NCBI RefSeq assembly: GCF_036347055.1
Contig: NZ_CP108882.1
Location: 4,382,501-4,446,500 of the forward strand
Direction: 5' to 3'
Length of the DNA: 64,000 nucleotides
DNA from: Streptomyces sp. NBC_00820
GTDB lineage: Bacteria > Actinomycetota > Actinomycetes > Streptomycetales > Streptomycetaceae
Shown here: positions 1 to 64,000 of the stretch, piece by piece
How positions within the stretch are numbered: position 1 is the first letter of the stretch
Layout of the letters: each line of letters opens with the position of its first letter
Program-made: the position numbers and the translations under genes
Notes under the pieces: generated by a model
What the model saw: only the letters and a program-made list of their open reading frames with translations
Database searches by the model: none
What the model was told of the DNA's origin: nothing

Positions 1-1606
<1,606 letters not shown>

Positions 1607-1688
1607 TGCTCGCGTTCACTGTGTTGGTTCTGAAACCACGAACAGCCCCGCTGTAAAAGGCGGTGCGGCAGTTCAACAGTTTCATAGT

Positions 1689-1807
1689 GTTTCGGTGGTC
1701 ATAGCATGAGGGAAACGCCCGGTTACATTCCGAACCCGGAAGCTAAGCCTCATAGCGCCGATGGTACTGCAGGGGGGACCCTGTGGGAGAGTAGGACGCC
1801 GCCGAAC
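1689..1807 (+). rRNA. 5S ribosomal RNA
   Basis: A 119-nt stretch with typical actinobacterial 5S sequence: it starts GTTTCGGTGGTCATAGC, contains CCGAACCCGGAAGCTAAGCC, and its ends pair (TTCGGTGG with CCGCCGAA). It lies about 80 nt after the 23S gene in the same rRNA operon. The ends are placed to within a few bases. Confidence 0.95.
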
Positions 1808-1817
1808 AATTTTTGAG

Positions 1818-1849
1818 AAAACCCCCGCATCGAAAGATGCGGGGGTTTT
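1818..1849 (+). terminator. rRNA operon terminator
   Basis: A perfect 14-bp stem (AAAACCCCCGCATC with its complement) around a GAAA loop, ending in TTTT, 10 nt after the 5S gene. It is a strong intrinsic terminator closing the rRNA operon. Confidence 0.93.
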
Positions 1850-2035
1850 CTGCGTTCCAGGACCGGAACGCTTTTACACTGCGGGATGGTAGCGGAGCGC
1901 AGGGGCGGAGCCTGTGGGCACATCTCCTACCGCCGCAGCAGGTTCCGATGGGATGCGGCTAGAGTTTTCGACTGACAGGGGAAGACCTCCCCTCTGTTGC
2001 GGGCCGTCTCCTGCGCGGGCCGCGGGAAGGAGCAC

Positions 2036-2380
2036 ATGCCCGAGGAAGACCGGCCGGATCCCGCCGACCGGCTCGACGACGACCACTTCCCGGCGTACAC
2101 CATGGGCCGCGCCGCCGAGCTGATCGGCGCCACGCCCGGTTTCCTCCGGGCCCTCGGAGAGGTACGGCTCATCACCCCGACGCGGTCGGAGGGTGGACAT
2201 CGCCGTTACTCGCGTCATCAGCTGAGACTCGCGGCCCGTGCCCGTGAACTGGTCGACCAGGGCACTCCGGTCGAGGCGGCCTGCCGCATCATCAGCCTGG
2301 AGGACAGGCTGGAGGACGCTCTGCAGGCCAACGGGAAACTGCGCAGAGCAGGCGGAGGAGCCGGCGCCGGCGCGGAGTGA
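2036..2380 (+). CDS. MerR-like helix-turn-helix regulator
   Basis: A 114-aa protein with a single MerR-type winged helix at about residues 20-75. It reads YTMGRAAELIGATPGFLRAL, then a recognition-helix and wing segment ending EGGHRRYSRHQLRLAARARE. There is no Cys-rich metal site and no long dimerisation coiled coil beyond a short helix (EDRLEDALQAN), so it resembles the truncated MerR/BldC-like regulators of Streptomyces rather than a metal sensor. The ATG at 2036 follows GGGAAGGAG with good spacing. It stands alone between the rRNA operon and a convergent DEAD-box helicase gene. Target and signal are unknown. Confidence 0.8.
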   Translation: MPEEDRPDPADRLDDDHFPAYTMGRAAELIGATPGFLRALGEVRLITPTRSEGGHRRYSRHQLRLAARARELVDQGTPVEAACRIISLEDRLEDALQANGKLRRAGGGAGAGAE

Positions 2381-2681
2381 GAACCTGCCGCCGACGAAGA
2401 AGCGCGGGGCAGAAGCGCGAAGAAGCGCGAGGGGCCTGGCGGGAACGGTGTTCCTGGTTCCCGCGGGCGTGCGTGTACCGCGGCCCGCTCGGGTACTCAG
2501 CAGATGGAACGTCCGGTTGGGACCGCAGCTCGGCGGACCCGCACTCGTGGAGATGCTCCACGCGTCCCCGCGGGTGCGTCATGGGAGGGCGGCAGACGGT
2601 GTCGTCGCTCCTCCGGGGGTCGTACTCGGGTCGGCGGACGAGCCGGACGCACGCGCGTCCGGTCCCGCCCGCCAGGCAGGT
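2381..2681. other. convergent intergenic gap, no gene seen
   Basis: About 300 bp between the 3' ends of the MerR-like gene and the helicase gene. Reading frames here lack coding character and no clear simple terminator hairpin was found. Confidence 0.6.
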
Positions 2682-4259
2682 CTAAGGCTTCGACCTCTGA
2701 TCGTTGCCCTGCGCCCCACGCGCCCCCTGCGCGCGCGGGTTCGTCCTCTGGTCCGTTCCGGAGGAGGAGCGGCGGCCCCGGGCGGGACGTCCGCCCCTGC
2801 CGCCGCGGGTGGAGGACCCCGTGCGCTTGGGGCGCTCGACGGCCGGCGCGGCCACGGTGACGGGCACGCCGGAGGGAGCCTGGGCGCCGGTGATACGGCT
2901 CAGCTCGGCAGCGCCGGGACGGACCCTGGTGCTCTGCGGGGTGATTCCGGCGTCGTTCATCAGGCGGGTCATCGCGCCGCGCTGATGGGGAAGCACCAGC
3001 GTGACCACGGTGCCGGACTCGCCGGCGCGGGCGGTACGTCCGCCGCGGTGCAGGTAGTCCTTGTGGTCACTGGGCGGGTCGACGTTGACGACCAGGTCGA
3101 GGTCGTCGACGTGAATGCCACGGGCCGCGACGTTGGTGGCGATCAGGGCCGTGACGTGGCCGTCCTTGAACTGGGCGAGGGTGCGGTTGCGCTGCGACTG
3201 GGACTTGCCGCCGTGCAGGCCCGAGGCGAGCACGCCGACGGACAGCAGCTTCTTCACCAGTCGGTCCACCGCGTGCTTGGTGTCCAGGAACATGATCACT
3301 CGCCCGTCGCGAGCGGCGATCTCCGTCGTGGTGTCGTGCTTGTCGTCGTCGGCCACGTGCAGCACGTGATGCTCCATCGTGGTGACGGAGGCGGCGGACG
3401 GGTCGACCGAGTGGACCACCGGGTCGTGCAGATAGCGGCGCACCAGGAGGTCGATGTTGCGGTCGAGGGTCGCCGAGAACAGCAGACGCTGGCCGCCTGG
3501 ACGCACCTGGTCGAGCAGGGCGGTCACCTGCGGCATGAAGCCCATGTCGGCCATCTGGTCGGCCTCGTCCAGGACCGTGATGGCGACCCGGCTCAGGTCG
3601 CAGTCGCCGCGGTCGACGAGGTCCCGGAGCCGGCCGGGTGTCGCGACGACGACCTCGGACCCACCGCGCAGCGCGCTCGCCTGACGGCCGATCGACATGC
3701 CGCCCACCACCGTGGTGAGACGCAGGCGCAGCGCGCGGGCGTAGGGGGTGAGGGCGTCGGTGACCTGCTGGGCCAGTTCCCGGGTGGGTACGAGCACGAG
3801 CGCCAGCGGCTGCCGGGGCTCGGCCCGCTGCCCCGCGGTGCGGGCGAGCAGGGCGAGGCCGAAGGCGAGGGTCTTGCCCGAACCCGTGCGGCCACGGCCC
3901 AGAACGTCCCGTCCGGCCAGGGAGTTCGGCAGCGTCGCCCCCTGGATGGGGAACGGCACGGTGACGCCCTCGGCGCGCAGCGCCGTCAGCAGGCGGTCAG
4001 GCAGGGGCAGTTCGGCGAACGTCTCGACCGCCGGCAGCGCGGGGGAGACGGTGACCGGCAGAGCGAAGTCCTCGCGCGGGGCGGTGCGACGGCCGCTGGA
4101 CGTGCCACGCCCGCCCTTGGCCGTACGGGAAGGGGCGCCGCGTCGTCCGGCCTCCGGGGAGCGGAAGCGGGAACGCGCATCGGATCCGCCGGAGCGTCCG
4201 CCTGTCCGGGACCGGGACGAGCCGTCGGTCGTGCGAGAAGTGCGGTCCAAGCGGTCCAA
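2682..4259 (-). CDS. DEAD-box RNA helicase (cold-shock type)
   Basis: An ATP-dependent RNA helicase of about 525 aa. Helicase motifs appear in order: Q-motif region (FAELPLPDRLL, then PFPIQ), motif I GRTGSGKT, Ia PTRELAQQ, GG and TPGR, II DEAD, III SAT, V ATNVAARGIHVDDLD, VI HRGGRTARAG. Both ends are low-complexity Arg/Gly/Ser tails, typical of RNA-binding extensions. The TTG at 4259 is preferred because GAGGAAGG lies six bases upstream; an in-frame GTG at 4283 is the alternative. It lies downstream of a cold-shock gene on the same strand but a strong hairpin separates them, so it probably has its own promoter. The likely role is unwinding structured mRNA or rRNA at low temperature. Confidence 0.92.
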   Translation of the reverse strand: MDRLDRTSRTTDGSSRSRTGGRSGGSDARSRFRSPEAGRRGAPSRTAKGGRGTSSGRRTAPREDFALPVTVSPALPAVETFAELPLPDRLLTALRAEGVTVPFPIQGATLPNSLAGRDVLGRGRTGSGKTLAFGLALLARTAGQRAEPRQPLALVLVPTRELAQQVTDALTPYARALRLRLTTVVGGMSIGRQASALRGGSEVVVATPGRLRDLVDRGDCDLSRVAITVLDEADQMADMGFMPQVTALLDQVRPGGQRLLFSATLDRNIDLLVRRYLHDPVVHSVDPSAASVTTMEHHVLHVADDDKHDTTTEIAARDGRVIMFLDTKHAVDRLVKKLLSVGVLASGLHGGKSQSQRNRTLAQFKDGHVTALIATNVAARGIHVDDLDLVVNVDPPSDHKDYLHRGGRTARAGESGTVVTLVLPHQRGAMTRLMNDAGITPQSTRVRPGAAELSRITGAQAPSGVPVTVAAPAVERPKRTGSSTRGGRGGRPARGRRSSSGTDQRTNPRAQGARGAQGNDQRSKP

Positions 4260-4480
4260 GTGGAACCTTCCTCGATGCGGCACGAATCGAGGAATTCCCC
4301 TCGGCCGTGAACAGCCGTATCGGGATTCACAAGAAATGGGCCGAAGAAAAACAAAAAGGCCGGCATCGGAGCCGCGAGCTGGTTACGCGGACTGATTCGA
4401 TGCGGCGTATCGCCGCGATCTGTTCCGAAGAGGCGGCCGGGGTCCGCGCGGCGAAGCCTGCAGAGCGGAGAAACACAACG

Positions 4481-4517
4481 GGCCGAGGCCCGCACCCCAA
4501 GGGGTGCGGGCCCCGGC
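4481..4517 (-). terminator. terminator after cold-shock gene
   Basis: GGCCGAGGCCCGCACC pairs with GGTGCGGGCCCCGGCC (one mismatch) with a very short loop, about 20 nt past the cold-shock stop codon. It should separate that transcript from the helicase gene downstream. Confidence 0.8.
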
Positions 4518-4536
4518 CGGGTGCGACGCGTCGACG

Positions 4537-4740
4537 TCAGGCGGGAACGATGTTCTCGGCCTGCGGGCCCTTCTGGCCCTGGGTGACGTCGAAGGTGACC
4601 TTCTGGCCTTCCTGAAGCTCACGGAAGCCCTGGGTGGCGATGTTCGAGTAGTGGGCGAACACGTCAGCGCCGCCACCGTCCTGCTCGATGAAGCCGAAGC
4701 CCTTTTCCGAGTTGAACCACTTCACGGTGCCAGATGCCAT
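4537..4740 (-). CDS. CspA-family cold-shock protein
   Basis: A 67-aa single cold-shock domain protein, the standard family length. It begins [18 protein letters not shown], which holds RNP-1 (KGFGFI); RNP-2 is VFAHY, and it ends ENIVPA. It binds single-stranded RNA/DNA and acts as an RNA chaperone. GGAGATTC precedes the ATG at 4740. The gene stands alone, with a long upstream region and its own terminator. The DEAD-box helicase next to it suggests a joint role in cold adaptation. Confidence 0.97.
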
Positions 4741-5222
4741 ATTGAATCTCCTTAGGGGCAGTGCCCGGACTCCACACCTTGTGGGCCCGGAGTCGCCGCG
4801 ATGATCACCCCTCCGGAGATGCCCGAACGAGTACACGAAGTCTCTGGTTGACCAAAACTGCAACTCTTATCAAGGTAGCACAGGCTGCCGCGCGCGACCT
4901 TGTGTTTTCCGTAATTCTCGGTGGCGCCGACAGTAAAGCTGGCAGAACCCCGCACACCTTTCTGTGCTCGCTGCGGTAGATATCCGGTGTGGGGTGACCG
5001 CTTCGTCCACGATCTACGGGTACGTCGGCCGAACCTTCTCCAGGGTGCCGTAGAACGGGAGGTCTCCGGCACACTTTGCGGACGGCCCGCGCCCGCGGCC
5101 CCGCGACGCACCGCGGAACGGGGGGACCGCAAAAGGCGCGGACAGCGACAACGGGACCCTCCGGCTGGTGCCCGCCCGACCTGTACCTCGTACGACTGAA
5201 GGCGCGGGACGAACTCGAGCGG
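4741..5222. other. upstream region of the cold-shock gene
   Basis: About 480 bp without a convincing gene. The 120 bp next to the cold-shock start (4741-4860) are unusually AT-rich for this genome and probably carry its promoter and a long 5' leader. No promoter boxes could be assigned with confidence. Confidence 0.4.
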
Positions 5223-5414
5223 GTGGGTGCACAACTCCCTCCGGACGTCGCCTCCTTGCTGCGGGACGCTCTGGAGCCCCTGGACGCCCTGTTCGCCGGA
5301 CTCACCGTCGACGACACCGGTTCCCTGCTCCGCGAGGAGCTGGGCCGCCCGCACGGCGCCGCGACCGAGTACGGCCGGTGGTGGGACCGCCGTCCCGATC
5401 CCCTGCCGTGGTGA
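5223..5414 (+). CDS. short hypothetical protein, possibly truncated
   Basis: A frame ending at 5414 reads like a real acidic helical protein tail, with stretches such as LPPDVASLLRDALEPLDAL and LLREELGRPHGAATEYGRWW. Coding character continues upstream to about 5180 (LYLVRLKARDELERVG) but has no good start codon there. GTG 5223 is the first plausible start, giving 63 aa without a strong ribosome-binding site. It may be a decayed gene rather than a functional one. No family recognised. Confidence 0.35.
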   Translation: MGAQLPPDVASLLRDALEPLDALFAGLTVDDTGSLLREELGRPHGAATEYGRWWDRRPDPLPW

Positions 5415-5470
5415 AACGCCGCTCCGGCCCTCCTCGCCGTACGGCCGTTGCGGCGGCCCTCGGTGGAACA

Positions 5471-5550
5471 CCAGCCCCACGTCGCTGACCTGGGGCTTCG
5501 GGAGGAGCGGGTGAACCGAACCCGCGCTCTCGGCTGGGTAGCCGATGCCG
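5471..5550 (-). pseudogene. decayed tRNA-Gly 3' part with its terminator
   Basis: This stretch matches, in the same orientation, the 3' part and downstream hairpin of the intact tRNA-Gly at 8412-8485. Shared blocks are CTGACCTGGGG, GGAGCGGGTGA, CGCGCTCTC and the anticodon-stem region. The copy has lost about 3 nt in the T-arm, and the 5' half of the tRNA is unrecognisable. The flanking hairpin (AGCCCC...GGGGCT) is also conserved. It reads as a second attachment-site-like copy rather than a working tRNA. Confidence 0.6.
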
Positions 5551-6115
5551 CTTGGCCGTCCCCATACCTATTGACCTGCGCAGATTTGCTGTGTTTCCCT
5601 CGGCCTGAGGGTCTGGTGGCTTCGCCGACCGACCGTGGTTGTCCGCTCTGAAGGGCATACCGAGGGCGCGGCGGCGTGCAGGGGCGGATCGAGGGGGCGT
5701 GGGGTGTCTCGGGGCTGTGGGGGCTTCATCGGAGTCGGAGTCGCCGGCGAAGCGATGGCGTCGCACAGGCGCGTTCCTCGACCTGGCCTGCCCCGGCGGC
5801 GGGCGCCACGGGGTCGACGCTCCTCGATGCGGGCCTTCAGAGCATGAGTCCTCAAGCCGGCCCTTGGCGCTTTTCGCGGGCCGCCGAACGAACTCCTGAC
5901 GTCGCCGTCCGGGACGATCGTGGCGCGGGAGGTGTCCCGGCCGCAGAGCACCTTCACGCGGGCTGTCGTGGCGCCCTGCGCCGGTGTGGGGGCCACGGGT
6001 CATCACCGGCGGGGTTTCCAGGGGGAAGCCCCGCACCGGGCCGGAATCCGGACCGCGAACCTTCCGCCCTGCTTCGACGGGCGACACGACCGACATCGAA
6101 CAAAGCGGCCGAAAA
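5551..6115. other. non-coding gap with AT-rich end
   Basis: About 565 bp with no convincing gene. The last part, about 6080-6165, is markedly AT-rich compared with its surroundings and may hold the promoter of the PAP2 gene. Confidence 0.45.
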
Positions 6116-7525
6116 TTGAAAAAGACAACACCGCAGGACTTTTCGCGAATAGGCCGAAGAGTCGCGTTCTCCGTGTGGCGTCGACCGCGGGCGAGACTCT
6201 GGGCCGTGGCGGGTGTCGCGGGCCTCGGATTCCTCATGGCGTTGGAACTCACCGCGCGTCGCTACGGCCTGCCGGGGCCTGTCACCAGCCAGGCGCGGGA
6301 GCTGATATTCCCTCCCAGGTCGGGCGGCCTGCTGTACGCCGCCATGGCGTTGACGATGGTGGTGCTCACCTGGCGGCAACGGTTCATCGCCTTGGGTGCC
6401 GCGATAGGTGTCGACGTCACCTTCTGGGCGGTCCGGTGGGCGACCGACTTCAAGGTGACCGACGGCCACCCCTTCGGCAACGGGGCGCTGTGGGTGATGC
6501 TGGGCTGCGCGGTCGTCGCCGTCACCCGCCGCACCGGCCCGGAACGGGTCCTGCTGCTGAAGGGTGTCGGGCTGGGACTGCTGCTGATGGCCGGCCGCAA
6601 GGCCGGTGACACCTGGCTGCTCATCACCTCGAAGACCCGTCCGGCCGTGCTGGACCAGTACGTGGCGACCGCCGATCACGCGCTGGGCAACCCGTCGTGG
6701 CTGGCCGGCAGGATCGTCACGGCCACCGGCCCCGTCGGCTACAACTTCCTCGACATCGTCTACGGCCAGCTCGCGGTGGCCGCGGTCGTCGTCGCGCTGT
6801 ACCAACTGCGGGGCGTCGCGGCCGAACGCCGCTTCCCGCGCCACCACCTGGTGCGCACTTTCCTGGTGATCGGCCTCATCGGGCCGGTGTTCTACATGAT
6901 CTTCCCGGTGGTCGGACCGGTCTTCGCCTACGGCACCGGCACCGCGCACTGGGCGCCGATCCGCCTGTGGCCGCCGGACATCCACCCCAGCTGGCACTGG
7001 GCGGTGGCCGACCTGTGGCCCCGGACACCGCCGCCGGTCGGCACCCCGCACCACATGCCGTTCGACGCGATCACCCCACGGAACTGCATGCCCAGCCTGC
7101 ACACGGCGTGGGCTGTCGCGATCTTCATCCATTCCCGGAAGGGCCCGCGGGCTCTGCGCTGGGCAGGCACGTTCTGGCTGATCGCCACGCTCTGCGCAAC
7201 GCTGGGATTCGGCTATCACTACGGCGTGGATCTCATCGCCGGCGTGGTCTTCACGCTCACGATCGAGACCGCCCTGCGCTCGTTCGACCGCGGCTGGGAC
7301 CGACCAGGCATCCAGCTGGCCGCCTACGGCGCGACGGTCTTCACGGCACTCCTGGTGTCGTATCGCTGTCTGCCGTTGGAAATGGCCACGCATCCGTGGC
7401 TCTTCGGACCCCTCCTCCTGCTGGCCATGACCTCGGTGATCTACGGCTACCTACGGCTCACCGCACTGTGGGAACCGGGCACCGCACCGGCACGGCAACC
7501 GCAACCACAACCCGAACTGATCTGA
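6116..7525 (+). CDS. PAP2-superfamily membrane phosphatase/transferase
   Basis: A polytopic membrane protein of about 469 aa from the chosen start, with many hydrophobic segments across its length. The PAP2 signature is in the C-terminal half: NCMPSLHTAWAV (the PS-x-H motif, with the Ser-Leu-His form of inositol-phosphoceramide-synthase-like PAP2 proteins) and FGYHYGVDLIAG (the final catalytic His and Asp). Such enzymes move or remove phosphate head groups on lipids or polyprenyl phosphates, with the active site outside the membrane. The start is uncertain: TTG 6116, GTG 6173 and ATG 5984 are all in frame, and upstream of 6116 coding character fades. It lies inside a segment that may be an integrated-element remnant. 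Confidence 0.8.
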   Translation: MKKTTPQDFSRIGRRVAFSVWRRPRARLWAVAGVAGLGFLMALELTARRYGLPGPVTSQARELIFPPRSGGLLYAAMALTMVVLTWRQRFIALGAAIGVDVTFWAVRWATDFKVTDGHPFGNGALWVMLGCAVVAVTRRTGPERVLLLKGVGLGLLLMAGRKAGDTWLLITSKTRPAVLDQYVATADHALGNPSWLAGRIVTATGPVGYNFLDIVYGQLAVAAVVVALYQLRGVAAERRFPRHHLVRTFLVIGLIGPVFYMIFPVVGPVFAYGTGTAHWAPIRLWPPDIHPSWHWAVADLWPRTPPPVGTPHHMPFDAITPRNCMPSLHTAWAVAIFIHSRKGPRALRWAGTFWLIATLCATLGFGYHYGVDLIAGVVFTLTIETALRSFDRGWDRPGIQLAAYGATVFTALLVSYRCLPLEMATHPWLFGPLLLLAMTSVIYGYLRLTALWEPGTAPARQPQPQPELI

Positions 7526-7573
7526 ACCGCGGCGCATCGGAGCGCGCGGTGCGTGGACGGCAGTGGCCGGCGA

Positions 7574-8278
7574 TCACCCGTAGAGCGAGCGGGCTCCCGG
7601 GCTGTCGCCCCTGAAGCGCCGGCCCGCGGCAATCTCCTCGCCGACCACCGACCAGACGGTCTCGTCGTCCTGGAAGGGGAGCGGGTCGACGCTGCTCGTC
7701 TCCTGACGGATGCGCTCGACCTCGCCCTCCAGGCGCTCGAAGCCGGCTTCCTCGTCGCCGTCGTCACCGCTGAAGGTGAACTCGTCGAGCAGGCGCTGGA
7801 GCCGGAGGGTGACCTGGACGAGGGAGGAGACGTCCGTGTGGAGCTCCCGCACGGTCTCCTCGTCGGCGTCGAAGGCGTACACCTTGCCGGAACCGGGGTC
7901 GAGGGCGAGGTGGGCGTTGAGCAGCCAGCCGATGACGGGCCATTGGCCCGCGTCCTTCGAGGCGTCCTCGAAGTCCTCGACGTCGACGACGTCCTGGACG
8001 AGGGGCAGCCGACCGGAGTCCTCGTCGGGCTCACGCGGCCGGAGCGTCCCGGTGGGGACGCCGACGGTCTGCAGCAGGCGCGCGCCCTCGGTGTCCGCGG
8101 CGGCGGGCGGGAAGGCGGTGGCGGGCAGGACCGCGAGCCGGTCCTCGCCGAAGATGTCGGCGAGTTCGCCGCGGGTGATGTCGAAAAGCACTGCCGGAAC
8201 TCCGAACTCGGCGGCGAAGCAGGTGTCGTGGGACGCCCGGTGGACGGAAGCGGCCACGACAACAGCTTTGCGGATCAA
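7574..8278 (-). CDS. SUKH-4-like immunity protein
   Basis: A 234-aa acidic soluble protein. The N-terminal third (FGVPAVLFDITRGELADIFG) and the tail (LVQVTLRLQRLLDEF, then VDPLPFQDDETVWSVVGEEI) resemble SUKH-4 proteins of Streptomyces, where a late Asp-Pro segment is followed by a Trp-containing helix. SUKH proteins usually neutralise a co-inherited toxin or act as stand-alone immunity genes. No toxin gene is visible nearby. The nominal start is TTG at 8278. The true start may lie inside, near the CFAAEFGVP segment, because an integrase-like fragment abuts the 5' end. The family call is from pattern recall only. Confidence 0.55.
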   Translation of the reverse strand: MIRKAVVVAASVHRASHDTCFAAEFGVPAVLFDITRGELADIFGEDRLAVLPATAFPPAAADTEGARLLQTVGVPTGTLRPREPDEDSGRLPLVQDVVDVEDFEDASKDAGQWPVIGWLLNAHLALDPGSGKVYAFDADEETVRELHTDVSSLVQVTLRLQRLLDEFTFSGDDGDEEAGFERLEGEVERIRQETSSVDPLPFQDDETVWSVVGEEIAAGRRFRGDSPGARSLYG

Positions 8279-8282
8279 ATTC

Positions 8283-8378
8283 GACGCGGGCGCCCGTGTC
8301 GTCGTACTTCCGGCCTTCCTTCACGCGGAGCTGAGGCAGCACCTCGCCTGGTTCGCCGAGAAGGAGCCGGACAACAAA
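8283..8378 (+). pseudogene. integrase-like fragment next to tRNA-Gly
   Basis: The plus-strand frame through here reads VVVLPAFLHAELRQHLAWFA. This resembles the stretch of Streptomyces tyrosine recombinases between the first catalytic arginine and the His-x-x-Arg box (typically V-x-LP-x-F-L-x-x-EL-x-x-HL). Only about 30 codons remain: no catalytic Tyr or HxxR, and the frame ends at 8396 in the tRNA terminator. It lies next to a tRNA 3' end, where such integrases recombine. It could be coincidental because the fragment is short. Confidence 0.5.
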
Positions 8379-8379
8379 G

Positions 8380-8406
8380 AACCCCCGGGTCACTGACCTG
8401 GGGGTT
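8380..8406 (-). terminator. tRNA-Gly terminator
   Basis: AACCCCCGGGTCA pairs with TGACCTGGGGGTT (one mismatch), just past the tRNA 3' end. On the minus strand it is followed by a T-rich TTCTTTGTTG. Confidence 0.8.
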
Positions 8407-8411
8407 TCGCG

Positions 8412-8485
8412 TGGAGCGGGTGACGAGAATCGAACTCGCGCTCTCAGCTTGGGAAGCTGATGTTCTACCATTAAACTACACCCGC
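8412..8485 (-). tRNA. tRNA-Gly (anticodon CCC)
   Basis: The minus strand folds as a full cloverleaf. Acceptor GCGGGTG pairs with CACCCGC, the discriminator is U, and CCA is encoded. The anticodon stem TCAGC/GCTGA holds loop TTCCCAA, giving anticodon CCC. The T-arm GCGAG-TTCGATT-CTCGT is intact. A partial degraded copy lies at 5471-5550. Confidence 0.95.
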
Positions 8486-8764
8486 GTAAGACGATCGGAG
8501 CCCCGTGAAGGGGTGATCCCGAACGCTCGCTCACTGTACCTCATCGCAGACCCCCGGTGCTCGGACCGCGGGGTCCGGGTGCGTTGAGGGGGTTGGATCC
8601 CGGTGCAGGGGTGGCGAGTTGGGGCGTACGGTGGGGGCGTGCGAGAGGGTCCGGGCGGCTCGGAGTGCCGCCTGGAGAGTCGTCTCCTTGATCCCGTAAT
8701 GTGGCTTTTGTCGTCAGGGCAGTAAGCCCGACGAGGTTCTTGGGGAAGGGACTTAAGGGACTTG

Positions 8765-8923
8765 ATGGAACGCACCGTCGTCCGCTGCGCGGATGGGCAC
8801 GTCTTCAGCACCGCTTCGTTCCCGATGCAGCAGGCCGAGCGGCTCGGCCCCGGCAGGCTTCTGAGGTGTCCGCGGTGTACGCGGCTCCGCAGTGTGGTGC
8901 CGGTCGCCCTGCAGAAGCGGTAG
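8765..8923 (+). CDS. small zinc-ribbon-like protein
   Basis: A 52-aa protein with three cysteines and a histidine arranged as a likely zinc site: RCADGHVFSTASF near residues 7-19 and RCPRCTRLRSVVPV near 34-47. I recall the same short protein as widely conserved in Streptomyces with no assigned function. The ATG at 8765 is preceded by GGGGAAGGGACTTAAGGGAC. It stands alone upstream of dcd. A nucleic-acid or protein adaptor role is only a guess. Confidence 0.75.
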   Translation: MERTVVRCADGHVFSTASFPMQQAERLGPGRLLRCPRCTRLRSVVPVALQKR

Positions 8924-9031
8924 CGGCGCCAGGCCGATGGTTCGGCCGTAAGCCGTAGACGCACGGGTTTCACAGGCGCGCGCAGTCGTCACGATTGTCA
9001 CGACTCCGCGCGCCTTGCGTATCCTCGGGGG

Positions 9032-9607
9032 GTGCTTCTCTCAGACAAGGACATCCGGGCCGAGATCGATGCCGGGCGTGTACGGATCGATCCCTACGAA
9101 GAGTCCATGGTGCAGCCGTCGAGCATCGACGTACGGCTGGACCGCTACTTCCGGGTGTTCGAGAACCACCGGTACCCCCACATCGACCCCTCGGTCGAGC
9201 AGGCGGATCTCACACGGCTGGTGGAACCCGAGGGCGACGAGCCGTTCATCCTCCACCCCGGGGAGTTCGTGCTGGCCTCGACGTACGAGGTGATCTCGCT
9301 CCCCGACGATCTCGCCTCCCGCCTGGAGGGCAAGAGCTCGCTCGGCCGGCTCGGGCTCGTCACCCACTCCACCGCCGGGTTCATCGACCCGGGGTTCAGC
9401 GGTCACGTGACCCTGGAGCTGTCCAACCTCGCCACCCTGCCGATCAAGCTCTGGCCGGGCATGAAGATCGGCCAGCTGTGCATGTTCCGGCTGAGCTCGC
9501 CCTCCGAGTACCCCTACGGCACCGAGCGCTACGGCTCCCGGTACCAGGGGCAGCGCGGGCCGACCGCCTCGCGGTCCTTCCAGAACTTCCATCGGACCCA
9601 GGTGTGA
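9032..9607 (+). CDS. dcd: dCTP deaminase
   Basis: A 191-aa enzyme converting dCTP to dUTP (or directly to dUMP in the bifunctional forms) for thymidylate supply. Family motifs are clear: [18 protein letters not shown], the [10 protein letters not shown] segment, the phosphate-binding [10 protein letters not shown], catalytic-region [18 protein letters not shown], and the C-terminal [12 protein letters not shown] that closes over the nucleotide. The GTG start at 9032 matches the usual N-terminus [13 protein letters not shown] phosphoribosyltransferase follows 13 nt downstream and is likely co-transcribed. Confidence 0.96.
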
Positions 9608-9620
9608 GGGCGGCGACGAC

Positions 9621-10118
9621 ATGAGTGACGTGCGGGAGAACCTGACCTACGAGCGCTTCGGCACCGCCATCCGCGAGCTGGCGCAGACCATCGCCGACGA
9701 CGGCTACGAGCCCGACATCGTGCTGAGCATCGCCCGTGGCGGTGTGTTCGTCGCCGGCGGCCTCGCCTACGCGCTGGACTGCAAGAACATCCACCTGGTG
9801 AACGTCGAGTTCTACACCGGTGTGGGGACGACCCTCGAGATGCCCGTCATGCTCGCGCCCGTCCCCAACGCCATCGACTTCTCCGACAAGAAGGTGCTCA
9901 TCACCGACGACGTCGCCGACACGGGCAAGACGCTGAAGCTCGTGCACGACTTCTGCCTCGACCACGTCGCCGAGGTGCGCTCCGCGGTGATCTACGAGAA
10001 GTCCCACTCCCTCGTGAAGTGCGAGTACGTCTGGAAGCGGACCGACGAGTGGATCAACTTCCCGTGGAGTGTCGAGCCGCCCGTGGTGAAGCGCGCAGGG
10101 CAGGTCCTCGACGCCTGA
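9621..10118 (+). CDS. purine-type phosphoribosyltransferase
   Basis: A 165-aa type I phosphoribosyltransferase. The PRPP-binding loop is VLITDDVADTGKTL near residues 92-105, and an N-terminal substrate/hood region contains DIVLSIARGGVFVAGGLAYAL. This organisation fits Gpt/Hpt-like enzymes that salvage purine bases, but the base specificity cannot be read from sequence. It lies directly after dcd, so both genes probably serve nucleotide supply. A bidirectional terminator follows 50 nt downstream. Confidence 0.88.
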   Translation: MSDVRENLTYERFGTAIRELAQTIADDGYEPDIVLSIARGGVFVAGGLAYALDCKNIHLVNVEFYTGVGTTLEMPVMLAPVPNAIDFSDKKVLITDDVADTGKTLKLVHDFCLDHVAEVRSAVIYEKSHSLVKCEYVWKRTDEWINFPWSVEPPVVKRAGQVLDA

Positions 10119-10168
10119 GGTGACAGAGGCGCCAGAGGTGCCTGAGGTGACAAGGGCTACAGCGTGAA

Positions 10169-10199
10169 GAAGGCCCCCGGCGAGCTGCCGGGGGCCTTC
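10169..10199. terminator. bidirectional terminator
   Basis: Perfect 13-bp stem GAAGGCCCCCGGC / GCCGGGGGCCTTC around a GAGCT loop, between the convergent phosphoribosyltransferase and Yip1-family genes. Confidence 0.85.
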
Positions 10200-10220
10200 C
10201 TCATGCGCGGGGCGCGGCTG

Positions 10221-11156
10221 TCAGAACGTGCCCAGCTTCACGATCGACAGCAGCGCGACCAGCTGGATCGCCGAGGCGCCCAGCGCCTTCGGCCAGGGCA
10301 GGTCGTGGGAGCGGGAGACCATCAGGGTGAACAGGGCTCCCGCGCCGATCCAGGTGATCCAGCCGAGCACCTGCACGAAGCCGGCGTCGCCGCCGGCGAA
10401 CATCGCGACGACGAGGCGTGGGGCGTCCGTGAGGGACATGATCAGCATGGACAGGCCGACCGTGGGCTGCCAGGCGCCGTCGCCGCCGAGCTGGCGGGCC
10501 AGGGTGTGGGTGACCACGCCCAGGATGAAGGAGCTCAGCACGATCGTGACGGCGGTGACCAGGACGATCGGGATCGCGTTGGAGAGCGTCGCGCCGATCA
10601 CGTCCTGGCGGGCGCCGTCGAAGCCGAAGACGGCGAGCAGGCCGTAGAGGAAGGTGACGATCAGGGCCGGGGCCCACATCGTGTAGTCCCGCATGCGCAG
10701 GAAGGTCTGGGCGGGGGAGAGGACGACTCCCTTCAGTAGCTCCTTCCAGTGCAGCGGCGGGCCGATCGGGCCGGCGGGCGCGGCCGCGCCGGCGTGGTAG
10801 GTCGCGCCCTGGGTGTACCCGGCGGCCTCGTCGATCGAGAACGCCTGGGTGTGGCCCGGGCTGTCGGCCGCGTACGGGTCCGGGGCGCCGCCGGGGCCCT
10901 GCCCCGGGTAGCCGCCGTCGCCGAAGTACTCCGGTCCGTCGTCCGCGGGGCCCGGGTAGCCGTGCGCCTGTCCCTGCCGGGACTGCTGCGGGTACGACGG
11001 CTGCGGCGCCGACGGGTAGCCGTATGCCGGGCCGCCGGGCTGTCCCGGCCCGTGCCCGTGTCCCTGCCCGCGTCCGTACGACGGTCCTTGCGGAGCCTGC
11101 TGTCCCTGGGGAGCCCGGTCGTCCCGGCCCCCGCCTCCGATCCTGAATCCAGCCAC
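10221..11156 (-). CDS. Yip1-family membrane protein with Gly/Pro/Gln-rich N-terminus
   Basis: A 311-aa protein. Residues 1-130 are low-complexity, cytoplasmic-looking Gly/Pro/Gln/Tyr-rich sequence. The rest carries about five transmembrane helices, starting with APALIVTFLYGLLAVFGF and including IPIVLVTAVTIVLSSFILGV. The LLKGVVLSPAQTFLRMRD segment before the first helix is typical of actinobacterial Yip1-domain proteins. No enzymatic motif is seen. Function is unknown; a role in membrane organisation is only suggested by the family name. The ATG at 11156 gives the normal MAGFRIGGGGRDDR start. Confidence 0.75.
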   Translation of the reverse strand: MAGFRIGGGGRDDRAPQGQQAPQGPSYGRGQGHGHGPGQPGGPAYGYPSAPQPSYPQQSRQGQAHGYPGPADDGPEYFGDGGYPGQGPGGAPDPYAADSPGHTQAFSIDEAAGYTQGATYHAGAAAPAGPIGPPLHWKELLKGVVLSPAQTFLRMRDYTMWAPALIVTFLYGLLAVFGFDGARQDVIGATLSNAIPIVLVTAVTIVLSSFILGVVTHTLARQLGGDGAWQPTVGLSMLIMSLTDAPRLVVAMFAGGDAGFVQVLGWITWIGAGALFTLMVSRSHDLPWPKALGASAIQLVALLSIVKLGTF

Positions 11157-11657
11157 TCATCGAACGTACCTGGTCCCGGCCGGTGACGTGCCGGACCCGG
11201 GCGTCCGGGCCCGGCTTTGCGGCCGACCTGTGACATCCCCCGACCGGAGCCGGGCGGTGCCGTCCGGCGCGGAACGAGGTGCGCGGCGCCCGCTCGGCGG
11301 CCGTTCCCCGCAGCCGCCGGAGGGCTCCGACGGCGTCGGGAACCACGGCCCCTCCCCGTCCGTCCATCCGGCGGATCCTGTGCACCGGGGGATCGCCGCA
11401 GACCGGGACGGCGGTAAAGCCCGATAAAAGGGCTGACCGACAGTCAGCGGGGATCGGATGGTTTGTCCAGTTGAGGAGCGGCGGGAATTTGGCACGGGCA
11501 TGACTGGACGCGGGACCGGGCGGCTAGGGTGAGCGCTCCGGCCGGACCCGGACCGGACCGGGGGTCGACCGGCCCGCAACAGGCAACGGGAGACCGGCGA
11601 TCGAGCGCCCGGGCGGTGGGCGCCACGTGGCACCGACGGGGGAGGGCCCGAACAACC
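11157..11657. other. divergent intergenic region upstream of the LCP gene
   Basis: About 500 bp between divergent genes with no supported gene. A GC-rich hairpin (GCCGGACCCGG/CCGGGCCCGGC, one mismatch) lies at 11190-11215. The 11400-11530 part probably carries the LCP promoter, but no boxes could be assigned reliably. Confidence 0.45.
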
Positions 11658-13367
11658 GTGGACACGCAAGGACGTAGGAACATCGACCCGGCGGACCAGT
11701 GGGTCCTTGATCCGGAGACTGGCACCTACCAGTTGCGCCTGGAGCCGGAGACCCCTCCGTCACAGAGCGTGCCCGCCCAGGGTGGTCGCGGTGAGCGCCG
11801 CAGGCAGCAGGAGACGCAGCGGCCGCCGCGGCAGCGCAGGTCTCCCGAGGACGACGGCGACAAGACCGCCCCCGGCGGGCGGGTCGCCCGCCGCGAGGCC
11901 CGGCCGAAGAAGTCCAAGAACAAGAAGGCGCTGATCTGGACGGCGGGGGCGGTCGGCCTGGTGCTGGTGGTCGCGAGCGGCGGCGGCTATCTGCTGTACG
12001 AGCACTTCAACAACAACATCAACACCGTCGACATCGGTGACGTGGGCAACAAGAACGCCACCTTCGACGGCCCGATGAACATCCTGGTGATCGGCACCGA
12101 CAGCCGCGAGGGCCTCGGCACCAAGTACGGCGACGCCAACAGCGTCGGGCACGCCGACACCACGATCCTGTTCCACGTGTCGAAGGACCGCACGAACGCG
12201 ACGGCGATGAGCATCCCGCGTGACCTGGTCACCGGCATCCCGAACTGTCCGACGAAGCAGAAGGACGGCTCCACCAAGGTCGTCCCGGGCGCCCCCCAGG
12301 GCTCGTTCGGCCCGAAGTTCAACGTCAGCCTGGGACAGCAGGGCCGTGACCCCGGCTGCACCATGCGCACGGTGACGAAGCTGACCGGGCTCACGGTCGA
12401 TCACTTCATGATGGTCAACTTCGAGGCCGTGAAGACGCTGTCCGCCGCGGTCAACGGTGTGCCGATCTGCCTCACTCACTCCATCGACGACACGGCGGCC
12501 GACGGTACGGGCTCGCACCTCCACCTGAGCGCGGGGCCGCACCGGGTCCAGGGCGAGGACGCGCTGAAGTTCGTCCGCACCCGCCACTCGCTGCGGAACG
12601 GCAGCGACCTGGACCGGATCAAGCTCCAGCAGCAGTTCCTCGGCTCGATGATCCGTGAGATGAAGTCCCAGAACACGATCACCAACCCGAGCAAGCTCTT
12701 CAAGCTCGCCAACGCCGCCACCAAGGCGCTCACCGTCGACACGGGCATCGGCAGCGTGAAGAAGCTGTCGGACCTGGCGCAGGACCTCATCAAGGTCGAC
12801 GCCAAGCACATCACCTTCACCACGCTCCCGGTCAAGGACAACCCGGCCGAGGGGGAGAAGCACGCGACGGTCGTCGTCGACGAGGCGACGGCGCAGCCGC
12901 TCTTCGAGATGCTGAAGAACGACGTCTCGCTCACCGAGGTGGCCAAGCAGAAGAAGCAGGCCACCGACGCCAAGCTGCACGGCCCCAAGGCCGCCGCGGC
13001 CGACGTGCGCGTCAAGGTGTTCAACGGCAGTGGCACGTCCGGCGCGGCCCAGGCGACCGTCGGCTGGCTGCAGAACGACAAGGGCGCAACCCGCTCGACC
13101 AACGGCGGCAACGCGCCGGCCCAGGCGCCGAAGACCACCCTGGTCTACGCCCCGAACCAGGCCGACCAGGCCCGCGCCCTGGCCGACATGATGGGCCTGT
13201 CCGCCTCGGCGCTCCACCCGGGCACCACCGACGCGGACCCCACCGCGAACATGACGCTGACCCTCGGCGCGGACTTCAAGGGGGCGGGTATATCCCTGGC
13301 GGCCCCGACGAAGGCTCCGGCGGACATCCAGCGCGCCGAGGCCGACAAGGGCACCTGCGTCGGGTGA
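11658..13367 (+). CDS. LytR-CpsA-Psr (LCP) family cell-wall glycopolymer ligase
   Basis: A 569-aa membrane-anchored protein. A charged cytoplasmic tail of about 90 residues precedes one transmembrane helix (ALIWTAGAVGLVLVVASGGG, near 93-112). The extracytoplasmic LCP catalytic domain follows, with MNILVIGTDSREG, HADTTILFHV, MSIPRDLVTGIP, and HLSAGPHRVQGEDALKFVRTRHS near 290-312. The last part (VRVKVFNGSGTSGAAQATVG) is a C-terminal LytR_C domain common in actinobacterial members. LCP proteins transfer polyprenyl-phosphate-linked glycopolymers to peptidoglycan. GTG 11658 was chosen because coding character starts there. Confidence 0.93.
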   Translation: MDTQGRRNIDPADQWVLDPETGTYQLRLEPETPPSQSVPAQGGRGERRRQQETQRPPRQRRSPEDDGDKTAPGGRVARREARPKKSKNKKALIWTAGAVGLVLVVASGGGYLLYEHFNNNINTVDIGDVGNKNATFDGPMNILVIGTDSREGLGTKYGDANSVGHADTTILFHVSKDRTNATAMSIPRDLVTGIPNCPTKQKDGSTKVVPGAPQGSFGPKFNVSLGQQGRDPGCTMRTVTKLTGLTVDHFMMVNFEAVKTLSAAVNGVPICLTHSIDDTAADGTGSHLHLSAGPHRVQGEDALKFVRTRHSLRNGSDLDRIKLQQQFLGSMIREMKSQNTITNPSKLFKLANAATKALTVDTGIGSVKKLSDLAQDLIKVDAKHITFTTLPVKDNPAEGEKHATVVVDEATAQPLFEMLKNDVSLTEVAKQKKQATDAKLHGPKAAAADVRVKVFNGSGTSGAAQATVGWLQNDKGATRSTNGGNAPAQAPKTTLVYAPNQADQARALADMMGLSASALHPGTTDADPTANMTLTLGADFKGAGISLAAPTKAPADIQRAEADKGTCVG

Positions 13368-13629
13368 GCGGGCGGAACTGCGAGCCTGGGACGCCCCTCT
13401 GACGGCCCGGCAGCACGGCACCGTCCGGAAGGCAGGGGCGCCGCGGCGCACGCCGTGCACGCGGGGCGCGCGGCCGGCCTCGCTGACCGCGCCGGCGGGC
13501 CGGGGAGCGATCCACGCGCGCGAGGGACGTGACGGGGGTGACCGGCGACGGCCGGCGAACCGGTGGCGTGTTTCCGGCGGTGCGGGTGCCGCTTCGGCCG
13601 GGAGCGGTGGGGCGGGGCAGGATGGGGGC

Positions 13630-13956
13630 ATGAGCGTAGTCAAGATCAACGTGCTGACCGTGCCCGCCGAGCAGCGGGAGGTGCTGGAGCAGCGGTTCGC
13701 GCACCGCGCGCACGCCGTGGAGAACTCGGACGGGTTCGAGTGGTTCGAGCTGCTGCGGCCGGTCGAGGGCACCGACCAGTACCTCGTCTACACCCGCTGG
13801 CGGGACGAGGCGTCGTTCCAGGCATGGATGGAGGGGCCGATGAAGGCCGCGCACCAGGGCACCGAGGGGGGCGGGGAGCGGCCCAGGCCCGCCGCGTCCG
13901 GCTCCACGCTGTGGTCCTTCGAGGTGGTCCAGCAGGCGGAGCCCAAGAGCGCCTGA
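13630..13956 (+). CDS. antibiotic-biosynthesis-monooxygenase (ABM) domain protein
   Basis: A 108-aa single ABM/ferredoxin-like fold protein: MSVVKINVLTVPAEQREVLE at the N-terminus, then the conserved DGFEWFELLRPVEG and YLVYTRWRDEASFQAWMEG. The ATG is followed by a family-typical start. Members include haem-degrading and quinol monooxygenases, but many are uncharacterised. The RWxxExxFxxW pattern is shared with haem-degrading (HmoB/IsdG-like) members. A strong hairpin ends the gene. Confidence 0.85.
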   Translation: MSVVKINVLTVPAEQREVLEQRFAHRAHAVENSDGFEWFELLRPVEGTDQYLVYTRWRDEASFQAWMEGPMKAAHQGTEGGGERPRPAASGSTLWSFEVVQQAEPKSA

Positions 13957-13981
13957 CGGACGACGAGGCGCCCCGGACGGA

Positions 13982-14023
13982 CGACGGCGCCCCCTGACCC
14001 GTGCGGGTCGGGGGGCGCCGTCG
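13982..14023. terminator. bidirectional terminator
   Basis: A 19-bp stem with one mismatch, from CGACGGCGCCCCC to GGGGGCGCCGTCG, with loop GTGC, followed by TCTTC on the plus strand. It lies between the convergent ABM and iron-sulfur genes. Confidence 0.85.
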
Positions 14024-14043
14024 GCTTCTTCAGCGGCCGGGGG

Positions 14044-16311
14044 TCACTTCACCGGCTCGGGCTCCGGCTCGCTCGCCGGCTCCTCCGCTTCGGCCGGGTC
14101 GGCCGGGGTCCTGACGGAGTCCAGCAGGAGCTGGGCGACGTCGACGACCTGGATGGACTCCTTGGCCTTGCCCTCGTTCTTCTTGCCGTTGACCGAGTCG
14201 GTCAGCATGACGAGGCAGAACGGGCAGGCGGTGGAGACGATGTCCGGGTTGAGGGAGAGTGCTTCGTCGACGCGCTCGTTGTTGATGCGCTTGCCGATCC
14301 GCTCCTCCATCCACATCCGGGCGCCGCCGGCGCCGCAGCAGAAGCCGCGCTCCTTGTGGCGGTGCATCTCCTCGTTCCTGAGGCCCGGGACCTTGCCGAT
14401 GATCTCGCGCGGGGGCGTGTAGATCTTGTTGTGGCGGCCCAGGTAGCAGGGGTCGTGGTAGGTGATGATGCCCTCGACCGGGGTGACGGGGATCAGCTTG
14501 CCCTCGTCGACCAGGTGCTGGAGCAGCTGGGTGTGGTGGATGACCTCGTAGTCGCCGCCGAGCTGCGGGTACTCGTTGCCGAGCGTGTTGAGGCAGTGCG
14601 GGCAGGTGGCGACGATCTTCTTCGCCGACTTGGGCTTCTTGGTGCTCTCGTCCTCGTCGTCCTCGCCGAACGCCATGTTCAGCGACGCGACGTTCTCCAT
14701 GCCGAGCTCCTGGAACAGGGGCTCGTTGCCGAGGCGGCGGGCGGAGTCACCGGTGCACTTCTCGTCGCCGCCCATGATCGCGAACTTGACGCCCGCGATG
14801 TGGAGCAGCTCGGCGAAGGCCTTGGTGGTCTTCTTGGCGCGGTCCTCCAGGGCGCCGGCGCAGCCGACCCAGTAGAGGTACTCGACCTCGGAGAGGTCCT
14901 CGATGTCCTTGCCGACGACCGGGACCTCGAAGTCGACCTCCTTGGTCCACTCCAGGCGCTGCTTCTTCGCCAGGCCCCAGGGGTTGCCCTTCTTCTCCAG
15001 GTTCTTGAGCATCGTGCCCGCCTCGGACGGGAACGCGCTCTCGATCATCACCTGGTAGCGGCGCATGTCGACGATGTGGTCGATGTGCTCGATGTCGACC
15101 GGGCACTGCTCGACGCAGGCGCCGCAGGTGGTGCAGGACCACAGGACGTCGGGGTCGATGACGCCGTTCTCCTCGGCGGTGCCGATGAGCGGGCGCTCGG
15201 CCTCGGCGAGGGCCGCGGCGGGCACGCCGGCCAGCTGCTCCTCGCTCGCCTTCTCCTCGCCCTCCATGCTCTTGCCGCCGCCCGCGAGCAGGTAGGGCGC
15301 CTTGGCGTGCGCGTGGTCGCGCAGCGACATGATGAGGAGCTTGGGGGAGAGCGGCTTGCCGGTGTTCCAGGCGGGGCACTGCGACTGGCAGCGGCCGCAC
15401 TCGGTGCAGGTGGAGAAGTCCAGCAGGCCCTTCCAGGAGAACTGCTCGACCTGGGAGACGCCGAAGACGTCGTCCTCGCCGGGGTCGGTGAAGTCGATCG
15501 GCTCGCCGCCGGACGTCATCGGCTGGAGCGCGCCGAGGGCGGTCCCGCCGGTGGCCTCGCGCTTGAACCAGATGTTCGGGAACGCGAGGAAGCGGTGCCA
15601 GGCCACACCCATGTTGGTGTTGAGCGAGACCACGATCATCCAGACGAAGGACGTCCCGATCTTGATCGTCGCGGTCAGGTACACCAGGTTCTGCAGCGTG
15701 GGGACGCCGAGGCCCTTGAAGGCGAGCACCAGCGGGTACGAGGCGAAGTACGCGGCCTCGTAGTGGTCCACGTGGTGCAGGGCGCCTTCCAGGCCGCGCA
15801 GGGCGTAGATCGCCAGGCCGATGGTGAGGATGACGTACTCGACGAAGTACGCCTGGCCGGACTTGGAGCCGGCGAAGCGGGACTTGCGGCCCGGGCGCGA
15901 CGGCAGGCTCAGCAGCCGGACGGCCATGAGCGTGAGGATGCCCAGGGTCGTCATCACGCCGATGAACTCGATGTACAGCTCGAACGGCAGGAATTCGCCG
16001 ATGAGCGGCAGTGTCCAGTCGGCCTGGAAGAGCTGGCCGAAGGCCTGGGCGAGGGTCGGCGGCAGCGTCAGGAAGCCGATGGCCACGAACCAGTGGGCGA
16101 CGCCCACGATGCCCCACCGGTTCATACGGGTGTGGCCGAGGAACTCCCGTACCAGCGTCACGCTGCGCTGGTAGGGGTTGTCGGTTCGGGTGCCGGCGGG
16201 TACGGGCTGGCCCAGTTTGAAGTACCGGACGAACTGTCCGACGGCACGGGCTAGCAGCGCGACGCCGACCACGGTCAGGACCAGCGACACGATGATCGCG
16301 GCGAGTTGCAT
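14044..16311 (-). CDS. membrane iron-sulfur oxidoreductase, EtfD/FadF-like
   Basis: A 755-aa protein with three parts. Residues 1 to about 230 carry five or more transmembrane helices, like respiratory gamma/cytochrome-type anchors. Two 4Fe-4S motifs follow, CTECGRCQSQCP near 302 and CTTCGACVEQCP near 396. The C-terminal half has two CCG-type cysteine-rich repeats (CPHCLNTLGNEYP, then DPCYLGRHN; CCGAGGARMW, then CPFCLVML). This layout matches B. subtilis FadF and the M. tuberculosis EtfD protein, which pass electrons from electron-transfer flavoprotein in fatty-acid oxidation to menaquinone. A palindrome lies about 55 bp upstream. ETF genes are not in the window, so the partner is inferred. 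Confidence 0.85.
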   Translation of the reverse strand: MQLAAIIVSLVLTVVGVALLARAVGQFVRYFKLGQPVPAGTRTDNPYQRSVTLVREFLGHTRMNRWGIVGVAHWFVAIGFLTLPPTLAQAFGQLFQADWTLPLIGEFLPFELYIEFIGVMTTLGILTLMAVRLLSLPSRPGRKSRFAGSKSGQAYFVEYVILTIGLAIYALRGLEGALHHVDHYEAAYFASYPLVLAFKGLGVPTLQNLVYLTATIKIGTSFVWMIVVSLNTNMGVAWHRFLAFPNIWFKREATGGTALGALQPMTSGGEPIDFTDPGEDDVFGVSQVEQFSWKGLLDFSTCTECGRCQSQCPAWNTGKPLSPKLLIMSLRDHAHAKAPYLLAGGGKSMEGEEKASEEQLAGVPAAALAEAERPLIGTAEENGVIDPDVLWSCTTCGACVEQCPVDIEHIDHIVDMRRYQVMIESAFPSEAGTMLKNLEKKGNPWGLAKKQRLEWTKEVDFEVPVVGKDIEDLSEVEYLYWVGCAGALEDRAKKTTKAFAELLHIAGVKFAIMGGDEKCTGDSARRLGNEPLFQELGMENVASLNMAFGEDDEDESTKKPKSAKKIVATCPHCLNTLGNEYPQLGGDYEVIHHTQLLQHLVDEGKLIPVTPVEGIITYHDPCYLGRHNKIYTPPREIIGKVPGLRNEEMHRHKERGFCCGAGGARMWMEERIGKRINNERVDEALSLNPDIVSTACPFCLVMLTDSVNGKKNEGKAKESIQVVDVAQLLLDSVRTPADPAEAEEPASEPEPEPVK

Positions 16312-16365
16312 GGGGGCTCCTGAGGCGGCCTTTGGATGACGAGCTTGGCTGACTTGGGCTGAGCT

Positions 16366-16385
16366 AAATTACTAAGCGGTAACTT
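16366..16385. promoter_or_regulatory. candidate operator palindrome upstream of the FadF-like gene
   Basis: AA-N-TTAC-N6-GTAA-N-TT is a 20-bp inverted repeat in an otherwise GC-rich promoter region, 55 bp before the iron-sulfur gene. Its size and symmetry suit a TetR/FadR-type repressor. Inference from symmetry alone. Confidence 0.45.
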
Positions 16386-16592
16386 ATGCAGTCCGTCTGA
16401 GACTACCCCTATCCTCCGTCGGGATGCAGTACGGCGCGGGGTGATCTGGGTCGCTGAGGGGCACCTTCGCCGCCTTGGCGGACGCCTCCGCCGGCCCGTT
16501 CGCCGCCCGCCGGACACCCGTCCGGACACCCGGCAGGCAATCAGATCGTGTTATTCATCCAGAATTGCCGCGTTCGCGCCTAACTTGGATCC

Positions 16593-17618
16593 GTGCTCTA
16601 CGGGATCGCCGCGGCCGCCGCCGCTCTCCTCCTCGCCGCCGTGCTCACGGCGCTGCTGCGGGTGCCCGCGCTCAGGGCGGGCGTCGTCGACCGGCGCCGG
16701 CAGCGGCAGAGACCCCTGCCGCTGCTCGGCGGACTCGCCGTCGTGTCCGTGACCTGCCTGGTCGCGGGGGCGGGGCAGTGGACGGGCGTCGCCCCGCTCG
16801 GGGACGGCGTCGGCCGGCTGCTCGCCGCCGGCGCCGGCGTCGCCGCGCTGGGGCTGGTCGCCGACGTGTGGCGGCTGCGCGCGCGGGTGCTCGTCGCCGG
16901 TACGGCGGTGGCGGCGGCCTGCGTGGTGCCGTACGGCGAGACGGGCGTCGGGGGCGGGATCCTGGCCGTGGGGTGGATCGTCCTCGCCTCCGTCGCCTTC
17001 CAGGGGCTCGACCACGCCGACGGGCTCGCCGGGACCGTGGGAGTGGTCACGGCGTTCGGGGCGGCGGCCTGCGCCGCCGTCGAGGTGATGGACGGCCTGG
17101 CCGTGCTGCTCAGCGTGTTCGCCGCCGCCCTCACCGGCTTCCTGATGCACAACTGGCATCCCGCGCGGGTCGGACTCGGGGCCTGCGGGGCGCTGTTCAC
17201 CGGGTTCCTGCTGTCCTCGTCCGCCGTCTTCACACGCGCGGGCTACCGGCTCGTGCCGACCGCGGGCGTGCTGTTCTGTCTGGGTGCCGTCCCGGTCGCG
17301 GACTTCCTGCTCGTAGTCCTGGCGCGGCGGGCGGGGCGCCGGCCCCTGCTGCGGCGCGGGCCCGACCACCTCGCGCACCGGCTGCGCCGGCTCGGCCTCA
17401 CCCCGTCGGGCGCGGCGGTGCTGCTGGGGGCCGGGTCCTTCTCCGCGGTGCTCGTGGGGGTGCTCGTCCACACGGGCTGGACCGGCGGGTCGGCCGCGCT
17501 GTGGGTGGCGGGCGGGAGCCTGGCCGCCGTGGCCGTACTCCTTCGGGGGCCTGTCCAGGCGCACCGTGGAACCGCTTCGACGCAGGTCACCGGGCGGTTG
17601 CGTGTAAGGAACGGATAA
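16593..17618 (+). CDS. WecA/MraY-like membrane protein with degenerate active site
   Basis: A 341-aa polytopic membrane protein with the overall layout of polyprenyl-phosphate N-acetylhexosamine-1-phosphate transferases. It has the early Arg-rich loop RRRQRQRPLPLLGGLAVVS (the K/R-x-P-x-GG element), several hydrophobic helices, FQGLDHADGLAGTVG (equivalent of N-x-x-N-x-x-DG-x-DGLA) and NWHPARVGLGACGALFTGFLL (equivalent of the F-x-GD-x-GS element). Three acidic or Asn positions expected for catalysis are replaced: DD by AD, N by Q, and GDxGS by GACGA. It is therefore probably not a standard transferase. GTG start 16593. It lies just upstream of the dnaK operon. Confidence 0.7.
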   Translation: MLYGIAAAAAALLLAAVLTALLRVPALRAGVVDRRRQRQRPLPLLGGLAVVSVTCLVAGAGQWTGVAPLGDGVGRLLAAGAGVAALGLVADVWRLRARVLVAGTAVAAACVVPYGETGVGGGILAVGWIVLASVAFQGLDHADGLAGTVGVVTAFGAAACAAVEVMDGLAVLLSVFAAALTGFLMHNWHPARVGLGACGALFTGFLLSSSAVFTRAGYRLVPTAGVLFCLGAVPVADFLLVVLARRAGRRPLLRRGPDHLAHRLRRLGLTPSGAAVLLGAGSFSAVLVGVLVHTGWTGGSAALWVAGGSLAAVAVLLRGPVQAHRGTASTQVTGRLRVRNG

Positions 17619-17620
17619 GA

Positions 17621-17641
17621 CTTGAGTCGCGATGACTCATG
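17621..17641. promoter_or_regulatory. HAIR operator, HspR site 1 (dnaK)
   Basis: CTTGAGT-N7-ACTCATG differs at one base from the HspR consensus CTTGAGT-N7-ACTCAAG. It lies 72 bp upstream of the dnaK start, just after the preceding gene's stop. Confidence 0.85.
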
Positions 17642-17649
17642 TCTGTTGA

Positions 17650-20222
<2,573 letters not shown>

Positions 20223-20258
20223 CGTAATCACCGCGGACAGGAAGGAGGGACGTCGGGG

Positions 20259-21434
20259 ATGAGCACCAAGGACTTCATCGAGAAGGACTTCTACAAGGTC
20301 CTCGGCGTCCCCAAGGACGCCACCGAGGCCGAGATCAAGAAGGCGTACCGGAAGCTCGCCCGCGAGTTCCACCCGGACGCCAACAAGGGCAACGTCAAGG
20401 CCGAGGAGCGCTTCAAGGAGATCTCCGAGGCGAACGACGTCCTCGGTGACGCCAAGAAGCGCAAGGAGTACGACGAGGCTCGCGCCCTGTTCGGCAACGG
20501 CGGCTTCCGCCCCGGGCCGGGCGCGGGCGGCGGAAACTTCAACTTCGACCTGGGCGACCTCTTCGGTGGCAATGCCCAGCAGAGCGGAGGCGGTTTCGGC
20601 GGCGGCATCGGTGACGTCTTCGGCGGCCTGTTCAACCGGGGCGGCGCGGGGGGTACGACACGTACCCAGCCGCGCCGCGGCCAGGACGTCGACACCGAGG
20701 TCACCCTCAGCTTCACCGAGGCGATCGAAGGCGCGACGGTCCCGCTGCGGATGACCTCGCAGGCGCCCTGCAAGGCCTGTTCCGGCACCGGCGACAAGAA
20801 CGGCACGCCGCGTGTGTGCCCGACCTGCGTCGGCACCGGGCAGGTCGCCCGCGGCTCGGGCGGCGGCTTCTCGCTGACCGACCCGTGCCCCGACTGCAAG
20901 GGCCGCGGGCTGATCGCCGAGCACCCCTGCCTGGAGTGCAGCGGCAGCGGCCGCGCCAAGTCCTCGCGGACCATGCAGGTCCGCATCCCGGCGGGCGTCA
21001 CCGACGGGCAGCGGATCCGGCTGCGCGGCAAGGGCGCCCCCGGCGAGCGGGGCGGACCGGCGGGTGACCTCTACGTCACCGTGCACGTCGGCGAGCACCC
21101 GGTGTTCGGGCGCAAGGGCGACAACCTCACCGTCACCGTGCCGGTGACGTATCCCGAGGCGGCTCTCGGCGGCGAGGTGCGGGTGCCCACCCTGGGCGGT
21201 CCCGCCGTCACGCTGAAGCTGCCGCCGGGCACGCCCAACGGCCGCACCATGCGGGCGCGGGGCAAGGGCGCGGTCCGCAAGGACGGCAGCCGCGGTGATC
21301 TGCTGATCACCGTCGAGGTGAGTGTCCCGAAGGACCTCTCGGGGAAGGCTCGTGACGCGTTGCAGGCGTATCGCGAGGCGACCGCGGAGGAGGACCCGCG
21401 GGCGGAGCTGTTCGAGGCCGCGAAGGGAGATTGA
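20259..21434 (+). CDS. dnaJ: co-chaperone DnaJ (Hsp40)
   Basis: A 391-aa type I DnaJ. The J-domain spans about 10-75 and contains the HPD motif (EFHPDANKGN). A Gly/Phe-rich linker follows (about 85-140), then four zinc-finger repeats (CKACSGTG, CPTCVGTG, CPDCKGRG, CLECSGSG) near 170-230, and two beta-barrel substrate-binding domains. It stimulates DnaK ATP hydrolysis and delivers substrates. It lies 36 nt after grpE, with GGAAGGAGGG before the ATG. Confidence 0.98.
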   Translation: MSTKDFIEKDFYKVLGVPKDATEAEIKKAYRKLAREFHPDANKGNVKAEERFKEISEANDVLGDAKKRKEYDEARALFGNGGFRPGPGAGGGNFNFDLGDLFGGNAQQSGGGFGGGIGDVFGGLFNRGGAGGTTRTQPRRGQDVDTEVTLSFTEAIEGATVPLRMTSQAPCKACSGTGDKNGTPRVCPTCVGTGQVARGSGGGFSLTDPCPDCKGRGLIAEHPCLECSGSGRAKSSRTMQVRIPAGVTDGQRIRLRGKGAPGERGGPAGDLYVTVHVGEHPVFGRKGDNLTVTVPVTYPEAALGGEVRVPTLGGPAVTLKLPPGTPNGRTMRARGKGAVRKDGSRGDLLITVEVSVPKDLSGKARDALQAYREATAEEDPRAELFEAAKGD

Positions 21435-21441
21435 GAGGCCC

Positions 21442-21897
21442 ATGGACACACCCGGTCGTCGGCGCAACCCGTACGAACTGACCGAGGAGACCCCGGTCTA
21501 CGTCATCTCGGTGGCGGCCCAGCTCTCCGGTCTCCACCCGCAGACCCTGCGGCAGTACGACCGGCTGGGTCTGGTCTCTCCCGACCGCACCGCCGGCCGG
21601 GGCCGGCGCTACTCGGCCCGCGACATCGAACTGCTCCGCCAGGTGCAGCAGTTGTCGCAGGACGAGGGCATCAACCTGGCGGGCATCAAGCGCATCATCG
21701 AACTGGAGAACCAGGTCGCCGCGCTCCAGTCCCGCGTCGCGGAGCTGGAGTCGGCCCTGGACGGCGCGGCGGCCACGATGCAGCAGCGCGAGGCCGCCGT
21801 CCACGCCTCCTACCGCCGCGACCTGGTCCCGTACCAGGAGGTCCAGCAGACCAGCGCGCTGGTCGTCTGGCGGCCCAAGCGGCAGCAGAAGGACTGA
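21442..21897 (+). CDS. hspR: heat-shock repressor HspR
   Basis: A 151-aa MerR-family repressor. The HTH/wing is near residues 14-75 (VYVISVAAQLSGLHPQTLRQ, then GRGRRYSARDIELLRQVQQL), followed by a coiled-coil helix (IIELENQVAALQSRVAELES). It binds HAIR sites such as those before dnaK and clpB in this window, with DnaK as co-repressor. It follows dnaJ by 7 nt with GAGAGGCCC upstream of the ATG, so it autoregulates its own operon. Confidence 0.97.
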   Translation: MDTPGRRRNPYELTEETPVYVISVAAQLSGLHPQTLRQYDRLGLVSPDRTAGRGRRYSARDIELLRQVQQLSQDEGINLAGIKRIIELENQVAALQSRVAELESALDGAAATMQQREAAVHASYRRDLVPYQEVQQTSALVVWRPKRQQKD

Positions 21898-21909
21898 GCA
21901 AAGCCACGC

Positions 21910-21939
21910 AAGGGGCCCGGAGCATCCTCCGGGCCCCTT
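21910..21939. terminator. dnaK-operon terminator (bidirectional)
   Basis: A 12-bp perfect stem AAGGGGCCCGGA / TCCGGGCCCCTT, loop of six, followed by TTCG. It is placed between convergent hspR and the FnIII gene. Confidence 0.87.
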
Positions 21940-21994
21940 TCGCGTGTCCCGGTGCTCAGGAGGCTCGGGGAGGCTCAGGGCGAGCCCGGGAGGC

Positions 21995-23698
21995 TCAGGG
22001 CGCGAGGGAGGCCCAGTCGGCACCCGGCGCGGACTCGGTGCCGTCGGCCCGCAGGGCGGTCACCCGGTAGAAGTGGGTGGTGCCCCTGGCGGCGCCGGTG
22101 TCCTGGTAGGAGGTCCCCGTCGGGGCCGCCAGCTTCTCGTAGGCCTCGGTGTCCGGGTTCCAGCGGTAGACCTGGTAGCCGGTGGCATCGGCCACGCTGT
22201 TCCAGGACAGTGCGACGCCCGTACCCTCGGCGGTCGCCGACAGCCGGACCGGCGAGCCCTCGGGCGTCGCCTCGCTCGGCGTCATGTCCAGCTCGGTCGC
22301 GGTCACGGCCTCGGTGGGGCCGTTCCACTCGATGGCGGAGTTCCCCGCGTCGTCCACGGCGTCCACGAAGAAGCAGGTCTCCTCGCCGTCCGGGAGCACG
22401 GTGTAGGCGAAGGAGATCTCCTCGGGCGAGACGTAGTACGTCCCGACGGCGTAGCAGACCTGGTCGTCCGGGTCGCCCACCAGCTCGCCCCGGTGGACCG
22501 TGTAGTACTTCAGGTCCGTGGCCGGGTTCCTGTCCCACTCCAGCGCGAAGCCGTACTCGGTCGGGGTGACGTTCAGCCCGGTGACGAGCGCCGGCGCGTC
22601 GTTGTCCCAGATCCTGCCCGTCAGGGGTTCGGAACGGGCGGACTCGTTGCCCGCCGCGTCGACGGCCGAGACGCGGTAGGAGTACGTGACGTTCTTGGCG
22701 GCCGTGGTGTCCAGGTACGAGAGCCGGTCCGTGGTGCCGAGCGCGGTGTACGCGCCGCTCGTGCCCGTCGCCCGGAAGACGCGGTACGACACCGCGTCCG
22801 CGGCCTTGCCCCAGCCGACCTCCAGGCCGCCCGTACCCCCGCCCGGGGTCACCTCGCCGGTCGCGCGCACGAGGGCGGGCACGGCGGGCGCGACCAGGTC
22901 GGCGGCGGTCACGGCCTGGTCCGCCGTCCCCGTCGACTCGTTGCCGGCCCTGTCGTGGGCGCGGACCTCGTAGTAGTACGTCCCGCCCGTCTTCGGCAGG
23001 GAGCCGTCGGTGTACGAGGTGGACGCCGAGGTGGTCGTGGCGAGCGGCACGGCGGCGAACGACGTGCCCTTCAGGCGCCGGTAGACGCGGTAGCCGGCGA
23101 GGTCCATCTCCATGTTCCTGGCCCAGGTCAGCCTGGCCCTGCCGGTGGCGCTGTCGTACGACACCGAAGGACCCGTCGGGGCAAGGGGCTTGACCTTGTC
23201 GATGTCGGCCGAGGTCCGGGGCTGGTACGCGAAGGAGACGTTCGCGGCGCCGGTCCAGTTGGCGTAGTCGACGCGCAGGGTGTGCTTGCCCGAGGGGATC
23301 GTGACGTTGACGGTCTTCTTCACCGTCGTCGAGACGTTCTTCCAGAGGTCGGCCTTGCGGACGCCGTCGAGGTAGACGCGGATGCCGTCCTGGGCGGCGA
23401 CCGGCAGGGAGAAGGGGCCGCCGGAGCCGAAGTCGCGGGTCACGCTCCAGCGGACGCCGAAGTTGTCCTTCGGCAGGCCGGTGGCGGGGGCACCCGTGCC
23501 CCAGTTCTCGCTGATCGCCGAGTCGCAGTCGGTCTTCTTCGGGCTGCCGGAGAAGGCCGTGTTCGCGTAGAACGTCCGAGTGAACACCGGCGAGGCGCAA
23601 CTCGTCGCGGCGGAAGCGGAGATGGTGGCCGCGTTCAGCAGGCCGCCGGCGGTGGCGAGCGCGACCGCCGTGGCGGTCACGTGTCTGGCTGGGTTCAT
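21995..23698 (-). CDS. secreted PA14 / fibronectin type III protein
   Basis: A 567-aa exported protein. A Sec signal peptide (about 1-30, ending ATISASAA) precedes a PA14-like domain (about 35-165; motif DGIRVYLDGVRKADLWKN and the GKHTLRVDYANWTGAA strand). Four or more FnIII repeats follow, each with LTWARN-, GLEVGWGKA- or ALEWDRNP-type Trp strands and YRVYR/YYYEVRAHD pairs. No catalytic domain is present, so it is likely a binding or structural secreted protein, possibly carbohydrate-related. It is convergent with hspR and has a long upstream region. Confidence 0.85.
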   Translation of the reverse strand: MNPARHVTATAVALATAGGLLNAATISASAATSCASPVFTRTFYANTAFSGSPKKTDCDSAISENWGTGAPATGLPKDNFGVRWSVTRDFGSGGPFSLPVAAQDGIRVYLDGVRKADLWKNVSTTVKKTVNVTIPSGKHTLRVDYANWTGAANVSFAYQPRTSADIDKVKPLAPTGPSVSYDSATGRARLTWARNMEMDLAGYRVYRRLKGTSFAAVPLATTTSASTSYTDGSLPKTGGTYYYEVRAHDRAGNESTGTADQAVTAADLVAPAVPALVRATGEVTPGGGTGGLEVGWGKAADAVSYRVFRATGTSGAYTALGTTDRLSYLDTTAAKNVTYSYRVSAVDAAGNESARSEPLTGRIWDNDAPALVTGLNVTPTEYGFALEWDRNPATDLKYYTVHRGELVGDPDDQVCYAVGTYYVSPEEISFAYTVLPDGEETCFFVDAVDDAGNSAIEWNGPTEAVTATELDMTPSEATPEGSPVRLSATAEGTGVALSWNSVADATGYQVYRWNPDTEAYEKLAAPTGTSYQDTGAARGTTHFYRVTALRADGTESAPGADWASLAP

Positions 23699-23993
23699 TC
23701 GCTCCTCTGATCGAGCGCTTCAGGCGGCACGCACCGCCGCCGATCTCGACCGCCGGGCAGGCGGATTGGTTGCCCCGTCCTTTGCCTCTTCGTGAGCTTC
23801 TTTTGGATGGAGAGGTCGTAAAGAGCGTTTGGAGGGGGTTACGCACCCTCTTCACAGAGTCACCCGAGCGTGCTGTTGCGGACTCGTTAAGTAGTACTTC
23901 TTGACGCCGAGTGGCTACTCCGCGTTGTCTTTTCAGACACCTGGGTCGTAAAGAAGCACCCACGTCCGGATCGCACCTGAAGTGAGCCCTCGA
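23699..23993. other. divergent promoter region
   Basis: About 295 bp between the FnIII gene and the lipoprotein gene, relatively AT-rich at 23790-23960. The element GGTCGTAAAGA occurs twice in the same orientation (about 23814 and 23944). No firm promoter assignment. Confidence 0.4.
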
Positions 23994-25100
23994 ATGCGTC
24001 GTATCGCCATGTCCGTGGCCGCGTCCACGATGATCCTCTCGCTCGCCGGCTGCGGTGTGCTGGACGCGACGGGCAGCGGTGCCAGCGCGAGCCCGACCAA
24101 GGGTGACGAGCTCACCGTGGGGCTCCTGCTGCCGGAGAAGGCGAACACCCGCTACGACAAGTTCGACTTCCCCATCATCAAGAGCAAGGTCGCCGAACTG
24201 ACCCACAAGAAGGGCAAGGTGGCCTACGCCAACGCCGACGCGGACGCGACCCGGCAGGCCGGCCAGATGCAGCAGATGATCGACGAGCGGGTCGACGTCA
24301 TCCTGGTCGACGCGGTCGACTCGCACGCCATCGCGGGCGAGGTGCGCAAGGCCAAGGACGCGGGCATCCCGGTCATCGCCTACGACCGGCTGGCCGAGGG
24401 CCCGATCGACGCGTACATCTCCTTCGACAACGAACTCGTGGGCGAGGTGCAGGGCCGCTCGCTGCTGGAGGCGCTGGGGTCCAAGGCCGACACCTCCGAC
24501 AAGATCGTCATGATGAACGGCTCGCCCACCGACCCGAACGCCAAGCAGTTCAAGCAGGGCGCGTTCTCCGAGCTGAACGGCAAGGTGACGATCGCCAAGT
24601 CCTACGACACCACGGACTGGAAGCCGGAGAACGCCACGGCCAGCATGACCGAGGCGATCAACTTCATCGGCAAGGGCAACATCGCCGGTGTCTACGCCGC
24701 CAACGACGGCATGGCGGGCGGTGTCATCAAGGCCCTCAAGGCCGCGGGCCTCACCACGATGCCCCCGATCACCGGCCAGGACGCCGAACTCGACGCGGTA
24801 CAGCGGATCCTCGTCCACGAGCAGTACATGAGCGTCTACAAGTCCTACCCGGACGAGGCCGAGACCGCCGCCCAGATGGCCGTCAACAAGATCCAGGGCA
24901 AGGACATCCAGTTCGACGCCCTCACCCAGGACCGGGTCGACAGCCCCACCGACAAGCAGATCCCGGCCAAGCTCGTCCAGGTGACCGCCCTCACCGCGAG
25001 CAACATCAAGGAGACCGTCGTCGCGGACGGCATCTACTCGATCGGTGACATCTGCACCGCCCGGTACAAGGCCGCCTGCACGGCGGCCGGTCTGCGGTAG
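23994..25100 (+). CDS. sugar ABC transporter substrate-binding lipoprotein (xylose/ribose type)
   Basis: A 368-aa periplasmic-binding-like lipoprotein. The signal peptide ends in lipobox SLAGC (cysteine at residue 19). The domain order matches XylF-type binding proteins: GLLLPEKANTRYDKFDFPII, VDVILVDAVDSHAIAGEV, GIPVIAYDRL, ISFDNELVGEVQGRSL, GVYAANDGMAGGVIKAL and ITGQDAELDAVQRIL. No permease or ATPase gene is adjacent, so it is an orphan in this window. GTG 23982 is an alternative start four codons upstream. Confidence 0.9.
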   Translation: MRRIAMSVAASTMILSLAGCGVLDATGSGASASPTKGDELTVGLLLPEKANTRYDKFDFPIIKSKVAELTHKKGKVAYANADADATRQAGQMQQMIDERVDVILVDAVDSHAIAGEVRKAKDAGIPVIAYDRLAEGPIDAYISFDNELVGEVQGRSLLEALGSKADTSDKIVMMNGSPTDPNAKQFKQGAFSELNGKVTIAKSYDTTDWKPENATASMTEAINFIGKGNIAGVYAANDGMAGGVIKALKAAGLTTMPPITGQDAELDAVQRILVHEQYMSVYKSYPDEAETAAQMAVNKIQGKDIQFDALTQDRVDSPTDKQIPAKLVQVTALTASNIKETVVADGIYSIGDICTARYKAACTAAGLR

Positions 25101-25206
25101 CACCGGGCGATGGGCGCGGCGCGTCAGCGGACGCGCGGGGCGCGGTGAGTGGCCGGTCGGCCGTTCGCCGCGCCGTGCTCATGAGCGGCCCCCTTCCGTC
25201 ACCCCT

Positions 25207-25240
25207 CCCGTGACCTCATCCCGTGACCTCATCCCGTGAC
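25207..25240. repeat. 13-bp tandem repeat upstream of regulator gene
   Basis: CCCGTGACCTCAT occurs twice in tandem, followed by a third partial copy CCCGTGAC. It lies 160 bp upstream of the plus-strand TrmB/LuxR regulator in a 300-bp gene-free stretch (25101-25401). It may be an operator array or simple slippage. Confidence 0.6.
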
Positions 25241-25401
25241 GTCCCTCAGCTTGTTGCATCGTGGCGGGCGGAGGCCGGTCGTTATCCGGGCATAGCGGTG
25301 GATCGCGGCCCGTGGCCCCGGGGGAGCCGTGTTGCGGACCCGGTCGGGGCCGCGCATAGTTGCGCCACGGAATGGGCCGCGAGCCGGGGGTGGAATGGGC
25401 G

Positions 25402-26439
25402 ATGACCGGGCACGGGACGCAGGCGCATCCCCACGGTGCCGACCGGCTGTGCGAGCCGGCGCACCGCGTGTACTCCCGGGCCGTGCGCCGCGGGCGGGTG
25501 CCGCGCAGGGACGCCGAGCCGGTGCCCTGTCTGCTGGAGCTGGCCCTGCTCCACCCCGATCCCGATGACATGGACTGGCTGGTGCCCACCTCCCCGCAGG
25601 AGGTGATGAGCCGTCTGCTGCGCGGGGTCTACGACGAGGTCATCGAGGGCCAGCGCCGCGTGGGTTCGGCTGTCGCCGCCTTCGAGCGGTACGCCGGTCT
25701 GGGGCAGCAGGCGCCGACTGCGGTGGCACCGGCCGAGGGCACGGCGATCCGGGTGCTGGACGGGCTGTCCCGGATCCAGACCGCGATCGACGAGGCGACC
25801 GAGGCGTGCACCACCGAGGTGCTCACCGTGCAGCCCGGCGGCATCCGGAGCGAGGACGCGCTGACCGAGGGCCTGCACCGGGCGCTGGAGCTGCGGGGCC
25901 GGGGCGTGCGCATGCGCGACCTGTACACGCATGTCGCCCGGCACGGGCAGGGGTTGCTCAACTACTTCGAGCTGATGGGTGACGCGGTGGAGGCCCGCAC
26001 CCTCGACGAGGTCACCGACCGGCTGATGCTCTTCGACCGCACGGTCGCCTTCATCCCCGCCAACGCCGAGCGCACGATGGCCCTGGAGCTGCGCCATCCG
26101 GCCCTGGTCGAGTACCTGGTGACCGTCTTCGAGCGGCTGTGGCGGCTCGCCCTCCCGCTGACCGCCCCGCTGCCCGACACCGGCATCGACGGCATCTCGC
26201 ACCGCGAGCGCTCCATCGCGGCGCTGCTCGCCGAGGGCCACCAGGACGCGGTGATCGCCGAACGGCTGGGCATCAGCGTGCGCACCTGCCGCGCCCACAT
26301 CGCCCGCCTCTCGGACACCCTCGGCGCGGCCAGCCGTACCCAACTGGGCGTCCGCATCGCCCAGGTGGGCCTGGACGCGTCCCCTTACGTCCGCGCCGAC
26401 GTCATGCTTCCCGGTCAAGGATCCCCGAGCGCCCTATGA
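25402..26439 (+). CDS. TrmB/LuxR-type regulator, paralog A
   Basis: A 345-aa regulator. An N-terminal helical region (about 10-75, beginning RLCEPAHRVYSRAVRRGRVP) precedes a TrmB/phospholipase-D-like sensor domain (about 120-260, including EVLTVQPGG, MRDLYTHVARHG, RTLDEVTDRLMLFDRTVAFI and ALELRHPALVEYLVTVFERL). The end is a LuxR-type HTH (about 270-330, SHRERSIAALLAEGHQDAVI, then RTCRAHIARLSDTLGAASRT). It is paralogous to the three minus-strand genes beside it, and its 3' end overlaps the next gene tail-to-tail by 38 bp. The ligand is unknown. ATG 25402 aligns with the paralog N-termini. Confidence 0.85.
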   Translation: MTGHGTQAHPHGADRLCEPAHRVYSRAVRRGRVPRRDAEPVPCLLELALLHPDPDDMDWLVPTSPQEVMSRLLRGVYDEVIEGQRRVGSAVAAFERYAGLGQQAPTAVAPAEGTAIRVLDGLSRIQTAIDEATEACTTEVLTVQPGGIRSEDALTEGLHRALELRGRGVRMRDLYTHVARHGQGLLNYFELMGDAVEARTLDEVTDRLMLFDRTVAFIPANAERTMALELRHPALVEYLVTVFERLWRLALPLTAPLPDTGIDGISHRERSIAALLAEGHQDAVIAERLGISVRTCRAHIARLSDTLGAASRTQLGVRIAQVGLDASPYVRADVMLPGQGSPSAL

Positions 26440-27379
26440 GGTAGCCGAGTTGGGCGCGGCTCTGGCTGCCCAGGGTCGCGGCGAGCTTGGCGATGTGCAG
26501 ACGGGCGGTACGGACGTTCATGCCGAGGCGATCGGCTATGTCGCCGTCGGTGTGACCTTCGATCAGCAGGTGGGCGATGGCGCGTTGGCGGGCCGTGACG
26601 CCGCTCACGGACGGCCGCCGGGCGGCCTGGGGGTGCATGGGGGTGGCCAGGTGCCACAGCCGGTCGAAGACGATCGCGAGGAAGTCGAGCAGGGTCGGCT
26701 GGCGGATCTCCAGGGCGGCGGACCGGTCCTTGCTCGCGGGGATGAACGCCACTTGCCGGTCGATGAGGAGGAGCCGCTCCGTGACCTGGTCCAGCGTGCG
26801 GGCCTCCACGTCGCCGTGCAGCTGCTCGTAGCGGGCCACGATCGTGGGGACGTGGCGCTGTGTGTGCTGGTAGAGGGTGCGGATGCGGCCGCCCCGGTCG
26901 AGCAGGGCCTGGTCGCGGGGGATGGAGACGTCCCGTACGGTCAAGTCCCCGATGTTGCGCGGCTGGATGGTGAGGATCTCGCCCGAGACGTTCGCCATCG
27001 CCTCGGAGATGGCGTCGTTGATCCGGTCGAGGCCGCTCAGCAGCCGGATGCCCACCGCGTCCGCCGGCTCGGTGTCCGGGCCCCCGAGCGCGAGGAGCGG
27101 TTCGAACGCCTCGGCGATCCGGGTTTCGAGCCGGCGTTCGTCGGCGATGCGTTCCGCGGAGGCGTGGAAGAGCCGTTGGAGGGCGACGGTCGTGGCGACG
27201 GGCTCCAGCCGGTCCAGGTCGGTGACGGTGGGTTCCAGAAGCCCGAACCGCAGCAGGCAGGGTGCCGCCTCGGCCTCCGCGGCGCTGATCCCTCCCTCCC
27301 GCAGGGAGCGCTCGTAGAGAGCCGTTCCCGCCGCGCACAGGTCCGTGGGGTCGTGCTCGGCATGGAGAGCCGCACTCAC
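26402..27379 (-). CDS. TrmB/LuxR-type regulator, paralog B
   Basis: A 325-aa regulator with the same layout as its neighbours: N-terminal helices (DLCAAGTALYERSLREGG), a TrmB/PLD-like middle (EILTIQPRNIGD, IRTLYQHTQRHVP, EARTLDQVTERLLLIDRQVA) and a C-terminal LuxR-type HTH (TARQRAIAHLLIEGHTDGDI, then NVRTARLHIAKLAATLGSQS). Its ATG overlaps the stop of paralog C by 4 nt (ATGA), so it is translationally coupled as the last gene of a three-gene operon. Its tail overlaps convergent paralog A. Confidence 0.85.
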   Translation of the reverse strand: MSAALHAEHDPTDLCAAGTALYERSLREGGISAAEAEAAPCLLRFGLLEPTVTDLDRLEPVATTVALQRLFHASAERIADERRLETRIAEAFEPLLALGGPDTEPADAVGIRLLSGLDRINDAISEAMANVSGEILTIQPRNIGDLTVRDVSIPRDQALLDRGGRIRTLYQHTQRHVPTIVARYEQLHGDVEARTLDQVTERLLLIDRQVAFIPASKDRSAALEIRQPTLLDFLAIVFDRLWHLATPMHPQAARRPSVSGVTARQRAIAHLLIEGHTDGDIADRLGMNVRTARLHIAKLAATLGSQSRAQLGYLIGRSGILDREA

Positions 27380-28371
27380 TCGTGTTCCCCCTCCTGGTCG
27401 AGGATTCCGGACTGGCCGATGAGGTAACCGAGTTGGGCGCGGCTCTGGCTGCCGAGACCGGCGGCGAGTTTGGCGATGTGCAGGCGGGCGGTGCGGACGT
27501 TCATGCCGAGGCGCTCGGCTATGTCGGTGTCGGTGTGGCCCTCGACGAGGAGGGTGGCGATGGCGCGCTGGCGGGGGGTCATGCCCTCCGGGGAGGGCGG
27601 CTGGACCTCCTGGGGGTACATGGGGGTGGCCAGGTGCCAGAGGCGGTCGAAGACGGTGACCAGGAACTCGACCAGCGCCGGGTGCCGGATCTCCAGGGCG
27701 ACGGTGCGGTCCTTGCTCGCCGGTATGAAGGCCACCGTCCGGTCGAAGACGAGGAGCCGCTCGGTGACCTCGTTCAGCGTGCGGGCCTCCACGTCGCCGC
27801 GCAGGCGTTCATAGCGGGTGTGGATGGTGGGGGCGTGGCGGAGGGTGTGCTGGTAGAGGCTGCGGACACGGCCGCCGCGGTCCAGCAGGGCCTGGTCGCG
27901 CTCAAGCGCGAGGGCGAACAGGCGCGGAGGTATACGGGTGTGGGTGGGGTGCGTGTGTATCGCGAGGCATTCCTTGGAGGAGTCCGCCATGACCTGGGAG
28001 ATGGCCTCGTTGATCCGGTCGAGTCCGCTGTGCACCTTGAACGCCGGCGAAACATCGGGGACCCCGGCGAGGCGGGCCTTCGCCTGCAGCAGGGGCCCGA
28101 AGTTCTGGGCGACGAGGGCCTCACGCCGCCGTTCGTCGGCGATGCGCTCCGCGGAGGCGCGGAGCAGCCGCTGGAGGGCGACGGCCGCGGCGACGGGCTC
28201 CAGCCGGTCCATGTCCGTGACGGACGGCTGCAGCAGCCCGAACCGCAGCAGGCAGGGCGTCGCCGCGGCCTCGGCCCGCGTGAGACATCCCGCACGCAGG
28301 GCGCGTTCGTACAGACTCGTTCCTGCCTCGCACAGCTCCTCGGGTCCGTGGTCGTGCGCTCCTGCGGTCAC
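27376..28371 (-). CDS. TrmB/LuxR-type regulator, paralog C
   Basis: A 331-aa regulator, the middle gene of the operon. GTG 28371 is chosen because it overlaps the upstream gene's TGA (GTGA), has GGGAGCGA upstream, and aligns with its paralogs; a longer in-frame extension upstream is not coding. The N-terminal helical part is EELCEAGTSLYERALRAGCL. The sensor region includes RVRSLYQHTLRHAP and EARTLNEVTERLLVFDRTVA. The HTH is TPRQRAIATLLVEGHTDTDI, then NVRTARLHIAKLAAGLGSQS, nearly identical to paralog B, which suggests a recent duplication. Confidence 0.85.
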   Translation of the reverse strand: MTAGAHDHGPEELCEAGTSLYERALRAGCLTRAEAAATPCLLRFGLLQPSVTDMDRLEPVAAAVALQRLLRASAERIADERRREALVAQNFGPLLQAKARLAGVPDVSPAFKVHSGLDRINEAISQVMADSSKECLAIHTHPTHTRIPPRLFALALERDQALLDRGGRVRSLYQHTLRHAPTIHTRYERLRGDVEARTLNEVTERLLVFDRTVAFIPASKDRTVALEIRHPALVEFLVTVFDRLWHLATPMYPQEVQPPSPEGMTPRQRAIATLLVEGHTDTDIAERLGMNVRTARLHIAKLAAGLGSQSRAQLGYLIGQSGILDQEGEHE

Positions 28372-29378
28372 GGATGGCTCGCTCCCCTCACTGTTCCGGG
28401 CTCCTGGTTGAGGATTCCGGACTGGGCTATGAGAAATCCGAGCTGAGCCCGGCTGCCGCTGCCCAGGGCCTGGGCGAGCTTGGCGATGTGGGCGCGGCAG
28501 GTGCGGACGTTCATGCCGAGGCGGCGGGCGATGGCCTCGTCGACGTGGCCTTCGACGAGGAGCTTGGCGATGGAGTGCTGAATGTCGGTGATGCCGTCGG
28601 GGGCCGTCTCGTAGGGGGCGCCCGCACTCAGCGGTACCGCACGGTTCCACATGAACTCGAAGACCTTGATCAGGTAGCGGACCAGGCCGGGGTGACGGAG
28701 TTCCAGGGCTACCTGGCGGTCGTCGCTTATCGGGATGAACGCCACGCTCTCGTCGCAGATGATGAGACGCTCGACCAGTTCGTCGATGGTGCGGTATTCC
28801 GCCTTGCCGTTGGTGAACTGGTGCACGTAGGCGAGGCGTTCAGGGCTGTATCGCGCGGTGTGCTGGTAGAGGGTGCGGAGGCGGACTCCTCGTTCGATCA
28901 AGGGCTTGTCGCGTTCGAGTCCTTCGATGAGCCGGTGCTCCGGGTGGCGGGCACTGGGCTGTACCGTGAGGACTTCGTTCTGGCACTGGGCCGTAGCCAG
29001 GTCGAGTGCCCCGTTGATTCGGTCGAGACCCTCCAGCACGGTGACCGAACGGCTGGACGTGGTGACCTGAGCGCTGAGGGACATGAACGGCTCGAAGGCC
29101 TCGGCAAGTTCGGTCGACAGCTTTCTGCGCTCGGTGATTTCACGCTCGAGGGGGCCGAGGACCTGGGTCAGTGCGACCGATGCGGGAACGGGGCGCAGCC
29201 AGTTCGCGTCATCAGGGTCAGGGTGGAGGAGGGTGAACTCCATCAGGCACGGAGCGGCATCCGCGTCTGCGCGGGCGATACGCCCCGAGCGCAGCGCGTT
29301 CGCGTAGAGGTGCCTGCCTGCCTCGCACAGGTCCGTCAAGGCATGAGGATGTGTCCCTTTAGTGCGATTCGTTGCCAA
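28368..29378 (-). CDS. TrmB/LuxR-type regulator, paralog D
   Basis: A 336-aa regulator and first gene of the three-gene operon. N-terminus DLCEAGRHLYANALRSGRIA; sensor domain with EVLTVQPSARHPEHRLIEGL, LRTLYQHTARYSP, YRTIDELVERLIICDESVAF and ALELRHPGLVRYLIKVFEFM; HTH ITDIQHSIAKLLVEGHVDEA, then NVRTCRAHIAKLAQALGSGS. This recognition helix resembles that of paralog A (RTCRAHI) more than B and C (RTARLHI). The TTG at 29378 with GGAG close upstream fits paralog length. It is divergent from the secreted-peptide gene. Confidence 0.85.
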   Translation of the reverse strand: MATNRTKGTHPHALTDLCEAGRHLYANALRSGRIARADADAAPCLMEFTLLHPDPDDANWLRPVPASVALTQVLGPLEREITERRKLSTELAEAFEPFMSLSAQVTTSSRSVTVLEGLDRINGALDLATAQCQNEVLTVQPSARHPEHRLIEGLERDKPLIERGVRLRTLYQHTARYSPERLAYVHQFTNGKAEYRTIDELVERLIICDESVAFIPISDDRQVALELRHPGLVRYLIKVFEFMWNRAVPLSAGAPYETAPDGITDIQHSIAKLLVEGHVDEAIARRLGMNVRTCRAHIAKLAQALGSGSRAQLGFLIAQSGILNQEPGTVRGASHP

Positions 29379-29412
29379 ATCTCCACCCCCCAGGGTCCTG
29401 AACGTGCAGGAA

Positions 29413-29444
29413 CATGATGCACTGATTGTGTGGCCATGATGTGC
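29413..29444. promoter_or_regulatory. direct-repeat candidate operator in divergent promoter
   Basis: CATGATGCAC and CATGATGTGC lie in direct orientation 22 bp apart (two helical turns) in the 112-bp region between paralog D and the peptide gene. The position suits control of both transcripts by one of the regulators. Inference only. Confidence 0.45.
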
Positions 29445-29490
29445 CCGAATGAGCCATCGTCTTGTTCGACGGGGGAAGAGGGGATTTCAA

Positions 29491-29700
29491 GTGAGGACGA
29501 AGCCGCCTATGCGAAAGAGAACGCTTCGCTCGGTACTTGTCGCCGCCTTCTTCGCCGTTGTGGCCTTCGGGTCGCTGAGTGGCCTCGGTGGCGCGAAGGG
29601 TGACGTACGAGCGGACACTGTTTGGTCCGTCACGGCCGATGTCGGCCACGGCTCCACGGACGCTACGCCCGCCCTTCCAGACGACACCGTGTGGAGCTGA
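29491..29700 (+). CDS. small secreted peptide precursor with paired DTVWS motif
   Basis: A 69-aa precursor. A basic n-region (residues 1-13) is followed by a hydrophobic core (SVLVAAFFAVVAFGSLSGLG, about 14-33). A VRA cleavage site falls after residue 41, predicting export by Sec. The predicted mature peptide is 28 residues; it begins DTVWS (42-46) and ends DTVWS (65-69), with an acidic, Pro/Thr/Ser-containing spacer and no Cys. GTG 29491 is chosen because GAGGGGAT lies six bases upstream; an ATG at 29449 lacks this. It is divergent from three TrmB/LuxR regulators and one base upstream of a Rieske-like gene. A signalling peptide is the favoured guess; no family name is known to me. Confidence 0.75.
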   Translation: MRTKPPMRKRTLRSVLVAAFFAVVAFGSLSGLGGAKGDVRADTVWSVTADVGHGSTDATPALPDDTVWS

Positions 29701-29701
29701 C

Positions 29702-30037
29702 GTGACCACTCCACCCGACGACCGCTCCTTCCGTCGCGAGATGGCCACCGCCTACCGCTCCGGCTGGCACTTCATCGACCTGGTCACCGCCATCCCCCAC
29801 AGCGGTGACTCGCTGATGGTGACCGTCTTCGGTGAGCCGGTGGTCGTCACCCGGGACGACGACGAGGACGTACGGGCGTACCGGTGCCTGCGCAAGCCGC
29901 GTGGGGCGCCGCAGCCCGTGCGGTGTGCCGTGCGGTACGGCATGATCTTTGTGAACCTGGACCAACGGGACCACCGGCTGGCAGAACCGGATGTCCCGGA
30001 CGTGCGGACCATTTCAGCCACCCCCCGCAGTGCCTGA
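29702..30037 (+). CDS. diminutive Rieske-like protein lacking cluster ligands
   Basis: A 111-aa protein. Its first 60 residues resemble the start of Rieske oxygenase alpha-subunit domains (FRREMATAYRSGWHFIDLVT, then VTVFGEPVVVTRDDD). It continues YRCLRKPRGAP, where the C-x-H cluster half-site is expected, then jumps to RYGMIFVNLDQRDHRL, a segment that normally follows the second half-site. The two His and the second Cys pair of a 2Fe-2S Rieske site are missing, so it cannot hold a normal cluster. GTG 29702 starts one base after the peptide stop, implying coupled translation. Role unknown; binding or modifying the peptide is a guess. Confidence 0.65.
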   Translation: MTTPPDDRSFRREMATAYRSGWHFIDLVTAIPHSGDSLMVTVFGEPVVVTRDDDEDVRAYRCLRKPRGAPQPVRCAVRYGMIFVNLDQRDHRLAEPDVPDVRTISATPRSA

Positions 30038-30080
30038 CGCGATTCCCCCGTCGTAAAAGATCGCTCAGGTACTTCCCCCC

Positions 30081-30121
30081 GCAGCGGCGTCACCGTGACC
30101 TGAACACGGTGACGCCGCTGC
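30081..30121 (+). terminator. terminator of the peptide/Rieske-like operon
   Basis: A perfect 17-bp stem (GCAGCGGCGTCACCGTG with its complement) around a 7-nt loop, followed by AGTTTG, 43 nt after the Rieske-like stop. This marks the peptide and Rieske-like genes as a two-gene unit. Confidence 0.88.
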
Positions 30122-30193
30122 AGTTTGTGGCGGCATGTCGGGGTATGGGAGCGCTCCCCACGTGGCCGAAACCGGCCGGGCAGCCGCCCCGCT

Positions 30194-30607
30194 TCAGCCG
30201 TGCCCGAGCGTCCGCTCCACCTCGATCTCGATGACCACCCGTGCGGGGTTCTCGCGCGGCACGCGCTGGTACCGCTCGGCGTAGCGCCGTACCGCCTCCG
30301 CCACCCGTTCCGGGTCGGCGCTCACTCTCGCGCGGCCCTCCAGGGTGGCCCAGCGTCGCCCGTCGACCTGGCACACCGCGACGCGCGCGCCCTCGGGGCC
30401 GGCCGCGCGCACGTGGGACACCTTCGCGCTCGTACCGTTCGTGATCACCCTGGCCAGCCCCGCTTCGGGGTCGTAGGTCACCCCGACCGGCACCACGTGC
30501 GGGCTGCCGTCGGGGCGGAGGGTCGTCAGGGTGCACAGGTGCCGCTCCCGCCAGAAGGCGAGGTACGACTCGTCCGGGACGCCCGGATCCGTGGAGTTCG
30601 TGACCAT
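30194..30607 (-). CDS. PPOX-class flavin/F420-dependent oxidoreductase family protein
   Basis: A 137-aa split-barrel protein of the pyridoxamine-phosphate-oxidase-like superfamily. Signature segments are ESYLAFWRERHLCTLTTLRP, DGSPHVVPVGVTYDPEAG, RVITNGTSAKVSHVRA and VDGRRWATLEGRARVSADPE. The last strand pattern is typical of actinobacterial F420-binding members. Cofactor and substrate cannot be read directly. It is divergent from clpB across an intergenic region that carries a HAIR site, so its promoter may also be affected by HspR. Confidence 0.82.
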   Translation of the reverse strand: MVTNSTDPGVPDESYLAFWRERHLCTLTTLRPDGSPHVVPVGVTYDPEAGLARVITNGTSAKVSHVRAAGPEGARVAVCQVDGRRWATLEGRARVSADPERVAEAVRRYAERYQRVPRENPARVVIEIEVERTLGHG

Positions 30608-30644
30608 GGCCGAAACCTAGCCGCCAGGAACCCGCGTCCCCTTA

Positions 30645-30665
30645 ATTGAGCGGAATGGACTCAAC
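30645..30665. promoter_or_regulatory. HAIR-like operator (HspR site) before clpB
   Basis: ATTGAGC-N7-ACTCAAC matches the HspR consensus CTTGAGT-N7-ACTCAAG at 11 of 14 positions and sits 72 bp before the clpB GTG, in the same relative place as at dnaK. Confidence 0.85.
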
Positions 30666-30737
30666 TTTGTGTATGTTGGTTAAGTCAGCAGTGGGGACGT
30701 GGCCGAGGGGCCCGACGCCGAGGAGGAGAACGCGAAC

Positions 30738-33344
<2,607 letters not shown>

Positions 33345-33384
33345 CGGGTCCGACGACCCGGCCGGCGCGACGGACGTGACAGAC

Positions 33385-33422
33385 GCGGCGGCCCGCCCCG
33401 TGGGCAGGGGGCGGGCCGCCGC
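33385..33422 (+). terminator. clpB terminator
   Basis: A perfect 15-bp GC stem GCGGCGGCCCGCCCC / GGGGCGGGCCGCCGC with an 8-nt loop, about 40 nt after the clpB stop. Confidence 0.85.
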
Positions 33423-33458
33423 GTTCGTCGTACCGGCCGGGCCCCGGCGCAGGGCGGC

Positions 33459-33578
33459 TCAGGAGGACTCGGCCGCCCGCAAGGCGACGTACACCTCCCG
33501 GAAGAACCACAGGGAGAACACCAGACAGCCCACCCACAGGGCCCACAACACCCACCGGACCGGTCTCGGAACGCGCAT
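33459..33578 (-). CDS. small single-pass membrane protein
   Basis: A 39-aa frame with one strong transmembrane helix (WVLWALWVGCLVFSLWFF, about 9-26), a basic N-terminal head and a short soluble tail. No clear ribosome-binding site was found for ATG 33578; in-frame ATGs slightly upstream are alternatives. No family recognised. It lies convergent to clpB just behind its terminator. Confidence 0.45.
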   Translation of the reverse strand: MRVPRPVRWVLWALWVGCLVFSLWFFREVYVALRAAESS

Positions 33579-33939
33579 GACCGCATCATGGGCCATGGGC
33601 CCGGGCCACGGCGGTGGATCGAGGACATCGCTCCCCGCACCGCACGTCCGCCGGTCGCCGACCGGTGCGGTGCACCAGACGCGTTTCACCCGTACGGGCC
33701 GCGAGCCCGTGCGGCGGTGTTTCCCGGGGCCGGCGTCCGCCGCCGGGAAGGGGCGCGCCGGTACTTCCCGGCATTTCGCGCCGGACCAGGGATTCCGGTA
33801 CGCGCGTCGATGATCGGCCACCCAGCGGAGGCCGTCGGCTGGGCCGCTTGCCGGTGGTGGGGCAAGAGAGAGAGGGTGGACTGTACGTCTGGTCCCAGTG
33901 AGGGCCGGACGAGCCAGACGACCGCGGGAGTGTCCACGT

Positions 33940-34497
33940 ATGTCCATCGACCCGTCCTCGATTCCGAACTTCGGGGGCCAGCCCGAGCCGCAGCCCCAAG
34001 GACCGGCGGGCCCCGTCGTCCCGGATCAGGACCTTGTGAAGCAGCTCCTCGACCAGATGGAGCTGAAGTACGTCGTCGACGAAGAGGGTGACCTCGCGGC
34101 GCCGTGGGAGCAGTTCCGCACCTACTTCATGTTCCGCGGGGAGGCCGAGCAGGCCGTCTTCTCGGTGCGGACCTTCTACGACCGCCCCCACAAGATCGAC
34201 GAGAAGCCGCAGCTGCTCGAGTCCATCGACGACTGGAACCGCCGCACCCTGTGGCCCAAGGTGTACACCCACACCCACGACGACGGCACGGTCCGCCTCA
34301 TCGGCGAGGCCCAGATGCTGATCGGCGCCGGTGTCGACCTCAACCATTTCGTCTCCTCCACGGTCAGCTGGGTGCGGGCCGCGATCGAGTTCGACAAGTG
34401 GCTGGTCGAGCAGCTGGGCCTGGAGCAGGACGTCAACGAGGCCGACGAGGCCGGCGACGCCGGCGACAGCGACAAGCGCGAGGACGACGGGGAGTAG
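33940..34497 (+). CDS. YbjN-domain protein
   Basis: A 185-aa acidic soluble protein. After a disordered Pro/Gln start (to about residue 28), a YbjN-like fold covers about 30-165: DLVKQLLDQMELKYVVDEEG, FRTYFMFRGEAEQAVFSVRT and HFVSSTVSWVRAAIEFDKWL. The end is a strongly acidic tail. YbjN domains resemble type III secretion chaperone folds, and most actinobacterial members have unknown roles, possibly as regulators or chaperones. ATG 33940 fits the domain better than the upstream ATG. Two strong hairpins follow. Confidence 0.8.
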   Translation: MSIDPSSIPNFGGQPEPQPQGPAGPVVPDQDLVKQLLDQMELKYVVDEEGDLAAPWEQFRTYFMFRGEAEQAVFSVRTFYDRPHKIDEKPQLLESIDDWNRRTLWPKVYTHTHDDGTVRLIGEAQMLIGAGVDLNHFVSSTVSWVRAAIEFDKWLVEQLGLEQDVNEADEAGDAGDSDKREDDGE

Positions 34498-34554
34498 TCC
34501 CCGCCGCCACGGCGCCACCGGGTCCGGCCACGGCCGGCCCGCCATGGCACCCAG

Positions 34555-34609
34555 GGGGTGTCGTTTGGATCAGCTCGGCCTGATCCGACCTGATCCGAAC
34601 GACATCCCC
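34555..34609. repeat. long inverted repeat (hairpin) with internal direct repeat
   Basis: GGGGTGTCGTTTGGATCAG near 34555-34573 pairs with CTGATCCGAACGACATCCCC at 34590-34609, apart from one bulge and a G-T pair. The loop contains another copy of CTGATCCGA. It may be the YbjN-gene terminator, but its length and lack of a T-run also suit a small palindromic mobile or REP-like element. Confidence 0.6.
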
Positions 34610-34613
34610 TAGT

Positions 34614-34655
34614 ACGGCCACGGCCCGGGGCGGCAGCCCCGCGGACCGTGGCCGT
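34614..34655 (-). terminator. terminator of the aminotransferase gene
   Basis: ACGGCCACGG pairs with CCGTGGCCGT around a GC-rich loop that itself forms a small stem. It lies just past the aminotransferase stop at 34661. Confidence 0.65.
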
Positions 34656-34660
34656 TCGGC

Positions 34661-35854
34661 TCACATGCGGCGCAGCCGCTCCACGGCCTCCCGGAGCACC
34701 TTTTCCCGCTTGCAGAACGCGAACCGTACGAACGGCGCGCCCGCCTCGCGGTCGTCGTAGAAGACGGCGTTGGGAATGGCCACCACCCCCGCACGCTCCG
34801 GCAGGGCGCGGCAGAAGGCGAAGCCGTCCTTCTCGCCGAGGGGGCGGATGTCGGTGGTGATGAAGTAGGTGCCGGCGGGCTTGAACACCGTGAAGCCCGC
34901 CTCCGTCAGTCCCTGCGCGAGGATGTCCCGGCGCGCACGCATGTCCGCGCGGAAGCCGTCGTAGTAGGAGTCGGGCAGCGCGAGGGCCTCCGCCACCGCG
35001 TACTGGAAGGGGCCCGAGGAGACGTAGGTCAGGAACTGCTTGGCCGAGCGGACCGCGGCGACCAGCTCCGGGGCGGCCGTCACCCAGCCGACCTTCCAGC
35101 CGGTGAAGGAGAAGGTCTTGCCTGCCGAGCCGATCGTCACCGTGCGCTCGCGCATCCCGGGGAACGCGGCGAGCGGCAGGTGTTCGGCGTCGTCGAAGAC
35201 CAGGTGCTCGTAGACCTCGTCGGTGACGACCAGCAGGTCACGCTCCACCGCCAGCTCGGCGATCGCGGCCAGCTCCGCGCGCGTGAGGACCGTACCGGTG
35301 GGGTTGTGCGGCGTGTTGATCAGCAGCAGGCGGGTGCGGTCGGTGACCGCCGCGCGCAGTTCGTCGAGGTCCAGCCGGAAGCGGGCCTCCTCGCCGAGGG
35401 ACGGCCGCAGGGTCACCGGTACCCGGCGGCCGCCCGCCATCGCGATGCACGCCGCGTAGGAGTCGTAGTACGGCTCCAGCGCCACCACCTCGTCGCCCGG
35501 CTCCAGCAGCGCCAGCAGGGTCGCGGCGATGGCCTCCGTCGCGCCCGCCGTGACCAGTACCTCGGTGTCGGGGTCGTACGACAGCCCGTAGCGGCGCAGC
35601 TGGTGCGCGGCGATCGCGGTGCGCAGCTCGGGGACGCCGGGGCCCGGCGGGTACTGGTTGCCGCGCCCGTCGCGCAGTGCCCGTACGGCAGCCTCCCGGA
35701 TCTCCTCGGGGCCGTCCGTGTCGGGGAAGCCCTGGCCGAGGTTGATCGACCCGGTAGCCGTGGCGAGGGCGGACATCTCGGCGAAGATCGTCGTTCCGAA
35801 CTCGGCGAGCCGGCGGTTCAGGTGGGGGCGCGCGGTGGAGGTCATGGCCGTCAT
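34661..35854 (-). CDS. class I/II PLP-dependent aminotransferase
   Basis: A 397-aa fold-type I aminotransferase. Landmarks: INLGQGFPDTDGPEEI, YPPGPGVPELRTAIA, VTAGATEAIAATLLALLEPG, LLINTPHNPTGTVLTRAEL, DEVYEHLVFDD, and the PLP lysine in IGSAGKTFSFTGWKVGWV. The sequence is close to actinobacterial enzymes annotated as N-succinyldiaminopimelate or methionine-type aminotransferases, but substrate cannot be settled by eye. The start is ATG 35854; an ATG three codons later (MTSTARPH) is nearly as good. Confidence 0.92.
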   Translation of the reverse strand: MTAMTSTARPHLNRRLAEFGTTIFAEMSALATATGSINLGQGFPDTDGPEEIREAAVRALRDGRGNQYPPGPGVPELRTAIAAHQLRRYGLSYDPDTEVLVTAGATEAIAATLLALLEPGDEVVALEPYYDSYAACIAMAGGRRVPVTLRPSLGEEARFRLDLDELRAAVTDRTRLLLINTPHNPTGTVLTRAELAAIAELAVERDLLVVTDEVYEHLVFDDAEHLPLAAFPGMRERTVTIGSAGKTFSFTGWKVGWVTAAPELVAAVRSAKQFLTYVSSGPFQYAVAEALALPDSYYDGFRADMRARRDILAQGLTEAGFTVFKPAGTYFITTDIRPLGEKDGFAFCRALPERAGVVAIPNAVFYDDREAGAPFVRFAFCKREKVLREAVERLRRM

Positions 35855-35995
35855 CCTGCGCCCAAGCTCTGGACTTCCTCAACTTCGCTTTGCCCCTCGG
35901 ACGGGCGGGGCATCTGCTGGTCACCGCGCGAGACGCGGTGACACACAGGGCGCCCATGGTGGGGGCCTTCGGGGGAACGAAAGGGGGGTGACGTC

Positions 35996-36379
35996 ATGAT
36001 CGTCGCCTTCATCCTGGCGGTGGCCGTCGTCGTGATCGTGGCGGGGCGGGGCTGGTCCCGCCGGAAGGGACACGACCGGGTCCTGCTCGACAAGGTGAAC
36101 CGCTCACGGCGCCCGCGCGGGGTGTCCTCGGGGCGCGGGTCGGGCTCGTCGCGCGGGTCGTCCTCGTCGTCGTACGACGGTGGCGCGAGCTGGTGGGTGC
36201 TGGGCAGCGGAGGGACCGGCGGACACGGGAGCCACGGCGGACACGGGAGTCACGGCGGGCACGGGAGCCATGGGAGCCACGGGGGGCATTCCTGTGGTGG
36301 CGGGCACTCGTGCGGCGGGCACTCCTGCGGCGGAGGTTCGTCGTGCGGCGGCGGGGGCGGCTGCGGCGGCGGCGCCTGA
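35996..36379 (+). CDS. Gly/His/Cys-rich repeat protein with N-terminal anchor
   Basis: A 127-aa protein. An N-terminal hydrophobic helix (MIVAFILAVAVVVIVAGRG) and a basic, Ser-rich linker are followed by repeats: about six HGSHGG-like units, then HSCGGGHSCGGHSCGGG-type units and a Cys-Gly tail ending CGGGGGCGGGA. It has about 12 His and 7 Cys in the last 60 residues, which suggests metal binding. Direction of the repeat domain across the membrane is unknown. I recall similar low-complexity proteins in Streptomyces but no function. It stands alone. Confidence 0.7.
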   Translation: MIVAFILAVAVVVIVAGRGWSRRKGHDRVLLDKVNRSRRPRGVSSGRGSGSSRGSSSSSYDGGASWWVLGSGGTGGHGSHGGHGSHGGHGSHGSHGGHSCGGGHSCGGHSCGGGSSCGGGGGCGGGA

Positions 36380-36663
36380 CGTGCGGGGCCGGGCGACCGG
36401 AGGGCACTGTTCCCGCGCCCGGCGTACGCCGTAGTTGAACAGTTGAGCTGTGGAGCCCTCTGAGGGATGGAAACCCTACGAACTTGGGTAAAAACGCTGT
36501 GGTGCGGCCACTGTTCATGATTCCCTCTAAAACACCACCGCAGCCCTCGGAACGTCCCGCAGACACCCCTTCCCGGCCAAGCCGATCTGGCCACTCGCCC
36601 GGTGTCTACCGAGGTGCGCCGGACCACACTCCTGCCCTCGTTGCGTGTTAGCGGAGCCGATCC

Positions 36664-37188
36664 ATGCTCACGACCCTGAACACCTCCTACACCGATACGC
36701 GCGCCGCCGACCTCGCCTGGGCCCTCGGGCGCGAGCCGCTGCCGGCCCTGGCCACCCTCGACCTCGAACTCTGCGGGGCGAAACTGCAGTTGAGACTGCT
36801 CGGCGCCTCCCACCAGGTCCTGCTGGAGGAGGAACAGGCCAGCTGCTCCGAGACGGTGGCGTGCATGCCCGGATCCAGCACCCCGTTGCCGCTGGGCGTC
36901 GCCAAGCGGGTCGGCGACTGGGAGTACGAGTTCGCGGCGCGCGTGGAGCTGCTGACGCCGGGCTCGTTCGCGGGCCGCGCCCAGGAGTTGCTGGCACTGG
37001 TCTCCGACCATCCGCACGGCCTGGCCGGCGTCTTCCCCGGCAGCCCGCACGCGTTCACCGCGATGCTGGCCCACCGGCACGAGGGGCAGGTGCACTGGCG
37101 CACCTGGCACGCGTACCCGCAGGACAGGCAGTTGGTGGCGACCCGGACCAGGGTCGGCGTGCGGGTGCCCGCGGGGCAGCCAAGCTAG
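36664..37188 (+). CDS. DUF2617-family protein
   Basis: A 174-aa soluble protein. Conserved features are the start MLTTLNTSYTDTRAADLAWAL, the central LQLRLLGASHQVLLEE and CSETVACMPG, and the WRTWHAYPQDRQLVATRTRV tail. I recall these as typical of actinobacterial DUF2617 proteins, which have no known function. ATG 36664 follows GCGGAG. A polyamine-synthase-like gene starts 89 bp downstream in the same direction. Confidence 0.8.
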   Translation: MLTTLNTSYTDTRAADLAWALGREPLPALATLDLELCGAKLQLRLLGASHQVLLEEEQASCSETVACMPGSSTPLPLGVAKRVGDWEYEFAARVELLTPGSFAGRAQELLALVSDHPHGLAGVFPGSPHAFTAMLAHRHEGQVHWRTWHAYPQDRQLVATRTRVGVRVPAGQPS

Positions 37189-37277
37189 ATCGACATAAAC
37201 CCGCAGGGTGTCAACTGCCCCCAGTTCCACACTTGTGGGTGACGAAGCGCACCTGGGGTGTGACGTAACGTCGCAGC

Positions 37278-38915
37278 GTGATCGAACCGCACGCCCCCGC
37301 GCCTCCGGGGTCCCCGCCCTGGACGGACTCCGCGCGGCTCCCTGTCCGGCCCGGCACCGGCCGGTTCCTGGTCCTCGCGTGTGTCTTCGTCTGTGCGGCC
37401 TGCGGACTGGTGTACGAACTCGAACTCGTCGCGTTCGCCTCGTACTTGATCGGGGACTCGGTCACCCAGGCCTCCGTGGTGCTGTCCGTGATGGTGTTCG
37501 CGATGGGCATCGGCTCGCTCGCCGCCAAACGGCTGCGCTGGCACGCGGCCGCCGGGTTCGGCGCGATCGAGACCGCCCTCGCGCTGGTCGGCGGCTGCAG
37601 CGCGATGGCGTTGTACGCCGTCTTCGCCTGGACGGGCGGCTGGGGCGGGGTGTGGGCCGACGGTCCGCGCTGTCTGCTGGTCGCCTTCTCCCTCGCCATC
37701 GGTCTGCTCGTCGGCGCCGAAGTCCCTTTGCTGATGGAGCTGATCCAGCGCATCCGCCGCCAGGACGTGGGCGGCGCGGTCGCCGACCTGTTCGCGGCGG
37801 ACTACGTCGGCGCGCTCGTCGGCGGCCTGGCCTTTCCCTTCCTTCTCCTGCCGTTCCTGGGCCAGTTGACCGGCGCGCTGCTCACCGGCACGGTCAACGT
37901 CGTCGCCGGCGGCGCCCTCGTGCTCGGCCTGTTCGGCCGCGACCTGACCCGCCGCGCCCGCTGGACGCTGTTCGTCGTCGGCCTGACCGTCCTCGGCGTG
38001 CTCGCCACCGCCGCCGCCCTCGCCGACGAGTTCGAACGCGCCGCCCGGCACGCGGTGTACGGCGCCGACGTCCGGGTGGCCCTGCAGACCGGCGTCCAGG
38101 AGGTCGTGCTCACCGGCGGCACCGACGGCAGGCCCCTCGACCTCTTCCTGGACGGACGGCTCCGGGTCGGCGGTCACGACGAGCGGCGCTACCACGAGGC
38201 GCTGGTCGCCCCGGCGATGTCCGGCCCGCACGCCCGCGTGCTCATCCTCGGCGGCGGCGACGGCCTGGCCGCCCGCGAGGTCCTGCGCCGGCGGGACGTG
38301 CGCCGCGTCGACGTCGTCGAACTCGACGCCGGCCTGGTCCGCCTGGCCCGCTCCGACCCGGGTCTGTCCGCCCTCAACGGCCACGCGTACGACGACCCCC
38401 GCGTCCGTGTCACCACGGCGGACGCGCTCGGCTGGCTGCGGCGGGCGCCCGGGGGCCGTTACGACGTCGTCGTCGCCGACCTGCCCGACCCCGGCATCAC
38501 CGCCAGCACCAAGCTGTACTCCCAGGAGTTCTACGGCCTCGCCCGCCGCGCCCTCGCCCCCGACGGCCGCCTCGTCGTGCACGCCGGCCCGGTCGTCACC
38601 CGCCCCCGCGTCTTCTGGACCGTGGCCCGGACCCTGCGCGCCGCCGGCTTCGCCGCCACCCCCTACCGCGTCCTCGGCCACGACCCCGGCTTCACCGCGG
38701 GCCCCGACCGTTCCGCCGGCGCCACCCGCACCCCCCACGACTGGGGCTTCCTGCTGTCCGCCCCGGGCCCGTCGGCCCCCCGCCTGCGCCTGGACCCCAA
38801 GGGGCCGCGCCCGGCGACGCTGACGCAGGGGGAGCTGGACGGGGACGGCCGGGCGGCCCGGCGGACGCGGATCGGGGGGCTGCCGGCTTCGACGCTGGTG
38901 CATCCGCGGTACTGA
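37278..38915 (+). CDS. membrane-bound spermidine-synthase-like protein
   Basis: A 545-aa protein. The N-terminal half has seven or eight transmembrane helices (first near [20 protein letters not shown]). The C-terminal half is a SpeE-type Rossmann domain with [41 protein letters not shown] and [12 protein letters not shown]. This fused form is widespread in actinobacteria and annotated as polyamine aminopropyltransferase, but the reaction is mostly unproven. The GTG start lies 89 bp after the DUF2617 gene. Its last codons lie within a short direct repeat. Confidence 0.87.
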
Positions 38916-39003
38916 GCGGCGCCGCTGCGTCCGCGGACTGGCCGACGCCCGTGCGTCCGCGGTACTCACCGGCGCCGCTGCGCCGCTGCGTCCGCGGTAC
39001 CGA
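38900..39003. repeat. direct repeats at the end of the spermidine-synthase-like gene
   Basis: A 30-bp unit (beginning GCATCCGCGGTACTGAGCGG) at 38900-38929 recurs at 38953-38982 with few mismatches, and its first 13 bp return near 38988. The repeat starts inside the gene's last codons and fills the gap before the next gene. Confidence 0.75.
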
Positions 39004-39095
39004 GGAGGAAGTCCGCGCGAGCCCGGCGGCAACACCGGGCACCCGTTTCCACGGGGAAGGTGACATCCGGCCCCCACTGGGTAGGCTGAGCCGAC

Positions 39096-39953
39096 ATGGA
39101 GCATCAGGTCTTCGTCCCGGTTCCGGCCGACCTGCTCAGAGAGGCCCTCGCCGACCCCGCACGGGTCGCCCGCGCGCTTCCCGGGCTCCAGCAGGACGCC
39201 GGATCCGCACCCGTCGCGGGGCGCCTGAAGCTGCGCGCGGGCGGTCACTCCATCACCTACCGCGGAGCGCTGCACGTCACCGCGCGGGAGGACGGCACGT
39301 ACGCCGTGGAGGGTGACGCCACCGAGGCCCGTGGTTCCGGCGCCGTCAAACTCGCCCTCACCGTCCGCCTGACGGACACCGCCGACGGCACCACCGTCAC
39401 GGTCGGCGGCACGGCCGACGCGGACGGCCGCATCGCGGAACTCCCCCGGGACGCGGTGCTCGCGGCGGCGACACGCCTGCTGACCCGCTGCGTGGAGGCC
39501 TTGGCCGAGACACACACGGCGGCGACGCGCGGGACGGCGGAAGCGGCGGAGGCTGCCCAGACAGACGGGACCGCGGAGGCAGAAGAGGCTGCGGAGGAGC
39601 GCGGTTCCGCGGCCGCGGCCGCCGACGGCGGCGCCGAGCCGGCCCCCTCCGTCTTCGACACCGAGGTCCCCCCGCCCTCCCTGGACCCCGCCGCCGCGGA
39701 CGCGGACGACGCGCCGCCCGGCAGCTTCACCGACGCGGACGCACCCCCCGCCGAGGCCGCGCACGCCCGCCGGACGATGATCGGCCGCAGCGCGGAAGAG
39801 GTCGACCACGCCCCGCCGCGTGGCCGTTACGCCCCCGTACCGGCTCCCCAGCCCGTCACCGCGAACCCGGTCCTGCGCTGGGCGGCACCCGCCGCGGCGC
39901 TGGCCCTGGCCTCCGCGATCGTCGTCGGCCGCGCCCTGCGCAAGCGGCACTGA
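39096..39953 (+). CDS. CoxG-like SRPBCC protein with C-terminal anchor
   Basis: A 285-aa protein. Residues 1-140 form an SRPBCC/CoxG fold (MEHQVFVPVPADLLREALAD, VARALPGLQQD, then KLALTVRLTDTADGTTVTVG). A long acidic Ala/Glu-rich linker follows. A transmembrane helix near the end (LRWAAPAAALALASAIVVG) with a basic tail (RKRH) makes it a tail-anchored membrane protein. CoxG in carboxydotrophs binds the membrane and delivers CO dehydrogenase; no such enzyme is nearby, so here the role is open. Confidence 0.78.
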   Translation: MEHQVFVPVPADLLREALADPARVARALPGLQQDAGSAPVAGRLKLRAGGHSITYRGALHVTAREDGTYAVEGDATEARGSGAVKLALTVRLTDTADGTTVTVGGTADADGRIAELPRDAVLAAATRLLTRCVEALAETHTAATRGTAEAAEAAQTDGTAEAEEAAEERGSAAAAADGGAEPAPSVFDTEVPPPSLDPAAADADDAPPGSFTDADAPPAEAAHARRTMIGRSAEEVDHAPPRGRYAPVPAPQPVTANPVLRWAAPAAALALASAIVVGRALRKRH

Positions 39954-40010
39954 GCCGCCTGCCGGGCCTTGGCGTGAAAGCGCTCTTGTCCGTCCCAGTA
40001 GGGTCGTCCC

Positions 40011-40799
40011 GTGAGTAACGAAGAGATCACGCTGACCGCGGCCGGCGCGGAAGTGAGCGTGCGGCCCGGGAACGGCGGCCGTATCGGCGGGCTCCGGATC
40101 GACGGCGTGGAGCTGCTGCGGCAGGGCGAACGGTACGGGTGCTTCCCGATGGTGCCCTGGTGCGGGCGGATCAGGGACGGCCGCTTCCTGGACGGCGGTG
40201 CCGTCCGGCAGATGCCGCTCAACGCCCCGCCGCACGCCATCCACGGCACCGCCCGCAACGGCCCCTGGCGCACCGCCCGCACCTCGGCGAACGAGGCGGT
40301 GCTGACGTGCGAACTGGCCGACCCCTGGCCGTACCCCGGCCGCGTCACCCAGGTCGTCACGCTGGCCGAGGACAGCCTGACGCTGACGATGTCCGTCGAG
40401 ACGTACGACGACTCCTTCCCGGCGCAGATCGGCTGGCACCCCTGGTTCAACCGCAACCTGGGCGGCGAGGACGCGCGGCTGGACTTCACCCCGGCCTGGC
40501 AGGAGGAGCGCGGCGAGGACCACCTGCCCACCGGCCGCCGGACCGACCCGAAGCCCGGCCCGTGGGACGACTGCTTCGGCATGCCCGGCGGCGTCGACGT
40601 CACCCTCACCTGGCCCGGACAGCTGGAGCTGAAGGTCGGCAGCAGGGAGGAGTGGGTGGTCGTCTACGACGAGCAGGCGGAGGCCCTGTGCGTGGAGCCG
40701 CAGACCGGTCCGCCCAACGGCCTGAACACCCGGCCGCGCCTGGTCACGCCGCTGGAACCGCTGGAGGCCTCCACCACCTGGAGCTGGCGCCGCCTCTAA
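40011..40799 (+). CDS. aldose 1-epimerase family protein
   Basis: A 262-aa galactose-mutarotase-like protein. Key segments: NGGRIGGLRIDGVELL, MVPWCGRIRDGRF, APPHAIHGTARNGPW (with the His of the active site), IGWHPWFNRNL, and late VVVYDEQAEALCVEPQTGPP (with the catalytic Glu). Such proteins interconvert alpha and beta sugar forms. The GTG start has no strong ribosome-binding site. It lies 10 bp upstream of pyrE, so they may be co-transcribed. Confidence 0.88.
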   Translation: MSNEEITLTAAGAEVSVRPGNGGRIGGLRIDGVELLRQGERYGCFPMVPWCGRIRDGRFLDGGAVRQMPLNAPPHAIHGTARNGPWRTARTSANEAVLTCELADPWPYPGRVTQVVTLAEDSLTLTMSVETYDDSFPAQIGWHPWFNRNLGGEDARLDFTPAWQEERGEDHLPTGRRTDPKPGPWDDCFGMPGGVDVTLTWPGQLELKVGSREEWVVVYDEQAEALCVEPQTGPPNGLNTRPRLVTPLEPLEASTTWSWRRL

Positions 40800-40809
40800 G
40801 CTGGGCGGC

Positions 40810-41358
40810 ATGACGGACGTACGTGGCGAGCTGCTGCAGCAGATCAAGGACAAGGCCGTGGTGCACGGCAAGGTGACCCTCTCCTCGGGTCTGGAGGCCG
40901 ACTACTACGTCGACCTGCGCCGCATCACCCTCGACGGCGAGGCCGCCCCGCTGGTCGGCCAGGTGCTCCTGGACCTCACCGCGGACCTCGACTTCGACGC
41001 GGTGGGCGGCCTCACCATGGGCGCCGACCCGGTCGCGGCCGCCATGCTGCACGCCGCCGCCGCGCGCGGGCGCAAGCTGGACGCCTTCGTCGTACGCAAG
41101 GCGGCGAAGGCGCACGGCATGCAGCGGCAGGTGGAAGGACCGGACATCGCGGGCCGGCGGGTGCTCGTCGTCGAGGACACCTCCACCACCGGCGGTTCGC
41201 CGCTGACCGCCGTCGAGGCGGTGCGCGCGGCCGGCGCCGAGGTCGTCGCCGTCGCGACCATCGTCGACCGGGCCACCGGCGCCGCGGAGAAGATCGAGGC
41301 CGGCGCGGGCGTTCCGTACCGGTTCGCCTTCTCGAAGGATGAACTGGGGCTGGACTGA
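40810..41358 (+). CDS. pyrE: orotate phosphoribosyltransferase
   Basis: A 182-aa enzyme converting orotate and PRPP to OMP. It has the N-terminal HGKVTLSSGLEADYYVDLRR, the KAHGMQRQVEGPDIAGRR hood and flexible loop, and the PRPP loop VLVVEDTSTTGGSPLTAVEA. Standalone of other pyr genes here, as usual in Streptomyces, and followed by fba. Confidence 0.96.
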   Translation: MTDVRGELLQQIKDKAVVHGKVTLSSGLEADYYVDLRRITLDGEAAPLVGQVLLDLTADLDFDAVGGLTMGADPVAAAMLHAAAARGRKLDAFVVRKAAKAHGMQRQVEGPDIAGRRVLVVEDTSTTGGSPLTAVEAVRAAGAEVVAVATIVDRATGAAEKIEAGAGVPYRFAFSKDELGLD

Positions 41359-41520
41359 CGCGACGGTTTGACCTGGACTTGTCCCGGGCTCGTCCGACGG
41401 GCCGTCCATTGCCGTCCATCGGGTCATGTCTGGAAAGATGGGGACGACGCCGATGTCGCCCGCAGGTCTAGGTCAGGGCCCCAACGCAGAACCTCAACCC
41501 GCAACCCAAGGAGCGGACAG

Positions 41521-42543
41521 ATGCCCATCGCAACTCCCGAGGTCTACAACGAGATGCTCGACCGGGCGAAGGCGGGCAGGTTCGCCTACCCGGCCATCAA
41601 CGTCACCTCGAGCCAGACCCTGAACGCCGCCCTGCGCGGCTTCGCGGAGGCGGAGAGCGACGGCATCGTCCAGATCTCGACCGGCGGTGCCGAGTTCCTC
41701 GGCGGCCAGTACAGCAAGGACATGGTGACCGGCGCGGTCGCGCTCGCGGAGTACGCGCACATCATCGCCGAGAAGTACCCGGTCCAGATCGCGCTGCACA
41801 CCGACCACTGCCCGAAGGACAAGCTGGACGGGTACGTCCGTCCGCTGCTCGCCCTGTCCGAGGAGCGCGTGAAGGCCGGTCAGAACCCGCTGTTCCAGTC
41901 GCACATGTGGGACGGCTCCGCCGAGACCCTCGCCGACAACCTGGCCGTCGCCCAGGAACTGCTGGAGCAGGCCCGCCGCGCCAACATCATCCTCGAGGTG
42001 GAGATCACCCCGACCGGTGGCGAGGAGGACGGTGTCACGCACGAGATCAACGACGAGCTGTACACCACCGTCGACGACGCGATCCGCACCGTCGAGGCCC
42101 TCGGCCTGGGCGAGAAGGGCCGCTACCTGCTGGCCGCCTCCTTCGGCAACGTGCACGGCGTGTACAAGCCGGGCAACGTCGTCCTGCGTCCCGAGCTGCT
42201 GAAGGAGCTGAACGACGGCGTCGCCGCCAAGTTCGGCAAGCAGTCGCCGTTCGACTTCGTCTTCCACGGCGGCTCCGGCTCCAGCGAGCAGGAGATCCTC
42301 ACCGCGCTGGAGAACGGCGTCGTGAAGATGAACATCGACACCGACACGCAGTACGCCTTCACCCGTCCGGTCGCCGGTCACATGTTCGCGAACTACGACG
42401 GCGTCCTGAAGGTCGACGGCGAGGTCGGCAACAAGAAGGCCTACGACCCGCGCACCTGGGGCAAGCTGGCCGAGGAGTCGATGGCCGCGCGTGTCCTCGT
42501 GGCCGCGAACAACCTGCGCTCGGCGGGCAACAAGATCAAGTAG
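41521..42543 (+). CDS. fba: class II fructose-bisphosphate aldolase
   Basis: A 340-aa zinc-dependent aldolase for glycolysis and gluconeogenesis. Zinc and active-site motifs: LHTDHCPKDKLDGYV, EITPTGGEEDGV, GNVHGVYKPGNVVLRPELL, DFVFHGGSGSSEQEI and VKMNIDTDTQYAF. ATG 41521 follows AAGGAGCGGAC. A strong terminator follows, so the gene is monocistronic or the last of its transcript. Confidence 0.97.
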   Translation: MPIATPEVYNEMLDRAKAGRFAYPAINVTSSQTLNAALRGFAEAESDGIVQISTGGAEFLGGQYSKDMVTGAVALAEYAHIIAEKYPVQIALHTDHCPKDKLDGYVRPLLALSEERVKAGQNPLFQSHMWDGSAETLADNLAVAQELLEQARRANIILEVEITPTGGEEDGVTHEINDELYTTVDDAIRTVEALGLGEKGRYLLAASFGNVHGVYKPGNVVLRPELLKELNDGVAAKFGKQSPFDFVFHGGSGSSEQEILTALENGVVKMNIDTDTQYAFTRPVAGHMFANYDGVLKVDGEVGNKKAYDPRTWGKLAEESMAARVLVAANNLRSAGNKIK

Positions 42544-42564
42544 CCCCTGGCGGTACCTCCGGCC

Positions 42565-42596
42565 GGACCCGGCACCTGCTCACAGGTGCCGGGTCC
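42565..42596 (+). terminator. fba terminator
   Basis: A perfect 14-bp stem GGACCCGGCACCTG / CAGGTGCCGGGTCC with loop CTCA, 21 nt after the fba stop. Confidence 0.88.
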
Positions 42597-42612
42597 GCTG
42601 TATACCTGGAGC

Positions 42613-44130
42613 ATGCCCGACGTCCGGCTGGCCTCGTCCCAGGGCAAGTGGATCCTGTTCACCACGGTGCTCGGCTCCAGCATGGCCCTGCTGGACTCGA
42701 CGGTCGTCAACGTGGCGCTCCCGCGCATCGGCCGCGACCTCGGTACCGGGCTCGCCGCCCTGCAGTGGACGGTCAACGCGTACATGCTCACGCTGGCGGG
42801 CCTGATCCTGCTGGGCGGTTCGCTGGGCGACCGCTACGGCCGGCGGAAGATCTTCGTTCTCGGGGTGGTCTGGTTCGCGGCGGCCTCCCTGCTCTGCGGC
42901 CTCGCCCCGAACGCCGCCGTCCTGATCGGCGCCCGCGCCCTGCAGGGCATCGGCGGCGCGCTCCTCACCCCAGGCTCCCTCGCGCTCATCCAGGCCTCCT
43001 TCGACCCCGAGGACCGCAGCCGGGCGGTCGGCCTGTGGTCCGGCTTCGGCGGCATCGGCGCGGCCGTCGGCCCCTTCGTGGGCGGCTGGCTGGTGGACGG
43101 CCCCGGCTGGCGCTGGGTGTTCCTGCTGAACGTGCCGGTGGCGCTGGTGTGCGTGCCGGTGGCGCTGCGGCACGTACCGGAGTCCGACGCGGCCACCTCC
43201 GGCGAGGGCGTCCCGCAGGGCCGCTTCGACGTCCTCGGCGCGGCCCTGGGCGCCCTGGCGCTGGCCCTGGTGACGTACGCCCTGATCGAGGCCCGTGAGC
43301 TCTCCCCGGCGGTCGTGGTGAGCGCGGTGGCGGGCGTGGCCGCGGCGGTGGCCTTCGTGTACGTCGAGCATCACCGCGCGAACCCGATGCTCCCGCCGGG
43401 CATCTTCGCCTCGCGCCAGTTCACGGCCGTCAACCTGGTCACCCTGTGCGTGTACGGGGCCTTCGGCGGCTTCTTCTTCCTCACCGCGCTCCAGCTCCAG
43501 GTGGTGGCGGGCTACTCGCCGCTGGGGGCCGGTACGGCCCTGCTGCCGACCACCGTCCTGATGCTGCTGTTCTCGGCCCGCTCCGGCGCCCTCGCCGACC
43601 GCACGGGCCCCCGGCTGCCGCTGACGGTGGGCCCGCTGCTGTGCGCGGCGGCGATGCTGCTGATGCTGCGGGTGGGCCGGGACGCGGACTACCCGACGGA
43701 CGTCCTGCCCGCCCTGCTCGTCATGGGCGCCGGCATGGTCACCCTGGTCGCCCCGCTGACCGCCACGGTCCTCGCATCTGTCGACACCGCCCGCGCCGGT
43801 CTGGCCAGCGGCATCAACAACGCGGCGGCGCGGGTGGCGGGCCTGATCGCGGTGGCCGCGCTGCCGCTGCTGACCGGCATGGGCCCGGAGGCCTACCGCT
43901 CCCCGCCCGCCTTCGACGCGGCGTTCGACAAGGCCATGCCGATCTGCGCGGGTGTGCTGGTGCTGGGCTCGGTGCTCGCGTTCTCCCTGGTCCGCCGCCC
44001 GGCCCCGGACCACCGCAGACCGGAGTGCCGACGCCACGCCTGCGTGCCGTTCCCGCCCCTGGAGCAACCGGGAGACGCCGCCACGTCTTCCGGCGCCACG
44101 TCTTCCGCCGCTGGTCGAGCCGCCGGGTGA
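42613..44130 (+). CDS. MFS drug exporter, DHA2 (14-TM) type
   Basis: A 505-aa transporter with about 14 hydrophobic helices. The DHA2 start pattern is LLDSTVVNVALPRIGRDLG, motif A is GGSLGDRYGRRKIFVLG, and motif C is near LALIQASFDPEDRSRAVGLW and GIGAAVGPFVGGWLV. It probably exports toxic compounds using the proton gradient. No regulator is adjacent, and substrate is unknown. ATG 42613 was chosen over the in-frame ATG at 42586, which lies in the fba terminator. Confidence 0.92.
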   Translation: MPDVRLASSQGKWILFTTVLGSSMALLDSTVVNVALPRIGRDLGTGLAALQWTVNAYMLTLAGLILLGGSLGDRYGRRKIFVLGVVWFAAASLLCGLAPNAAVLIGARALQGIGGALLTPGSLALIQASFDPEDRSRAVGLWSGFGGIGAAVGPFVGGWLVDGPGWRWVFLLNVPVALVCVPVALRHVPESDAATSGEGVPQGRFDVLGAALGALALALVTYALIEARELSPAVVVSAVAGVAAAVAFVYVEHHRANPMLPPGIFASRQFTAVNLVTLCVYGAFGGFFFLTALQLQVVAGYSPLGAGTALLPTTVLMLLFSARSGALADRTGPRLPLTVGPLLCAAAMLLMLRVGRDADYPTDVLPALLVMGAGMVTLVAPLTATVLASVDTARAGLASGINNAAARVAGLIAVAALPLLTGMGPEAYRSPPAFDAAFDKAMPICAGVLVLGSVLAFSLVRRPAPDHRRPECRRHACVPFPPLEQPGDAATSSGATSSAAGRAAG

Positions 44131-44265
44131 TCCCGGGGCGGCCGAGGTAGCCGGGGCGGCCGGGGCGCCGAGTCCGCGTGCGGTGCGGGCGGCCGTGGAA
44201 TCCGGCTTCCTCGGCGGGTGCGGGCAACCGTCACCGACCGAGGGCGATGCAGCAGACTGGGGCCC

Positions 44266-44679
44266 ATGACGATTCACGAGAACCTCCTCGGCGGCCCGCC
44301 CCCCACCCACCTCCCCGACGAGCCGGAGCCCCGCGAGCTGCTCGCGGGCGGCACCGACCCGGCGGACGTCGCCGCCAAGTACCCCACCTCCTCCCTCGCC
44401 TGGGCCCAGCTGGCCGACGACGCCTTCGAGCGGGGCTCGGTCGTGGAGTCGTACGCCTACGCCCGTACGGGCTACCACCGCGGCCTGGACGTCCTGCGCC
44501 GCAACGGCTGGAAGGGCCACGGCCCGGTGCCGTGGGAGCACGAGCCCAACCGCGGCTTCCTGCGCGCCCTGCACGCCCTCGCCCGCGCCGCGCAGACGAT
44601 CGGCGAGCAGGAGGAGTACGCCCGCTGCACCCAGTTCCTGAAGGACTCCTCCCCGACGGCGGCCCAGACCCTGGGCTGA
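44266..44679 (+). CDS. DUF3151-family protein
   Basis: A 137-aa soluble helical protein. Features: MTIHENLLGGPPPTHLPDEP, FPTS-like KYPTSSLAWAQLADDAF, YAYARTGYHRGLDVLRRNGW and WEHEPNRGFLRALHALARAA. I recall these as characteristic of DUF3151 in actinobacteria. TPR-like helices are suggested; function is unknown. ATG 44266 matches the family start. Isolated between the MFS exporter and the kynurenine genes. Confidence 0.82.
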   Translation: MTIHENLLGGPPPTHLPDEPEPRELLAGGTDPADVAAKYPTSSLAWAQLADDAFERGSVVESYAYARTGYHRGLDVLRRNGWKGHGPVPWEHEPNRGFLRALHALARAAQTIGEQEEYARCTQFLKDSSPTAAQTLG

Positions 44680-44844
44680 CCCCTACGGGGCCCGTGGGAA
44701 ACATGACGACGGTATGGCCCGTCTGGCGGCAGACGGGCCTTGCCGAATCCTGGAGGATTGCGGAGGATTCCGGTTGGGGACCGGGGCCCCCGTGCCGGCA
44801 TCGGCAGGGGCGGACCGCTACCCGGAGTAACACAGGAGACAGCG

Positions 44845-45693
44845 ATGTCCCAACAGGCTCACCCCCCTTTCGAGGCCGCTGAGCCCGAGACTCCGCATCT
44901 CGACTTCGCCGGTACGACGCCGTACGAGGACTACGTCAAGGCCGACGTGCTCACCCATCTCCAGCACACCCTCTCCGACGATCCCGGAGAGATGGTCTTC
45001 CTGGTCACGACCCAGGTGATGGAGCTGTGGTTCACGGTGCTCGTGCACGAGTGGGAGACCGCCGCCAAGGCGCTCCGCTCGGACGACGTGCCCACCGCCG
45101 TCGCCGCGCTGAAGCGGTCCGTACGGGAGCTGGAGGCGCTGAACGCCTCCTGGAAGCCGCTCGGACAGCTGACCCCGGCCCAGTTCAACTCGTACCGCAG
45201 CGCCCTCGGCGAGGGTTCCGGATTCCAGTCGGCGATGTACCGCCGCATGGAGTTCCTGCTCGGCGAGAAGTCCGCGTCCATGCTCGTCCCGCACCGGGGC
45301 GCCCCGCGCGTCCACGCGGAGCTGGAGAAGGCCCTGCACGAGCCCAGCCTGTACGACGAGGTCGTACGGCTCCTCGCGCGCCGGGGGTACGCCGTGCCGG
45401 ACGCGGTCCTGCAGCGGGACGTCGCGCGGCGCTACGAGCACTCGGACGCCGTCGAGGCGGCCTGGGCCGAGGTGTACTCCGGCGACCAGGGCAGCGAACT
45501 AGCCCGCCTGGGCGAGGCGTTGACCGACGTCGGTGAACTGGTGTGGCGCTGGCGCAACGACCACCTGGTCGCCACCCGCCGCGCGATGGGCGCCAAGCCC
45601 GGTACGGGCGGCTCCGCCGGGGTGGCCTGGCTGGAGAAGCGCGCACGCAAGAACGTTTTCCCGGAGCTGTGGACGGCGAGGTCACATGTCTGA
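44845..45693 (+). CDS. kynA: tryptophan 2,3-dioxygenase
   Basis: A 282-aa haem dioxygenase oxidising L-tryptophan to N-formylkynurenine. Signature parts: LDFAGTTPYEDYVKADVLTH, MVFLVTTQVMELWFTVLVHE, LNASWKPLGQLTPAQFNSYR then GSGFQSAMYRRMEFLLG, the haem-ligand region WRWRNDHLVATRRAMGAKPG and loop GTGGSAGVAWL. ATG 44845 after CAGGAGACAGC. The kynU ATG overlaps its end, so the two are translationally coupled. Confidence 0.95.
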   Translation: MSQQAHPPFEAAEPETPHLDFAGTTPYEDYVKADVLTHLQHTLSDDPGEMVFLVTTQVMELWFTVLVHEWETAAKALRSDDVPTAVAALKRSVRELEALNASWKPLGQLTPAQFNSYRSALGEGSGFQSAMYRRMEFLLGEKSASMLVPHRGAPRVHAELEKALHEPSLYDEVVRLLARRGYAVPDAVLQRDVARRYEHSDAVEAAWAEVYSGDQGSELARLGEALTDVGELVWRWRNDHLVATRRAMGAKPGTGGSAGVAWLEKRARKNVFPELWTARSHV

Positions 45694-46906
45694 GATGAGC
45701 GAACTGGCGGTACGGGCGGCGAAGTTGGACGCCGCCGACGAACTGGCCGGGCTGCGGTCCCGCTTCGCCCTCGACACCGTGTCCGATCACGCGGCCGACG
45801 CCGCGGGGGTCTACCTGGACGGCAACTCGCTGGGCGCGCTGCCCGCGCACGTACCCGGCCGGCTGGAGGACGTCGTCCGCCGGCAGTGGGGCGAACTGCG
45901 CATCCGCTCCTGGGAGGAGAGCGGCTGGTGGACCGCGCCCGAGCGGATCGGCGACCGGATCGCCCCGCTGGTCGGCGCGGCGCCGGGGCAGATCGTGGTG
46001 GGCGACTCGACAAGTGTCAACGTGTTCAAGGCCCTTGTGGCGGCCGTCCGCATGGCGGGTGACGGCCGCGACGAGATCCTGGTCGACGCGACGACCTTCC
46101 CCACGGACGGCTACATCGCCGAGTCGGCAGCCCGCATGACCGGATGCGAGCTGCGCGCGGTGACTCCGCAGGAGGTGCCCTCGGCCCTCGGTGGCCGTAC
46201 GGCGGCGGTGCTGCTGAACCACGTCGACTACCGCACCGGCCACCTGCACGACCTGCCCGCGCTGACGGCCGCCGTCCACGCCTCGGGCGCCCTCGCGGTC
46301 TGGGACCTGTGCCACAGCGCGGGCGCGCTCCCGGTCGGCCTGGACGAGCACGGCGTCGACCTGGCCGTCGGCTGCACCTACAAGTACCTGAACGGCGGGC
46401 CCGGTTCGCCCGCGTACCTGTACGTGCGCGAGGAGCTCCAGGACCGTTTCGACTCCCCGCTGCCCGGCTGGAACTCGCACGCCGAGCCCTTCGGCATGAG
46501 CCCGGACTACGCCCCGGCCCCGGGTGCCCCGCGCGGTCGCGTCGGTACGCCGGACATCCTGTCCATGCTGGCGCTGGAGGCGTCCCTGGAAGTCTGGGAC
46601 GGGGTCTCGATCGACGCGGTGCGCGCCAAGTCCCTCGCCCTGACGGACTTCTTCCTCGAATGCGTCGAGGCACGCACCGAGCCCGGCCGCCTCGAGTGCC
46701 TGACCCCCCGGGAGCACGCGCGGCGCGGCAGCCAGGTCGCGCTGCGCTGCGCCGACGCCGGGAAGGTGATGGAGCGGCTGATCGAGCGGGGCGTGGTGGG
46801 CGACTTCCGCCGTCCCGACGTGCTCCGCTTCGGCTTCACGCCGCTGTACGTCGGCTTCGCCGAGGTGGAGCGGGCGGCGCGGGTGCTGGGAGAGGTGCTG
46901 ACGTAA
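45686..46906 (+). CDS. kynU: kynureninase
   Basis: A 406-aa PLP enzyme cleaving kynurenine to anthranilate and alanine. Key parts: DTVSDHAADAAGVYLDGNSL, GDSTSVNVFKALVAAV, LLNHVDYRTGHLHDLPAL, VWDLCHSAGALPVGL, the PLP lysine in GCTYKYLNGGPGSPAYLYV, and RRGSQVALRCADAGK. ATG 45686 overlaps the kynA stop by 8 nt; an ATG at 45695 is an alternative. A strong terminator follows. Confidence 0.95.
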   Translation: MSEMSELAVRAAKLDAADELAGLRSRFALDTVSDHAADAAGVYLDGNSLGALPAHVPGRLEDVVRRQWGELRIRSWEESGWWTAPERIGDRIAPLVGAAPGQIVVGDSTSVNVFKALVAAVRMAGDGRDEILVDATTFPTDGYIAESAARMTGCELRAVTPQEVPSALGGRTAAVLLNHVDYRTGHLHDLPALTAAVHASGALAVWDLCHSAGALPVGLDEHGVDLAVGCTYKYLNGGPGSPAYLYVREELQDRFDSPLPGWNSHAEPFGMSPDYAPAPGAPRGRVGTPDILSMLALEASLEVWDGVSIDAVRAKSLALTDFFLECVEARTEPGRLECLTPREHARRGSQVALRCADAGKVMERLIERGVVGDFRRPDVLRFGFTPLYVGFAEVERAARVLGEVLT

Positions 46907-46924
46907 CGGCCGCGTTCGCGGGCA

Positions 46925-46964
46925 GGGGCGTGTGGGGGCCGGCCGTTCGGCCCCCACACGCCCC
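46925..46964 (+). terminator. kynAU terminator
   Basis: A perfect 16-bp stem GGGGCGTGTGGGGGCC / GGCCCCCACACGCCCC with an 8-nt loop, 18 nt after the kynU stop. Confidence 0.87.
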
Positions 46965-47173
46965 TCGGGCAGCCCCGGCGGCCGCCCTTGCGCGGCCGAA
47001 CTCCGCACGGAAAGAACCGTTTTCCTCTGACCCTGCGTCATATCCCCATGTCGCCGCACGTCACTGGCCTGATAGCGTCCGCGCCAACGGCCGATTTCGA
47101 CCCTGGACCGCCAAGCCCTCCCCCCGTGCCGAAAGCCGGGGAGGTGCCCCCACCGTCGCTGAGAGGTTGGAGC

Positions 47174-48088
47174 ATGCCGGACGACGCCGCCGCAGCCCGC
47201 GCCGCCGCCGAGGAGGAGTCGGCGTTCTCCCACCCACCGGTGGACCCCGACGTCACCGCCGCGTACGGCGACCACCCCGACCAGGTGATCGACTTCTACG
47301 CCCCGCGGACCCCGGACGCCCCCGCCGCCTCGACCCCGCTGGTCGTGGTCCTGCACGGCGGAGCCTGGCGCGCCGCCTACGACCGCCGCCACATCACCCC
47401 CTTCGCGGACTACCTGGCGCGCAAGGGCTTCGCGGTCGCCAACGTGGAGTACCGGCGCGGCGGCGACCCCCTGATCCCCGCGCAGAACGCGGGCGACGCG
47501 CCAGGTACCGAAACCCCGGCCGCCATCGCCGGCCGCTGGCCCGACACCTTCGACGACGTGGCCGCCGCCCTGGACGCCCTCCCCGCCCTGGTGCGCGAGG
47601 CACTCCCGCGGGCCGACCCGCGCCGCACGGTCCTCACCGGCCACTCGGCCGGCGGCCACCTCGCGCTGTGGGCCGCGGCCCGCCACGTCCTGCCCGCCGA
47701 CGCGCCCTGGCGCACCGACCGCCCGGCGGCCCTGCGCGGCGTGGTCGCCCTGGCCCCCATCGCCGACTTCGAGGTCGCGGAGAAGCTGGACGTCTGCGGC
47801 AACGCGGCCCTCCAACTCCTCGGCGGAGCGGACCACTTCCCCGAGCGCCGGCCGTACGCCGACCCCGCCCTCCTGCTCCCGACCGGGATCGCGACCACCC
47901 TGGTCCAGGGCCGCGCCGACCTGGACGTCCCGCAGATGGTCGCGGAGTCGTACGCGGACGCGGCGGCCAAGGCGGGCGAGGTGGTGGGCCTGACCCTGCT
48001 GGAGGACGTCGGCCACTTCCCGCTGATCGACCCGGCGGCGGACGCGTGCGCGGTGGTGGCGGAGGAGATCGCCCAGCTCGCCTGGTGA
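47174..48088 (+). CDS. alpha/beta hydrolase, probable kynurenine formamidase
   Basis: A 304-aa alpha/beta hydrolase. It has the oxyanion motif HGGAWR (HGGxW is the hallmark of arylformamidases), nucleophile elbow GHSAGGHLAL, acid region in VQGRADLDVP and catalytic His in DVGHFPLIDP. It sits directly after kynA-kynU in the same direction, though behind a terminator. Hydrolysis of N-formylkynurenine to kynurenine would complete the route from tryptophan to anthranilate. ATG 47174 is chosen; the frame extends upstream, but that part looks non-coding. Substrate is inferred from motif plus context. Confidence 0.75.
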   Translation: MPDDAAAARAAAEEESAFSHPPVDPDVTAAYGDHPDQVIDFYAPRTPDAPAASTPLVVVLHGGAWRAAYDRRHITPFADYLARKGFAVANVEYRRGGDPLIPAQNAGDAPGTETPAAIAGRWPDTFDDVAAALDALPALVREALPRADPRRTVLTGHSAGGHLALWAAARHVLPADAPWRTDRPAALRGVVALAPIADFEVAEKLDVCGNAALQLLGGADHFPERRPYADPALLLPTGIATTLVQGRADLDVPQMVAESYADAAAKAGEVVGLTLLEDVGHFPLIDPAADACAVVAEEIAQLAW

Positions 48089-48099
48089 CCCGGTCATAC

Positions 48100-48121
48100 C
48101 CGTAGTACCTGAGAGCTACGG
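48100..48121. promoter_or_regulatory. CCGTAG palindrome upstream of the hydrolase-acyltransferase-TCS genes
   Basis: CCGTAG-N10-CTACGG is a perfect 6-bp inverted repeat, and its left half (CCCGTAGTACCTGAG) recurs upstream of the second two-component system at 52677. It lies about 100 bp before the secreted hydrolase gene. Candidate site for one of the NarL-type response regulators. Confidence 0.5.
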
Positions 48122-48221
48122 CTCAGGACGGCTCCCCGGCGGGACGCGGTCTACCTCCCCCGATTTCTAACTTCCTTGTCAGCCAAGCCCGATGACCGGG
48201 CCGACTGAGAGGAAGACCATC

Positions 48222-49211
48222 ATGGGGCGCGCATCGCATCAGGACTCGCGGCGGGACAGCAGACGGCGCCGGGCCCTGCTGTCCGCTCTCCTCACCGCCG
48301 CCATGGTCGTCCCCCTCTCAGGCGCGGCCCGCCGCCCCGACATCCCGGCCCCGCCCCCCGCCACCCTCGCTCCCCTCGTCCCGGCCACCCTGCGCACCAC
48401 GTACGAGGCGAACCGCGCCAACGCCGCCCAGGCGGCCCGCATGGCCGCCGCACACGGCGACGGACACCGCGCCGCCGCCGACCGCGCCCTGGCCGGCCCC
48501 TCCTGCCATCTCCTCTCCTTCGACGGCCGGGGCACCGGCCTGGCCACGGAGGTCCTCGGCGATCTGCTCCGCGCCGAGCACGTAGCGGTCCTCGTGCCCG
48601 GCTCCGACACCTCCATCGACACCTACGCCCGCTTCCACAGGGCGGCGGCGGCCCTGTACGAGGACCTCACGCGCCGCGCCCCCACCGGCTCCCGCGTCGC
48701 CGTGGTCGCCTGGCTCGGCTACGCGACCCCCGGCACGGTCAGCACCACCGTGACCACCGTCGCCCGAGCCGACGACGCGGCACCCCACCTGCGCGCGTTC
48801 ATAGGGGAGTTGCGCACACTTACCCCCGCGCGCACCCGCGTCTCCCTCCTCTGCCACTCCTACGGCTCGGTCGTCTGCGGCCGCGCCGCCGTGGGTCCGG
48901 ACGTCGACGACATCGCCCTGATCGGCAGTCCCGGCACGGGTGCCGGCACCGTCGCCGGCCTGCACACGTCCGCCCGCGTCTGGGCCGCCCGCGGCAGCGG
49001 CGACTGGGTGGCCCACGTACCGCACGTACGCGCCGACCTGCTGTTCGCCACCGTCGGCTTCGGCACCGACCCGGTCTCCCGCGCCTTCGGCGCCCGGGTC
49101 TTCGACGCCGGCGACGCCGGCCACAGCGGCTACTTCACCCCGGGCTCGCCCTCCCTCGCCAACCTGGCCCGGATCACCCTCGGCGAGCCCTCGGAGGTGA
49201 CCCGTGCCTGA
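48222..49211 (+). CDS. secreted DUF1023-type alpha/beta hydrolase
   Basis: A 329-aa exported protein. The N-terminal basic region and hydrophobic core (RRRALLSALLTAAMVVPLSG) act as a signal sequence. The hydrolase part has LLSFDGRGTGLATEVLGD, VAVLVPGSDTSIDTYARFHR, nucleophile CHSYGSVVCGRAA and a late His near DAGHSGYF. This is the DUF1023/TGL-like family. The ATG at 48222 follows GAGAGGAAG. Its stop overlaps the start of the acyltransferase gene, so they form an operon with the downstream two-component genes. Confidence 0.83.
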   Translation: MGRASHQDSRRDSRRRRALLSALLTAAMVVPLSGAARRPDIPAPPPATLAPLVPATLRTTYEANRANAAQAARMAAAHGDGHRAAADRALAGPSCHLLSFDGRGTGLATEVLGDLLRAEHVAVLVPGSDTSIDTYARFHRAAAALYEDLTRRAPTGSRVAVVAWLGYATPGTVSTTVTTVARADDAAPHLRAFIGELRTLTPARTRVSLLCHSYGSVVCGRAAVGPDVDDIALIGSPGTGAGTVAGLHTSARVWAARGSGDWVAHVPHVRADLLFATVGFGTDPVSRAFGARVFDAGDAGHSGYFTPGSPSLANLARITLGEPSEVTRA

Positions 49212-50517
49212 GCAGACCCCGCACGCTCCGCGCCGCGCGATGAACGCGATACAGGCGATCAACGCGGTACAAGCGGTGAACGCCGTACGAGCGATGAACC
49301 CCCTGAACGCGATACGCCAGGGCGCCTGCCGCCTGGACGCGGCCACACCCCCGTCCCGGGACCGCGCGGTCGACGCCCTGCGGGCCTTCGCGATCCTCGG
49401 TGTCGTACTCGGCCACTGGCTGGTCACGGCACTGACCGCAGAGGGCGGCGCCCTGCACACGGCGAGCCCGTTGCGGTACATGCCGTGGCTGGCCCCGATC
49501 TCCTGGATGTTCCAGACCCTGGCGGTCTTCTTCCTGGTGGGCGGCCACGTGGCGGCCCGCAGCCACGCCTCGGCACGCGCCCGCGGCCTGACCTACCCTC
49601 AGTGGCTGCGCGCCCGGCTGTCCCGCCTCCTGCGGCCGGCCACGGCCTTGCTGGCCCTCTGGACAGTGGCCGGTACCGGGCTTCTCCTCACCGGCACGCC
49701 ACTGTCCACGGACCACACGCTCCTCAAACTCGCCCTGTCCCCACTGTGGTTCCTCCTGGTGTTCGCCGCGCTCACGGCCGCCACCCCGCTCGTCAGCCGA
49801 CTCCACCCACTCTGGCCCCTGGCTGTCGTCCTGCACGTGGACGTCCTGCGCTTCGGCCTGCACACCGGCCCCTCCTGGCTGGGCTGGGTGAACGTGGCGG
49901 CGGGCTGGCTGGTCCCGTACACCCTGGGCACCACCTGGTCCCGCGGCGAGCTGGAGACCCGCCGCGCGGCCTGGGCCCTGCTCCTCGGCGGTACGACGGC
50001 CACGGCCGCGCTCGTCATCGGGGCGGGGTACCCGGCCTCCATGGTCGGTGTCCCGGGCGCCCCAGTCTCCAACCTCGACCCGCCGACCCTGGCGGCCGTG
50101 ACCTTCGGCGTGGCCCAGTGCGGTCTGGCGCTCCTCCTGCGCGACCGACTGCGCGGGGCGATGCGCCGCCCGCTTCTCTGGGCGGGCGTGGCCCTGGTCA
50201 ACCTCTCCGCGATGACGGTCTTCCTGTGGCACCAGACGGCCCTGATGGCCACGACTGCCACCGCCCTCATGGCCGGCCGCCTCCCCGGTCTGCACACTCC
50301 ACCGGACTCCCTGACCTGGGTGCTGGCCCGGCTGGGCTGGCTCCCCGTGTTCGCCCTGGTCCTGGCGCTGTGCTGGACCGCGTTCCGGTCCATCGAGCAG
50401 GAGCCCCGCCGCCGTGCCCCCGCCGCCGGCGCGCGTGTCCCGCGGCGGCGCCGTCGGGTGGTCCGGGCGCACAGGGCCTTGGACGGGGAAGCTGCGGGGG
50501 TGGTCCGCCGTGCCTAA
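49204..50517 (+). CDS. AT3-family membrane acyltransferase
   Basis: A 437-aa polytopic membrane protein with about ten helices. The acyltransferase-3 opening RDRAVDALRAFAILGVVLGHW carries the active His; FFLVGGHVAARSHASARA and YPQWLRARLSRLLRP follow the family pattern. AT3 proteins acylate exported sugars, lipids or antibiotics. The N-terminal 40 residues hold an odd repeat of NAIQA/NAVQA units. GTG 49204 overlaps the upstream TGA, so the gene is translationally coupled to the secreted hydrolase. Confidence 0.87.
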   Translation: MPEQTPHAPRRAMNAIQAINAVQAVNAVRAMNPLNAIRQGACRLDAATPPSRDRAVDALRAFAILGVVLGHWLVTALTAEGGALHTASPLRYMPWLAPISWMFQTLAVFFLVGGHVAARSHASARARGLTYPQWLRARLSRLLRPATALLALWTVAGTGLLLTGTPLSTDHTLLKLALSPLWFLLVFAALTAATPLVSRLHPLWPLAVVLHVDVLRFGLHTGPSWLGWVNVAAGWLVPYTLGTTWSRGELETRRAAWALLLGGTTATAALVIGAGYPASMVGVPGAPVSNLDPPTLAAVTFGVAQCGLALLLRDRLRGAMRRPLLWAGVALVNLSAMTVFLWHQTALMATTATALMAGRLPGLHTPPDSLTWVLARLGWLPVFALVLALCWTAFRSIEQEPRRRAPAAGARVPRRRRRVVRAHRALDGEAAGVVRRA

Positions 50518-50527
50518 GGTGATCCGC

Positions 50528-51922
50528 GTGACGGAATCGGGGGGTGGCCGGGTGCTTGTGGTGCTCGGGGGCTGGGTCCGGCGCCGGCTGCGGGTGCTGC
50601 ACGACGACCTGTGGACCTTCGGGCCGGATCCGCTGCCCGCGTCCGTGTGGCTTCGCTGGCTGCCGCACGGCCTGGTGTGTCTCGCCGCGTTCGTGCTCAT
50701 GTTCGGCAGCGTGGCGCAGCTCTCGGACGGTGCGCATCTGGGCCCGGCACTGGCCTTCCTGCTCGGTCTCGCGCCGGGCGGCGCGGTCGTCCTCGCGCTG
50801 TGGCGGCCCGTTCCGGGCTGGTTGCTTTCCATGGCGGCGACCGTGGCAGGTGCCGTCGTGGTGCACCGAGAGCAGTACATCGTGGCCGGTGAGACGTTCA
50901 CCTGGCCCTGGAGCGCGGCCGGCATCATCGCGCATCTGCTCGTACTGCTCCTGCTCGCGCTGCGCGTGCGCACCCGGGTGTCGGTCGAGGCGCTGGTTCT
51001 GACCGCGCTGGTCACTTACGTCCTGGAGGGCGTGTGGGGCGGGACGCGTTACCAGCCCACCGGGGTCGTCGCGGTGGTGCTGTCCACGGTCGTCGTGGTG
51101 CTCGGCATCGCCCTGCGCGGCCGCCGGGTGGCGCGCGCCCAACTCGTCGAGCAGACCACCCTCACCGCCGAGGAACGGGCCCGCCGCACCCTGCTGGAGG
51201 AGCGCAGCCGTATCGCGCGGGAGCTGCACGACGTGGTCGCACACCACATGTCGGTGATCTCCATCCAGGCGCAGGTGGCCCCGCACCTCGTCGAGCACCC
51301 GTCGGACGAACTGATCGAGAACCTCTCGGGTATCCGGCAGAACGCTCTGGAGGCGCTCACCGAGCTGCGCCGGGTCCTCGGCGTGCTGCGTGCCGAGAAC
51401 CCGGAGGGCCCCGGCGCCCCGGACAACCCCGAGGACCCGTACGGCCTGGGCGCCCCCGGCACCGGGTCGGCACCGCACGCTCCCCAGCCCACCCTCGACC
51501 GGCTCGACGCGCTGATCGGCAACACCCGGGCGGCGGGGATGGACGTGGCCACCGAGATCAAGGGCGAGGCGCGGCCCTACGCTCCGGGCGTGGAGCTGTC
51601 GGCGTACCGGATCGTGCAGGAGGCGCTGAGCAACGCCCTGCGGCACGCGCCGGGGTCCCGGGTGCGCGTCGGGGTGACGCACCTGCCGGGCGGTCTGCGG
51701 CTGGAGGTGACCAACTCCCGCCCGCGCCGGCCCGTTCCGGCCTACCCGGGTGCCGGACACGGGCTGCTCGGCATGCGGGAGCGCGCCGCGATGCTCGGCG
51801 GCCACGTCACCGCGACCCGCACCCCGCACGGAGGCTTCGCCGTCACGGCCTTCCTCCCCGGGGACGGCACCGCGACCACGCCCCTGCCCCATCCGCGGCC
51901 GACAGGAGAACCGACCCCATGA
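50528..51922 (+). CDS. NarL-type sensor histidine kinase 1
   Basis: A 464-aa HisKA_3 kinase. About five transmembrane helices fill the N-terminal half with little extracytoplasmic sequence, so a membrane or intramembrane signal is likely. The dimerisation/phosphoacceptor helix is RSRIARELHDVVAHHMSVIS, and the ATPase has EALSNALRHAPGSRVRVGV and GHGLLGMRERAAMLGGHV. GTG 50528 was chosen; coding character is poor upstream. It overlaps its response regulator by 4 nt (ATGA) and follows the acyltransferase by 10 nt. Confidence 0.92.
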   Translation: MTESGGGRVLVVLGGWVRRRLRVLHDDLWTFGPDPLPASVWLRWLPHGLVCLAAFVLMFGSVAQLSDGAHLGPALAFLLGLAPGGAVVLALWRPVPGWLLSMAATVAGAVVVHREQYIVAGETFTWPWSAAGIIAHLLVLLLLALRVRTRVSVEALVLTALVTYVLEGVWGGTRYQPTGVVAVVLSTVVVVLGIALRGRRVARAQLVEQTTLTAEERARRTLLEERSRIARELHDVVAHHMSVISIQAQVAPHLVEHPSDELIENLSGIRQNALEALTELRRVLGVLRAENPEGPGAPDNPEDPYGLGAPGTGSAPHAPQPTLDRLDALIGNTRAAGMDVATEIKGEARPYAPGVELSAYRIVQEALSNALRHAPGSRVRVGVTHLPGGLRLEVTNSRPRRPVPAYPGAGHGLLGMRERAAMLGGHVTATRTPHGGFAVTAFLPGDGTATTPLPHPRPTGEPTP

Positions 51923-52599
51923 CGAGCGGCACCGGCACCATCCGCGTCCTCATCGCCGACGACCAGCAGATGGTCCGGCAGGGTTTCACCGTGCTGCTCA
52001 ACACCAAACCCGACATCGACGTGATCGGTCAGGCGGTGGACGGCAGGGACGCGATCGCCCAGGTCGGCGAACTGATGCCGGACGTGGTCCTGATGGACAT
52101 CCGGATGCCCGTCCTTGGAGGCATAGAGGCGACCCGCCGCATCGCGGAGGAGTACCCGGGCGTCAGGGTGCTGGTCCTGACCACCTTCGACCTGGACGAG
52201 TACGTGTACGACGCGCTGCGGGCGGGAGCCTCCGGGTTCCTGCTCAAGGACGCCTCCGCGGACCAGCTCGCCGAGGCGGTCCGGATCGTCGCCGCCGGGG
52301 ACGCGCTGCTCGCACCGGGTGTCACACGCCGCCTGATCGCCGAGTTCGCGCGCCTGGACGGCTCGTTCCGGGCCCCGCTCAAGCAGCGCGTGGGCGAGCT
52401 GACGGGGCGGGAGACGGAGGTGCTGGCGCTGATCGCGCAGGGCCTGTCGAACGCGGAGATAGCCGAGGGGCTGGTGGTGGCGGAGCAGACCGTGAAGACG
52501 CATGTGGGCCGGATCCTGGTGAAGCTGGGCCTGCGCGACCGCACGCAGGCGGCGGTCTTCGCCTACGAGTGCGGGCTGGTCCGCCCCGGCGGCCGCTGA
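51919..52599 (+). CDS. NarL-type response regulator 1
   Basis: A 226-aa regulator. Receiver domain with IRVLIADDQQMVRQGFTVLL, phosphoacceptor Asp in DVVLMDIRMPVLGG and the Lys in GASGFLLKDASADQLAE. C-terminal LuxR/NarL HTH: GELTGRETEVLALIAQGLSN, then VVAEQTVKTHVGRILVKLGL. Coupled to the upstream kinase. It is a close paralog of the second regulator at 54125. Confidence 0.94.
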   Translation: MTSGTGTIRVLIADDQQMVRQGFTVLLNTKPDIDVIGQAVDGRDAIAQVGELMPDVVLMDIRMPVLGGIEATRRIAEEYPGVRVLVLTTFDLDEYVYDALRAGASGFLLKDASADQLAEAVRIVAAGDALLAPGVTRRLIAEFARLDGSFRAPLKQRVGELTGRETEVLALIAQGLSNAEIAEGLVVAEQTVKTHVGRILVKLGLRDRTQAAVFAYECGLVRPGGR

Positions 52600-52650
52600 C
52601 CCGCCCGCGCTACGGGCCCGCTGACCCGCCCGCGCTCCGGGCCCGGTGTC

Positions 52651-52693
52651 CCTCCCGTAGTGCCTGACCCGGTTCCCCTCCCGTAGTACCTGA
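52651..52693. repeat. direct repeat before the second two-component system
   Basis: CCTCCCGTAGTGCCTGA (52651-52667) and CCTCCCGTAGTACCTGA (52677-52693) differ at one base, 26 bp centre to centre, about 70 bp before kinase 2. The core CCCGTAGTACCTGAG is also at 48099. Probable regulator-binding element. Confidence 0.65.
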
Positions 52694-52760
52694 GACGGAC
52701 GCCCGGGAACCCTCTCCGTGGGGACGACCGCGGCCCCCGCTCCGGCCTACCGTCTACCGC

Positions 52761-54128
52761 GTGACCGAGACGACGTACACGCAGCCGACACCGCCGGACG
52801 GGGAGGGTGGAACGCGCAGCCCCGAGTTCCGGCTTGCCGCGGACGCCCTGCGCGGGCTGCGGCAGGACCTGTTCCGGGGCGCCTTCGCCTACCGCCCGTT
52901 GCCCCGCGCGGCCGTCGACGGACCCCTCGGACGTGTGCTGCCCGGCCGGCTCAAGGAGTACGCGGCGTGGGCCCCGCACGTCACCGTCGCCGCCGTCGGC
53001 GGCATCGCGGCGCTCGTGTCCCTGTCCGGCACCTACGGCGGCCCGGCCGCACTTCTGTGCGCGCTGCTGGTCCTCGTTCCGGTCCTGCTCACCCTGGTGC
53101 GTCCGGCGGGTGCCTTCTGGCTGTCGCTCGTGGTGACCACGCTCACCGCGGCCGTGGGGAGCGGGGAGTGGACCAGCTGGCCGTGGCTGCCGGGCAGCTT
53201 CCTCGCGCACCTGACCGTGCTGACGGTCGTGGCGATACGCACCAGACCGCGCGCCGCCGCGTGGATGTGGGTACTGACCGCGGCGTACGCCTTCTTCGCC
53301 GAGGCAGGTTTCGGCGAGTGGCACTCCGGCACGGACACCGCCCCGATGCTGTTCCTGTCCGCGCTGATCCTGCTGGCCGTCACCGTCCGGCACACGCACC
53401 GCCAGGCCCGTCGGGAGGTGACGGCCCAGCGGACGGCGACCGCGCAGGAGCGTTCCCGGCGCACCCTGCTGGAGGAGCGCTCGACCATCGCCCGCGAGCT
53501 GCACGACGTCGTCGCCCACCACATGTCGGTGGTCGCCATCCAGGCGGAGGCCGCGCCCTACCGGGTGCAGAACCCGCCGCCGGAGCTGGAGAAGGCGTTC
53601 GCCACCATCCGGGAGAACGCGGTGGCGGCGCTCACCGAGCTGCGCCAGGTGCTGGGCGTGGTCCGCGCGGAGGACTACGAGGCCCCGGACGCCCCGCAGC
53701 CCACCCTCGCGGACCTGGACACGCTGCTCGCCAACGTGCGGGAGACGGGCCTGGAGGTCGGCAAGACGGTGACCGGCGCGGTGCGTGAACTCCCGCAGGG
53801 CGTCGAGCTGTCGGCGTACCGGATTGTGCAGGAGGCGCTCAGCAACACGCTGCGGCACGCGCCGGGGGCGACCGCCCGGGTCGAGATCGGGTACGTGCTC
53901 GGGGGCCTCGGAGTGCGCGTGGTCAACGGGCCGCCGCCCGCCCCGCACCTGGTGAAGCCCTCGCCGGGTGCCGGCCACGGCATCACGGGCATGCGGGAGC
54001 GGGTGACCATGCTGAACGGCGAGATGACCGACGGCCCGACGGCCGAGGGAGGCTACGAGGTGACCGTCTTCCTGCCGGTCCCGGCGGCGACGGGCACCGA
54101 GGTCGAGCTCTTCGAGGGCGGGTCATGA
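52761..54128 (+). CDS. NarL-type sensor histidine kinase 2
   Basis: A 455-aa HisKA_3 kinase with the same design as kinase 1. A longer soluble N-terminal stretch (to about residue 65) precedes about five transmembrane helices. The phosphoacceptor helix is RSTIARELHDVVAHHMSVVA; the ATPase has EALSNTLRHAPGATARVEI and GHGITGMRERVTMLNGEM. GTG 52761. The gene overlaps regulator 2 by 4 nt. The pair looks like a tandem duplication of the first system. Confidence 0.92.
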   Translation: MTETTYTQPTPPDGEGGTRSPEFRLAADALRGLRQDLFRGAFAYRPLPRAAVDGPLGRVLPGRLKEYAAWAPHVTVAAVGGIAALVSLSGTYGGPAALLCALLVLVPVLLTLVRPAGAFWLSLVVTTLTAAVGSGEWTSWPWLPGSFLAHLTVLTVVAIRTRPRAAAWMWVLTAAYAFFAEAGFGEWHSGTDTAPMLFLSALILLAVTVRHTHRQARREVTAQRTATAQERSRRTLLEERSTIARELHDVVAHHMSVVAIQAEAAPYRVQNPPPELEKAFATIRENAVAALTELRQVLGVVRAEDYEAPDAPQPTLADLDTLLANVRETGLEVGKTVTGAVRELPQGVELSAYRIVQEALSNTLRHAPGATARVEIGYVLGGLGVRVVNGPPPAPHLVKPSPGAGHGITGMRERVTMLNGEMTDGPTAEGGYEVTVFLPVPAATGTEVELFEGGS

Positions 54129-54790
54129 CGATCCGTGTGGTGATTGCGGACGACCAGATGATGGTCCGCGAGGGCTTCTCCGTCCTGCTGAACGCGATGC
54201 CGGACATCGAGGTCGCCGGCGAGGCCGTCAACGGGCGCGAGGCGGTGACGCGGGTGCGTGAACTCGCCCCGGACGTCGTGCTGATGGACATCCGCATGCC
54301 GGAGCTGAACGGCATCGAGGCGACCCGGGAGATCGTCGCGGCGGACGCGGCGGCGAAGGTGCTGGTGCTGACCACGTTCGACCTGGACGAGTACGTGTAC
54401 CAGGCCCTGCGCGCGGGCGCCTCGGGCTTCCTCCTGAAGGACGCCTCCGCGCGCCAACTGGCCGAGGCCGTACGTGTGGTGGCGTCCGGTGAGGCCCTGT
54501 TGGCCCCCTCGGTCACCAGACGGCTGATCCACGAGTTCTCCCGGCTCTCGGACACCCCGCGCCTGATGCCGTCCGCCCACGCGGCCTACGGCGAACTCAC
54601 CGAGCGCGAGACCGAGGTGCTGGTCCTCATCGCCCAGGGCCTGTCCAACGCGGAGATAGCCGGGCGGCTGGTGGTCGCGGAGTCCACGATCAAGACCCAC
54701 GTGAGCCGCATCCTCGTGAAACTGGGCCTCAGGGACCGCACCCAGGCGGCGGTGTTCGCCTACGAGGCGCGCCTGGTGACACCGGGCTGA
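54125..54790 (+). CDS. NarL-type response regulator 2
   Basis: A 221-aa regulator. Receiver IRVVIADDQMMVREGFSVLL, phosphoacceptor in DVVLMDIRMPELNG, Lys in GASGFLLKDASARQLAEAV. HTH GELTERETEVLVLIAQGLSN, then VVAESTIKTHVSRILVKLGL. The recognition helix differs from regulator 1 (STIKTHVS against QTVKTHVG), so DNA targets may overlap but not be identical. Confidence 0.94.
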   Translation: MTIRVVIADDQMMVREGFSVLLNAMPDIEVAGEAVNGREAVTRVRELAPDVVLMDIRMPELNGIEATREIVAADAAAKVLVLTTFDLDEYVYQALRAGASGFLLKDASARQLAEAVRVVASGEALLAPSVTRRLIHEFSRLSDTPRLMPSAHAAYGELTERETEVLVLIAQGLSNAEIAGRLVVAESTIKTHVSRILVKLGLRDRTQAAVFAYEARLVTPG

Positions 54791-54882
54791 GGCGGCGCCC
54801 GCCCGGTGAACGCCGCCCGCATGGGATCATCCAGCGACCGGAGGCGGCGCGGGACCGGCGCCGCCCGGAAACTTCGGCTCCA

Positions 54883-55362
54883 GTGGAAGTGATCGTGGAA
54901 CTCGAGTTGGCACCGCACCTCGGCGTCGGGCGTTTCCGGCTCGGCATGGCGGTCGCGGAGGCGCGTGACGTGGTGCGGGAGTGGGGGCTCTTCCGGGTCG
55001 TCGCGAGTGACGCGAGCCCGGGACAGATCGTGCTCACGCACGACGGGTCCCTGCTCAACATCGTGCTCGGGTTCACCAAGGGCGCGCTGAGTGGCGTCGA
55101 ACTCTTCCGCTTCCTGAGAGAGGACGCCGACGTACGGGTGCTCCTCGACGGGCTCGACGTCTTCCGCACCCCGAGCGAGGCCCTCTTGGAACAGCTCGCG
55201 GAACGGGGCCGCGTCATCGAGGAGAACGACCTGGGCTTCGACGCCCTGCCGGAGCTCAAGATGATTCTCTCGAACCAGAGCAGCCACGCACACCCGGCGG
55301 ACGAAGCCGGCGACCCGATCTACTTCGACTACGTGCTGGTGGCCACCGAGATCGCTCCCTGA
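54883..55362 (+). CDS. hypothetical protein
   Basis: A 159-aa acidic soluble protein beginning with a beta strand (VIVELELAPHLGVGRFRLGM), then VVREWGLFRVVASD and helical LLEQLAERGRVIEENDLGFD. No family recognised with confidence; it resembles the many stand-alone Streptomyces proteins built of alternating strands and helices. GTG 54883, with GTG 54889 and 54895 as alternatives. It follows regulator 2 by 92 bp in the same direction and precedes a P450. Confidence 0.65.
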   Translation: MEVIVELELAPHLGVGRFRLGMAVAEARDVVREWGLFRVVASDASPGQIVLTHDGSLLNIVLGFTKGALSGVELFRFLREDADVRVLLDGLDVFRTPSEALLEQLAERGRVIEENDLGFDALPELKMILSNQSSHAHPADEAGDPIYFDYVLVATEIAP

Positions 55363-55413
55363 GCGGCGCGGCACCCCTGGTCAGAGCCGGTGCCGACACG
55401 TTAGCGTCCCCGC

Positions 55414-56634
55414 ATGGCAGGCACCGTCGACCTCGCGTTCGATCCCTGGGACCCCGCTTTCCTCGCCGATCCCTACCCGGCCTACGCCGAGCTGCGCGCT
55501 CGCGGCCGGGTGATCCGGTACGAGCCGACCGACCAGTGGCTCGTGCCGCACCACGCGGACGTCTCGGCGCTGCTGCGGGACCGCCGGCTCGGGCGGACGT
55601 ATCAACACCGTTTCTCGCACGAGGAGTTCGGGCGTACCGCATCCCCGGCCGAGCACGAGCCGTTCCACATCCTCAACGACCACGGCATGCTCGATCTGGA
55701 GCCGCCGGACCACACGCGCATCCGGCGCCTGGTGTCGAAGGCGTTCACCCCGCGCACGGTGGAGCGGCTGAAGCCGTATGTGCGGGCGCTGGCCGACGAG
55801 TTGGTGGGGAAGCTGGTCGAGGCGGGCGGTGGCGACCTGCTCGCCGACGTCGCCGAGCCGCTCCCCGTGGCCGTCATCGCCGAGATGCTGGGCATCCCCG
55901 AGGCGGACCGGGCGCCGCTGCGTCCCTGGTCGGCGGACATCTGCGGGATGTACGAGCTGAACCCGGGCGAGGAGACCGCCCGCAGGGCCGTACGGGCCTC
56001 CGTCGAGTTCTCCGACTATCTGCGGGAGTTGATCGCCGAGCGCCGCGAGGAACCCGGCGACGACCTGATCTCCGGGCTGATCGCGGCCCACGACGAGGGC
56101 GACCGGCTGACCGAGCAGGAGATGATCTCCACGGCGGTCCTGCTGCTCAACGCCGGTCACGAGGCCACCGTCAACGCCACCGTCAACGGCTGGTGGGCGC
56201 TGTTCCGCAACCCGGACCAGCTGGCCGCCCTACGCGCCGACCACTCCCTCGTGCCCACGGCGGTCGAGGAGTTGATGCGCTACGACACCCCGCTCCAGCT
56301 CTTCGAGCGCTGGGTCCTCGACGACATCGAGATCGACGGCACGACGATCCCCCGGGGAGCGGAGATCGCCCTGCTCTTCGGCTCCGCCAACCACGACCCG
56401 GCCGTCTTCACCGACCCCGCCCGCCTGGACCTCACCCGCGCGGACAACCCCCACATCTCCTTCAGCGCCGGCATCCACTACTGCATCGGCGCACCGCTGG
56501 CCCGTATCGAACTGGCGGCTTCCATGCGGGCGTTGCTGGAGCGCGCTCCGGACCTGAGGCTCGCCGCGGAGCCGGAGCGCAAGCCGAACTTCGTGATCCG
56601 GGGGCTGGAGGGTCTGCGGGTGGAGGTGGGCTGA
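55414..56634 (+). CDS. cytochrome P450
   Basis: A 406-aa bacterial P450, full length. I-helix oxygen-binding motif LLNAGHEATVNATVNG (AGxEAT, Ala-Thr in place of the more usual Thr-Thr), ExxR in VEELMRYD, and haem-binding FSAGIHYCIGAPLARIEL with the axial Cys. It resembles CYP107-type enzymes; from memory the syntenic S. coelicolor gene is CYP107P1. No ferredoxin or reductase is adjacent. Substrate unknown. Confidence 0.95.
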   Translation: MAGTVDLAFDPWDPAFLADPYPAYAELRARGRVIRYEPTDQWLVPHHADVSALLRDRRLGRTYQHRFSHEEFGRTASPAEHEPFHILNDHGMLDLEPPDHTRIRRLVSKAFTPRTVERLKPYVRALADELVGKLVEAGGGDLLADVAEPLPVAVIAEMLGIPEADRAPLRPWSADICGMYELNPGEETARRAVRASVEFSDYLRELIAERREEPGDDLISGLIAAHDEGDRLTEQEMISTAVLLLNAGHEATVNATVNGWWALFRNPDQLAALRADHSLVPTAVEELMRYDTPLQLFERWVLDDIEIDGTTIPRGAEIALLFGSANHDPAVFTDPARLDLTRADNPHISFSAGIHYCIGAPLARIELAASMRALLERAPDLRLAAEPERKPNFVIRGLEGLRVEVG

Positions 56635-56679
56635 CTCGCCCGTTCGGGTGGCGGGCGAGCCGGTCCGACCGCGGCCGGC

Positions 56680-58392
56680 TCACCCCGTCATGTCCCGCCG
56701 GCGCAGCCCCGTCAGCCCCGCCGCCACCAGCGCCGCCGCCACGGCCGTGAGGGCCAGTACCGGACCCCAAGCCATCTCCCCGCCCGGCAGCTTGGGCAGG
56801 TGGGCGAAGGGGGAGAGGTCCAGGACGAACCGCGGCGCGTCCACCGCCGGGCCCACCCAGCCGATCAGCAGCACCGCGCCCGCGACACCCCAGGCGGCCG
56901 CCGCGCCGCGCGGCAGGACGCCGTGCAGCAGGACGGCGATGCCGCCCACGACCCACACCGCCGGGATCTGGACCAGGCACGCGGCCAGGATCCGTCCGGT
57001 GTCCCCGCCGTGGCCGAGGGCGAAGCCCAGGCCGGTGAGGAGCATGAGCAGGGCGGCGCCGCCGAAGGCGATGACCAGGTGCCCGGCGGCCCAGCGCAGG
57101 CGGCCGACCGCGGCGGCCAGGACGGGTTCGGCGCGGCCGGAGGCCTCCTCGGCGCTCAGCCGCAGCACCGACTGCACGATGTACAGCGCGGCGACCAGCC
57201 CGAGCATGCCGATCAGCGAGGCGAGCAGGGCGTCGGTGACGCCGGACCGCCCGCCCATCCGCTCGAAGATCTGCCGGGCCTGCTCGTTGTCCTTCACCAG
57301 GTCGGCGGCCCCGGTGCTGATCGCGCCGTAGACCACTCCGGCGACGAGGAAGCCGGCCGACCAGCCCAGCACCGCGCCGCGCTGGAGACGCCAGGCCAGG
57401 GCGGCCGCCGTGCCCAGGCGACCCGTGGCGGGCCCCGGCCGGGTGGGCAGGAAGCTCACGCCGGTGTCCCGGCGCCCGGCCAGCCCGTACGCCACCGTGC
57501 CCTGGACGAGGGCGGCCGCGGCGAACAGCGGCAGCACCCACCAGCGTTCGCCCGCGAAGGCGCGCAGGTCCTCCAGCCAGCCCAGCGGGGACAGCCAGGT
57601 CAGCGCCGAGGAGCCCTTGTCGCTCGCGGAGTCGCCCGCCGCGCGCAGTACGAAGGCCGCGCCCAGCACCGTGGCCGTCAGGCCACGGGCCAGGCGGGCG
57701 CTCTCCGTGAGCTGGGCCGCGATCGCCGCCGTCATGGCGAAGACGAGGCCCACGCCCCCGACCCCGAGTCCGAAGGTCACCGCGCCCGCGCCGCCCCGGC
57801 CCGCCAGGCCCGCCGCGATCAGCAGCGCGAGGACGCCGTTCGCGACGGCCGCCGCCAGCAGCGCGGCCGTCAGCGGGGCGCGCCGGCCGACCATCCCCGA
57901 CGACACCAGTTCCTGGCGTCCGCTCTCCTCCTCGTCCCGGGTGTGCCGGACGACGACGAGCAGGCTCATCACCCCGGCGAGCGCACCCGCGTACACGCCG
58001 ACGCGCCAGGCGGTCAGGGCGCCGACGGAGTCGGCGAAGACGGGGCCGACCATGGCGCGCAGGGAGGTGTTCGCCGCCATCTGGCGCATCAGGTCCGCGC
58101 GGGCGGCGGGGGTGCCGTACAGGCTCTCCAGCGTGTTCGGCATGGAGAGGACCATGAGCGCGATCACGGCGATCCACACCGGGATCAGCACGCGGTCGCG
58201 GCGCAGCGCGAAGCGCAGCAGGGTGCCGGTGCCGGCGTAGGGGCGCGCGCCTCCGGACCGTACGGAGAAGACGGAGAGGGCGGAGGGAGAGGAAGGGGAG
58301 GAGGGAGCGGAAGGGGCGGAGGGGGAGGAGGGAGCGGAAGGGGCGGAGGGGGAGGAGGGGGAGGAGGGGGAGGAGGGGGAGGTCGTGGTCAC
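56680..58392 (-). CDS. ABC exporter permease
   Basis: A 570-aa membrane protein with about 12 helices and a pseudo-duplicated organisation, typical of ABC-2-type exporter permeases of actinobacteria. The GTG at 58392 overlaps the ATPase stop (GTGA), which fixes the start and operon. The first 35 residues are low-complexity Ser-Pro/Ala-Pro repeats. Hydrophobic landmarks are [18 protein letters not shown] and [20 protein letters not shown]. It would work with the ATPase, which is frameshifted here. Confidence 0.85.
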
Positions 58393-59356
58393 CGTGTCAC
58401 CTCGGCCAGGTCGTCCGAGGCCCCGCCGTCCGCGGCCCCGTCGTCCCCGTCGTCCCCGTCGTCCCCGTCGGCCCCATCGTCCTCGTAGTGCCGCAGAAAG
58501 AGCTCCTCCAGCGTCGGCGGAGTCGACGTCAGCGAGCGCACGCCCGCCTCGCCGAGCGTGCGCAGCACGCCGTCCAGCTTGGCGGTGTCGACCTGGAGGC
58601 GGACCCGGTGGCCGTGCACGTCCAGGTCGTGCACCCCGGGCAGGTCCGCCAACGCGCCTGGAGGTCCCACGAGTTCGGCGGTCACGCTCGTACGGGTCAG
58701 ATGGCGCAGCTCGGCCAGCGAGCCGCTCTCGACCGTGCGGCCGCGGCGGATGATGCTGACCCGGTCGCAGAGCTGCTCCACCTCGCTGAGGATGTGGGAG
58801 GAGAGCAGGACGGTGCGGCCCCGGTCCCGCTCCTCCTCCACGCACCGCTGGAAGACCTCCTCCATCAGCGGGTCCAGGCCCGAGGTCGGCTCGTCCAGGA
58901 TCAGCAGGTCCACGTCCGAGGCGAAGGCGGCGACCAGGGCGACCTTCTGCCGGTTGCCCTTGAGTAGGTGCGGCCCTTCTTGGTGGGGTCCAGCTCGAAG
59001 CGCTCGGTCAGCTCGGCGCGCCGCCGGGTGTCCAGGCCCCCGCGCAGGCGGCCGTAGAGGTCGATGACCTCGCCGCCGGAGAGGTTGCGCCACAGGGTCA
59101 CGTCGCCGGGGACGTAGGCGATGCGGCGGTGGGCCTCCACCGCGTCCCGCCACGGGTCGCGGCCCAGGACCTGCGCGGCGCCCGCGTCGGCGCGCAGCAG
59201 GCCGAGCAGGACCCGGATGGTGGTGGACTTGCCGGCGCCGTTGGGGCCGAGGAAGCCGTGCACCTCGCCGGCCTCCACGTCCAGGTCGAGGCCGTCCAGG
59301 GCTTGGGTGCGGCCGAAGGACTTGCGCAGTCCCGAGACGGTGATTGCCTTCGTCAT
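58389..59356 (-). pseudogene. ABC exporter ATP-binding protein, frameshifted
   Basis: Together the two frames spell one ATPase of about 320 aa. The first frame (from ATG 59356) has Walker [10 protein letters not shown], the Q-loop region and [16 protein letters not shown]; it ends useful sequence at [10 protein letters not shown]. The second frame resumes with [16 protein letters not shown], Walker [15 protein letters not shown] and the H-loop region [10 protein letters not shown]. The break lies near 58961-58964, where the minus strand reads TACTCAAGGG; one added base restores the frame. It is either a true mutation or a sequencing error. The C-terminal tail is a DDGDDG repeat. Confidence 0.85.
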
Positions 59357-59375
59357 GGTTCCGAACGTACGCGTT

Positions 59376-59393
59376 CTTCAGAAATTTGTGAAG
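59376..59393. promoter_or_regulatory. palindrome in the divergent MarR/ABC promoter
   Basis: CTTCA-N8-TGAAG lies in a 74-bp AT-rich divergent region between the ABC operon and the MarR-type gene, a usual place for a MarR operator. Confidence 0.5.
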
Positions 59394-59430
59394 TTAAGGA
59401 AGCGTTTGAATCTCGGCTAGGCTGAACGGT

Positions 59431-59949
59431 ATGAGCGAATCGACCGGAGCGGGGGCCGGTACCGGGACCGGACAGCGGGACGCGGAGGCCGTGTCGAAGT
59501 TCGTCGAGTCCTTCGCCGCGCAGCTCGTCGAGGCCGGGATGCAGCGGATGCCCGCCCGCATCTTCGCCGCGCTGCTCTCCGCCGACGAGGGCGCGCTCAC
59601 CTCCGCCGAACTGGGCGAACAGCTCCAGGTCAGCCCCGCCGCCGTCTCCGGCGCGGTGCGCTACCTGGCGCAGCAGCACATGGTCTCGCGCGAGCGCGAG
59701 CCCGGCTCACGCCGGGAGCGCTACCGGGTGCACAGCAACCAGTGGTACGAGGCCCTGACCAACCGCGAGGCCGTCCTCAAGCGGTGGGAGACCGCCCTGC
59801 GCGACGGCGTCACCAGCCTCGGCGCGGCCACGCCCGCCGGGCGCCGCATGGCCGAGACGCTCGCCTTCTTCGAGTTCGTCGACGGCGAGATCGCGGCCAT
59901 GATGGAGCGCTGGCGGGTGCACCGGGACAAGACCTTCGGTCAGGCCTGA
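59431..59949 (+). CDS. MarR-type transcriptional regulator
   Basis: A 172-aa winged-helix regulator. A Gly/Thr-rich start (to about residue 18) is followed by dimer helix VSKFVESFAAQLVEAGMQRM, the HTH LTSAELGEQLQVSPAAVSGA, then the wing YLAQQHMVSREREPGSRRER. The C-terminal part is a helical dimerisation region. The arrangement is close to GbsR/PadR-like MarR members next to ABC exporters. It is divergent from the ABC operon and probably represses it. Confidence 0.88.
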   Translation: MSESTGAGAGTGTGQRDAEAVSKFVESFAAQLVEAGMQRMPARIFAALLSADEGALTSAELGEQLQVSPAAVSGAVRYLAQQHMVSREREPGSRRERYRVHSNQWYEALTNREAVLKRWETALRDGVTSLGAATPAGRRMAETLAFFEFVDGEIAAMMERWRVHRDKTFGQA

Positions 59950-60058
59950 CCCCGGGCCCGACTCGCCGGGCGTGACCCCGGGCAGGGCTCATCGGGCCTG
60001 ACTCACCGGGCCTGGGCCGGGCTCACCGGGCCTGACTCACCCGGCCCGACTCACCGGC
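59947..60058. repeat. imperfect repeats between convergent genes
   Basis: Variants of CTCACCGGGCCTGA recur four or more times in about 110 bp after the MarR gene and up to the next convergent stop. They may form several alternative hairpins that terminate both transcripts. Confidence 0.6.
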
Positions 60059-60914
60059 CCGAGGAGGGCACCACCAGTCCCCACGCCCCCTCCACCACCC
60101 GCCACGTGCGCCGTCGCACCGGACCCGACACCATTGCGTCGGCGCGGTAGCGGAAGTCGGCCCCGGTCACGGTCACCGTCCGGCCGGAGGCCCGCAGCGG
60201 GGTCGCCTCCGCGCCCACCGACAGGGGCCGCACCTCCACCTCCGCCAGGCCGGACGCGCCCGGAGTCACGGAGACCGCGGCCACCGGCTGGTCCAGGTCC
60301 ACGACGGTCTCGCCGTCCACCTCGATCCGCAGCCGGGCGGGGCCGGGGACCGGTACGGCGGGCAGGCGGGTGGGGCGGGCGGCCAGGGTGCGTACCAGGG
60401 AACGGTACGAGCGGTACGTCGTACGCAGCCAGGGCCGGCCGGAGCCGGCGGTCACCGGTTCGGCGGCCGCCGCCCGCACCGGAGTGGGCGGAATGCCCAG
60501 CGCCCCCAGGACCACGCCGTCGCTGTCGTCGACCAGCAGGTCCAGGCGCCGCTCCGCCCCGTCCAGCACCGCCCGGGCCGCCGCCACCGTCCCGGCCGGC
60601 ACCCCGAGGGACCGGGCCAGGGCCGCTTCCCCGACCGGCACCACCGACAGCGCGCAGCCGGACAGCTCGCGGTGGCGGTGCAGCAGGGTCACCGCGCGGA
60701 CCAGGGCCCGGTCGTCACCGATCACCACCGGGCGCCGGGAGCCCCGCCGGCCGAGCGCCCGGGCGAATTCCTCGGGCCCCTCCGGAAGACACACCTTGGC
60801 CGCCGCACCCGCGCTGAGCACGTCTTTCGCGATGCGGACGGACTCCCCGTCCGTCTGCCGTGCCGCCGGATCGATGATCACCAGCAGATGGTCGGACGTC
60901 GCGGAAGTCGCCAC
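60051..60914 (-). CDS. DagK-like diacylglycerol kinase catalytic-domain protein
   Basis: A 287-aa protein. Residues 1-110 resemble the N-terminal half of diacylglycerol/lipid kinases (HLLVIIDPAARQTDGESVRI, VVIGDDRALVRAVTLLHR; the usual GGDGT is here IGDDRA, so nucleotide binding may be altered). The C-terminal part gives lipid-kinase-like beta strands (RLRIEVDGETVVDLDQPVAA). The start is GTG 60914; upstream frame is non-coding. It is divergent from purA. A true lipid kinase function is uncertain given the changed GGDGT. Confidence 0.7.
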   Translation of the reverse strand: MATSATSDHLLVIIDPAARQTDGESVRIAKDVLSAGAAAKVCLPEGPEEFARALGRRGSRRPVVIGDDRALVRAVTLLHRHRELSGCALSVVPVGEAALARSLGVPAGTVAAARAVLDGAERRLDLLVDDSDGVVLGALGIPPTPVRAAAAEPVTAGSGRPWLRTTYRSYRSLVRTLAARPTRLPAVPVPGPARLRIEVDGETVVDLDQPVAAVSVTPGASGLAEVEVRPLSVGAEATPLRASGRTVTVTGADFRYRADAMVSGPVRRRTWRVVEGAWGLVVPSSGR

Positions 60915-60956
60915 CTCGGTCCTGCCTCGCTTCCTCGGGTAGCATCTTTGTGCAAG

Positions 60957-60984
60957 AGCCCCTTGCGCTATTGCGCCAGGGGCT
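60957..60984 (+). promoter_or_regulatory. hairpin in the purA leader
   Basis: AGCCCCTTGCGC pairs with GCGCCAGGGGCT (one internal mismatch) around TATT, right after a TAGCAT box (60940-60945) that could be the purA -10. If so, the transcript begins just ahead of this hairpin and has a leader of about 160 nt. It could be an attenuator, a stability element, or a terminator of upstream transcription. Confidence 0.5.
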
Positions 60985-61110
60985 TCGTCTATTCCGGGGC
61001 ATCCGGTCCGACGGTGTGCGACCAACGGCGGTCGCGGTGGTATGCGGCGCTGAACCATACGCCCACGCCCCTGACCTTGGACATGCCCCGCCCGGAAGGG
61101 GTGTACGCGC

Positions 61111-62394
61111 GTGCCCGCACTTGTGCTGCTCGGTGCTCAGTGGGGTGACGAAGGCAAGGGAAAGGCGACGGACCTACTCGGTGGCTCCGTCGACTATGTG
61201 GTGCGTTACCAGGGTGGTAACAACGCCGGCCACACGGTGGTCGTCGGAGACCAGAAGTACGCACTTCACCTACTCCCTTCCGGAATCCTGTCACCCGGCT
61301 GTACGCCGGTCATCGGAAACGGTGTCGTCGTCGACCCGTCGGTCCTGCTCTCCGAGCTGAGCGGTCTGAACGAGCGTGGCGTCGACACGTCCAAGCTCCT
61401 GATCAGCGGTAACGCGCATATCATCACGCCGTACAACGTGACCGTCGACAAGGTGACGGAACGCTTCCTCGGCAAGCGCAAGATCGGTACGACGGGGCGC
61501 GGCATCGGCCCGACCTACGCGGACAAGATCAACCGCACCGGCATCCGCGTGCAGGACCTCTACGACGAGTCGATCCTCACGCAGAAGGTCGAGGCGGCGC
61601 TGGAGCAGAAGAACCAGCTGCTGACCAAGGTCTTCAACCGCCGCGTGATCGAGTCCGGCCAGGTCGTCGAGCAGCTCCTGGAGCACGGCGAGGCCATCAG
61701 GCGTTACGTCGCCGACACCACGCTGATCCTCAACAACGCCCTGGACGACGACAAGGTCGTCCTGTTCGAGGGCGGCCAGGGCACGCTCCTGGACGTGGAC
61801 CACGGCACGTACCCCTTCGTCACCTCCTCCAACCCGACCGCGGGCGGCGCCTGCACGGGTACCGGTGTGGGTCCGACGAAGATCAGCCGGGTCATCGGCA
61901 TCCTCAAGGCGTACACGACCCGCGTCGGCGCCGGCCCGTTCCCGACCGAGCTGTTCGACGAGGACGGCGAGGCGCTGCGCCGCATCGGCGGCGAGCGGGG
62001 CGTGACGACCGGCCGTGACCGCCGCTGCGGCTGGTTCGACGCCGTGATCGCCCGCTACGCGACCCGTGTGAACGGCCTGACCGACTTCTTCCTCACCAAG
62101 CTGGACGTGCTGACCGGCTGGGAGGAGATCCCGGTGTGCGTGGCGTACGAGATCGACGGCAAGCGTGTCGAGGAACTCCCGTACTCCCAGACCGACTTCC
62201 ACCACGCGAAGCCGATCTACGAGACGCTGCCGGGCTGGTCGGAGGACATCACGAAGGCGAAGACCTTCGAGGACCTCCCCAAGAACGCCCAGAACTACGT
62301 CAAGGCGCTCGAGGAGATGTCCGGCGCCCCGATCTCCGCGATCGGTGTGGGACCGGGCCGCGACGAGACGATCGAGATCAACTCGTTCATCTGA
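61111..62394 (+). CDS. purA: adenylosuccinate synthetase
   Basis: A 427-aa GTP-dependent enzyme joining IMP and aspartate in AMP synthesis. Family motifs: [79 protein letters not shown] and [18 protein letters not shown] 61111. A strong terminator follows. Confidence 0.98.
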
Positions 62395-62406
62395 GCCGCT
62401 CACCAC

Positions 62407-62448
62407 CGGGCCGGTACCCGGGGCGACCACGCCCCGGGTACCGGCCCG
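62407..62448 (+). terminator. purA terminator
   Basis: A perfect 19-bp stem (CGGGCCGGTACCCGGGGCG and its complement) with loop ACCA, 13 nt after the purA stop. Confidence 0.9.
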
Positions 62449-62481
62449 GCCGCGTGTCCGGCTTCCCCGCGCCCCCGCCCC

Positions 62482-62519
62482 CGCGCTTCCTCGCGCATCC
62501 CGCGCTTCCTCGCGCATCC
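62482..62519. repeat. 19-bp perfect tandem repeat
   Basis: CGCGCTTCCTCGCGCATCC occurs twice in tandem (62482-62500, 62501-62519), in the non-coding region after purA. Probably recent slippage. Confidence 0.85.
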
Positions 62520-62600
62520 CGCGCGGCCCGCGCCCACGGTGTCTCCCGGCCCCGACCTGCCCGGCGGGCGGTCCCGGCCCGTGCGCGGTGCAATCGGAGT

Positions 62601-62813
62601 ATGGGCATCCACCGGAACGACCGATGCCGGGGGCCGTACGGCGGGGAGGGCGACGCGGCGCACGGCACCGACTGCGCCGATCTCGCCGTCTTCGAGGTCG
62701 GGCGGCACGGCAGGCCGCCGCTGCGGGTGTGCCCGGTGCATCTGGGGCCCTCGCTGCTGCTGGCGAGCGGGGTGCTGTGGCCGCCGGTGATCAGGCTGGT
62801 GGGGCGGCTGTGA
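62601..62813 (+). CDS. small cysteine-containing hypothetical protein
   Basis: A 70-aa protein starting MGIHRNDRCRGPYGGEGDAA, with three spaced cysteines (residues 9, 25 and 44) and a hydrophobic C-terminal third (LGPSLLLASGVLWPPVIRLV) that might be a membrane helix. GGAG precedes the ATG. No family recognised. Isolated between purA and the 5'-nucleotidase gene. Confidence 0.6.
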   Translation: MGIHRNDRCRGPYGGEGDAAHGTDCADLAVFEVGRHGRPPLRVCPVHLGPSLLLASGVLWPPVIRLVGRL

Positions 62814-62879
62814 GGGGGCCGGGGGCCCCGCGGACCGGGGGACCTCCCCCGCGGCCCGGAGGTGTCTCGTGACCCATCC

Positions 62880-62898
62880 TTGACCTGGACATGGTCAA
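62880..62898. promoter_or_regulatory. inverted repeat upstream of the 5'-nucleotidase gene
   Basis: TTGACC-N7-GGTCAA is a perfect 6-bp inverted repeat, about 105 bp before the nucleotidase start; its left half also resembles a -35 box. Candidate operator/promoter. It does not match the direct-repeat PHO box. Confidence 0.45.
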
Positions 62899-63001
62899 AT
62901 TCTGGTTCTCGCGGCCGATGGGCGCGAGCACGATCTACGCGGGTAGCCCCCGCACGATGGCGACCTCTGCCCGCGTCCACTCCAGTCTCCCGGGAGCCCG
63001 T

Positions 63002-64000
63002 ATGCCCACCTCGCCCCTCGACCGCCGCGCGTTCCTGCAGAAGTCGGCCGTCACCACGGCCGCCGTCGCCGCCGCAGGACAGCTCGGTACCGCCACCGCC
63101 GAGGCCGCCGGCCGTACCCCCGAAAAGGCGCCGCGCACCTGGTCGTTCTCCATCCTGGGCACCACCGACCTGCACAGCCACGTCTTCGACTGGGACTACT
63201 ACAAGGACGCCGCCTACACCGACAAGGCGGGCAACTCCGTGGGCGTCGCCCGGGTGGCCACCCTCGTCAAGCAGCAGCGCGCGGCCAAGGGCGAGGACCG
63301 CGTCCTGCTCGTCGACGCCGGCGACATCATCCAGGGCACCTCGCTCGCCTACTACTTCGCCCGCGTCGACCCGATCACCGGCACCGACGGCAAGCGCGGC
63401 CCGCGCCACCCCATGGCCGCCGCCATGAACCACATGCGCTACGACGCCGCCGCCCTCGGCAACCACGAGTTCAACTACGGCATCGAGGTGCTGCGCAAGT
63501 TCGAGGAGCAGTGCCGCTTCCCGCTGCTCGCCGCGAACGCCCTGGACGCGAAGACGCTCCGGCCGGCCTTCGAGCCGTACACCGTGAAGCGCATCCGCGT
63601 CCCCGGCGCGCCCGACATCAAGGTGGGCATCCTCGGCCTGACCAACCCCGGCATCGCCCTCTGGGACAAGGACAACGTCAACGGGAAGATGGTCTTCCCC
63701 GGCCTGGTCGAGCAGGCGAGGAAGTACGTGCCCCGGATGCGCGCGCTCGGCTGCGACGTCGTCTTCCTGACCGACCACTCCGGCCTGGACGGCTCCTCCT
63801 CCTACGGCGACGCGCTCCCCTACGTCGAGAACGCCTCCAACCTCGTCGCCGAACAGGTCCCCGGCATCGACGCCATCCTCGTGGGCCACACCCACGTGGA
63901 GGTCCCGTCGTACACGGTGAAGAACGCGGAGAGCGGCGAGGAGGTCCTCCTCTCCGAGCCGTACTGCTGGGGCTACCGCCTCAGCGTCTTCGACTTCGAG
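63002..64000 (+). CDS. Tat-exported 5'-nucleotidase family metallophosphoesterase, 5' part
   Basis: The first 333 codons of an open frame cut by the window end. The N-terminus has a twin-arginine motif and export signal (LDRRAFLQKSAVTTAAVAAA). The calcineurin-like domain shows ILGTTDLHSHVFDWDYY, LLVDAGDIIQGTSLAYYFA, ALGNHEFNYGIEVLRKF and AILVGHTHVEVPS, the metal-binding sites of UshA/5'-nucleotidase and 2',3'-cyclic-nucleotide phosphodiesterase. It probably hydrolyses extracellular nucleotides; the C-terminal specificity domain is outside the window. Confidence 0.93.
   Translation, partial: MPTSPLDRRAFLQKSAVTTAAVAAAGQLGTATAEAAGRTPEKAPRTWSFSILGTTDLHSHVFDWDYYKDAAYTDKAGNSVGVARVATLVKQQRAAKGEDRVLLVDAGDIIQGTSLAYYFARVDPITGTDGKRGPRHPMAAAMNHMRYDAAALGNHEFNYGIEVLRKFEEQCRFPLLAANALDAKTLRPAFEPYTVKRIRVPGAPDIKVGILGLTNPGIALWDKDNVNGKMVFPGLVEQARKYVPRMRALGCDVVFLTDHSGLDGSSSYGDALPYVENASNLVAEQVPGIDAILVGHTHVEVPSYTVKNAESGEEVLLSEPYCWGYRLSVFDFE

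Follow-up and report, generated by a model that had tools for sequence, protein, structure and literature searches.

Results

Organization of the locus

The window, the whole 64,000-nucleotide stretch of Streptomyces sp. NBC_00820 DNA that was analysed, contains four paralogous regulator genes (R0, R1, R2, and R3), a gene for a small peptide precursor, and a gene for a degenerate Rieske-like protein (Table 1). R1, R2, and R3 overlap by 4 nt each and R0 is convergent, confirming the operon of three regulators recognized in the preliminary description. The 17-bp terminator-like hairpin noted there at the end of the locus was also borne out, with arms at 30081-30097 and 30105-30121 that pair exactly over 17 bp; a terminator consensus scanner did not list the 30081-30121 hairpin, and few T residues lie downstream of it. 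The heat-shock gene clpB lies just outside the module in nearly all of the Streptomyces architectures listed. The neighbours of the precursor gene recognized in Streptomyces are R-type regulators, the Rieske-like protein, PPOX, and ClpB, the other flanking ORFs being unclassified and the flanks elsewhere short.

Table 1. Features of the locus, in window coordinates.
Feature	Position	Strand	Description
R0	25402-26439	+	Convergent TrmB/LuxR-type regulator paralogue; 38-nt overlap with R1
R1	26402-27379	-	R3 paralogue; no covariation with local peptide positions 2, 3, 5
R2	27376-28371	-	R3 paralogue; no covariation with local peptide positions 2, 3, 5
R3	28368-29378	-	TTG start; proposed receptor, divergent neighbour of the peptide gene
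R3 codon 136 (Val)	28971..28973	-	Predicted specificity residue for peptide position 2
R3 codon 157 (Asp)	28908..28910	-	Occurs exactly with Ser or Thr at peptide position 2
Dyad TCCTGAACGTGCAGGA	29396..29411		Candidate operator, conserved, between R3 and the peptide gene
Peptide precursor ORF	29491-29700	+	69 aa from a GTG start codon; signal peptide Sec-like by eye; DTVWS twice
DTVWS copy 1	29614..29628	+	Immediately 3' of likely signal-peptidase site VRA/D (by eye)
DTVWS copy 2	29683..29697	+	C-terminus of the precursor
Rieske-like ORF	29702-30037	+	Degenerate, 111 aa, accessory
Inverted repeat, perfect 17 bp, 7-nt loop	30081..30121	+	Ends the peptide/Rieske-like unit

The dyad TCCTGAACGTGCAGGA lies within a block in which most columns are more than 90% conserved among 195 aligned loci, one dyad base being variable. 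The exact dyad is unique in the genome. A regulon search allowing up to 2 mismatches returned 28 sites versus 23 for the reversed control, and thus there is no clear excess of dyad-like sites.

The precursor repeats a single DxxW word

The peptide ORF encodes a multi-copy precursor, predicted to be exported, whose tail repeats one [D/N/E]xxW word. In the window, the two DTVWS copies are written in different codons (GAC ACT GTT TGG TCC and GAC ACC GTG TGG AGC). Among 192 unique precursors, obtained after identical sequences were collapsed and 25/249 stretches were left out by a strict start filter, 524 of the 528 Trp residues beyond residue 25 sit in [DEN]xxW. All copies are the identical tetrapeptide in 139 of the 144 multi-copy precursors, with synonymous codon differences between the copies in 117 of them. 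Copy identity within precursors was 781/788 pairs, versus 0.062 between precursors, and 41 different words were found across species. Words that are uniform inside a precursor and divergent between species form the pattern expected of a pheromone. The orthologous precursors align from the GTG codon used in the window, and some have ATG there.

The second DTVWS copy had been overlooked in the preliminary description, which took the whole 28-residue peptide as the signal; the signal is probably instead the short DxxW(x) word that recurs in the precursor.

The survey of co-occurrence across Streptomyces genomes that the preliminary description proposed was performed, and the genes were found together across the genus: the peptide ORF was matched in 132/199 genus genomes (E<=0.01) and the Rieske-like gene in 163/199, frequencies that are not due to chance. 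All 132 peptide-positive genomes are among the 163 Rieske-like-positive ones, as judged by comparing the lists by eye.

Domain architecture of R3

R3 consists of a TrmB-like N-terminal region (~11-63), a long helix, a PLD-like sensor (109-253), and a LuxR-type HTH (260-330). Its N-terminal part aligns with TrmBL2, and the sensor, modelled as a PLD-like domain, aligns to TrmB-type domains. A profile built from R0-R3 and related sequences matched the TrmBL2 sensor 5box (E 1.8e-8), and the GerE/LuxR HTH was matched by Pfam in all four regulators, above the cut-off in R0, R1, and R2 and below it in R3. These matches uphold the TrmB/PLD-like and LuxR assignment originally given to the four regulators. 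Neither TPR repeats (Pfam, E<=1) nor an autoinducer-binding domain (Pfam) was matched in the regulators, and no signal peptide or membrane segment is visible by eye in R3.

R3 coevolves with the word

Among the four regulators, R3 alone has changed in concert with positions 2, 3, and 5 of the word, a pattern seen over some two hundred relatives. At the main locus, residue 136 of R3 follows position 2 of the word, with Ser paired with Met in 104/104 cases, Thr with Val in 57/58, Ile with Val in 17/17, and Pro with Leu in 11/11; an FTEW word with Leu136 is an exception. In addition, Asp157 of R3 was present in 162/162 cases with Ser or Thr at position 2 and in 0/54 with other residues. In phylogenetically disjoint pairs discordant for Ser/Thr, residue 136 switched between Met and Val in 36/36, compared with 4/84 of the concordant pairs. 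On the 418 branches of a tree built from the Rieske-like protein, PPOX, and ClpB, 40 of the 58 position-2 changes fell on the 53 branches on which R3-136 changed, whereas ~7 would be expected if the two were independent.

In distance-matched column scans for position 2, R3-136 reached 0.88, followed by 0.28 for the next R3 column; the best control column (R1/R2, R0, Rieske-like, PPOX, ClpB) reached 0.18, and the Rieske-like protein 0.09. For position 3, R3 reached up to 0.31 versus <=0.11 for the controls, the signal being spread across several columns and not reducible to a single rule. For position 5, R3 reached up to 0.48 versus <=0.24. The scan for position 1 was non-discriminating (R3 0.53, R1/R2 0.46, R0 0.39, Rieske-like 0.27, PPOX 0.24, ClpB 0.17), its covariation probably representing clade effects linked to the rare words that begin with N or E, and position 1 was left out of the receptor argument. 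The scans were run without the loci L101, L108, L118, and L168 (no word) and L213 (no R3 sequence); L101, L108, and L118, checked later, all obey the rule linking residue 136 to position 2.

The preliminary description held that the peptide is sensed by one or more of the regulators. This is supported for one regulator, R3, of which the peptide is probably the ligand. R0 and R1/R2, considered as receptors of the local peptide, were rejected on the negative scans at positions 2, 3, and 5. In R0, position 136 is almost fixed as Val (158/163) and position 157 as Ala (158/163). R3 is the sole such regulator in 34 of the 213 loci having >=6.5 kb upstream. R0, R1, and R2 may respond to other words, among them words used by competitors.

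The pairing recurs outside the main locus

Peptide and regulator are also paired, without the Rieske-like gene, in Nocardioides genomes and at second loci of Streptomyces. When candidates were required to lie on the opposite strand at <=700 nt and to carry a word beginning with D, 73 of 89 loci other than the main one had a DxxW peptide; of the 16/89 regulators without one, 7 are among the 12 second loci of the genus of the window. L302 (DDDW) was dropped, and L308 (DPIW) failed the filter. At these outside loci, Met136 accompanied Ser at position 2 in 20/24 cases and Thr in 1/41 (Fisher 7e-12, ignoring ancestry), and Asp157 occurred in 64/65 cases with Ser/Thr and in 0/8 otherwise (7e-10, ignoring ancestry). 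In the scan for position 2, residue 136 ranked first and residue 157 second. The exceptions are L307, L330, L334, and L386 (Ser without Met), L374 (Thr-Met), and L347 (Thr-Glu157); L308, which is outside this count, has Val136 and not Leu with its DPIW word. The top position-3 columns differ from the Streptomyces ones. The precursor architecture, the conserved pairing, the R3-confined coevolution at positions 2, 3, and 5, and the position-2 rule in another lineage are all computed from the genomes.

The Rieske-like protein is degenerate and accessory

The Rieske-like protein gave a weak match to the Rieske domain in Pfam (15.1 bits versus a cut-off of 20.3). The expected CxH / CxxH motifs read CLR / CAVR, both His positions being Arg, so that the label 'cluster-less' given to it at the outset is fair. 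C62 is kept in 244/245 and C75 in 243/245 aligned Rieske-like sequences, and R64 and R78 do not vary among 32 sequences. The AF2 model is weak (pLDDT 64.7), and a Foldseek search with it returned ring-hydroxylating dioxygenases as the best matches (E 0.03) and none at E<=0.001.

The gene was found in 1/17 genera of a family sample and beside the regulator at 0/89 of the outside loci. The 118 Nocardioides genomes yielded only 14 weak matches, all within ORFs of 432-1080 aa, and a plasmid search gave no match. A role for the Rieske-like protein as a necessary maturation enzyme was rejected on the family, outside-locus, and Nocardioides results.

Discussion

A model for DxxW sensing

On the genomic patterns described above, we consider it quite likely that the DxxW(x) word is a pheromone that is exported through Sec, released by proteolysis, and, once taken back into the cell, bound by R3 through its TrmB/PLD-like sensor; export, processing, import, binding, the direction of regulation, and the regulon are what we infer. 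In the proposed mechanism, Sec would export the precursor, and signal peptidase together with extracellular proteases would release short linear [D/N/E]xxW peptides (here DTVW or DTVWS), additional copies per precursor increasing the yield. An oligopeptide permease would take up the peptide, which would then bind the PLD-like (TrmB-type) sensor of cytosolic R3; re-import and cytosolic binding are proposed because the receptor has no visible export signal. The BldK permease of S. coelicolor, as a possible importer of a peptide, is a lead and not evidence.

In the sensor, Val136 is predicted to pack on residue 2 of the peptide and Asp157 to touch its Ser/Thr hydroxyl, and R3 residues near 143-153, 181-188, and 217-221 may read positions 3 and 5. 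Peptide binding would alter the action of the LuxR-type HTH, at least at the R3/peptide-gene dyad (feedback). With such word-specific sensing, each species would hear mainly its own word.

Alternatively, the DxxW peptide may be the ligand of R3 but serve as a secreted effector (antimicrobial, surface, or metal-binding), with R3 sensing its breakdown products as production feedback. This is unlikely, although the Sec-type precursor has an operon partner and the dyad occurs nowhere else in the genome, which would suit local autoregulation; an effector has no need for 4-residue words that are identical within a precursor, vary freely from species to species, and find their match in a single receptor residue. 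It is less likely still that R3 senses the peptide before it leaves the cell, the pair monitoring secretion or proteolysis rather than other cells. The absence of a visible signal peptide or membrane segment in R3 and the clpB gene just past the module in nearly all architectures listed fit this explanation, but the divergence of the words between species then lacks an obvious reason, and ClpB was not matched at any of the 89 outside loci (flanks 1.5-3 kb).

That the covariation arose because linked genes were transferred horizontally together or hitchhiked, with the peptide and R3 making no contact, is highly improbable. R3 adjoins the peptide gene, an exchange of cassettes may account for some of the switches on the control tree, and the position-1 covariation, being spread over several genes, indicates that clade effects exist. 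However, hitchhiking would lift many R3 columns as well as the equally close Rieske-like gene, whereas one R3 column stands out at position 2 (0.88 versus 0.28, Rieske-like 0.09), and the same R3 residue responds in a separate lineage with a different gene order. Equally improbable is the other suggestion of the preliminary description, that the Rieske-like protein shapes a product which then acts as the signal: the peptide stop and the Rieske-like start are some ten bases apart or less in nearly all loci, but the protein lacks the Rieske His ligands, its gene is missing beside the regulators at all 89 outside loci, and nothing else points to such a product.

A candidate class of peptide signalling

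Returning to the pheromone model, we lean towards the view that signalling through DxxW peptides and TrmB-LuxR receptors constitutes a class of its own, hitherto undescribed, in several actinobacterial lineages. Its specificity would be set largely by a receptor code that can be read from the sequence, residues 136 and 157 answering to position 2 and other patches of the sensor to positions 3 and 5. Signalling between soil bacteria by such tiny DxxW peptides, to which the patterns point, has apparently gone undescribed so far. No description of the DxxW peptide/receptor combination was found in the open-access literature, with bioRxiv outside the scope, including the accessible parts of PMC2687793, PMC4748050, and PMC13220807; within this literature, the earlier statement that no description is known stands. 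If the proposal is true, the signal is genetically encoded, chemically simple, readable from genomes, and directly synthesizable, with a predicted specificity residue. DxxW control of development or antibiotic production could be tested by anyone, and silent gene clusters might be woken. The receptors would be a new cytosolic short-peptide family unrelated to RRNPP, and the loci a natural collection of orthogonal peptide/receptor pairs.

Relation to known systems

RRNPP systems have neighbouring genes for precursor and receptor and strain-specific words. Their peptides are imported by Opp and then bound to cytosolic receptors, according to the accessible part of PMC13220807. At the present locus, too, a small precursor, exported according to its by-eye signal peptide, is encoded beside a regulator. 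If our model holds, the likeness to RRNPP (Rap/Phr, PlcR/PapR, NprR/NprX, Rgg, and PrgX of Firmicutes) extends to a short peptide, its import, and a cytosolic receptor. In contrast to RRNPP, R3 has no TPR match and consists of a TrmB/PLD-like sensor and a LuxR-type HTH, the word is DxxW, the precursor is multi-copy, and the hosts are Actinobacteria.

R3 resembles a ligand-binding TrmB joined to a LuxR-type HTH. Archaeal TrmB senses sugar (title of 2f5t), whereas R3 adds the C-terminal LuxR-type HTH and its proposed ligand is a peptide. R3 shares the GerE-type C-terminal HTH with the LuxR-type quorum-sensing receptors VqmA and CviR, but no autoinducer-binding domain was matched in it.

The SapB/AmfS lanthipeptides are enzymatically modified. 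These class III lanthipeptides are extracellular Streptomyces peptides linked to development (PMC13380574, accessible part), and gamma-butyrolactones are named as the Streptomyces signals in the accessible parts of two reviews (PMC4748050, PMC13220807). Unlike for SapB/AmfS, no lanthipeptide synthetase is among the genes recognized beside the DxxW precursor. Without any homology being implied, the repeated copies recall yeast alpha-factor, a eukaryotic pheromone with a GPCR receptor, whose secreted precursor carries several copies of one pheromone with spacers between them.

Organization and distribution of the locus

The ORF layout given in the preliminary description, in which a peptide/Rieske-like unit faces an operon of three paralogous regulators and a fourth is convergent to them (R0-R3, each a TrmB/PLD-like sensor with a LuxR-type HTH), is borne out by the coordinates in the window, which lies on an 8.1-Mb chromosome. 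Across the loci, the core gene set consists of the proposed receptor R3, the peptide, and the Rieske-like protein, and the number of R0, R1, and R2 genes varies; among the 213 loci whose upstream flank spans 6.5 kb or more, 34 have R3 as the sole such regulator.

Features of the locus in the window
Feature	Strand	Position	Remark
Xylose-type ABC substrate-binding protein		23982-25100	adjoins R0 in many related loci
R0	+		convergent to R3-R2-R1
R3-R2-R1 operon	-		4-nt overlaps
Peptide ORF		29491-29700	divergent from R3
Rieske-like ORF		29702-30037	divergent from R3, after peptide ORF
Perfect 17-bp hairpin		30081-30121	closes peptide/Rieske-like unit
PPOX/F420 gene			downstream of the unit
clpB			downstream, with PPOX/F420 gene; NCBIfam equivalog, 1283 bits

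Of the 199 genomes covered by the genus search, 163 gave a match to the Rieske-like gene and 132 to the peptide ORF; compared by eye, the two lists place all 132 inside the 163. Including the window, 249 stretches with the Rieske-like gene were collected, some genomes entering via two sources. In 248 of them, automatic calling placed a [DENF]xxW word, the repeated stretch of the precursor (DTVWS in the window), in the ORF directly 5' of the Rieske-like gene; three of these calls (L101, L108, and L118) were in odd frames and were verified by eye. The sole stretch without a call (L168, G023:C1:85694-95481) is a second Rieske-like copy in its genome, with no recognizable adjoining DxxW precursor.

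The 27 database matches of the peptide were named "hypothetical" or "uncharacterized" or had no name, and the 120 relatives listed per regulator were named "helix-turn-helix", "DNA-binding CsgD family", "LuxR family", "TrmB", or "hypothetical". A description of such a system was not found in the open-access library searched. The working logic of the proposed DxxW/R3 system is similar to that of the RRNPP systems, to which it nevertheless does not belong because the receptor fold, word, and hosts differ. None of the searches performed linked any component to an established family of peptide signals; the logic of a secreted linear peptide and a cytosolic receptor has precedent.

Identical word copies in the precursor

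In most precursors the start is shared and resembles a signal peptide (VRTKPTMRKRMLRSVLVAAFSAVVAFG...), and the tail changes fast. A strict filter on this start kept 224 precursors (192 unique) from the 249 stretches, in which 524 of 528 tail Trp residues lie inside [DEN]xxW, at 1 to 10 copies per precursor, with none in one precursor. The four letters are identical in every copy in 139 of the 144 precursors that carry at least two, and the other five (e.g., DSTW/DSVW in L184 and DLAW/DLGW in L117) look as if one word were changing into another. Copies were identical in 781 of 788 within-precursor pairs, as compared to ~6% of between-precursor draws.

Recent duplication alone is insufficient to explain this identity, because synonymous differences among copies occur in 117 of the 144 multi-copy precursors; of the four DTVWS codons that have synonyms, three differ between the two copies in the window, including Ser TCC versus AGC. 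These differences are rarer than in independent draws (0.258 versus 0.543), and therefore duplication also contributes.

The largest array seen, 19 DTKW copies upstream of the Rieske-like gene in L101, is outside the strict-filter count. Two genomes labelled Streptomyces cellostaticus carry DSTW/DSVW (L184) and DLGW (L196), as if a single species name can cover more than one type of word.

Coevolution of R3 with the word

R3 is the coevolving partner of the peptide. With overall distance matched, each protein was scanned for alignment columns that differ more between loci with unlike peptide letters. For position 2 of the word, R3 column 136 scored 0.88 and the second R3 column 0.28, whereas the best control columns reached 0.08 (R1/R2), 0.12 (R0), 0.09 (Rieske-like), 0.16 (PPOX), and 0.18 (ClpB). 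For position 3, R3 reached 0.31 (top columns 181, 145, 153, 143, and 217) and the other proteins ≤0.11; for position 5, scored only where constant inside the precursor, R3 reached 0.48 (221, 149, 188, 148, and 186) and the others ≤0.24 (one Rieske-like column). All of these R3 columns are in the sensor domain. Position 1 was non-discriminating (R3, 0.53; R1/R2, 0.46; R0, 0.39; Rieske-like, 0.27; PPOX, 0.24; ClpB, 0.17).

Residue 136 of R3 by word position 2, in 216 unique R3
Position 2	R3-136
Ser	Met 104/104
Thr	Val 57/58; exception, odd word FTEW, with Leu
Ile	Val 17/17
Pro	Leu 11/11
Phe	Ala 2/2
Leu (mixed)	Val 8, Ile 3, Ala 2, gap 1
Val (mixed)	Val 8, Leu 1, Ile 1

Side-chain sizes at position 2 and residue 136 tend to be inverse, small meeting large and large meeting small, as would be expected of a contact. 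Asp157 is present in 162/162 R3 with Ser or Thr at position 2 and in 0/54 with other residues, a split that is in part one deep clade difference; the pattern is as if Asp157 bonded the Ser/Thr hydroxyl.

Shared ancestry was controlled with a FastTree tree of Rieske-like, PPOX, and ClpB (210 tips, 418 branches). Position 2 changes on 58 branches, residue 136 on 53, and both on 40, of which 31 combine Ser/Thr with Met/Val switches. Residue 136 differs, always as Met/Val, in 36/36 phylogenetically disjoint Ser/Thr-discordant pairs, as compared to 4/84 concordant ones; this separation is 0.95 for column 136 and 0.44 for the runner-up. Exchange of the R3-peptide cassette may lie behind some switches, but would not pick out one single R3 column.

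Replication outside the main locus

With a cut-off of E≤1e-30, members of the regulator family turned up in 55 of 296 class genomes, spanning 12 of 114 genera. Within the genus g55, which the names of its close relatives in the database assign to Nocardioides, 111 of 118 genomes had the family. From the best of these lists, we sampled 89 regulators outside the main, Rieske-like-linked locus (74 from g55, 12 from second loci of the window's genus, and 3 others). Beside 73 of them (67, 5, and 1, respectively), the opposite strand carries, ≤700 nt from the regulator, a small ORF whose start is signal-like and whose DxxW word begins with D. This ORF is on the 3' side in 68 of the 73; the filter found none at the other 16. 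Searches with tblastn (1e-3) gave no Rieske-like, PPOX, or ClpB matches at the 89 loci, and across the 118 g55 genomes the only Rieske-like matches were 14 weak ones, all within ORFs of 432-1080 aa. Many g55 precursors read AxA/DxxWG, and thus signal peptidase itself could free the N-terminus of the word.

In these out-of-sample loci, with Fisher values that ignore ancestry, Met136 accompanied Ser in 20/24 cases and Thr in 1/41, and Asp157 accompanied Ser/Thr in 64/65 and other residues in 0/8. The scan of the 73 loci for position 2 ranked column 136 top (0.41) and column 157 second (0.27). Thr was mostly paired with Leu136 (27/41), and therefore the exact partner varies by lineage while the site is constant.

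The window's own genome contains a second pair, an R3-like regulator (G000:C1:3767573-3768478; L268, L309) with V136 and D157, and a divergent small exported ORF with the word DTAW, as DTAWG. This strain may thus possess two signals of this kind.
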